From IMG/VR virus record IMGVR_UViG_3300017753_000065, positions 1 to 28,960 of that record: 28,960 nucleotides of DNA; one strand, 5' to 3'. Positions 1 through 28,960 of this stretch are shown piece after piece (position 1 is the first letter of the stretch; each line of letters opens with the position of its first letter). The DNA comes from a virus. The translations under genes were made by a program, and so were the position numbers. Below the pieces are notes generated by a model. It made no database searches. It was given only the letters and a program-made list of their open reading frames with translations, and was not told where the DNA came from.

Positions 1-260
1 CGTAAGCCTTAAACATATTTTGAGATATATATATTTTCAAATCCTCAGCTCCATATACTCCAGATGGAATAGCATCAACGATTTTTCCAAGCTCAGTAAC
101 AACATTTGCAGATGTTACAGTAGTTCCTGTTACATCATTTACAGTACCATCAGCTAAAGCTAATGCTCTGAATCCGTCAAAGTTGTCAGCACCACTAGCA
201 CCATCCCAAATTGAAGTTTCAGTACTAGAAGCAACCTCAGCAGCGACTCTTGAAATTACA
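1..260. repeat. Divergent copy of capsid gene segment (pairs with 28646-28905)
   Basis: Aligned without gaps, this segment differs from 28646-28905 at about 31 of 260 positions by my count. Most changes are silent. It represents either a strain variant or a second capsid gene. Confidence 0.8.
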
Positions 261-604
261 AAATCACTAAATAGTGGAGGTAAGTTATCAAATGCAGAAT
301 ATCCCATTTGAGCAGCTTCCCAGTCAGAGTGAAGTGTTTTCTTGCAAATGTCAAGGTTTACTTGTAACTCTTTTGGAGTAAGTACCTTTTCAGTTAAAGC
401 CAAACTTGAAGTAGCTGTATCGAAATCACAACTTGCACCTTTAATTAAGTTTGAGAAAGCTCCTACTTTCATAGCAGCCTTGTATTTGATGTTAGGTAAT
501 ACTGTAATAGCACCATCATCGATTGTTTTCGCAGCTAATAAACTTGCAGCTATATATTTTCCAGCAAATTCTCCAGCATACGAACTTGTAATTGTTACAC
601 TCAT
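1..604 (-). CDS. Major capsid protein, N-terminal 201 residues (partial, allele 1)
   Basis: This reading frame starts at ATG 604 and runs off the left edge without a stop. The upstream leader is A-rich (TTTAAACAAATG) with no clear Shine-Dalgarno site. Residues from about 97 onward (MGYSAFDNLPPLFSDFVISR) match the open frame at the right edge, so both are parts of one gene type. Joined through the shared 55-bp sequence, the gene is 912 bp and encodes 303 residues, a normal size for an HK97-fold capsid subunit. It follows protease and scaffold-like genes, the usual place for a capsid gene. Bases 1-260 differ from the right-hand copy at about 31 positions, but only about 6 of 86 residues change, so both versions look functional. 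Capsid function is inferred from context and size, not from a diagnostic motif. Confidence 0.75.
   Translation of the reverse strand, partial: MSVTITSSYAGEFAGKYIAASLLAAKTIDDGAITVLPNIKYKAAMKVGAFSNLIKGASCDFDTATSSLALTEKVLTPKELQVNLDICKKTLHSDWEAAQMGYSAFDNLPPLFSDFVISRVAAEVASSTETSIWDGASGADNFDGFRALALADGTVNDVTGTTVTSANVVTELGKIVDAIPSGVYGAEDLKIYISQNMFKAY
261..315. repeat. 55-bp exact repeat, left copy (join point)
   Basis: These 55 bases are identical to the last 55 bases of the window (28906-28960). The match ends at a base difference on one side (260 against 28905) and at the window edge on the other. A repeat of exactly 55 bp is what a k=55 assembly graph leaves at a branch or circle closure. Confidence 0.9.
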
Positions 605-615
605 TTGTTTAAATT

Positions 616-1239
616 TTAGTTATTAATATTAATTATTCTTTGCATTACTCTATCAGCTATACTTGGTTTTCTATTTTTACCAAATTTATAGCCATCATTA
701 TTTTTTGTATTAGCCTCTGGATTTGCAACGATTGGCTCAGCAGATGGTTTGTTTAGCTCCTCTTGTACTTCCTCTGGCACTTCGCTTAACTCAACCTTGT
801 CGTGTTTGCATAGTTCCTCAGTCATAAGATTTCCTAACTCATCAGCATTTAGTTCCTCGCTCATTTCTTCTTTAGGCTCTAACATAGCTTTGATTTCTTC
901 AATCATTTCTTTAACCTCAGCTAATTCAGTTTTAGTAGCGTACATTTCTTCTTCTTCTTCTTTTGCTTCTACTTCCTCAACTTCTTCTTCTTCTCCAGTT
1001 TTGATTTCAGCAATAAGACCTTCTTCTGCTACTACTAAAATACGACCATCTTCCATTTCGTATTCTCCTACTGGTACAGCTACTTTCTCATCTTCTGTTA
1101 CGATAAAGATTTCGTTACCAGCTTCAAACGCTTCTGCCTCAAGGACAGTTCCGTTTTCTAACGTCTGTTGTTCTAACTTAACTTCTTCGGATAAGTTTAG
1201 AACTTCTTTGATTTTACTAATCATATCATTCGTGTTCAT
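616..1239 (-). CDS. Acidic scaffold-like head protein
   Basis: A 207-residue, very acidic protein directly before the capsid gene (11 bp gap). Residues about 25-80 form a beta-rich segment with the pattern LENGTVLEAEAFEAGNEIF, then VPVGEYEMEDGRILVVAEEG. I recognise this type from Bacteroidetes phage head modules, where it stands alone or is fused to the prohead protease. A Glu-rich stretch follows (about 83-98), then a predicted helix or coiled coil (about 99-125), and a basic tail with GKNRKPSIADRVMQRI. An acidic body, a helical middle and a basic C-terminus next to protease and capsid genes fit an assembly scaffold. The start at 1239 sits immediately after the conserved TTATATATTAAT element shared with other late genes. 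The role is inferred from composition and position. Confidence 0.6.
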   Translation of the reverse strand: MNTNDMISKIKEVLNLSEEVKLEQQTLENGTVLEAEAFEAGNEIFIVTEDEKVAVPVGEYEMEDGRILVVAEEGLIAEIKTGEEEEVEEVEAKEEEEEMYATKTELAEVKEMIEEIKAMLEPKEEMSEELNADELGNLMTEELCKHDKVELSEVPEEVQEELNKPSAEPIVANPEANTKNNDGYKFGKNRKPSIADRVMQRIININN

Positions 1240-1271
1240 ATTAATATATAAGTGTTAAAAATTAATTTTGC
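1240..1271 (-). promoter_or_regulatory. Conserved late-gene upstream element, copy 1
   Basis: Read on the minus strand this is an A-rich half (GCAAAATTAATTTTTAACAC) followed by TTATATATTAAT placed directly before the ATG at 1239. The same layout occurs before the genes at 3175, 10549 and 27594 and in the terminase leader. It could be a phage late promoter or a strong translation initiation region. Confidence 0.5.
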
Positions 1272-1275
1272 ATTT

Positions 1276-1803
1276 TTAGATTACTTTTCTTAATCTATCT
1301 CTCATTTTAGAAAAAGAGCCTGTAGGTATTTTAACACCTAACTCTTGTGCCATTTTTTCAGCTTCGTCTATTAATTTATCAAAAGTTGCTATATTTTTTT
1401 TCGCTTCTTTTATTAATGGGTCTTGTTTAGAGTTCTTTTTGTCAATATCACTAACATATTGCTTTTGTTGAAAAACTGCACTATCAAATTGTTTTTTCGT
1501 TCGCTCTAATTCATTACTTGAAGTTCTAAATTCTCTTTCTAATTTAAAAACTTTATCTTCCTGTTTTTGTACTTCTTGCTTTAATTTAGCAATATTTTTA
1601 CTATTGCTTTTTGAATTTTTGTCTAATTGATTTATGTCATTATCTAAAGACTTAATTTGTTTTATTAATTCTTCTGATGGCTTTAAAATTTTGTTTAAAT
1701 CATCTACAATTCCTAACTCTACTTTTTGTGTTGTTAGTTCTGTTTTTTCTTGCAACTTTTGTGCTTTTGATAATTGATTTAATACCTTTTGAAATGTGTT
1801 CAT
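1276..1803 (-). CDS. Coiled-coil head-region protein, unknown function
   Basis: A 175-residue protein made largely of charged heptad-like helix: Lys/Gln/Asp/Glu-rich segments run from about residue 15 to 150 with few prolines, consistent with a long coiled coil. The C-terminus (PTGSFSKMRDRLRKVI) is basic and ends in a helix. It lies between the prohead protease with its small partner and the acidic scaffold-like protein, so a role in prohead assembly or as a minor head protein is plausible. I recognise no family. The start at 1803 follows an AT-rich leader (AATTAATAAAATG), 20 bp after the stop of the preceding small gene. Confidence 0.55.
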   Translation of the reverse strand: MNTFQKVLNQLSKAQKLQEKTELTTQKVELGIVDDLNKILKPSEELIKQIKSLDNDINQLDKNSKSNSKNIAKLKQEVQKQEDKVFKLEREFRTSSNELERTKKQFDSAVFQQKQYVSDIDKKNSKQDPLIKEAKKNIATFDKLIDEAEKMAQELGVKIPTGSFSKMRDRLRKVI

Positions 1804-1823
1804 TTTATTAATTTATTTATTAG

Positions 1824-1967
1824 TTATACTTTTCCTATACCTTGCGCTCTAAGGCTACCATCACAACACTCTATCTTGTAAGTGTTATCCTCACATAAAC
1901 AACCTCTACGTTTACCTTTAGGACTTGTTTTACTTGGTGTTATAAATTTCTTTATTAGCTTTCTCAT
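1824..1967 (-). CDS. Small Cys-rich phage protein (CCDGSLRAQGIG type)
   Basis: A 47-residue basic protein starting at ATG 1967, whose ATGA overlaps the stop of the protease gene, so translation is probably coupled. The N-terminal half is Lys/Arg-rich and the C-terminal half carries GCLCEDNTYKIECCDGSLRA followed by QGIGKV. Four cysteines in C-x-C and CC pairs suggest metal binding or a small disulphide knot. I recognise the pattern C-x-C-x-D-x-TY-x(3)-CCDGS-x(2)-AQGIG from Bacteroidetes phage structural regions, where it is usually called hypothetical. Function is unknown. Position next to the protease and scaffold genes suggests a minor head component. Confidence 0.65.
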   Translation of the reverse strand: MRKLIKKFITPSKTSPKGKRRGCLCEDNTYKIECCDGSLRAQGIGKV

Positions 1968-3175
1968 TTTATTGGAATACAATTAGGTACTAATCTACCA
2001 TTTTTCATTTTCATTCCGTATTGCTCATAACCAGCAGTACAAGGTGCTTTAAGGTTGTGTTGTTCACAAGGCATATACCAAGTCTTACCCTCAAACTCGT
2101 GTTCGTGGTATTTATCACATCCTATATCTTGTGCAGCTTTTATAGCAAGTTCTTTAGTTGCATAAGCTAATCTATCATCAATAATAGCCATAGTATCACT
2201 TACAACTTCACTTGCTAATTCTAATACACCTAATTCTTTTAGTTTGCTCTCTGCCCAACGCTTACCAGCTTTACCTCCCCATAGTAAATACGAGATAGTA
2301 CCACACGCTTTAGTATCTCCCTCATCATAGTACTCCTCTGCTCTTGATAAATAAGAGTACATACGTTTTATAGTTTCTTCGCTTATCGCTTTACCTTGTG
2401 CTAATTGTTGTGCTCTTACTTTTCCTACTTGTGTCGCACATTTGTTGTTTACTTTATCGTTTAACTCTAAGCCTCTCTTTGCATTGTTTTTAACACCACT
2501 TGGATAATCAGAGTAACTTTCTAAAGTAGTCTTTTTACCACCCTTATATCTTTTGTCATTTTTTATGATAGCCTTTACTTGAGCTAATAAGTATTCTGCC
2601 TCAGCTTCGTCTATCTCTTGTAGAACTTTATCACTACTAAAATCTTTGATAGCCTCTTTTGGTCGTTCCATCTTATCAGCGAAGTAACCCTCTATAGAAA
2701 ACCCTTTTACTTTACCTGTCTTAACAAACTCACTCCAAATCTTATCGTTGTTTACTTTTACAGCACCTACCCAAGTACCTAATGGTAAATCCATACCATA
2801 CTTTACAGACTTGTCGTGTACCTTATCTTCTACTATCCAACTCTCTACTAAACTAAGTCCGTTTATTTGGTATTGGTGTTCTAAGGTTGAGTTGTTTTGT
2901 TTGCCTTGCATTAAGTACATTTGTGAGGCTTTTAAGACAGTATCTTTTGAGAAGTATATGTAGTATTCATCTTCTCCGTTTCGTCTGTATATAGGCTTAT
3001 TTGGAATTAGTAAAGCACCCATTAAAATGCGTTTCTCTTTGTCTACCTCAGCAAGTTTAAACTCTTGTGATTTAAGTGCAATAAAATCTTCTTCTATTGC
3101 TGGATTTTCTACTACTGATATAGCTTCTATCCCTATCTCTTGTTCTTCGTCTAATATTAGTTCTACTATTCGCAT
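1964..3175 (-). CDS. Prohead protease, XkdF / Peptidase S78_2-like, with extra C-terminal domains
   Basis: A 403-residue protein. Residues about 1-170 resemble the XkdF-like prohead serine protease family (Peptidase_S78_2), with likely catalytic His100 (STLEH) and Ser160 in KGFSIEGYF. Such enzymes process scaffold and capsid proteins during prohead maturation. Residues about 221-316 form a second domain (SYSDYPSGVKNNAKRGLELN, then CATQVGKVRAQQLAQGKAIS and ISYLLWGGKAGKRWAESKL) that recurs in Bacteroidetes phage head proteins. Residues about 345-403 form a small Cys/His-rich module (C353, H357, H359, C370, H373, C379, C399). It starts directly after the conserved late element and overlaps the next small gene by ATGA. 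Family assignment is by motif; the roles of the two added domains are unknown. Confidence 0.8.
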   Translation of the reverse strand: MRIVELILDEEQEIGIEAISVVENPAIEEDFIALKSQEFKLAEVDKEKRILMGALLIPNKPIYRRNGEDEYYIYFSKDTVLKASQMYLMQGKQNNSTLEHQYQINGLSLVESWIVEDKVHDKSVKYGMDLPLGTWVGAVKVNNDKIWSEFVKTGKVKGFSIEGYFADKMERPKEAIKDFSSDKVLQEIDEAEAEYLLAQVKAIIKNDKRYKGGKKTTLESYSDYPSGVKNNAKRGLELNDKVNNKCATQVGKVRAQQLAQGKAISEETIKRMYSYLSRAEEYYDEGDTKACGTISYLLWGGKAGKRWAESKLKELGVLELASEVVSDTMAIIDDRLAYATKELAIKAAQDIGCDKYHEHEFEGKTWYMPCEQHNLKAPCTAGYEQYGMKMKNGRLVPNCIPIK

Positions 3176-3207
3176 ATTAATATATAATAGTTTTTAATTT
3201 ATTTTGT
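3176..3207 (-). promoter_or_regulatory. Conserved late-gene upstream element, copy 2
   Basis: Minus-strand reading is AAAATAAATTAAAAACTA then TTATATATTAAT directly before the ATG at 3175. It fills nearly the whole 34-bp gap after the tape measure stop. The segment ATACAAAATAAATTA that begins just upstream is identical to that before the gene at 27594. Confidence 0.5.
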
Positions 3208-3209
3208 AT

Positions 3210-4937
3210 TTATCCTAATGTCGCACCCTCTACAATATTATTCTCTAAACTTTGTGCAGTTGTTACATCATTAGCTACTACATACGCTTGTACAGGTTGT
3301 TGTGTTTGACCACCTATAGCATCTGCTAATTGACTTGTTTCAGTCGCACCTACTATATTAAATGATGGGGGTGCTGGTAAGGCTGGAGTAGCTTCTCCAC
3401 CACCACCAGTAGATACACCACCAACAGAAGGCTTTGGTACTTTTGTACTTAATATAGTTTTAACATTAGATAGACCAGTAGCAATAATAGCTATGGCTTG
3501 AGCAATACCAGCAAATCCACCTTTTGCTATTGCCTTATTTGCACCTACATAAGTATCTATTGTTGCAGAAGCAACACCTAAAGCTTTACCAGCAGCAGTA
3601 CTCTCTCCAGCAATACCAGCCAAAGTACCAATAGCACCACCAACAGCTTCAGCATTTTCTATCTGTGCATTTTTTGTGGCATCGTCAATTTTCTTTTTAG
3701 CGTCAGCATTAGCTTTTTTAGTAGCTAAATCTTCTGCATCAAAACCATCATTTAATTCTTTTAGTTTAGTTTTATAATCTTCTTCAGCAACTAATAATAA
3801 ATTGTTTTTTTCAATCTCGTCTGTTACCTCTCTATCTATTAATTCTTTTTGTTCTAAGTATTGTTGTTGTAATTCTTCTCTTTGTATATCTCTTTCACTT
3901 TTACCAATTAAAGCAAGTTCGTTTTGTAAATCTTTTTGCTCTCTTAATAAAGAATTAGCATTTGTTTGTTGTTCACTTCTAAACCCTGTTATTTGAGCTT
4001 CTATTGCTGCTTGTTCGTTTAAGGCTTCTGCATAAGCTTTTTGTAGTTCTATGTTTTCTTTATTTTTAGCTAATTCTGCAGCAGCAGATGCAACTTGAAT
4101 AGCTGCATTTTCTTTCATTGCTTTTTCTTGGTCATCTAAAACTTTAGCTAAATCTTCATTTGCCTTTATTCTTTCTTCAATACTTTTACTTTCATCATCT
4201 CTTGTTTGTCTAAGTTGTTCTGCTTGTCTATCATATTTTTCAATAAGACCTTGATTTTTAACAGCTGCTAACTCTGCTGCGTTTGCAAGTTTTACATTTT
4301 CTTTAGCAGATTTTATAGTTTTATTTGTATAATCTACAATAGAACTTGTTGTTTTATCTATAACTTCTTTAGCTTTATCTACTGTATTGTTTACACCAGT
4401 TAAAACATCTATACTTTCTTTACCAGCACTTTTTACATCTTCTAATGCACCAGCAAAATCTCCACTAAATACTTTTTTAACTGCACTTGCTAAAAATCCT
4501 AAAGTATCAAGAAAACTTTCAAATCTTTCTATTATATTAGCTTTAATACTTCTACCTAAAGCCTTAACACTTTCTAAAGGATTTTCAAATATTGACTTAA
4601 AAAAATCTACAACTGCACCAGAGTTGTCTACAATAAAACTAACAAAATCATTAAAAGCAATACTTACTGCTTCAAATGCTGTATTAAATAAATCAGCAAC
4701 TTTTTGGTTTTGCTTAAATATTTCAGACAATTTTGCTAAAGCAGCAATAACTAAACCAATACCAGCAGCTTTAATAGCAGTACCTAATCCCTTAAAAGCC
4801 TTAGATACTCCACCAATTCCTTTAGCACCTTTAGATGCACTATCATCAAGTCCTGTAAGTCCTTTGTCTAATGAGTTTATACTCTTTTGAGCATCTTTAC
4901 TATCTACGTCTATTAATATTGTTTTCTCTATCGCCAT
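3210..4937 (-). CDS. Tail tape measure protein
   Basis: A 575-residue protein that sets tail length and lies inside the tail tube. The N-terminus (TILIDVDSKDAQKSINSLDK) is the common tape-measure opening. Hydrophobic segments occur at about 50-68 (GTAIKAAGIGLVIAALAKL) and 95-115. A long charged helix runs from about 205 to 430, rich in Glu/Gln/Lys. The Ala/Gly-rich C-terminal region contains KALGVASATIDTYVGANKA and AIIATGLSNVKTIL, typical of siphophage tape measures. By the usual rule of about 1.5 angstrom per residue the tail would be short, near 85 nm. Its start overlaps the end of a 46-residue gene. Assignment is strong from architecture, though it sits upstream of the head genes rather than after them. 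Confidence 0.88.
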   Translation of the reverse strand: MAIEKTILIDVDSKDAQKSINSLDKGLTGLDDSASKGAKGIGGVSKAFKGLGTAIKAAGIGLVIAALAKLSEIFKQNQKVADLFNTAFEAVSIAFNDFVSFIVDNSGAVVDFFKSIFENPLESVKALGRSIKANIIERFESFLDTLGFLASAVKKVFSGDFAGALEDVKSAGKESIDVLTGVNNTVDKAKEVIDKTTSSIVDYTNKTIKSAKENVKLANAAELAAVKNQGLIEKYDRQAEQLRQTRDDESKSIEERIKANEDLAKVLDDQEKAMKENAAIQVASAAAELAKNKENIELQKAYAEALNEQAAIEAQITGFRSEQQTNANSLLREQKDLQNELALIGKSERDIQREELQQQYLEQKELIDREVTDEIEKNNLLLVAEEDYKTKLKELNDGFDAEDLATKKANADAKKKIDDATKNAQIENAEAVGGAIGTLAGIAGESTAAGKALGVASATIDTYVGANKAIAKGGFAGIAQAIAIIATGLSNVKTILSTKVPKPSVGGVSTGGGGEATPALPAPPSFNIVGATETSQLADAIGGQTQQPVQAYVVANDVTTAQSLENNIVEGATLG

Positions 4938-5068
4938 TGTATTTCTTGTTTAAGTGCTTTATATCCCTCTTTTATAGTTAAAGGTAGTTTATGTTTACCT
5001 TGAGCTATACGGATGTTTTCTGTTTCTCCGTTTGCGTGTTTTAAAAGTTCTAATATATTCTTTATCAT
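4928..5068 (-). CDS. Small tail-region protein, 46 residues
   Basis: This small gene fills the gap between the 867-residue tail protein and the tape measure. ATG 5068 overlaps the upstream stop by one base (TAATG), and its TAG stop overlaps the tape measure start by 10 bp, so coupled translation is likely. The protein begins MIKNILELLKHANGETENIR and ends KEGYKALKQEIQWR; it is basic with two short helices. I recognise no family. Tight overlaps on both sides are the main evidence that it is real. Confidence 0.6.
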   Translation of the reverse strand: MIKNILELLKHANGETENIRIAQGKHKLPLTIKEGYKALKQEIQWR

Positions 5069-7671
5069 TATTCTAATATTATTGTATCACTTTGTTCAGT
5101 TATTAGCGTATCTCCGTTTTCTGCAAGAGCAGTAGGTGCTGGTAAAGTTGTACCATATGCTATTGTATCATTTGAAAAAGAAACAACACCACCAATAGTA
5201 TATCTTACTCTAATTGCAAACTTATATGTTATCTCGCTTTGTAAACCTGTTACTTTTTTAGATACAGTTGTATTTGGTAATGTTTGAGAAAATGTGTCAT
5301 CTACATATAAATCATAACCAGTAATATTATTAGCTACAGGATTTGGTAAAGCAGTCCACCCAATAGTAATAAAGTCTGAGCCTTTAACTGTAACATTAAG
5401 ACTTGCTAATCTACCTAAACTTGCTGTTTGGTCGTTTTCTATCCCTGTTATACTTTGCGATAAGCTATATAATTCTAAAGAACTTTTGTTGTTTAATAGA
5501 TTTGTTTTTATTGTATTTATTCTATAAGTTTTATTACCTACTACAAATTTATCATTTAATTCGTATTTTAAAATAATATGTAAAGGCAAATAAGCATCTA
5601 CTTTGTTTATTCGTGCCTGTCTGTTAAATACACTTTGTACATAGTCTAAATAATATTTAGCTAATAAGTTTGTACCTTTAGGCTCTAAAAAGAACTCATC
5701 ACTTTCTACACCATAATTTAAAGAACTTGAAGCACCTAAAACACTACCTCCAGACTGTACTAATACTTGACTTGGTCTATTATATGCAGTTACAGTTTCA
5801 TTGCCACCACCATCAGCATTTGCAAATAAAAAGTTTGGTGTTGCAGTTTGATTAGCTATATATAACAATAATGGTTTACCAATAGTAGCATTAAAGTCTT
5901 TATCAAGCATAGCGCCTTGACATATAGTTGTAAGAGTTCCGTGTTGCTCGTCAGATAATCTTTCATAAAGCATTTTTTCAAATATAGGCTCTATCTTATA
6001 ATCTGTGCCATCCCATTCTACATCTCCATAATTTTCTCCAGCAAAATTAGCACCTTGTAATTCATCTGATTTTTTAACTAAAAAACTTTCTTTGCTTGGG
6101 AAGTTAAATTCTATGTTTTTAAATTGTAATACTTTACTTATAGAGTTTTTGCTTGTATCTACATATTTAGTAATATCATAATTTAAACCCTCTTCATAGT
6201 AATCATTTAAAGGTACTACTCTAATTGTATTGTCTACCTTGTAAGCTACTAAATTAAACATCTTAAACAAGTTAGTTAAGAAGTCAATAGCTTTCATCTT
6301 AGGCATATGTCTACCTATTACTACTGTATTAGCTAGTGAGAAAGAATCACTTTCATAAGTACATTGCAAAATTCCGTTTAAACTTGCATCTATTTCGTAA
6401 TCTACAATATTAAATGTATTTGTTGATGTAAGTATTAATCTAACATTAGCCGTATCATAATAACCTACAGGAACTGTAAATGTATAAGACGTACTGCCTG
6501 TATTACCTGTACTTTCAGTAAGTGTATTTCCCCAATATCCGTGTTCAGCTCTAAAATCAAATTCATCAGTTGTTGCTGAGGTTGTAATTCTAATATTTAG
6601 TGCTGCAAATTGACCATTTAAACCAAGTATATCTGGAGGTGTACCTTGTAAAGGTCTTGCCTCATCTCCAGTACCAGGAACAATAGTTAAACCCTCATCA
6701 GTAGGTAAGTGAAATAAATTTTCTAATATAGTTAAACCTCCACCCTCATCTGCATTACTCATAAAACCTTTCTCTCTGTGCATCCACATATAAAGACTAT
6801 TAAAGTCTGTAGTGTTAAAAAACTCTCCACTAAATGTTATCTCATCAAAAGTGTTTTCTATAGCATCTATTATCTTTCTAACCTTTATAGCTGGTTTTAA
6901 ATCTCTATAGTTTAATTTTTCATTAGCTACTGGTGTTGAAGAAATATAAGAGTTATTATTATATCGCATATTTTTAGTATGCGTGATTAAAGGAAAACAA
7001 ACATCATCTAAGGCTGTAAATTTAGGATATATTACTGCGTGGCTATAAGCAAAGTTTAAGCTTGAATCATAGTTAAGACCACTTAACATAGTTTCTCCTA
7101 ATAAGTCCTTTAAGCCTACTGTTTCGCCAAAGAAAATAAGTTTATAAGAGTGTGGCTTATTGTCTTTTAGTGATACGCTATTTAATCTTATCTTACCTTT
7201 CTTGTAATCTACTCCGTTTAATTTTATAAGTGCATCTGCTTTATATCTCGCATCAAAGCTATCTAATATATCACTATCTTGATAATGTCTAAATATCTTA
7301 GAGTTATGCTTAGAAGCTGGTACATTAAACTGTTGAGAAAAAGGAGTAAATATCTTAGCTACATCTTTTACGTTCTTTACACTATCTGTAATGCTTACAC
7401 TTTCATCTTTAAATAAATCTAACCTTTGATAATCACTCATTAATAAGTAAGGCTCATTAACTGTAAATATATCATCAGATAAACCTAATGTAGTTGCAGA
7501 TACAGAAGTAACTTTAGCAGATGTGTTATCAACTTCATTAAAAGCTATATAGCCTACTTTAACTGTACTTGTAAAATCAGCGTTTGCATCTACTAAGTTA
7601 TTAGTTGAGGTAGATGTAGCATTACCATAATATCTAATACCATCTCTTATGTATAGTTCTATTATCTGCAT
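5068..7671 (-). CDS. Large tail tip / baseplate-type protein with FN3 domain
   Basis: At 867 residues this is the largest protein in the genome. The long N-terminal part (about 1-690) is beta-rich and of a type I associate with distal tail proteins of Bacteroidetes siphophages, but I can name no Pfam family. Residues about 755-845 form a fibronectin type III domain, with FITIGWTALPNPVANNITGY, a Tyr-rich strand and TYKFAIRVRY. FN3 domains are common in exposed tail and tip proteins and may aid surface binding. The last 20 residues (LAENGDTLITEQ then IILE) nearly match the end of the 58-residue protein at 24568-24744. It lies between another tail protein (one-base overlap) and the tape measure, which supports a tail-tip or baseplate role. 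Confidence 0.65.
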   Translation of the reverse strand: MQIIELYIRDGIRYYGNATSTSTNNLVDANADFTSTVKVGYIAFNEVDNTSAKVTSVSATTLGLSDDIFTVNEPYLLMSDYQRLDLFKDESVSITDSVKNVKDVAKIFTPFSQQFNVPASKHNSKIFRHYQDSDILDSFDARYKADALIKLNGVDYKKGKIRLNSVSLKDNKPHSYKLIFFGETVGLKDLLGETMLSGLNYDSSLNFAYSHAVIYPKFTALDDVCFPLITHTKNMRYNNNSYISSTPVANEKLNYRDLKPAIKVRKIIDAIENTFDEITFSGEFFNTTDFNSLYMWMHREKGFMSNADEGGGLTILENLFHLPTDEGLTIVPGTGDEARPLQGTPPDILGLNGQFAALNIRITTSATTDEFDFRAEHGYWGNTLTESTGNTGSTSYTFTVPVGYYDTANVRLILTSTNTFNIVDYEIDASLNGILQCTYESDSFSLANTVVIGRHMPKMKAIDFLTNLFKMFNLVAYKVDNTIRVVPLNDYYEEGLNYDITKYVDTSKNSISKVLQFKNIEFNFPSKESFLVKKSDELQGANFAGENYGDVEWDGTDYKIEPIFEKMLYERLSDEQHGTLTTICQGAMLDKDFNATIGKPLLLYIANQTATPNFLFANADGGGNETVTAYNRPSQVLVQSGGSVLGASSSLNYGVESDEFFLEPKGTNLLAKYYLDYVQSVFNRQARINKVDAYLPLHIILKYELNDKFVVGNKTYRINTIKTNLLNNKSSLELYSLSQSITGIENDQTASLGRLASLNVTVKGSDFITIGWTALPNPVANNITGYDLYVDDTFSQTLPNTTVSKKVTGLQSEITYKFAIRVRYTIGGVVSFSNDTIAYGTTLPAPTALAENGDTLITEQSDTIILE

Positions 7672-8789
7672 TAACGTATGTTGTTTATAGTGTCAAAAGC
7701 AAATTCAACTTCTATTGTGTAATTTATTATCTTGTCGTTTAGTTGTGTCTTATATGCTAAAGAGCTACTTGTTACTTGTATCGGTAATGTCTTAGAATCT
7801 ATCTCTATCCAACAATCCTCACTTAATTGCATTTCTTTAAATACTTCGTTATAAGCCTCTGGATAATATCCTGTGTTTAGTGTTAGTTTCTCTTTACCAT
7901 TCTTAGTAAGTGTTTTATCTTGATGGTTGCTTATATTATAAGTAGCATTGCTAATTATGTTTCTCTTAAACTTTTCTGTTTTAGTTGTTAGTGCTTCGTT
8001 AGTACGTTTAAAAAACCATATATCTTGTAAGCTACCAAACTTATTTATAAATGTTATTTTGTATGGTGTAAACTTACATTCAGTTTCATTCTTTACAGTT
8101 AGCTTAGTTACACCACTTGTAGTATCTACATATATCGTGTCAAAGTCAAATAAAGTAAACTCATTACTAAAAGCATCTAAACAAGAACTACCCTCAAAAG
8201 TACCACCAGCTTGTATTACTCTATCCTCAAACTCATCAGAGCCATTTATACCATTTGTAACGTATTCTATTTGTGTTGTAGATACTGAATTTGAACTAAT
8301 AGCTTTAGTATATACTTGTTGTCCGTTTAGCTCATATGTTACTTGAGTTGTTGTTGAGGTGTCTACTGCTATTGTAGCTGGTGCATCATCTAACTTTACT
8401 ATTGTTGTATTAGATTGTAAAAGACCTTGATTGTTAGTTGGGTTTACACCATCTTCAAAAAAGCCATAACCATAAAAACCTTTTAGTTGTGTAAAGCTAC
8501 TTGCAGAGCCTTCTGTATTTTGTATTGTATTTGTAGTTCTATAATCTACCCATTGTATCTCAGTTGCATAATCTCCGTCAAATGTATTAGTAAAGTAATC
8601 TCTTACTAACTCAGCTATTTCAAAAGTACATCTTTCTTCTACTGCAAATGATTGTAGTGTATAAGTAGCTGTTGTTGGTCTGTTAGTTGTTTGTGTTCCT
8701 GTATATATAAACAACTCTAACTTACAGCTTGTTAAATTAGTTGCAGTTACTGATATGTAAAATGGACTTCTTGCGTTTATCTTGCTCAT
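7671..8789 (-). CDS. Tail structural protein, 372 residues
   Basis: A Thr/Asn-rich, beta-type protein without long helices, starting MSKINARSPFYISVTATNLT. The INARSPFYI opening occurs in flavobacterial phage structural proteins as I recall them. The middle contains TTTQVTYELNGQQVY and a region with spaced aromatic residues (FFEDGVNP, YGYGF). Start ATG 8789 overlaps the upstream stop by ATGA, and its stop abuts the start of the 867-residue tail protein. Position between a tail completion-like gene and the large tip-like protein suggests a distal tail or tip component. No enzymatic motif is visible, and function is inferred from context. Confidence 0.6.
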   Translation of the reverse strand: MSKINARSPFYISVTATNLTSCKLELFIYTGTQTTNRPTTATYTLQSFAVEERCTFEIAELVRDYFTNTFDGDYATEIQWVDYRTTNTIQNTEGSASSFTQLKGFYGYGFFEDGVNPTNNQGLLQSNTTIVKLDDAPATIAVDTSTTTQVTYELNGQQVYTKAISSNSVSTTQIEYVTNGINGSDEFEDRVIQAGGTFEGSSCLDAFSNEFTLFDFDTIYVDTTSGVTKLTVKNETECKFTPYKITFINKFGSLQDIWFFKRTNEALTTKTEKFKRNIISNATYNISNHQDKTLTKNGKEKLTLNTGYYPEAYNEVFKEMQLSEDCWIEIDSKTLPIQVTSSSLAYKTQLNDKIINYTIEVEFAFDTINNIR

Positions 8790-9346
8790 TTGCTTATGTT
8801 TACTTGTATTTGTTTTTCTATTCCTATTGAGTATGCTTCTACTAATTCATCTGGCAATCTCTTAAATGCAGCAGCAAAAGGCTTTGTAAAAAACATACTT
8901 GCTTTCATTCCTTTTTCGAAAACACTTTTAGCAACTAAAAACTGTAAAGTTTTTCTTGACAAAAATCTACCTTTTTTATCTCTAATACCCTTTAAGCCTT
9001 TTCTTACTATCCACTTATCAAATGCCTTTGGTGGTGGCATACCTTTTAAACCTCTCTTACCACCTTTTGATTTAAAACTATAAGGAGATTGTTTATTTTC
9101 TATATAATTAGATTTTGTACCTTTTACACCCCTATCTTTAAATTTACCATAATCTGCCATTTCAAATGATAGTGATGTTGTATCTCCTTTTGTATCTATA
9201 TCAAAATCTAAACTATTATATAACTCTTTAGTACTATTGAAAGTACCATAAGGAGAAGCACCTTTAGTCAAGTTTGTCCTTGATTGTTGTATAACATACT
9301 TAGCAAACTTATTTAGCTCATCCCTTAAATACTTATCTGCTAACAT
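8786..9346 (-). CDS. HK97 gp10-like neck / tail completion protein (tentative)
   Basis: A basic 186-residue protein. The N-terminal helix (DKYLRDELNKFAKYVIQQSR) is followed by a Ser/Thr/Gly segment, a Lys/Gly-rich loop region (KGTKSNYIENKQSPYSFKSK), the motif GMPPPKAFDKWIVRKG, and a C-terminal helix (DELVEAYSIGIEKQIQ). The order of helix, basic Gly-rich middle and C-terminal helix fits the HK97 gp10 family that joins head and tail. It overlaps the next gene upstream by 7 bp and the tail protein downstream by 4 bp. The motif match is loose, so this is a family-level guess supported by neighbours. Confidence 0.5.
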   Translation of the reverse strand: MLADKYLRDELNKFAKYVIQQSRTNLTKGASPYGTFNSTKELYNSLDFDIDTKGDTTSLSFEMADYGKFKDRGVKGTKSNYIENKQSPYSFKSKGGKRGLKGMPPPKAFDKWIVRKGLKGIRDKKGRFLSRKTLQFLVAKSVFEKGMKASMFFTKPFAAAFKRLPDELVEAYSIGIEKQIQVNISK

Positions 9347-9810
9347 ATAGTAATATCATTATGTATTACAATATCCATAGTAGCAGCAAACCCAGCAAGT
9401 CTATTATCAAACCTTTCATAAAAAGGCTCTAAGGTTGCATCTCCTTCTAATTGAAACTTATCACTATATAGCGTACCTCTGCGTAATACCATTACTAACT
9501 TATTTAATACTGCTAATTGTGTATTAAGTACATCTTGCTCGTTGTTGTTACCTCTAAATATGTCTGTTGTTTCTTTCTTACTCTCGTCTACTATATCCAT
9601 AGCCATAACAGTTATGTTAAACAACAATACTTGTTCTTGTGTTGTAACGTTGTTTATGATAATATGACATAAAGGAAATATGCTTTGCTTAGATAAGTCT
9701 ATATCAAATATATCCCCTGTTGTAACTGTGTTTACATTAACATCACTTAAAAGCTGTGTCTTAATAGTTTCTGTTAATTGGTAAAATCCTCTTATCCCTG
9801 TTTGGCTCAT
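9340..9810 (-). CDS. Tail terminator / head-tail joining-type protein (tentative)
   Basis: A 156-residue mixed alpha/beta protein: N-terminal helix (GIRGFYQLTETIKTQLLSDV), a VNTVTTGDIFDIDLSKQ segment, strands with FPLCHIIINNV and LLFNITVMAMDIVD, a helix with LNTQLAVLNKLVMVLRRG, and the closing strand AATMDIVIH. This order resembles tail terminator proteins of siphophages (lambda gpU-like fold), although no signature motif confirms it. Its ATG (9810) overlaps the TGA of the -1 frame extension of the preceding gene as ATGA, which supports both calls. Neighbouring completion and tail genes point to the head-tail interface. Confidence 0.5.
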   Translation of the reverse strand: MSQTGIRGFYQLTETIKTQLLSDVNVNTVTTGDIFDIDLSKQSIFPLCHIIINNVTTQEQVLLFNITVMAMDIVDESKKETTDIFRGNNNEQDVLNTQLAVLNKLVMVLRRGTLYSDKFQLEGDATLEPFYERFDNRLAGFAATMDIVIHNDITIC

Positions 9811-10061
9811 TTAAACTTGTTTTTAATTCTTGCTGATTCTATTTCGTTTTTCTCTTTTGTGTACTCTAAATACGTTAAGCATTGATGTACGTTTAGTTTA
9901 GTGATATTTTCAAATTTTGTAATATCTCCGTTAGCGATTCCATAGAGTGCGTTAAACCATCCCCATTTGGATGAGAAAGCAGATGCTGAGCTAAAGCTAT
10001 CTCGTTCTTCTTCTCCAAAGAGTTCATCATAACCAGAGATAAGTCCTTGCCTAAATTGTAA
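9807..10061 (-). CDS. -1 frameshift extension of the tail assembly chaperone candidate
   Basis: This reading frame lies one base back from the 218-residue gene and overlaps it. It is open from 10103 to the TGA at 9807-9809 but contains no ATG, GTG or TTG, so it needs entry by frameshift. Slipping -1 on the T9 run at 10060-10068 gives 163 residues of the upstream protein plus 84 new ones, 247 in total. The new part contains YDELFGEEERDSFSSASAFS, KWGWFNALYGIANGDI, and a C-terminal helix with NVHQCLTYLEYTKEKNEIE. It has the look of a conserved phage protein I have seen in Bacteroidetes phages. Its stop overlaps the next ATG as ATGA. The layout parallels the lambda G/GT tail chaperones. Confidence 0.65.
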   Translation of the reverse strand, partial: LQFRQGLISGYDELFGEEERDSFSSASAFSSKWGWFNALYGIANGDITKFENITKLNVHQCLTYLEYTKEKNEIESARIKNKFK

Positions 10062-10549
10062 AAAAAAACTATTGCACCTAATACTGCATCTAAAGGAAAA
10101 TCTTTAGCATCTTCGCTTGTATCTGGGTCGTAGTCTTTTAGCTTGTATCTATGCCCTCTCTTGTGTTCTATTGGTCTGAACAATACATTTACTGCTCTAT
10201 GTAAATTATCATTATCGCCTATAAAGGTATCTAAGTCCATATACTCTCCAAAGCTCATATCATCTAACTCTGGTATAAACCCATACTCCACACCATTAAG
10301 TGTAAATCTATTTATAAGCTGGTGTTGTGCATCAAACATAGTATTTATGATTTCACAGACCTCAGCAATATCTGTTGCTTTCATATTCCTTACTACTATC
10401 TCTGGAACATTACAAAATATCTCTACTATCTTTAGTTGTATTGTAGAATCATTTGTATCATCTAACTTGTTTTCTAACTTTGCAAACTCTTGGTATTGTT
10501 TTAGAGTTACATCATTTAAAGTTGTCGGTATTCTTAGATTAACTTTCAT
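9893..10549 (-). CDS. Tail assembly chaperone candidate, unshifted 218-residue form
   Basis: A mostly helical, acidic protein beginning MKVNLRIPTTLNDVTLKQYQ. It contains KATDIAEVCEIINTMF, a short beta segment (INRFTLNGVEYGFIP), SFGEYMDLDTFIGD and the hydrophobic VLGAIVFFYNLGKDLSLV. Codons 161-163 (GTT TTT TTT) form a slippery run at which a -1 shift would replace the last 55 residues with 84 others. This arrangement of short and long products from one start is the hallmark of siphophage tail assembly chaperones, which guide tube polymerisation around the tape measure. It is unusual that it follows the terminase rather than immediately preceding the tape measure. The start sits right after the conserved late element. 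Confidence 0.6.
   Translation of the reverse strand: MKVNLRIPTTLNDVTLKQYQEFAKLENKLDDTNDSTIQLKIVEIFCNVPEIVVRNMKATDIAEVCEIINTMFDAQHQLINRFTLNGVEYGFIPELDDMSFGEYMDLDTFIGDNDNLHRAVNVLFRPIEHKRGHRYKLKDYDPDTSEDAKDFPLDAVLGAIVFFYNLGKDLSLVMMNSLEKKNEIALAQHLLSHPNGDGLTHSMESLTEILQNLKISLN
10060..10069 (-). promoter_or_regulatory. Slippery sequence for -1 frameshift
   Basis: The minus strand reads G followed by nine T, then AC. In the zero frame this is GTT TTT TTT TAC, containing T TTT TTT, which lets both tRNAs re-pair after a one-base backward slip. The next -1 codon is TTA at 10061. The T9 run could also cause RNA polymerase slippage, giving the same products. I did not find an obvious strong stimulatory stem-loop just downstream. 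Confidence 0.6.
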
Positions 10550-10581
10550 ACTAATATATAAACGTTTTTAAATTATTTTAG
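10550..10581 (-). promoter_or_regulatory. Conserved late-gene upstream element, copy 3
   Basis: The minus strand reads AAAATAATTTAAAAACGT then TTATATATTAGT directly before the ATG at 10549. It spans the whole 28-bp gap after the terminase large subunit stop and slightly overlaps its end. Confidence 0.5.
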
Positions 10582-11783
10582 TGAACAATATACTTACCTC
10601 TATTAGGATTTTGTAATTGATAGCCTACAGCGTATCTAACTGCATCTATCAAGTGATTGTATTTGTCTATTGGTGTATTGCTTTTGCGTTCTAACCAGCG
10701 ATAGTTGTTTAGTTCTTTGATGAGGTTTGTACTATCTGGACTTACCACTAAGTCATAGTCTTGTAATAAGCTTATTCCGTATGTAACACTTCCTTGACCT
10801 TTTATACTTGGCTTTACGTTACAATGTCTTTTAAGTTCTGTTATTAGTCTTGGCTCTGCACTATCAGCTACTATCAAACCATCTCTTGCGTGTTTCTGGT
10901 TTAAGTCTGCTATTTGTGATGTTGTAAGTCTTGGCAAGTAAAAGCACTCTTTTAGATATATTGTTTTATTAGCTTTGTCTATGTTTACCTCAACTAATGT
11001 AGATGGGTCAGCAGCAAAACCATAATCTTGACCCCACACACTTACGCTACTTCTTTTAAACTCTCCTATAGTCCAGTTGCTAAATATAACACCCTCAGCT
11101 TTAGACATCCAAGCACCTAACATCTGTTGTTTGTATTTCTCTGGTCGTCTTTCTCTCATCTGTGCTATTTGGTCTATATAGCTTTTAGATAGGTTGTCTA
11201 TGTTGTCTATATATGTGGTGTGTATGTAGGTAGTGTTTTCTTTTGTTGTATTGCTACCCTCTTGTACACCTCTATCTTCAAAGAAGCGTGTGTATATAAA
11301 GTGTTCTTTGGTAGTTGGGTTTAGTATTAGGATAACTCTGTTTTGTTTACCTTGTTGTCTTACTGATAAGTCTATAGTATCAAACTTCTGTTCGTCTGTT
11401 AGTTCCTCAGCTTCATCTACTACCCAAGTTGTAATACCTTGCAGAGATTTAAGGTTTGCAGTCTGGTCGCCACTTGATGTCTTGATACCTCTAAAGATTA
11501 TCTTGCTTCCTGTCTTTTTATTTAGTATCTCGTCTTTTGTTATATGGAAGTCGTGTACACAATTAAAGAGTTCTAACTTATCTATGAACTCTGGTATGAT
11601 TGATATGTATGCTGAGGTTAATGTATATCTTGTGAACAGGATTGTGTGTCCTTGCTCGTATGTAAGCATAACTAAGAGGGCATTGATAGTAAAAGACTTT
11701 CCACTACCTCTACCCCCACTAACTATAAAGTACCTACTATCTTCACTAAGTATAGGTTTGTATTTGTTATGTATATTAATCAA
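10578..11783 (-). CDS. terL: Terminase large subunit (PBSX / Terminase_3-like)
   Basis: A 401-residue DNA-packaging motor. The ATPase domain has Walker A GGRGSGKSF at residues 23-31 and Walker B WVVDEAEE (Asp123, Glu124). The C-terminal RNase H-like nuclease has the expected acidic residues at Asp253 (GQDYGF), Asp307 (VADSAEPR) and Asp380 (HLIDAVRYAVGY), and the flow YLKECFYLPRLTTSQIADLN is typical of the PBSX-type terminase family. No ATG is available before Walker A: an in-frame TAA lies three codons upstream, so the start is TTG 11783, overlapping the small subunit gene by 8 bp and probably using coupled reinitiation. Length fits the family. Confidence 0.93.
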   Translation of the reverse strand: MINIHNKYKPILSEDSRYFIVSGGRGSGKSFTINALLVMLTYEQGHTILFTRYTLTSAYISIIPEFIDKLELFNCVHDFHITKDEILNKKTGSKIIFRGIKTSSGDQTANLKSLQGITTWVVDEAEELTDEQKFDTIDLSVRQQGKQNRVILILNPTTKEHFIYTRFFEDRGVQEGSNTTKENTTYIHTTYIDNIDNLSKSYIDQIAQMRERRPEKYKQQMLGAWMSKAEGVIFSNWTIGEFKRSSVSVWGQDYGFAADPSTLVEVNIDKANKTIYLKECFYLPRLTTSQIADLNQKHARDGLIVADSAEPRLITELKRHCNVKPSIKGQGSVTYGISLLQDYDLVVSPDSTNLIKELNNYRWLERKSNTPIDKYNHLIDAVRYAVGYQLQNPNRGKYIVH

Positions 11784-12045
11784 CGAACTTTATTAAATCT
11801 CTAAAGTTGATGTTTAAGCCTTCACTTGAATTTATATCTACGCTTTCTTTTGGTTTACCATATCGGTAACTTAGATATAACTGTACAGCTCTCATATCTC
11901 CTTTAGATACTAACTCTCCTAATTTAGATAATGCTTCGTCTTTGTCTATTATTGCATCTAACCTTTCTATTAGCTTTTGCTCTTGTTGTTTTGTCTTTCT
12001 ACCAGCACCTTGTCTTGCACCTCCATTGTTTGCTCTCTTATCCAT
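11776..12045 (-). CDS. terS: Terminase small subunit-like DNA-binding protein
   Basis: An 89-residue protein overlapping the large terminase gene by 8 bp. The N-terminus carries NGGARQGAGRKTKQQEQ, the GxRxGAGRK hook found in many small terminases, followed by a helical region (KLIERLDAIIDKDEALSKL) and RAVQLYLSYRYGKPKESVD, another common terminase small subunit segment. It recognises packaging DNA and presents it to the large subunit. It is shorter than typical small terminases (about 140-180 residues), but such short forms occur in Bacteroidetes phages. It is the first gene of the late block, preceded by a leader with a late element and a palindrome. Confidence 0.8.
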   Translation of the reverse strand: MDKRANNGGARQGAGRKTKQQEQKLIERLDAIIDKDEALSKLGELVSKGDMRAVQLYLSYRYGKPKESVDINSSEGLNINFRDLIKFVD

Positions 12046-12066
12046 ATTTATAAAGATTGAAAAAAG

Positions 12067-12080
12067 ATTGATTAATCAAT
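12067..12080. promoter_or_regulatory. 14-bp perfect palindrome in the terminase leader
   Basis: ATTGATTAATCAAT is a perfect inverted repeat located 22 bp before the terminase small subunit ATG. It is flanked by two direct copies of AAGATTGA-type sequence (12053-12060 and 12064-12071). Such a site could bind a dimeric regulator or the small terminase. I see no direct evidence for which. Confidence 0.4.
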
Positions 12081-12082
12081 TC

Positions 12083-12114
12083 ATTAATATATAAACAATT
12101 TTAATTTTTTTTAG
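12083..12114 (-). promoter_or_regulatory. Conserved late-gene upstream element, copy 5 (terminase leader)
   Basis: The minus strand reads AAAAAAAATTAAAATTGT then TTATATATTAAT, matching the late element. Here it is followed by GAATTGATTAATC rather than directly by a gene start; the terminase gene starts 38 bp further on. A copy that is not tied to a gene ATG favours a transcriptional over a purely translational role. Confidence 0.45.
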
Positions 12115-12467
12115 CCTAATAGTATTTCTTCTATCAGTTCTATCTGTAGGTCAGTAGCCTTTGGTAACTTCTCCATCACATATAGTTTAGTATCTCCTAA
12201 TAGGTGTTTATATGTTAGCTCTATGTTTTTATTGTATTTACAATGTTGCTTATATGTGTTTAAGCTATGTATTATAGAACAATGTGATGTGTTATATCCG
12301 TTCTCTTTATATTCATTTACTATATCTCTAAATATCTTTTTGTTTTGTTTTCTCATATACTTGTTTGCTACACTTCGCATCTCTATAACCTCTCTACGTC
12401 TTGATTGCTCAAATATATCTATATCGTTTACTTGTAATATTATATCTCTAATTGCTTTTAATTTCAT
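12111..12467 (-). CDS. DnaA domain IV-like DNA-binding protein
   Basis: A 118-residue protein. Residues about 20-75 resemble the DNA-binding domain IV of bacterial DnaA: QSRRREVIEMRSVANKYMRK is the first helix pair, a helix follows (KKIFRDIVNEYKENG), and TSHCSIIHSLNTYKQH matches the position of the RDHSTVIHA signature helix that contacts the DnaA box. The Asp-His pair of DnaA is altered to Ser-His. The ATPase domain is absent. Such single-domain proteins occur in Bacteroidetes phages and may act at replication origins, in packaging-site recognition or as regulators. It is the last gene before the terminase block. Family level is moderately sure; function is inferred. Confidence 0.6.
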   Translation of the reverse strand: MKLKAIRDIILQVNDIDIFEQSRRREVIEMRSVANKYMRKQNKKIFRDIVNEYKENGYNTSHCSIIHSLNTYKQHCKYNKNIELTYKHLLGDTKLYVMEKLPKATDLQIELIEEILLG

Positions 12468-12469
12468 AT

Positions 12470-12616
12470 CTATAACTCTTTATAAGTACTCTTTTTATTT
12501 GTTCTGCTATAGTAGTTTGTTTGTGTCGCTTCGTTACAAGCTATAAACTTAACCTTGTCGTTATTAGGCTTTAGCTTATACCATCTACCATTCTTTTTTC
12601 TCCACAAGGATTTCAT
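12470..12616 (-). CDS. Small basic protein, 48 residues, unknown
   Basis: Starts at ATG 12616, overlapping the stop of the previous gene as ATGA, and ends with TAG three bases before the DnaA-like gene start. The protein is rich in Lys, Asn and Tyr (MKSLWRKKNGRWYKLKPNND, then KFIACNEATQTNYYSR). The WRKKNGRWYKLKP stretch suggests a small beta-hairpin nucleic-acid-binding protein, but I recognise no family. Tight packing in the operon is the main support. Confidence 0.55.
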   Translation of the reverse strand: MKSLWRKKNGRWYKLKPNNDKVKFIACNEATQTNYYSRTNKKSTYKEL

Positions 12617-12783
12617 ACTATTGCGTTGTCTAATTGTTGTATTAAGTGTCTTAACTCGCTTCTTTCAAACTTACCTGTTATTTCTGCATTGTAAGTCTTA
12701 AAGGTTAAGTGGTACATATCTTTCTCTGCTTCGTGTTTGTTTTCTATTTTACCTAAGTATTCTATCTTTAAATTAAATTTCAT
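12613..12783 (-). CDS. Small protein, 56 residues, unknown
   Basis: ATG 12783 overlaps the stop of the diphosphohydrolase-like gene, and its TGA overlaps the next ATG. The protein begins MKFNLKIEYLGKIENKHEAE and continues YHLTFKTYNAEITGKFER, an alternating beta pattern, then ends with a short helix (SELRHLIQQLDNAIV). The layout of two to three strands and a helix would suit a small accessory DNA-metabolism protein. No family is recognised. Confidence 0.6.
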   Translation of the reverse strand: MKFNLKIEYLGKIENKHEAEKDMYHLTFKTYNAEITGKFERSELRHLIQQLDNAIV

Positions 12784-13226
12784 ATTGTTTTATTATATTG
12801 GCTCAAGGGTGCTTTACCCTCTTGTTCTAATTCTTTCTGTAGGTTAGCTAAGGCTCTCCAAGCTACCTTTGCTGAATGTCTTTGCATATCTTTGTCTATT
12901 GTACCAGCCTCTATTAAATGTCTTGCTAATGCATCTAATTCGTCTGATGACTTAGCTCTATCCCAATGCAGAGGTTTGTCTGGGTGGTGTTGTTCATTAC
13001 CAGCCCAAGATACTTTAGCTACCTCTCTTATTGCATCTGGGAAGTATTTAAGTACTCCACTATATACAGGCATTTGTTTTCTCTCTTGTTTTACCATTGC
13101 TTCATATTGGTAGAAGTCCTCTTCATCATATACACCAGCTTTCCATTCTTCGTACTCTAACTCTTCTTGTTCATTCATTGTATATGCAGATTCAGTACCA
13201 CTAATATAATCAATCTTTTTGTTCAT
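12780..13226 (-). CDS. dATP/dGTP diphosphohydrolase N-terminal-like (DUF5664-type) protein
   Basis: A 148-residue protein. Residues about 55-135 match the pattern of the phage dATP/dGTP diphosphohydrolase N-terminal family (DUF5664): SGVLKYFPDAIREVAKVS, then KPLHWDRAKSSDELDALARH, and HSAKVAWRALANLQKEL. The conserved His/Asp-rich helices (LDALARHLIEAG, RHSAKVAWRAL) correspond to the family's metal-binding helices. The first 50 residues are acidic and variable (EEWKAGVYDEEDFYQYE). Members may adjust the dNTP pool during infection. It overlaps a 45-residue gene upstream by 17 bp. Family is fairly sure; catalytic activity is not shown. Confidence 0.7.
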   Translation of the reverse strand: MNKKIDYISGTESAYTMNEQEELEYEEWKAGVYDEEDFYQYEAMVKQERKQMPVYSGVLKYFPDAIREVAKVSWAGNEQHHPDKPLHWDRAKSSDELDALARHLIEAGTIDKDMQRHSAKVAWRALANLQKELEQEGKAPLSQYNKTI

Positions 13227-13347
13227 CTTTCTTTTTTTCTTTTTTGGATAATGTAAGTTTAATAGCTTCTATCTGTACATATAGCTGAGCTACTACATTT
13301 TCTAATCTTAGTATTCTTTGTATCTGTGTGTGTTTCTTTTGTTTCAT
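13210..13347 (-). CDS. Small coiled-coil protein, 45 residues
   Basis: Starts at ATG 13347 and stops with TGA at 13210, overlapping the next gene start by 17 bp. The protein contains QIQRILRLENVVAQLYVQIE then AIKLTLSKKEKKKDE, a clear amphipathic helix with heptad leucines and a charged tail. The last 89 bp of the HNH endonuclease gene run over it in a different frame. Coding quality here is better in this frame than in the HNH frame, whose C-terminus turns into low-complexity Lys/Thr and Ser/Cys sequence. I infer this is the older resident gene and the HNH gene has come to overlap it. Function is unknown. Confidence 0.6.
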   Translation of the reverse strand: MKQKKHTQIQRILRLENVVAQLYVQIEAIKLTLSKKEKKKDEQKD

Positions 13348-13858
13348 TTATTTTTTTTAATTCGTTTTGATATGCTTTAGCAGCTTCTTTCTCATCTGTA
13401 AAAAGACCAAGATATTTAATTTTACCATTTATTCTTATAGCTGCTCTCCATTTTTTTTTATCCATATATACTCCAGTATATTTTGAAGTTCCACCTCTCT
13501 TGTCTTTAGAAGTATTTTGTCTATTTGTTATTACTTGCAAATTGTAAAGTCTGTCATTTAACTTATCATTATCTTTATGGTCTACTACCATTTTCAAACC
13601 GCAAGGCTTATGATTTAAAAAAGCCATAGCGACAAGCTGTGATATTTTGCAATTACCTCTATGCTTCCCATTTTTAGATAAACCAACTCTATATCTACCA
13701 TTGCTGTTAAGACCTTTTGTCATTATTTTAGATTTCTTTGTTTTGTTATAATTTAAACTTTTAACATTACCTAAATTACTAACTTTATATCTACCCTCAT
13801 ATTCTGGAATATCTCTCCATACTTCAATACCTATTCTGCTTAATAAACTTGCTATCAT
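13259..13858 (-). CDS. HNH homing-type endonuclease with NUMOD4 and AP2 domains
   Basis: A 199-residue protein from ATG 13858, which overlaps the exonuclease stop (ATGA) and has AGGAG nearby, rare for this genome. Domains in order: NUMOD4 (residues about 12-35, EVWRDIPEYEGRYKVSNLG), HNH nuclease (about 70-115, with VVDHKDNDKLNDRLYNLQ and the catalytic His near 94), and an AP2-type DNA-binding domain (about 125-167, KYTGVYMDKKKWRAAIRING). This order is standard for selfish homing endonucleases in phages. The last 30 residues lack the look of a folded domain and overlap another gene. It is probably mobile and not part of the replication machinery. Confidence 0.88.
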   Translation of the reverse strand: MIASLLSRIGIEVWRDIPEYEGRYKVSNLGNVKSLNYNKTKKSKIMTKGLNSNGRYRVGLSKNGKHRGNCKISQLVAMAFLNHKPCGLKMVVDHKDNDKLNDRLYNLQVITNRQNTSKDKRGGTSKYTGVYMDKKKWRAAIRINGKIKYLGLFTDEKEAAKAYQNELKKINETKETHTDTKNTKIRKCSSSAICTDRSY

Positions 13859-14631
13859 AATTCTCCTGTTAAACAATAGTTATCTAAGTCTGCACCCTCT
13901 ATAAAGAACTTGTTGTATAAGTCAAGTGCTTTCTCTACTTTCTGTTCGCCTCTGTAATAAAACTCCTCAGAACAATTAAATATACCTATGTCTAATGAGC
14001 CTTTATCTAATACAAGGAAGTAGAAGTCTTTATACTCTTTGTTGAATAAGTTACAGTATAAGTAGCATTGTACGTCATATCCGTACTTATTAGCACTCCA
14101 GCTAAAGTCTTTTATGTTTGTTGTAGTCTTTAGGTCTACTATTCTATTTGTAGCTAATACATCTGCTTTACCTCTAAATGGAAAGTCTAATACATTATCT
14201 ATAGCTGGTATCTCAAACTCTGCTTTAGTTATTAGTTCTTTTGCGTGTTCGTTTCTGTAGAACGCATCTACAAGCCTATCAGCTTCTCCTCGTTCCTTAG
14301 CAGTAAAAGCTGTACCAAATTCTTCTTGTACTTCCTTAAACTTCTTTGTGTTTCTGCTTTGTACCTCAACAAATTTCTGTGATGCAAACTTCTCTGGCTC
14401 AAGGATTGCCCAATGGAATAAAGCACCAGCTCTAAGTGCAGCACTATCTCCACTACCATACTTCAAGCTGAAGCTATATGTCTTAGGACTTGACAGAAGT
14501 TGTTTAAGGCTACTACTACTAAGTGCTAACTTGTTTAGTTCTCCATAGTAAAAGCTATCATCTTCCATACGTTCTAATAGTTCTACTCTGTCGTAGTATT
14601 TACCATCAAGTAATTTTATTTTAGATTTCAT
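13855..14631 (-). CDS. PD-(D/E)XK exonuclease, RecE / Cas4-like
   Basis: A 258-residue recombination or degradation nuclease. Typical RecB-family features are in order: Ser-rich helix ALSSSSLKQLLSSPKTY (about 36-52), GALFHWAILEPEKF with His73, FRGKADVLATNRIVDLKTTT with Asp157, Asp166 and Lys168 (the D-D-x-K core), and the QxxxY-like motif with Gln188. These suit a 5'-to-3' exonuclease that makes single-stranded tails. Together with the SSB-like and annealing-like genes in the same early block, it could form a phage recombination pair. Its start at 14631 overlaps the upstream 84-residue gene by 11 bp. Confidence 0.82.
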   Translation of the reverse strand: MKSKIKLLDGKYYDRVELLERMEDDSFYYGELNKLALSSSSLKQLLSSPKTYSFSLKYGSGDSAALRAGALFHWAILEPEKFASQKFVEVQSRNTKKFKEVQEEFGTAFTAKERGEADRLVDAFYRNEHAKELITKAEFEIPAIDNVLDFPFRGKADVLATNRIVDLKTTTNIKDFSWSANKYGYDVQCYLYCNLFNKEYKDFYFLVLDKGSLDIGIFNCSEEFYYRGEQKVEKALDLYNKFFIEGADLDNYCLTGEL

Positions 14632-14875
14632 ATTGTTTTAATTCTTCTTTTAGTTTTAGTATCTCTTTGTTCTTATCGTTTCTTGCAAGGGTTTCTCTTT
14701 TAGTTATTATATCTAACTCAGTAAGTAATGTATTGTTAAACATACCAACCTCTGTAATAGCTTTTACACAATTAGTTATGTCTTTATTGTTTGGCTTTTG
14801 TTTATGCCACTCCATTAACTTATCTGCTAAAAAAGTAAACCATTGATTGTATGCTTGTTTCTGTAGTAGATTCAT
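14621..14875 (-). CDS. Helical early protein, 84 residues, unknown
   Basis: Starts at ATG 14875, overlapping the upstream membrane protein stop by ATGA. The sequence is helical: NLLQKQAYNQWFTFLADKLM at the N-terminus, a middle with NCVKAITEVGMFNNTLLTEL, and a charged coiled coil at the end (NKEILKLKEELKQYEI). It overlaps the exonuclease start by 11 bp. It may be a small partner of the exonuclease, but that rests only on adjacency. No family is recognised. Confidence 0.6.
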   Translation of the reverse strand: MNLLQKQAYNQWFTFLADKLMEWHKQKPNNKDITNCVKAITEVGMFNNTLLTELDIITKRETLARNDKNKEILKLKEELKQYEI

Positions 14876-15060
14876 ACAGAAGTTCCTATTAAAAAACCTA
14901 TTACTGCAATGCCTAAAAACATTAAGATTAAAATTAATTGCATTAAAGTATCTCTCTGCCTCATCAATTTACGCTCTTGTTCTTCCAGTTCTTTTTGTGT
15001 ATAAACTTCTATCCTGTTTTTTCTTGTTTCGATATGTAATCCTGTCTTTGTCTTTTTCAT
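14872..15060 (-). CDS. Small tail-anchored membrane protein, 62 residues
   Basis: The first 35 residues are basic and helical (KKTKTGLHIETRKNRIEVYT, then ELEEQERKLMRQRD), followed by one strong transmembrane helix (LMQLILILMFLGIAVIGFLI) and only a short tail. With no N-terminal signal, the bulk is expected in the cytoplasm with a C-terminal membrane anchor. Small membrane proteins in early phage operons may act on host division, secretion or superinfection, but nothing here says which. ATGA overlap with the next gene supports expression. Confidence 0.65.
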   Translation of the reverse strand: MKKTKTGLHIETRKNRIEVYTQKELEEQERKLMRQRDTLMQLILILMFLGIAVIGFLIGTSV

Positions 15061-15061
15061 T

Positions 15062-15256
15062 TTATTGTATATTAAATATTACACTTCTTATGTATTCTGC
15101 TCTATCAAGCAGTTTAGCTTCTGTTGATTTGGGTAATCGTCTTACAAGCATATTAGCACTTAGTGTAGATTCTATATCTCTAAGTTCTTTGCGTAAGTCT
15201 GTTAGTTGTGTTCTCATTGTTTTAGTGTTTAGTAATACTTCTTGCACTTGCTTCAT
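15062..15256 (-). CDS. Small coiled-coil early protein, 64 residues
   Basis: I place the start at ATG 15256, as the longer option begins with TTG at 15268. The protein is basic and helical: KQVQEVLLNTKTMRTQLTDL, then KELRDIESTLSANML, and STEAKLLDRAEYIRSVIFNI. Spaced Leu/Ile positions suggest a helical hairpin or coiled coil. It overlaps the preceding 48-residue gene by 35 bp and ends just before the membrane protein. No family is recognised. Confidence 0.55.
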   Translation of the reverse strand: MKQVQEVLLNTKTMRTQLTDLRKELRDIESTLSANMLVRRLPKSTEAKLLDRAEYIRSVIFNIQ

Positions 15257-15368
15257 TAGAGTTTTCAAATAACTCTTGAGCTTTTTGTACTGTGTGGCAA
15301 TCGAATAAAAAGTCTTTGCTAATCATTAAACCTTTTTTGTTTTTGAATGTAATTGTAAAAGTGTTCAT
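15222..15368 (-). CDS. Small early protein, 48 residues, first gene after promoter
   Basis: Starts at ATG 15368, 24 bp downstream of the -7 box at 15392-15399, in an A-rich leader (TTAAACAAAAACAATG). The sequence MNTFTITFKNKKGLMISKDF has the look of a small beta strand pair, followed by a helix (HTVQKAQELFENSNEASARS). Being the promoter-proximal gene, it should be expressed early and well. It overlaps the next gene by 35 bp. Function is unknown. Confidence 0.6.
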   Translation of the reverse strand: MNTFTITFKNKKGLMISKDFLFDCHTVQKAQELFENSNEASARSITKH

Positions 15369-15391
15369 TGTTTTTGTTTAATTGTTATATA

Positions 15392-15424
15392 CAAATATAT
15401 ATAAAAATAATTGTTATAAACAAA
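15392..15424 (-). promoter_or_regulatory. Bacteroidetes-type promoter
   Basis: The minus strand has TTTG (15424-15421), a 21-bp spacer and TATATTTG (15399-15392), matching the flavobacterial consensus TTG and TAnnTTTG with 17-23 bp spacing. It lies in a very AT-rich 77-bp gap and points to the small early genes from 15368 onward. Confidence 0.7.
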
Positions 15425-15445
15425 TTATAAACAACTTTTTTTACT

Positions 15446-15859
15446 CTACTTCTTAAAATCGTTTAAATTCATTATTGATGCTTGGCTTTCGTCTATCAAA
15501 TAACAAGGCTTTAGAAGTTTCTTTTTAGTCCATAGTGTTGTGTCTGGACAGTACATATCTTTTGCTTTTAAATCCTTTAGGTTGTTTAGCCAGAACATAT
15601 AATTACCTTTAGGGTCATTTACAAAGTATAATGCTATCTTTCCTGTTTCTATTAGCTTATCGTACTTGTAGCACTCTAATAGTTTCTCTTTGTAATATTT
15701 GTTTCTAAACTTCATTTCAATAACAACCTCAGTACCTTTTGGACTTGTACCTATTGCATCAAAATGCTTAAAACTATCTCCTGTGTGTGTCAAGTTCCAA
15801 CCATCTAAGTTTAGTAACATTATCACAGCTTTTTCCCACTTGTGTATATCTTTAATCAT
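15446..15859 (-). CDS. PD-(D/E)XK nuclease-like protein, 137 residues
   Basis: The N-terminal helix (KWEKAVIMLLNLDGWN) leads to a core with KHFDAIGTSPKGTEVVIEMK, giving Asp34, Glu48 and Lys50 in the D-x(13)-E-x-K spacing of restriction-like nucleases. The rest has alternating strands and helices (GKIALYFVNDPKGNYMFWL). The size suits a single-domain nuclease of the VRR-NUC or Holliday-junction-resolvase kind. It is the last gene before the promoter gap at 15369-15445. The core motif is visible; substrate and role are not. It may process phage or host DNA. Confidence 0.6.
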   Translation of the reverse strand: MIKDIHKWEKAVIMLLNLDGWNLTHTGDSFKHFDAIGTSPKGTEVVIEMKFRNKYYKEKLLECYKYDKLIETGKIALYFVNDPKGNYMFWLNNLKDLKAKDMYCPDTTLWTKKKLLKPCYLIDESQASIMNLNDFKK

Positions 15860-16043
15860 ATATCTTATCTATGTCTTCTATCCATTGTACTAACCTTTTA
15901 GGATTACAGCTGCAAGGCTCGTGGTATTTATGGTTATAGTATTTAGCGTGTAACTCACACAATAGTTTATATTGGTCTTGTGTTAGTTTACTTTTTACCT
16001 CAGCTTTAAATTGCTTCCAGTTATCTTTATCTATTTTTTCCAT
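15852..16043 (-). CDS. Small early protein, 63 residues
   Basis: I prefer ATG 16043 over a GTG at 16067, as it gives a compact 13-bp overlap with the preceding gene. The sequence MEKIDKDNWKQFKAEVKSKL starts a helical protein, and the middle has QDQYKLLCELHAKYYNHKYH followed by EPCSCNPKRLVQWIEDIDKI. The C-x-C pair with nearby His could bind a metal. I recognise the pattern Y-x(2)-CSC-x-P from small Bacteroidetes phage proteins but know no function. The stop overlaps the nuclease-like gene start by 8 bp. Confidence 0.6.
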   Translation of the reverse strand: MEKIDKDNWKQFKAEVKSKLTQDQYKLLCELHAKYYNHKYHEPCSCNPKRLVQWIEDIDKIYD

Positions 16044-16174
16044 ATGTCTAAATCTATATCGTTCCACTCATCTCTTCTTTCATCACATCCACAATCTTCT
16101 CCAAAAATCTTTTTGACTATCCATCTTATACCTGTGTACTTTGTTATGTAATATACTATATCTCCCAATCTCAT
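16031..16174 (-). CDS. Small conserved phage protein, 47 residues (GEDCGCDERR type)
   Basis: Starts at ATG 16174 in an ATGA overlap with the previous gene and ends with TAG at 16031. The sequence MRLGDIVYYITKYTGIRWIV is followed by KKIFGEDCGCDERRDEWNDI. The layout of hydrophobic helix, Lys pair and GEDCGCD acidic Cys motif recurs in Bacteroidetes phages and is usually named hypothetical. In structural operons similar proteins sit near head genes, but here it lies among early nuclease genes. Function is unknown. Confidence 0.65.
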   Translation of the reverse strand: MRLGDIVYYITKYTGIRWIVKKIFGEDCGCDERRDEWNDIDLDIWKK

Positions 16175-16566
16175 AAATTAAGTTTTTTAATGTTCCACAA
16201 TTCGCTTAAACCTTTTAATGTATTTATAAGTGATATTTCTTTTTTTGCTGGTTTCCAAATCTTATCCATATATATACTGTCCACTTGACATTTATTAAGT
16301 GGAATATCTTTATTGTCATTATCAAAATTGTGTGTAACATATAATACAACAACCTTAGATGTATGCCAAGAGTTTGCTATTCTTTCTAAAACTAATCTTT
16401 GACCTAATGGTATTTTGTTACCTTTGCGTTTGACTTCCATTAATATTAAAACCTCATTGTCAAATTCTAAAACTACATCTATGTCAGTAGGGTGTATCTT
16501 ACCACTTTCTATGCCAGTAAAATCTATAGTTTGTTTTACCTGTTTACTATTTCTTATTAAACTCAC
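16171..16566 (-). CDS. PD-(D/E)XK nuclease-like protein, 131 residues
   Basis: Starts at GTG 16566, overlapping the sigma-like gene stop as GTGA. The core reads HPTDIDVVLEFDNEVLILME followed by VKRKGNKIPLGQRLVLERI. This shows Asp30, Glu44 and Lys46 plus a Gln at about 56, the D-ExK-Q arrangement of VRR-NUC/Archaeal resolvase-type nucleases. A strand with KVVVLYVTHNF follows. The N-terminus (IDFTGIESGK) resembles the entry loop of such enzymes. It could be a resolvase or DNA-end processing nuclease. The motif is good; the exact family is unsure. Confidence 0.6.
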   Translation of the reverse strand: MSLIRNSKQVKQTIDFTGIESGKIHPTDIDVVLEFDNEVLILMEVKRKGNKIPLGQRLVLERIANSWHTSKVVVLYVTHNFDNDNKDIPLNKCQVDSIYMDKIWKPAKKEISLINTLKGLSELWNIKKLNL

Positions 16567-17057
16567 AGTTGGTCTTTTATGTGTTTTAAAGCGTTTCTGT
16601 ATGTATTGTATAAGCTATAATAACTTATCTTAGTATCTCTACTTAGCGAGGCTACAGACTTACCAGAAGCAACTAAAGTAAATACTTTACTATCATACCA
16701 ATACATCTCACTAAGTATATTATCTATGAAGTCTTTACGTTGTGCATATTCTATCTCGTCTATTCCTAATTCATCTATTTGTCTTATCTCTCCCTCTATA
16801 TCCTCTATATATCTTTTTATCATTCGTGCCTCTTTCTTATGAGTATTTAAATAAATTCCACGCAATACTTTATAGACATAGTAACTGTTAATTTCATTTC
16901 CGTACCATAAATCTAATCCTTTATCAATATCGCATATCAACTGTAGATACATACTTTGAACAACGTCCTCAGCCAAACTTGGATTACATCCAAAGCTTTT
17001 AACTATGTTTATCCAGTCTTTGTGTTTGTCGTAAGCAATTTCTACTAATGATTTCAT
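16563..17057 (-). CDS. Sigma-70 family-like protein
   Basis: A 164-residue helical protein. Residues 29-40 (AEDVVQSMYLQL) match the region 2 pattern of small sigma factors, where AED-x-VQ-x(2)-F is usual. Residues about 112-130 lead to a region 4-like helix-turn-helix at 132-158 (GKSVASLSRDTKISYYSLYN, then TYRNALKHI). The length is close to ECF-type sigma factors (about 170-190). In Bacteroidetes phages such genes are often noted as sigma-like. It could direct RNA polymerase to the phage late element found before several structural genes, but that link is my inference. ATGA overlap with the helicase-like gene shows an early operon. Confidence 0.6.
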   Translation of the reverse strand: MKSLVEIAYDKHKDWINIVKSFGCNPSLAEDVVQSMYLQLICDIDKGLDLWYGNEINSYYVYKVLRGIYLNTHKKEARMIKRYIEDIEGEIRQIDELGIDEIEYAQRKDFIDNILSEMYWYDSKVFTLVASGKSVASLSRDTKISYYSLYNTYRNALKHIKDQL

Positions 17058-17908
17058 AATTTTTTAGGTACATAATATTCTAATGGGTCGTATATCTCCC
17101 CTACTACAAAAGGTAGACCATATTCATTTATACTAAAGCTAAATGTTTCAAATGAGTAACCTCTTGACCTTTTACAGCTTACTGTTATCCATTCTTTGTT
17201 TACTGTGTTAGCTTCTAATTGTATCTGTGTTTCTGTCTTTTTTTCAAGGAACGAGCCTAAATGTCCTGTAGGTTTATCACTACCATAGTTGCTGTGTATA
17301 ACAGTTACTATATGACAATTAAATTTAGCAGACCATTCCATAATCTTTTGTACACATAGATTACTTTCCTCTAAGTTGTTTACATCACTTACTAAGTCTG
17401 CTATACCATCTATAAGTACTAAACCATTTTTATCTCCGTTCTCTTTCAGTATGTGTTCTATAAATTGTAATCGAGTCTTATAGTTTATAGTTCTAAGAGC
17501 ATAAGTCTGATAACACCCAAGTTCTTTTATATTAGCCATATCTAAAACTCTTTTAAATACTCTCTGGCTATGCCAATGCCCTTGCTCTGTATCAAAGTGT
17601 ATAAGGCATTTATTATCTCTGTGTCCTCTAATGTTACCACCAAAGTTATTACCACCACTTAAATATACTGATGCAAGTAGTGATGCAAAAAATGTTTTCT
17701 TTGTTTTAGGTGGTGCTTGTACAAATGAAAAATTTCCATAAGTACCAATAGGTATAGGAAATGTTAAATCTCCTTTTTTAGTCTGAATTGTCTTTTCTCC
17801 GTAACTCAATGCTGTAGGTGGGTACTCCATAACTTCGGATGTGTCAACAGTACACTCCTCTTTTATGAGTTCCATTAGCATTTCTTGAGTTGTTTGTTCT
17901 TCGGTCAT
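17054..17908 (-). CDS. RecA-fold helicase-like ATPase (RepA/AAA_25 type)
   Basis: A 284-residue protein likely to act in replication. The P-loop is at residues 65-72 (APPKTKKT), where the usual glycines of GxxxxGKT are missing. An acidic loop HFDTEQG (104-110) follows, then Walker B NGLVLIDGIADLV (162-173) and a sensor-like VTVIHSN with His205, then GHLGSFLEKKTET. The order agrees with RepA/DnaB-like hexameric helicases of the RecA superfamily. The atypical P-loop keeps both lysine and threonine and, to my memory, occurs in related Bacteroidetes phage proteins. It follows a terminator and begins a set with the sigma-like and nuclease genes. No polymerase or primase domain is attached. Confidence 0.72.
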   Translation of the reverse strand: MTEEQTTQEMLMELIKEECTVDTSEVMEYPPTALSYGEKTIQTKKGDLTFPIPIGTYGNFSFVQAPPKTKKTFFASLLASVYLSGGNNFGGNIRGHRDNKCLIHFDTEQGHWHSQRVFKRVLDMANIKELGCYQTYALRTINYKTRLQFIEHILKENGDKNGLVLIDGIADLVSDVNNLEESNLCVQKIMEWSAKFNCHIVTVIHSNYGSDKPTGHLGSFLEKKTETQIQLEANTVNKEWITVSCKRSRGYSFETFSFSINEYGLPFVVGEIYDPLEYYVPKKL

Positions 17909-17942
17909 TGTTAGTTTTTGCTTTGTTTTTGTTAAAGGTATA

Positions 17943-17970
17943 AAAAAAAGGGGTTAAAAAACCCCTCTTT
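17943..17970 (-). terminator. Rho-independent terminator after the SSB-like gene
   Basis: The minus strand reads AGGGGTT TTTT AACCCCT followed by a run of T, a perfect 7-bp stem. It lies between the SSB-like stop and the helicase-like gene and would stop or thin transcription there. No matching host-type promoter was found downstream, so partial read-through is likely. Confidence 0.85.
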
Positions 17971-17981
17971 AGTAAATTAAA

Positions 17982-18284
17982 TTAAAATGGTAAATCAGCT
18001 ACCTCTTTTTGCTGAGGTGCTTGTTCAGCCTCTTGTTCTCTTTCTGCTAACACAATATTGTTATCAGTCCATACAACTTTTCCGTTGCCTAAGTAATGAC
18101 GTTGTTTCTTAGCTTCTCTTTCTTCTTTTGTTTGATTAACATATACGCTTGTATTGTTTCCGTATCTTGTTTCATCATTTACTGCCATAGTAAGGTTTAC
18201 ATAAACATTACCATCTTTACCAGCAATAAACTTTTCTTTTGGTAGCTTAGCTACGTTTAAACTAAAATTAATTAATGCACTCAT
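17982..18284 (-). CDS. Single-stranded DNA-binding protein-like
   Basis: A 100-residue protein ending in QKEVADLPF; the acidic tail with terminal DLPF is the bacterial SSB tip used to recruit partner proteins. The N-terminal part (ALINFSLNVAKLPKEKFIAG, then GNVYVNLTMAVNDETRYGNN) has the beta pattern of an OB-fold SSB with NLTMAVND in place of the usual core strand. A basic linker (KEEREAKKQRHYLGNGK) precedes a strand and the low-complexity Gln/Ala/Glu region. It is shorter than E. coli SSB (178 residues), as in many phages. Neighbouring annealing-like and helicase-like genes support a replication or recombination role. Confidence 0.72.
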   Translation of the reverse strand: MSALINFSLNVAKLPKEKFIAGKDGNVYVNLTMAVNDETRYGNNTSVYVNQTKEEREAKKQRHYLGNGKVVWTDNNIVLAEREQEAEQAPQQKEVADLPF

Positions 18285-18293
18285 ATTTATTTA

Positions 18294-18704
18294 TTATTTA
18301 AGGGTTTTATATTCTGTTTTAGGTTTCTTAAAGCTTTCGCTTTCATCTTCTGAAAACACGCCTAAACTATAGAAACCTGTAAGTTTAAGGATTGCTCTAC
18401 TCATAGCTCTTTTCTCTGCCATCTCAGCAACATACCAAGAGTTAGTGTTTGATTCTTTGTAAGTATCTCCTTTTAACGCACTACCAAAGGTTTCTATACT
18501 TTTACCATCTTTACTTGCAAGTGCTTTAAATACTGCAAAGTTAGGCTCACACCTAATAACTTCATAGTTTACACTTATTTGTTCTAATGCTTGTATCTTG
18601 TCAATACCTTGTCTTGTAATGATTGTGTAATGTTGGTGTTTAAAAAAGTCTGATTTGTCTAATTTGTACTTGTTGTAAAGGTCTTTTAATTTTTCTTTGT
18701 TCAT
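18294..18704 (-). CDS. Conserved early protein, possible ssDNA annealing protein
   Basis: A 136-residue protein placed directly before the SSB-like gene (9-bp gap). The best motif is NSWYVAEMAEKRAMSRAILK followed by LTGFYSLGVFSEDES. The pattern EMAExRAxSRAxLKLTG recalls the ETRAxGRAL segment of Erf/Rad52-like annealing proteins, and its position beside an SSB and in the same region as a RecE-like exonuclease fits a recombination pair. The N-terminus (KDLYNKYKLDKSDFFKHQHY, IITRQGIDKIQAL) is helical, followed by beta strands. This is a resemblance, not a clear family hit. Start ATG 18704 overlaps the preceding TGA. Confidence 0.45.
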   Translation of the reverse strand: MNKEKLKDLYNKYKLDKSDFFKHQHYTIITRQGIDKIQALEQISVNYEVIRCEPNFAVFKALASKDGKSIETFGSALKGDTYKESNTNSWYVAEMAEKRAMSRAILKLTGFYSLGVFSEDESESFKKPKTEYKTLK

Positions 18705-18841
18705 TGTTGTTTGTTTAAATATTCTACTTCCATTATTGCTTCTAAGTATTCTACTCTTTTTTCTAATGCTTTTATTCTGGCATTTAAAAAATCTATTGTT
18801 TCGTTTGAGGCTACTCGTTTTACATCTTCGTAATGTGTCAT
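18701..18841 (-). CDS. Small coiled-coil early protein, 46 residues
   Basis: Starts at ATG 18841 and ends in an ATGA overlap with the annealing-like gene. The protein begins MTHYEDVKRVASNETIDFLN and continues ARIKALEKRVEYLEAIMEVE, a textbook short coiled coil with leucine or isoleucine every 3-4 residues. It probably oligomerises. No family is recognised; placement in the early operon right behind the 71-residue gene (1 bp apart) supports that it is real. Confidence 0.6.
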   Translation of the reverse strand: MTHYEDVKRVASNETIDFLNARIKALEKRVEYLEAIMEVEYLNKQQ

Positions 18842-18842
18842 C

Positions 18843-19058
18843 TTATATGTCTTTAAAATAAACAAAAGGATTTATATTACCAAATAAAAACTGCAAATTT
18901 AAAACACTTGAATATTTTAAGTCTGCTACATAGCTTTCGCTTTCTAAGGCTTCTACTGTTATGTTTACTAAGTCTGGCTCTGATATGTTCTTTACTTTAA
19001 GAGCATCTTTGTAGTGGGGTTTAAGCCTATCATAGAGGCTAATCATTTTGTAAGTCAT
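18843..19058 (-). CDS. First gene of the early operon, 71 residues, unknown
   Basis: Starts at ATG 19058, 24 bp after the -7 box of the promoter at 19082-19112, in an A-rich leader (AATAAAACAATTACAATG). The sequence has a helix (TYKMISLYDRLKPHYKDALK), a segment with EPDLVNITVEALESESYVAD, and an aromatic end (LQFLFGNINPFVYFKDI). It is acidic overall. I recognise no family. First-gene position after a strong host-type promoter suggests immediate early expression and possibly a host takeover or regulatory task, which is inference only. Confidence 0.6.
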   Translation of the reverse strand: MTYKMISLYDRLKPHYKDALKVKNISEPDLVNITVEALESESYVADLKYSSVLNLQFLFGNINPFVYFKDI

Positions 19059-19081
19059 TGTAATTGTTTTATTGTTTAACC

Positions 19082-19112
19082 CAAAGCTACAAATTATTTT
19101 TTAATAAACAAA
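19082..19112 (-). promoter_or_regulatory. Bacteroidetes-type promoter for the early operon
   Basis: The minus strand has TTTG (19112-19109), exactly 19 bp, then TAGCTTTG (19089-19082), a full match to TTTG/TAnnTTTG. It begins just after a terminator and drives the 71-residue gene and the SSB-region genes. This is the best promoter match that I found in the window. Confidence 0.75.
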
Positions 19113-19120
19113 ATGTAAAC

Positions 19121-19145
19121 AAAAAAAACCACCAATTAAGGTGGC
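19121..19145 (-). terminator. Rho-independent terminator after the NinG-like gene
   Basis: The minus strand reads AGCCACC TTAATT GGTGGTT followed by T-rich sequence (eight T in a row from within the stem end). It has a 7-bp stem with one G-T pair. It isolates the lysis/NinG transcript from the early operon promoter located immediately downstream. Confidence 0.85.
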
Positions 19146-19206
19146 TCTTTCTATAGCTGGTTAGCTATTAAACAAAAACAAAGACAATTCATCTTACACA
19201 AATATA
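19146..19206 (-). ncRNA. Candidate small RNA or leader cassette A
   Basis: Between the NinG-like stop and the terminator, the minus strand has TATATTTG (19206-19199), the stretch TGTCTTTGTTTTTGTTTAAT, and a perfect hairpin ATAGCT-AACC-AGCTAT (19168-19153), then AGAAAG and the terminator stem. A cassette with the same order and the same 18-bp distance from a stop codon lies at 27668-27712. If TATATTTG acts as a -7 box, a transcript of about 60-75 nt would result; no TTG is seen at -33, so an attenuator or processed 3' end is equally possible. Confidence 0.35.
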
Positions 19207-19223
19207 GGTATTATATCTTATAC

Positions 19224-19625
19224 CTAAAAGTTTTGTTGCTTTTTTATTTCATCTAATTTTGTCTTATAAGTATCGTATATTTCTTGCCACTCTGGGTCTG
19301 TAAGTTTTAGTACTCCTCTTGACTTTTGTAGTAATTGATTAGATAACTTTTTTCCTAAAGATATAGAATATTCATATTGACGACCATACTCAAATCTATT
19401 ACACTTTCTACATTGTGCGTGTACATTACGTTCATCGTATCTTGTAACTAAATGTTGCCTACCTATAAAATGACCAGCATCTGTTTCTGTAAAGTGTACC
19501 TTTTTACCACAACTTATACAACTACAATAACCAGTATTGTTATCTGCATCTCTACGTCTTATGTATTCGTGAAAAGGTTTATCAATCTTATTCTTCCAAT
19601 ATTTTAAAGTCTTTTTTTTTGGCAT
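19224..19625 (-). CDS. NinG-like recombination nuclease
   Basis: A 133-residue protein of the lambda NinG (Rap) family type. Basic N-terminus (PKKKTLKYWKNKIDKPFHEY), then the zinc-ligand region CSCISCGKKVHFTETDAGHF with Cys34, Cys36 and Cys39, and DAGHFIGRQH. The HNH-like second half has NVHAQCRKCNRFEYGRQYEY with Cys72 and Cys75. NinG proteins act on branched recombination intermediates. The protein is shorter than lambda NinG (204 residues) but contains the conserved core. It is separated from the lysis genes by an AT-rich gap and ends before a terminator. Confidence 0.82.
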   Translation of the reverse strand: MPKKKTLKYWKNKIDKPFHEYIRRRDADNNTGYCSCISCGKKVHFTETDAGHFIGRQHLVTRYDERNVHAQCRKCNRFEYGRQYEYSISLGKKLSNQLLQKSRGVLKLTDPEWQEIYDTYKTKLDEIKKQQNF

Positions 19626-19778
19626 TACTTGGAATTAGAATAGATTTCAGATGTCATTATTTATTATAACTTTTTATGACTATTTTTTAATACTTATATA
19701 TATCTATTTATTTATACCTAAATATATATTTACTAATAAATGGTGTAAAGTTATATCTTTATTTTTAAATAAAAAAAT
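19626..19778. other. Extremely AT-rich intergenic stretch (153 bp)
   Basis: No gene is supported here. The stretch is almost entirely A and T, with runs such as TATATATATCTATTTATTTAT and a weak AT-only hairpin (AAATAAA-TTT-TTTATTT on the minus strand, about 19767-19783). I see no TAnnTTTG box. It separates the lysis genes from NinG and could be a weak terminator, a promoter of another class or a DNA unwinding element. Confidence 0.5.
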
Positions 19779-20264
19779 TTATTTTTTCCATTGCTTAGTA
19801 ATCTTCTCAGCAGACCTCATACCAAAGTACCCACCATATACTAAAAGCATAAGAGAAGATAGTAAATCTATCCAATGAGAATCTATATTAAAACCCTCTA
19901 ATGTACTATCTAAAATTATATATATAAATAATGTAGCTGTTAAGAAAGCAAGTGTTAATGGTCTTATATTGCGTGTTAAGTAGCTGTCTGTTTGATTATC
20001 GCTTACCCATCTCTTTGTAGTTTCTTGCATCTCTATCATATCATACCTCAACTCCTCTAATAGCATTTGCTTATCAGTTTCGCTTAGTCCTGTATCGCCC
20101 TTAATTTTTGTAGATAATTCATTAAGAGCTTCTATGCCTGTAACATTCCCAGCTATAGTTAATATCTCTGGTGCTACTTCCTTACCTTGTTTTACAAGCC
20201 ATCTAAGAGCATCTCCTACTCTTGTAGTTCCGTTACGTTCTTTATATGATTTTTTATCTGACAT
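19779..20264 (-). CDS. Holin, 3TM type (GTA_holin_3TM-like)
   Basis: A 161-residue membrane protein. The first 100 residues are soluble and helical (TRVGDALRWLVKQGKEVAPE, then IAGNVTGIEALNELSTKI). The C-terminal part holds hydrophobic segments: NIRPLTLAFLTATLFIYIIL (about 103-122) and WIDLLSSLMLLVYGGYFGMR (about 133-152), with the start of a possible amphipathic third segment. The pattern N-x-RP-L...D...LL...YG-x-YFG-x-R-x-EK matches the GTA-type 3TM holin family. It follows the amidase with no gap, so a lysis role is likely. It ends the structural/lysis transcript. Confidence 0.75.
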   Translation of the reverse strand: MSDKKSYKERNGTTRVGDALRWLVKQGKEVAPEILTIAGNVTGIEALNELSTKIKGDTGLSETDKQMLLEELRYDMIEMQETTKRWVSDNQTDSYLTRNIRPLTLAFLTATLFIYIILDSTLEGFNIDSHWIDLLSSLMLLVYGGYFGMRSAEKITKQWKK

Positions 20265-20705
20265 TTAATATCTGTTGCTTATGTTTTCGTATTCTTTCTT
20301 TGCATCAAAGCTCGGACAAGCTTTACTACTAAAATCTCTATGTCCGTATATTATACCACCATAGTATAATCTTAACTCACATAGTAAATCTACTAAACTC
20401 TCTTTTTGTTCTTCTGTTCTTGTATCTTTAGGTATGCTTTGTTCTCCATCAGCACTCATACCACCTACATAAGCTATACCAATACTATCTGTGTTATGTC
20501 CTCTTGTATGTGCGCCAGAACGTTCTAATGGTCTGCCTATTTGTATTGTACCATCTAATAAAACTAAAAAATGGTAGCCAACATCTGACCACCCTCTTTC
20601 TTCAATATGCCAACGTCTGACATCATCAATATCAATTTGTCTGCCCTCTGGAGTAGCAGTACAATGAATTATTATTTTATTTATTTTTCTTTTTATGTGT
20701 TTCAT
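20265..20705 (-). CDS. N-acetylmuramoyl-L-alanine amidase (endolysin, Amidase_2)
   Basis: A 146-residue enzyme that cuts the amide bond between muramic acid and the peptide stem. I place the start at ATG 20705 rather than an upstream TTG at 20729. It has the full T7 lysozyme-like set: His14 (IIIHCTATPEG), Tyr44 (DVGYHFLVLLDG), His122 (YGHRDF), Lys128 and Cys130 (SSKACPSFDAKKEY), with AHTRGHNTDSIGIAYVGG between. Zinc ligands would be His14, His122 and Cys130. There is no signal peptide, so export needs a holin. Candidate holins lie on both sides: a 52-residue gene overlapping by 29 bp and the 3TM protein just after. Confidence 0.93.
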   Translation of the reverse strand: MKHIKRKINKIIIHCTATPEGRQIDIDDVRRWHIEERGWSDVGYHFLVLLDGTIQIGRPLERSGAHTRGHNTDSIGIAYVGGMSADGEQSIPKDTRTEEQKESLVDLLCELRLYYGGIIYGHRDFSSKACPSFDAKKEYENISNRY

Positions 20706-20835
20706 AAATCTTCTGTAATGTATATGCAATAGACACCAAAAGAAGTATAATTTTCAAACTATTCTCTACAGCAGTAAAACTAACACCTAAAGTAACAACG
20801 TTTAAACAAGCTAATTTTATATCCTCTAAATTCAT
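20677..20835 (-). CDS. Small membrane protein, holin candidate (52 residues)
   Basis: Starts at ATG 20835 in an ATGA overlap with the previous tiny gene, and its 3' end overlaps the amidase by 29 bp. It has two hydrophobic stretches (IKLACLNVVTLGVSFTAV and LKIILLLVSIAYTLQKI) and a basic tail (ETHKKKNK). Size, hydrophobicity and charged tail, placed directly before the endolysin, suit a class II holin or a pinholin-like helper. A second holin candidate follows the amidase, so this protein may also be an antiholin or spanin-like partner. Confidence 0.6.
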   Translation of the reverse strand: MNLEDIKLACLNVVTLGVSFTAVENSLKIILLLVSIAYTLQKIYETHKKKNK

Positions 20836-20930
20836 ATCATTAAAGACTTTAAAAAGTTATTCCATTTTGCAATTAACCAAAATTTAAACTGCTCTAACTT
20901 GTCTGCTAAGTACCTTAGTCCTTTAATCAT
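20832..20930 (-). CDS. Very small amphipathic protein, 32 residues
   Basis: ATG 20930 lies four bases after the stop of the previous gene and the TGA overlaps the holin candidate start. The protein is one amphipathic helix with Trp and Lys (KGLRYLADKLEQFKFWLIAK then WNNFLKSLMI). It may be a membrane-active lysis accessory or a translational spacer. Support is mostly from its tight fit between two genes. Confidence 0.45.
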   Translation of the reverse strand: MIKGLRYLADKLEQFKFWLIAKWNNFLKSLMI

Positions 20931-20934
20931 TTTA

Positions 20935-21240
20935 TTACATTTTATTTGTTTGATAATCCACCCCATAAAAGCTGTGTACTCCATTACCATCTGCTACTCC
21001 AACTGCATAGGATTTCCAGCCATAAGGATGTTCTTCTATTCCTTTCCACATAACGTCTATGTGGTATTTTTCACTTAATACATTTGGTTTTATTTCATTA
21101 CCCTCTGCATCTATTTCGCTTTGTTCTAAAACTATATGACCAAGTTTTACTATAGCGTGTGTATGATTTTCTTCTAAAGCATCTATCTTAGTATTTGCTT
21201 GTGCCTCATCTACAAACTCGTATTTACCTATCTTTATCAT
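20935..21240 (-). CDS. Conserved tail-region protein, 101 residues, unknown
   Basis: Starts at ATG 21240 in an ATGA overlap with the LamG-like protein gene. The opening IKIGKYEFVDEAQANTKIDA and the middle THAIVKLGHIVLEQSEIDAE followed by KYHIDVMWKGIEEHPYGWKS are of a type I associate with flavobacterial phage tail clusters, usually unnamed. It is likely a structural or fibre-associated protein, since it lies between a fibre gene and the lysis genes. No catalytic motif is visible. Confidence 0.55.
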   Translation of the reverse strand: MIKIGKYEFVDEAQANTKIDALEENHTHAIVKLGHIVLEQSEIDAEGNEIKPNVLSEKYHIDVMWKGIEEHPYGWKSYAVGVADGNGVHSFYGVDYQTNKM

Positions 21241-22508
21241 AATGTTGTAAGTGTTTCTAATTCGCTATCAGTTAAGTATGTGTCGTAGACTCTGGCATCA
21301 TATACTTTACCCTCAAAGTATCTATCTGCACCAGTTTGACTTGCAAAATTAAATCTGTTAAAACCAGTAGGAACTACAACATTTGTAGTAGTAGACCTCA
21401 ATGCACCATTAATATATACCTTAAATTCATTTTCTTTAAATTTTAAAGCTACTTTGTTTCTTTGGTTTATATTAAATTCTGAAGTTATAATTAAATTCAG
21501 CTGATTTGAGCCATTGTAAACCATAACTCTTAAACTATTAAGTTGATAAGTAAACGTAATATAATTATTAGTTGTACCATCACTTAGACTAATAATATTA
21601 TAATCTAAATAAGGAGGATTAAAGCTATTTACATCAACAAAAAATGTACCCTCTGTAATATTAAATAAATTAACATCTCCAGCATCAGTACAAACATCTG
21701 CGTTTCTTGTTACCATTGAATTTGCTGGTGTTTCTATATAGCTTGATAAGGTTTTACCCTCTTCTACTTGACAACCCCACATATAAACAAAAGCACTTGT
21801 AGAAGTATCTGAAGCATCTATTTGACCAGTTGTAGCTCTTGGACTAAAATAACTTCCAATAGTAGCAGCAGCATCTGTATTGTAAACAACAGAAAGTCTG
21901 TACCAACCATTACCATAATTTTCTACTTTAGAACTTGTTATTGTAAAATCTGCACCAGCCACACTTGTTGTTAAAGTTGTATTGCTAAATTGAAAAATAG
22001 CATCAGCTCTATTTGGGTAAGTGCCTTGCATCCTTAAAGCAAAAAAATCGCCCTCGCCTTGTTTGACGAAAACAGAAGTACAAATGTCTAACTGTGCAGA
22101 TGATGACTTAGAAGCAGCATCAGAAAGGTAATTGTTTGTACCACTTGTTGAGCCTCTTTTTATTTTATCAGCATTTAATTCCCCAGTAGGAGATATTATT
22201 TGATTTGCAGTAACAGTTAAGTCTGCTTGTTTAGTCCAAGCTGCATTGTCAAACTGCTCAGAATAAACTTGTCTGTTTGTTCTAAGTGCCTCTAATAGTA
22301 AACTCGGACAGTTGCTATTTAACCAATCAAGTCTTGGTATATCGTTTGTTGAAGCACCTATAGTTTCTATAAGTCCATCTTTATTAACTCTTGTACCAGC
22401 ACCAACTCTAACAAAGTCAAAATCTCCTGTACCATCATTTGGCAATACAGAATAAACTTTATCTTCTTTATATCCGCTTGGTATAAGTGCTAAAACAGGG
22501 TTATTCAT
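21237..22508 (-). CDS. Receptor-binding tail protein with LamG / concanavalin A-like domain
   Basis: A 423-residue protein. The N-terminal part (about 30-85) has VRVGAGTRVNKDGLIETIGA and PRLDWLNSNCPSLLLEALRT, a conserved opening of Bacteroidetes phage tail proteins. Residues about 80-255 form a carbohydrate-binding-like module (YSEQFDNAAWTKQADLTVTA, then GNGWYRLSVVYN). Residues about 270-423 fit a LamG/concanavalin A-like lectin fold, with NKVALKFKENEFKVYINGAL and the closing FEGKVYDARVYDTYLTDSEL. This suggests binding to host surface sugars. It lies among fibre-associated small genes. Domain calls are by pattern; receptor identity is unknown. Confidence 0.75.
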   Translation of the reverse strand: MNNPVLALIPSGYKEDKVYSVLPNDGTGDFDFVRVGAGTRVNKDGLIETIGASTNDIPRLDWLNSNCPSLLLEALRTNRQVYSEQFDNAAWTKQADLTVTANQIISPTGELNADKIKRGSTSGTNNYLSDAASKSSSAQLDICTSVFVKQGEGDFFALRMQGTYPNRADAIFQFSNTTLTTSVAGADFTITSSKVENYGNGWYRLSVVYNTDAAATIGSYFSPRATTGQIDASDTSTSAFVYMWGCQVEEGKTLSSYIETPANSMVTRNADVCTDAGDVNLFNITEGTFFVDVNSFNPPYLDYNIISLSDGTTNNYITFTYQLNSLRVMVYNGSNQLNLIITSEFNINQRNKVALKFKENEFKVYINGALRSTTTNVVVPTGFNRFNFASQTGADRYFEGKVYDARVYDTYLTDSELETLTTL

Positions 22509-22632
22509 CTTCTTCTTTTGGTAGCGATTCGTTTAGTATTTTTACAATCTCTTGAGCTTGTGCTAATACAGCGATAGGCAATGTGTTAATGACTTGATTT
22601 ACTCTTGCAATTTGTTCTTTTGTAATTTCCAT
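22501..22632 (-). CDS. Small helical protein, 43 residues
   Basis: ATG 22632 follows an AT-rich gap with a TATATTTG box, and the stop overlaps the LamG protein start by 8 bp. The protein reads as a helix pair (MEITKEQIARVNQVINTLPI, then AVLAQAQEIVKILNESLPKE). Such small proteins near fibre genes may be fibre chaperones or minor tail proteins. No family is recognised. Confidence 0.55.
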   Translation of the reverse strand: MEITKEQIARVNQVINTLPIAVLAQAQEIVKILNESLPKEEDE

Positions 22633-22655
22633 AATTATATTTATTTGTTATTATA

Positions 22656-22680
22656 CAAATATACAAATTATTCTGGCAAA
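22656..22680 (-). promoter_or_regulatory. Weak host-type promoter candidate
   Basis: The minus strand has TATATTTG (22663-22656) in front of the 43-residue gene and the LamG gene. The nearest upstream TTTG (22680-22677) is only 13 bp away, shorter than the usual 17-23 bp, so this is a weak candidate. Confidence 0.3.
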
Positions 22681-22913
22681 TCTTCGTACTCGTCTTGATA
22701 GTCGCTATCTAAGTAAGATTCCATTTCAGTAATCTGTTCTGCACTTAACTCATCTTTATAAAAGTCATTTGCTAAAACCCATTTGAAATGTTCTTTAATT
22801 GCTTCTACATTATCATCAGCACCTATTTGAGTTAATTGCTCTGGTATCTGTGAAGTAATTACTTCTTTATGACTATCGTCTGTGTTTTCAGATGTTATTA
22901 CGTTTTTATACAT
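22668..22913 (-). CDS. Acidic protein behind the tail fibre, 81 residues, unknown
   Basis: Starts at ATG 22913, three bases after the S74 fibre stop. The first 35 residues are polar (MYKNVITSENTDDSHKEVIT), followed by helices (AIKEHFKWVLANDFYKDELS, then AEQITEMESYLDSDYQDEYE) and an acidic tail. Position right after the fibre gene and small acidic character would fit a fibre assembly chaperone, but no family signature is visible. Confidence 0.5.
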   Translation of the reverse strand: MYKNVITSENTDDSHKEVITSQIPEQLTQIGADDNVEAIKEHFKWVLANDFYKDELSAEQITEMESYLDSDYQDEYEDLPE

Positions 22914-22916
22914 TAT

Positions 22917-24557
22917 TTATGATTTTAATAATTCTACTTCTGCTTTTAATTCTTTTATTGCTTGTACTAATATAGGAACAAGTTTACCATAACTTAACTC
23001 AAGTTTTTCTGGGTTGCTATCATAAACAAGTCTTAAAGTATCGTTATCTAATTCTTGTACTTCTTGAGCTATAAAACCAAAGTCTTTTTTACCTTTATTA
23101 GCTGAATAAATTTCCTCGCCGTCTTTATCTAATTCTGGTCTATTATCCCACACAAATTCTCTTGGTTGTAAAGCATCTATAAAAGCAAGTCCATAACCTA
23201 AATCTTTTATTTCTGATTTATCTCTTTCGTCAGATAATGAAGTTATAGAAGTAACTGCACAACGTAAAGTAGATATACTTGAATTTCCTAAAGTTATTTC
23301 ATTATTTACAGTTGCAGAACTTGGATATGAGTTAAAACCTATAATAGTATTATTATCTCCTGTAGTTAATGCACCACTATAAGCTGATGCAAATTGACCA
23401 ATTATTACATTAGTTTCTCCACTTGTTAATCCATATGCAGCTTGATAACCTAATATTACATTACCATTTGCACCATTAGCTGAAAATCCAGCTTGAGTTC
23501 CAAGAATAATATTTTGACTTGAGTTTGGATTTGTTGTTAATGATTTACCAGATTCTGAACCAATTAATATGTTATCGTAAGCAGTTGTTAAAGCTAATCC
23601 AGCTTGATGACCAAGTAAAACATTTCTAAAACCTGTAGTTAAATTATATCCAGCTCTATATCCTACTCCTACATTGTTTGATTTAGAACCAAAAGAACCA
23701 CCTATAGCATCTCTTCCTACCATTACATTATAGCGACTTGTTCCATTAGCATATTGACCAGCATTCTCCCCCAAAGCAGTGTTTGAGCCAGATTCCCAAT
23801 ATCTTCCAGCAGAATTTCCTACTGCTGTACTATGCCCCTCAACATTAGCTCTATCTGCACCAGCATTATTACCAATAAAAGTATTACCACTTCCAGTGTT
23901 TAATTTTCCAGCTTTATAACCTATACAAGTTCTAAACGCATTAGTTGTATTGTTATATCCAGCTTCATAACCTATATTAGTATTTTGTATCCCAGAAGTT
24001 TGTGAAAAACCAGCTTGATAACCTATACTATGGTGTCCTACGTTTGTGTTAGATGGAGCAGCTAAATAACCTATTGAAAGACCTTGACCACCAGACGCAT
24101 TCCATCCAGCTTGACCACCAATAATAACAGATTTTGCAGCACCAGTATTTGAGTTCATTGCAAAGTTACCAATAATTATAGTTTCACCTATTCCAGTTGT
24201 AGCAACTCGACCAGCTTTTGAGCCAATAGCAATAACTGCACTTGTAGTAGTAGTGTCGCGAGCAGCTTCAAAACCAATCGCAATATTACTATTACCAGTT
24301 GTTAAAGAATTACCAGCATTTATACCAAGAATAGTATTACCTTGTGGATTACCACTTAAACCGCTCGGCACTTCTCCAACATATAAAGAAGCAGTATCAA
24401 CTAAACAATCTGTAAGACCATTCAAGTCTGAAGCTCCACCGCCACCTAAATTAGATGGGTCAATACGGACGTTATCCGTACCATCATAACCGACCAAAAA
24501 ATCAACATTTGCTGGGTCAGTTTTTACTGTAAATTCACTAAATTTTTTATTTGCCAT
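22917..24557 (-). CDS. Tail fibre with YadA-head-like repeats and S74 intramolecular chaperone
   Basis: A 546-residue trimeric fibre or spike. The N-terminus (NKKFSEFTVKTDPANVDFLV, GYDGTDNVRIDP) is a virion-anchor type common in phage fibres. Residues about 70-425 hold roughly 14 short repeats with the core IGxxAG (for example NTNIGYEAGYNNTTNA, NTFIGNNAGADR, NVGVGYRAGYNLTTG), like the YadA adhesin head. The last 105 residues are a Peptidase_S74 chaperone with the Ser442/Lys447 dyad (SDERDKSEIKDL), REFVWDN, DFGFIAQEVQEL and a terminal coiled coil. The S74 domain trimerises the fibre and is then cut off at the serine. Residues before the cut should remain on the virion for receptor contact. Confidence 0.9.
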   Translation of the reverse strand: MANKKFSEFTVKTDPANVDFLVGYDGTDNVRIDPSNLGGGGASDLNGLTDCLVDTASLYVGEVPSGLSGNPQGNTILGINAGNSLTTGNSNIAIGFEAARDTTTTSAVIAIGSKAGRVATTGIGETIIIGNFAMNSNTGAAKSVIIGGQAGWNASGGQGLSIGYLAAPSNTNVGHHSIGYQAGFSQTSGIQNTNIGYEAGYNNTTNAFRTCIGYKAGKLNTGSGNTFIGNNAGADRANVEGHSTAVGNSAGRYWESGSNTALGENAGQYANGTSRYNVMVGRDAIGGSFGSKSNNVGVGYRAGYNLTTGFRNVLLGHQAGLALTTAYDNILIGSESGKSLTTNPNSSQNIILGTQAGFSANGANGNVILGYQAAYGLTSGETNVIIGQFASAYSGALTTGDNNTIIGFNSYPSSATVNNEITLGNSSISTLRCAVTSITSLSDERDKSEIKDLGYGLAFIDALQPREFVWDNRPELDKDGEEIYSANKGKKDFGFIAQEVQELDNDTLRLVYDSNPEKLELSYGKLVPILVQAIKELKAEVELLKS

Positions 24558-24567
24558 TTTTTTAAAT

Positions 24568-24744
24568 TTATTCTATTATTATATATTCGTTTTGTTCAGT
24601 TTGTAAATAATCTCCATTCTCAGCTAATACTTCAAAAGCTGTTGTAGGGTCAATATAATCTCTATAGACTATACCCCATCCTATAGTGTTATCTATAGCA
24701 CCATTACCCCAATAAGTCGTATCGTATATTTTTCCAAATGCCAT
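24568..24744 (-). CDS. Small structural protein, 58 residues, with shared C-terminal peptide
   Basis: ATG 24744 abuts the previous TAA, and the stop is 10 bp before the fibre start. The N-terminus (MAFGKIYDTTYWGNGAIDNT) is aromatic and Gly-rich, a kind seen next to fibre genes in flavobacterial phages. The last 20 residues (LAENGDYLQTEQ then YIIIE) match the end of the 867-residue tail protein at 13 of 20 positions. A role as minor tail or fibre-associated protein is inferred from neighbours. Confidence 0.65.
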   Translation of the reverse strand: MAFGKIYDTTYWGNGAIDNTIGWGIVYRDYIDPTTAFEVLAENGDYLQTEQNEYIIIE

Positions 24745-24876
24745 TTATTTGTCTTTATATGTTTGGTAGCATATCGCTACTGCTTGTTCTCTATTGTATT
24801 CCTTTGTCATCTCTGCTACACACCGAATCATAAAATCTTTTTGCTTCTCTCTCGCTTTTGGTTTTGGTATCGGCAT
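24745..24876 (-). CDS. Small conserved phage protein, 43 residues (MPIPKPK type)
   Basis: Starts at ATG 24876 and stops with TAA at 24745, directly abutting the next gene. The sequence MPIPKPKAREKQKDFMIRCV continues AEMTKEYNREQAVAICYQTY. The pattern P-x-PK-x(2-6)-E-x(3-4)-F-x-RC ... EY-x(4)-Q-x-AIC-x(2)-W/Y is widespread in phages near portal, protease and capsid genes. It has no settled function; two Cys could bind metal. Overlap with another open frame (24791-24928) is discussed separately. Confidence 0.75.
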   Translation of the reverse strand: MPIPKPKAREKQKDFMIRCVAEMTKEYNREQAVAICYQTYKDK

Positions 24877-24928
24877 CTATGTAATTTTTTAATTTTGTTA
24901 AATTTGTTTCTTTTACTTTATATCTCAT
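24791..24928 (-). CDS. Possible overlapping small protein, 45 residues
   Basis: Starts at ATG 24928 in an ATGA overlap with the connector gene and ends with TAG at 24791, in another frame of the MPIPKPK-type gene. The sequence is basic and helical (MRYKVKETNLTKLKNYIDAD, then TKTKSEREAKRFYDSVCSRD). The coupled start argues for translation, but the overlap with a conserved gene argues against. It may be a leader that carries ribosomes to 24876. Confidence 0.3.
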   Translation of the reverse strand: MRYKVKETNLTKLKNYIDADTKTKSEREAKRFYDSVCSRDDKGIQ

Positions 24929-25425
24929 AAAACCCATCCTTTAAAGGTTGTATCTGTATCTGGACTTATATCCTCATCTGTGTTACTATTATACTCTGGA
25001 AATAAATCATTGTGAAAACTTAAATAATCTACTAATCTTGTTGAATAATAATTAGCATACTCTCTTGCCTTACCTACTAAATAATCTACTTCATTCTTAT
25101 CTACGTTCTGTGCAGTTTCGCTACTATGCTTAAATACACCACCATTTTTTATCTGATAAGCTGCAAATGGTATATAGTTCATTTGAGCAAACCAAATCAA
25201 TGTAGGTTGTACATAAGTGTTTACTAATGATAAATAATTACCAGCTAAATTACCAGCTATAATATGACCACTTATTTTGTTGTATAAGTCTGTTCCTAAT
25301 AAATTCTGAATGTCTATCTGTTGTGCAACCTTGATAAATTGTATAAACTTATCTGTGTCTACATTGCCATCAAGTATTGAGTTCTTGACTAAATCTGTCC
25401 TGTTTATAAATAATGCTGTTGCCAT
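24925..25425 (-). CDS. Head-tail connector-like protein (DUF6712 type)
   Basis: A 166-residue helical protein right after the portal. Motifs match the DUF6712 group of Bacteroidetes phage proteins: FIQFIKVAQQIDIQNLLGTD followed by LYNKISGHI, then YVQPTLIWFAQMNYIPFAAY, KNGGVFKHSSETAQNVDKNE, and AREYANYYSTRLVDYL near the C-terminus. These proteins are thought to act at the head-tail interface like HK97 gp6 connectors. It begins one base after the portal gene's stop. Confidence 0.7.
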   Translation of the reverse strand: MATALFINRTDLVKNSILDGNVDTDKFIQFIKVAQQIDIQNLLGTDLYNKISGHIIAGNLAGNYLSLVNTYVQPTLIWFAQMNYIPFAAYQIKNGGVFKHSSETAQNVDKNEVDYLVGKAREYANYYSTRLVDYLSFHNDLFPEYNSNTDEDISPDTDTTFKGWVL

Positions 25426-25426
25426 A

Positions 25427-27247
25427 CTAATTCTTAAATCCTATTTTATTCCAATACTCAGCAGTATAACCTTTATACTTCATATCTTTAGGTGCTACAG
25501 GTACTTTCTGTGCGTTTGCTTCTGGCTTAAAACCTCTTGACCTTGCCTCTGACGTTGTTATAGCATCTCCTAAACCTTTTGCACCATCTTTACGCACATA
25601 CGTCTTTCTAAGCCATTTATGTTGGCATCTCGCACCACCCTTGTAAAGCCATATAGAATAAGTATCACTTCCACCTTTACCAAAACCAGCATTAACTACT
25701 TTTTTATCCATAGAAATAATATCCTCTTTTCTATATACCTTTTTAGCATCTACCATTTTCTTACAAAACTTTCTTGAGTTTGCACTATATCTCTGTGGAG
25801 AATACATATATCTAACTAAGAAAGTATTACCCTCCTCAGCTTCTTGTTTGCTCTCTCCATCTTGCTCACTCTCTCTAAAAGGCTTTGCACTACCTGTACT
25901 TACAAACTCCCATATTTTAGCAAGTGTGCTTTTTTCTTTTGGTTTGTTTAAGTCCGTAATAACCTCGTCTAAGCCATCTTCTTCGTCATAGTTAACCTCA
26001 CGCTCATCCATTACGTCAAAGTCGCTTAAAAGCTCTTCCTCGTCCTCTCCTAAGTCAATTAAAGCATCTGCTATTTCTACACCTAAATCTTCTGGTAATT
26101 CCTTAGCTAACTTTACTCCTGTTTCTTCTTCTCTTGTTTCTTCGTCTTCTACGTTTTCTAAGTCTGTAAACTCAAGTGGTTGTAAGGTCTTAAAGTATAG
26201 TTTTAAGCTAATATTATTAAAAGCTAATATCTCATCAAAGGCATCTATTAAAAGATGCTGAAATGGTCTAATAACTGTGTTATCCATTAACGTACTTGCA
26301 GTCTGTAACTCATCTGCGTTGTTTCCTAAACCTGTACTATCTTTAATTCCTAATAGCATAGGACTTACTACCCTATGTGCTACCATTATCTTTTTACTAC
26401 TTTCGTCTGATAAGAACTGGTATTGATTATGTGCATCACTTAGTTGTATAGGCTCTATAGTTGCTTGGCTCTCTGCATTGTCATTAAATGCAAGTATAAA
26501 CTTACCAGCATTACTTGACCCACTAAACTTTTGATATATTCTATTCTCTAACATTTGACGTTCCTCAGCGTTTGGAGTTCCGTTGTTAAAGTTTATTAGC
26601 ATACTTGGTGCTAATCCGTTTAGAATGTTGTTTAAGTGATAGTTACTTATTTCTTCTTCTAACTCACTATATTGTAAACCACCTTGATAGTCTGGACTAC
26701 TATAATACTTGTACCCAGCTCTGTAAGGTTTTACATATAGTATTTCTATGTTTTCATTAGATAAACCAAAAGATGGTATTCTCTTTAGTTCTGTACTTTG
26801 TTTTACTTTACTCCAATTATCAGAATAATAGTAAGCAGCTATTTGTCCTTTTTCGTTACACTTTTCTGCTCTTAAGTTTTCTACAGGTATATGCTCTACT
26901 TGGGCGATAGTCTTTCTATCCTTAGAGTAGATTATCTGTATAGCACATTGACCCATTAGCTTTAAGTCATAACATAACTTTCTTACGCAATCTTTATTAA
27001 ATAACGTAATCATTTTAGCGTATGCTTCTGGCTTTCTGTTGCTATTTAAAGCATCTAAGCCTTTACCATAAATCATTTGGCTAATACCATTAATTATAGC
27101 ATTGTTTGTAGGACTTCCGTTATATCTGTCTATTAAGTACCCAAAGTAATTATTATCACTTCCGTAAGCAACCCATTTCTTGTTAGACTTCTCTACAATC
27201 TCTGGACTTGTATAGGTGCTTAAATTAACTATTCTTAAATCGTTCAT
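25427..27247 (-). CDS. Portal protein with C-terminal extra domain
   Basis: A 606-residue protein that forms the DNA gate at one capsid vertex. The portal core (about 1-370) has SNKKWVAYGSDNNYFGYLID, NNAIINGISQMIYGKGL, KLMGQCAIQIIYSKDRK, and the wing/stem helices EERQMLENRIYQKFSGSSNA and IMVAHRVVSPMLLGIKDSTG. An acidic stretch follows (about 370-435). Residues about 475-606 form a separate domain with RYMYSPQRYSANSRKFCKKM, GFGKGGSDTYSIWLYKGGAR and CQHKWLRKTYVRKDG. I recall this module from protease or other head proteins of Bacteroidetes phages, so the fusion looks like a moved domain. It overlaps its upstream gene by 4 bp. Portal assignment is strong. Confidence 0.8.
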   Translation of the reverse strand: MNDLRIVNLSTYTSPEIVEKSNKKWVAYGSDNNYFGYLIDRYNGSPTNNAIINGISQMIYGKGLDALNSNRKPEAYAKMITLFNKDCVRKLCYDLKLMGQCAIQIIYSKDRKTIAQVEHIPVENLRAEKCNEKGQIAAYYYSDNWSKVKQSTELKRIPSFGLSNENIEILYVKPYRAGYKYYSSPDYQGGLQYSELEEEISNYHLNNILNGLAPSMLINFNNGTPNAEERQMLENRIYQKFSGSSNAGKFILAFNDNAESQATIEPIQLSDAHNQYQFLSDESSKKIMVAHRVVSPMLLGIKDSTGLGNNADELQTASTLMDNTVIRPFQHLLIDAFDEILAFNNISLKLYFKTLQPLEFTDLENVEDEETREEETGVKLAKELPEDLGVEIADALIDLGEDEEELLSDFDVMDEREVNYDEEDGLDEVITDLNKPKEKSTLAKIWEFVSTGSAKPFRESEQDGESKQEAEEGNTFLVRYMYSPQRYSANSRKFCKKMVDAKKVYRKEDIISMDKKVVNAGFGKGGSDTYSIWLYKGGARCQHKWLRKTYVRKDGAKGLGDAITTSEARSRGFKPEANAQKVPVAPKDMKYKGYTAEYWNKIGFKN

Positions 27248-27594
27248 AAAATAATATAATCGTTATCAAAACTATTCTCTGTGGTGTATTCTCCATCATT
27301 TACTGAATAGTAATCATTATTTGTTTGGTTTACTGTCTGGTCTGTACAAAAAACTCTATCCTTGTATATAACAGCAGTACCATTTTTTATTTCTAAGGTA
27401 TAAAAATCGCCCTCAGTTAATGTACCAAAAGCAGCAACAAAAGACATATAGTTTCCATCCGTTGAGCCTGTTGGTGTAATACTTACATTAGTTCCTGTGC
27501 TTTCACTTGTAAGATTTACAGTAATTGCACCATTAATAAATTGTCTAGGAATTACCTTAAAAGTCTTATTCCCATTTGTTCCTATTAACTTCAT
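27244..27594 (-). CDS. Small beta-rich structural protein, 116 residues
   Basis: Starts directly after the conserved late element (copy 4) and overlaps the portal start by ATGA. It is a beta-rich protein (GNKTFKVIPRQFINGAITVN, then GDFYTLEIKNGTAVIYKDRV) with FCTDQTVNQTNNDYYSV and the tail GEYTTENSFDNDYIIL, which faintly resembles the C-terminal peptide of two other tail proteins. I associate the IYKDRVFCTDQ pattern with Bacteroidetes phage structural clusters. Its function is unknown; a head decoration or completion protein is possible. Confidence 0.55.
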   Translation of the reverse strand: MKLIGTNGNKTFKVIPRQFINGAITVNLTSESTGTNVSITPTGSTDGNYMSFVAAFGTLTEGDFYTLEIKNGTAVIYKDRVFCTDQTVNQTNNDYYSVNDGEYTTENSFDNDYIIL

Positions 27595-27626
27595 ACTAAT
27601 ATATAAACAAAACTAATTTATTTTGT
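27595..27626 (-). promoter_or_regulatory. Conserved late-gene upstream element, copy 4
   Basis: The minus strand reads AAAATAAATTAGTTTTGT then TTATATATTAGT directly before the ATG at 27594. It follows a terminator, so new initiation of transcription is needed here for the portal operon, which supports a promoter role. Confidence 0.55.
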
Positions 27627-27636
27627 ATTGTATTAA

Positions 27637-27668
27637 TAAAAAAAGCCACCCCCTTTAAGAGATGGCTA
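27637..27668 (-). terminator. Rho-independent terminator after the tail tube gene
   Basis: The minus strand reads AGCCATC TCTTAAAGGG GGTGGCT followed by seven T. The 7-bp stem has one T-G pair. It lies between the tail tube candidate and the late element that precedes the portal operon. Confidence 0.8.
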
Positions 27669-27712
27669 ATTTCTTTATGTCGTCAACCAAAAACAGACAT
27701 AGGACAAATATA
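27669..27712 (-). ncRNA. Candidate small RNA or leader cassette B
   Basis: The minus strand has TATATTTG (27712-27705), a hairpin TATGTC...GACATA (27701-27676) enclosing TGTTTTTGGTTGAC, then AAAGAAATT and the terminator stem. Cassette A at 19146-19206 shows the same sequence of parts, and both -7-like boxes begin 18 bp after a TAG stop. As in cassette A, no TTG is seen at -33. This could be a small RNA, an attenuator or a processed 3' end. Confidence 0.35.
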
Positions 27713-27729
27713 CAAAAATATATTTAAAC

Positions 27730-28269
27730 CTAAGCTGGACTAATTGGCGTAGCAGAAGCTACATCTGGTACAGTACAGAAGAACGGAGGAAATACCTCAG
27801 TTGCTACAGCAGTTAAAGTAAACCCTTGTAAATCTCCAGCAGCAGCACCTGTTACGATTGTACCACCAGTAATCTCAGCACCATTATCTCTACCTAATAG
27901 TAAATACTTAGTAACTCCAGCACCATTTGGATATAATTCTATAACGTAGTGAGCTCTACCTCTATTAAGAAGTTTTATCTCCTCTTGTGTCGCTATGTCT
28001 AAAACTTGAAAAGTTACATTTAAAGTACTTTCGTAAAAAGTAGTACCATTTTCTCTTGATGAGTTTACTACTGTTTCTAACGAAGACTGCCCACCTTTTA
28101 CTTCAAACTTAAAAAACTCAGCAGAGTTATCAGTAGGTAGAGTAATAGTTCCACTTGAATCTGACAATGCAGCTACAACAGCACTATAATCTAAGATGTA
28201 AATATTTTTAATTCCAGCAAAGGCAGTCTTACATCCAACCCCTCTACCTTTTGTTATTGCACAAGCCAT
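27730..28269 (-). CDS. Major tail (tube) protein candidate
   Basis: A 179-residue beta-rich protein starting MACAITKGRGVGCKTAFAGI followed by KNIYILDYSAV. The pattern GRxxxCK-x(3)-GIKxIYxxxxS is one I associate with major tail tube proteins of Bacteroidetes siphophages. The middle has FFKFEVKGGQSSLETVVNSS and NGTTFYESTLNVTFQVLDIA, the latter in the style of a tail tube beta barrel. The end, with YLLLGRDNGAEITGGTIVTG and a Pro-rich tail, completes the barrel. It has its own terminators on both sides, which suits a highly expressed structural protein. Confidence 0.65.
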   Translation of the reverse strand: MACAITKGRGVGCKTAFAGIKNIYILDYSAVVAALSDSSGTITLPTDNSAEFFKFEVKGGQSSLETVVNSSRENGTTFYESTLNVTFQVLDIATQEEIKLLNRGRAHYVIELYPNGAGVTKYLLLGRDNGAEITGGTIVTGAAAGDLQGFTLTAVATEVFPPFFCTVPDVASATPISPA

Positions 28270-28284
28270 ATTATTTGTTTTAAT

Positions 28285-28313
28285 AAAAAAGGGTAGGCAG
28301 TTTTGCCCACCCT
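28285..28313 (-). terminator. Rho-independent terminator after the capsid gene
   Basis: The minus strand reads GGGTGGGC AAAACT GCCTACCC TTTTTT. The 8-bp stem has one G-T pair. It follows the capsid stop by 24 bp and precedes the tail tube candidate. Confidence 0.88.
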
Positions 28314-28337
28314 CTTTATGTTAGTTAATTTAATTTA

Positions 28338-28960
28338 TTAATCGTAAAGAACTACGTCTGCACCAACACCGATTTGTACACCAGCAGTATATCGCATAAC
28401 GATACGCACATTCATACTACCATCGTTCTCAGCCATATCAATAACTCTTACTTCGTTTCTGTCATCTAATAGACCTGTTCCGAAGAATAAGTTAGAAGTT
28501 CTTGCTGCGATTGCACAGTTATCTCTTAAACCACTTGTTGGGTATAAATCAACACCATCAAAAGAAGTTGCACCACCTTGATACCACATATGTGATTGAG
28601 CATCTACACCAGAGTTAGTAGCAGCAAATCCACCTAAAGCTCTTACATAAGCCTTAAAGATATTTTGTGATACATATATTTTTAAATCCTCAGCACCATA
28701 TACTCCAGAAGGAATAGCATCAACGATTTTCCCAAGTTCAGCAACAACGTTAGCAGAAGTTACTGTAGTTCCTGTAACATCATTTACAGTACCATCAGCT
28801 AAAGCTAAAGCTCTAAACCCATCAAAATCATCAGCACCAGAAGCACCATCCCAAAGAGAAGTTTCTGTAGCAGAAGCAACCTCAGCAGCAACTCTTGAAA
28901 TTACGAAATCACTAAATAGTGGAGGTAAGTTATCAAATGCAGAATATCCCATTTGAGCAG
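28338..28960 (-). CDS. Major capsid protein, C-terminal 207 residues (partial, allele 2)
   Basis: This frame is open at the right edge and ends with TAA at 28338. It continues in frame into bases 315-604 after joining at the shared 55-bp sequence; an internal ATG at 28952 is not the true start. The sequence includes GYSAFDNLPPLFSDFVISRV, ETSLWDGASGADDFDGFRAL, DLKIYVSQNIFKAYVRALGG and the end IVMRYTAGVQIGVGADVVLY. A G-loop/P-domain layout with KIYVSQNIFKAYVRALG helix and a hydrophobic final strand fits an HK97-fold capsid subunit of 303 residues. A strong terminator follows. Allele 1 at the left edge differs at about 12% of bases over 260 bp. Confidence 0.75.
   Translation of the reverse strand, partial: AQMGYSAFDNLPPLFSDFVISRVAAEVASATETSLWDGASGADDFDGFRALALADGTVNDVTGTTVTSANVVAELGKIVDAIPSGVYGAEDLKIYVSQNIFKAYVRALGGFAATNSGVDAQSHMWYQGGATSFDGVDLYPTSGLRDNCAIAARTSNLFFGTGLLDDRNEVRVIDMAENDGSMNVRIVMRYTAGVQIGVGADVVLYD
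28906..28960. repeat. 55-bp exact repeat, right copy (join point)
   Basis: Identical to 261-315. Joining the two copies restores one uninterrupted 303-residue capsid frame and gives a circle of about 28,645 bp. Confidence 0.9.

Follow-up and report, generated by a model that had tools for sequence, protein, structure and literature searches.

Putative late promoters adjoining start codons in a phage related to the Nonlabens phages P12024S/L, and a phage-encoded ECF-type sigma factor as their probable reader

The window, by which we mean the whole stretch of DNA analysed (28,960 nucleotides), is a virus record, read here as a marine flavobacterial phage, that carries genes for terminase, portal, tail, endolysin and holin, and every large gene lies on the minus strand. 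Along this strand an early block (19.6 to 12.6 kb) is followed by the terminase leader, the late operons and, last, the lysis genes. The nearest annotated relatives are the Nonlabens phages P12024S/L (the portal is 36% identical), and related portal genes are found on contigs binned with Flavobacteriaceae, Bacteroidia and Polaribacter, the binning being no proof of the host. The main features are listed below, with scores in bits from the weight matrix (PWM) described further on.

27644..27667, minus strand: intrinsic terminator directly 5' of copy 1 (10-bp stem, then TTTTTT; dG -13.6)
27595..27628, minus strand: putative late promoter, copy 1 (portal operon); abuts the ATG of a 116-aa gene; PWM 37.4; kept in the portal leader of relatives
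25427..27247, minus strand: portal protein, second gene of the operon behind copy 1 (phrog_33693, 9.6e-115)
19082..19111, minus strand: putative host-type sigma-A promoter, TTGTTTATTAAAAAATAATTTGTAGCTTTG, ahead of early genes including the sigma gene
16566..17057, minus strand: phage sigma factor, ECF-type, with sigma2 and sigma4 domains (phrog_1740, Sigma70_r2, 1h3l profile, fold matches); proposed reader of the element
12083..12116, minus strand: putative late promoter, copy 5 (terminase leader); 37 nt before the ATG of gene 11776-12045; PWM 23.1
10578..11783, minus strand: terminase large subunit, terL (phrog_2, 1.4e-47)
10550..10583, minus strand: putative late promoter, copy 4; abuts the ATG of gene 9893-10549, just after terL, and overlaps the terL end; PWM 29.9
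3176..3209, minus strand: putative late promoter, copy 3; abuts the ATG of the protease-like gene 1964-3175 (Peptidase_S78_2) and fills the 34-nt intergenic gap; PWM 34.0; conserved
1240..1273, minus strand: putative late promoter, copy 2; abuts the ATG of gene 616-1239, in an operon that runs into the putative capsid gene; PWM 34.5; conserved

A capsid-like protein (phrog_11320) runs across both window ends, and the genome is therefore circular or circularly permuted. Positions 1-313 and about 28646-28960 form an imperfect direct repeat of ~310 nt inside the capsid-like gene; in the protein across the junction residues ~98-206 are nearly duplicated, and relatives have them in single copy. The probable explanation is a circularly permuted contig whose overlap shows strain variation, which would give a true length of about 28.6 kb. 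Two further minus-strand genes have recognizable products. The gene at 12780-13226 carries a dATP/dGTP diphosphohydrolase N-terminal domain (PF18909, 2.2e-9) and likely encodes a nucleotide-pool enzyme. The one at 1964-3175 encodes an XkdF-type serine protease (PF14550), near the C-terminus of which a DUF3721-like stretch scores just below the cut-off, and the ORF length differs widely among relatives (about 308-536 codons).

The five copies of the element had been pointed out in a first-pass annotation of this DNA, and all are present where it placed them, all on the minus strand. Four are directly followed by an ATG (at 1239, 3175, 10549 and 27594), as it had stated, and the copy at 12083, described there as set back from its gene, ends 37 nt 5' of the ATG at 12045. 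In the 5'-3' direction the ATG-adjoining copies read GCAAAATTAATTTTTAACACTTATATATTAAT, ACAAAATAAATTAAAAACTATTATATATTAAT, CTAAAATAATTTAAAAACGTTTATATATTAGT and ACAAAATAAATTAGTTTTGTTTATATATTAGT, and the fifth reads CTAAAAAAAATTAAAATTGTTTATATATTAAT. Common to all five are an AAAA box ~30 nt from the element end and the 12-mer TTATATATTArT, in which only the A/G position varies. The shared sequence claimed earlier is thus confirmed for the 12-mer, but the A-rich half is kept only partly, as the AAAA box with A/T filler. The spacing from AAAAT to TTATAT is 13-14 bp, which is shorter than usual for sigma factors. Where relatives have a CGT, the window copies have none at the same distance; the 10550 copy alone has CGTTTATA, and this lies 3 nt further up. 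The 27595 copy is palindromic (ACAAAA...TTTTGT), which was dropped as a feature, the other copies being without it.

The string TTATATATTART occurs exactly five times on both strands of the whole window, each time within one of the five copies; with one mismatch allowed there are nine matches (3.3 expected), a number reached in 0 of 100 shuffles. The weight matrix, trained on 42 sites of relatives with the window excluded, gives the five copies the scores listed above and the next best window site 12.7 bits. Markov shuffles of the whole window score up to 11.9. The earlier annotation had named as counter-evidence a motif no commoner than in shuffled AT-rich intergenic sequence; in 200 such shuffles the best score has a median of 5.2 and a maximum of 17.3, compared with 23.1-37.4 for the copies. 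Among 42 same-strand ORF starts, a score above 0 is found only at the four ATG-adjoining copies, and AAA at -30 to -28 is invariant in all 42 training sites. The matrix scan of the window gives no match on the plus strand and none in the early region, where the element had been reported absent, so that the recurrent promoter-like motif is confined to late operon heads. A generic sigma-70 hexamer scan was uninformative (91 matches, 90.5 expected).

The relatives examined comprise 80 portal-related loci and 17 longer relatives. The motif search over the genome and its relatives, which the annotation had proposed as a check, returns the five window sites only and, in nearly all relatives with a readable leader, the same operon heads. 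The genomes of the window's clade (class A) have 3-6 matches each, all on the coding strand and nearly all at operon heads; only an in-gene match in G007 and a match duplicated at the contig ends of G013 depart from this. The terminase-leader copy is kept despite different genes there in G001, G007, G008, G010, G011 and G018.

The wording of the element agrees closely within a genome and differs between lineages. TTATATA is found in 49/49 class-A sites and GTTATA in none of the 49, whereas all 19 sites of the sister genomes have GTTATA, 15 of them as CGTTATA. The cultured Nonlabens phage P12024S has seven copies with CGTTA, G027 has three CGTTTTAAA-like copies, and G035 and G036 have three copies each with CGTTATA; those of G031 read CGTTTTTAATAT/CGTTTATAATAT, and those of G037 CGTTTTAAC and CGTTATAA. 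Such a lineage-wide, concerted rewording would be expected of copies that are all read by one trans-acting protein. Before several genes of G025 (L332/L333), which has a divergent sigma homologue, a different two-box wording, CTTCCAAAT...TTGTTATTC (TTTTGTTATTC), was read by eye only.

In the window and its relatives the distance from the element to the ATG is 0 in most cases. The 10550-type copy lies 12 nt from the ATG in G014, G007 and G008, and an offset of 14 nt is found in G018. The terminase-leader copy is 26-29 nt from the ATG in G005, G009, G013 and G014, 37 nt in the window and 40-41 nt in G010 and G011, and in G028 the element core is set back by several A-rich nucleotides. This variability speaks against a ribosome signal, for which a fixed distance is expected. 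The terminator reported just 5' of the 27595 copy was found again, and about 43 nt, most of them filled by the element, separate its T-run from the ATG of the portal operon; a promoter must therefore lie in this interval. A terminator-like hairpin with a T-run is present at most 100 nt upstream of the portal-operon ATG in 16/18 genomes (4/180 shuffles). The other element leaders have terminators in 6/15, 1/17 and 0/18 cases, and terminator-like hairpins were absent from the four operon-internal control genes.

At the ATG-adjacent copies, codon-position constraint is seen from codon 2 on, with third positions varying most. The element core is nearly unvarying in three of the four genes (the fourth includes offset copies), and the DNA just upstream varies at about 0.6. 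This pattern indicates that the abutting ATG is the true start, and for an element acting as a promoter a transcription start 3' of this ATG would be ruled out. The late transcripts are thus probably leaderless or nearly so, as far as can be judged from the DNA. Leaderless mRNAs, or mRNAs with leaders of a few nucleotides, would be unusual in the host phylum: among flavobacteria, leaderless mRNAs are a minority (5.5% in F. psychrophilum), and in F. johnsoniae 87% of the leaders are longer than 10 nt (PMC6847099).

The product of 16566-17057 matches the phage sigma family phrog_1740, as do 22/24 of its homologues. Sigma70_r2 is detected in 13/24 homologues, the window protein itself being below the Pfam cut-off, and a profile match is found to region 2 of S. 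coelicolor SigR (1h3l, E 0.018). A single-sequence structure (pLDDT 59) was replaced by an alignment-based AF2 model (pLDDT 80.9, pTM 0.48), which is helical and has two domains. The best Foldseek matches of this model are nearly all sigma factors, ECF members first (best E 2.4e-3, support at the domain level). Its halves superpose on sigma2 (1h3l, Z 9.2, 2.4 A/70 aa) and sigma4 (3hug, Z 8.0, 2.0 A/65 aa), Z values of 8-10 being not decisive alone for small helical domains. The sigma assignment is in agreement with the family matches, with the order of sigma2 and sigma4 and with a conserved AEDVVQ..Y stretch, and the protein has the ECF architecture, namely sigma2 and sigma4 only in about 160-190 aa. 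A phmmer search against the PDB gave a chance match only, and tblastn of the window sigma against annotated phages gave no match; the homologue P12024S_33, annotated as Sigma-70 region 2 and above the Pfam cut-off, came from annotation and Pfam. The L142, L143 and L155 homologues have a ~17-aa insertion in the linker between the two domains.

Sigma homologues are present in 16/23 near-group records, including all 13 of at least 24 kb, and in 14/15 wider records of at least 23.9 kb. G024 (L330/L331), the only such near-complete record without a sigma by the profiles used, also has no element in its portal leader or scanned starts by the pattern used, which is a single case in a record that may be incomplete. 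More generally, the pairing of sigma and element is a co-occurrence of two traits that are inherited together. The portal-operon gene of G024 is preceded by TAAATTTG and by a hairpin with a T-run almost at the ATG, and a switch to host-only transcription is possible in this phage.

In the early block, TTGTTTATTAAAAAATAATTTGTAGCTTTG lies 23 nt before the early gene at 19058, and a similar -7 box is found at the same place in most relatives. The host sigma-A pattern is not enriched in the window overall (2 on the coding strand, 5 on the opposite one), and only the conserved position before this one early gene carries weight. A second host-type promoter string, TTGTTTATAAC...TATATATTTG, is located at 15392-15423 (minus strand) in a 385-nt gap; behind it come an A-rich leader and, near 15368, an ATG (the ORF is outside the gene list used), and similar strings occur in some relatives.

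Taken together, the element copies are probably late promoters dedicated to the phage-encoded sigma factor, in a cascade that leads from host sigma-A by way of the phage sigma to the late operons, the early-to-late order being deduced from the position of genes and promoters. Host sigma-A RNA polymerase would transcribe the early block including the phage sigma gene, and the phage sigma would then join the host core polymerase, with sigma4 touching the AAAA box near -30 and sigma2 melting TTATAT(ATTA). Transcription is predicted to begin at the A of the start codon or within a few nucleotides of it (if TTATAT occupies -12 to -7, the start would fall on this A), which would leave four of the five late operon mRNAs with no leader or almost none. 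Such mRNAs would suit a Bacteroidetes host, the ribosomes of which have no need of Shine-Dalgarno pairing. Of the two readings offered by the first-pass annotation, a phage-specific late promoter giving almost leaderless mRNA is the better supported, considering the conservation at operon heads, the terminators, the offsets of 12-41 nt, the concerted rewording and the sigma gene.

Against the other, an SD-independent initiation region, stand the offset copies and the concerted rewording. In its fuller form this explanation takes the element for a translation-initiation signal (A/T-rich, unstructured, with A-3 and A-6, the Kozak-like context of Bacteroidetes) in mRNAs from promoters further upstream, and we regard it as unlikely. 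The contact of four of the five copies with an ATG is what it would predict, as are the A-6 present in class-A copies always and the A-3 present in 41/42, both positive determinants of translation in F. johnsoniae (PMC6847099). It does not account, however, for the copies 12-41 nt upstream of the ATG in several genomes, the loss of A-6 in P12024S, or the -10-like box that switches in concert; the element is absent before most late genes, those for the portal and the putative capsid among them, and the terminators just 5' of the portal-operon copy leave no room for another promoter.

A similarly improbable reading gives the phage sigma some other task and has the element recognized as a promoter by a host sigma in unmodified form (sigma-A or a host ECF) or by host polymerase together with a phage activator. 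The annotation had seen no match to the host TAnnTTTG box, and four of the five window copies indeed lack it (and TTTG); the 27595 copy does contain a string of this type, TAGTTTTG, and a host promoter is possible there. Among 66 distinct class-A elements TANNTTTG is found in 10 and TAHHTTTG in 4, and flavobacterial ECF sigmas use a CGT -10 box, which would fit a host reader; yet the rewording of all copies within a lineage is easier with a phage-encoded one, and the conserved phage sigma and the joint lack of sigma and element in G024 also argue against it. The length, strong conservation and low copy number of the element also resemble promoters of phage-encoded single-subunit (T7-like) RNA polymerases, a reading to which we give hardly any credence: among the window proteins scanned (some small ORFs were outside the scan) no polymerase family match was found, the 867-aa protein has only a weak fn3 match and sits among late genes, and P12024S has no annotated polymerase.

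With the dedicated phage sigma as the preferred reader, the relatives point, with rather less assurance, to a widespread family of Bacteroidetes phages that run the whole late programme through an ECF-type phage sigma. Promoters in this family may be fused to start codons, leaderless mRNA may be the rule at late operon heads, and sigma and promoters may have repeatedly switched specificity together (CGTTA, CGTTT, TTATATA). If so, these versions form a natural series for reading the evolution of sigma specificity, and the lineage-specific promoters and sequenced sigmas are material for studies of sigma/promoter co-evolution. Late mRNAs without leaders, in a phylum that has no Shine-Dalgarno signals, would, if true, be a simple coupling of promoter and start codon. 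Little is known of how Bacteroidetes phages organize transcription, and the putative late regulon described here is concrete and testable, has a likely reader and is applicable to the cultured P12024S; the elements could also serve as orthogonal promoters for flavobacteria. In the literature searched (published papers, with part of the subscription journals), no description was found of promoters of P12024S-type phages or of promoter-start-codon fusion in Bacteroidetes phages.

Phage sigma factors with promoters of their own are known (phiEco32 gp36, T4 gp55). T4 gp55, likewise a phage sigma, acts at late promoters with an AT-rich, -10-like sequence; these are without a -35 box and depend on gp33/gp45. 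A sigma4-like domain sets the protein described here apart from gp55, and the element differs by its conserved upstream box (the invariant AAA at -30 to -28) and by the motif TTATATATTA in place of the T4 TATAAATA. Flavobacterial ECF (SM6) promoters have CGT in the -10 region (PMC9723704). This is shared with most relatives of the window phage, but the window's clade has TTA instead of CGT, and the proposed reader is phage-encoded. The Start-Associated Sequences of mycobacteriophages (13 bp, AGGAG, 3-7 bp from the start, non-structural genes only; PMC3203893) are likewise conserved repeats beside start codons of phage genes, whereas the present element is AT-rich, has two boxes, precedes late operons and contains no 13-bp GGGATAGGAGCCC-like repeat. 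In the lytic phages phiEco32, 7-11 and SU10 the phage sigma gp36 goes with a few dedicated middle/late promoters that share one -10-like motif, tAATGTATA, 6-8 nt upstream of mapped starts, and with host-type early promoters (PMC4331800, PMC4281155). The window likewise has a phage gene for a sigma-70-family protein, a few motif copies before late genes and a host-type early promoter. It differs in the motif (TTATATATTA or CGTTATA, in the window TTATATATTArT, and not tAATGTATA), the conserved upstream box, the abutting start codon, the Bacteroidetes hosts and the starts, which are predicted here and not mapped. By analogy, the system of the window would work like the phiEco32 type, but it is no member of the phiEco32 lineage.
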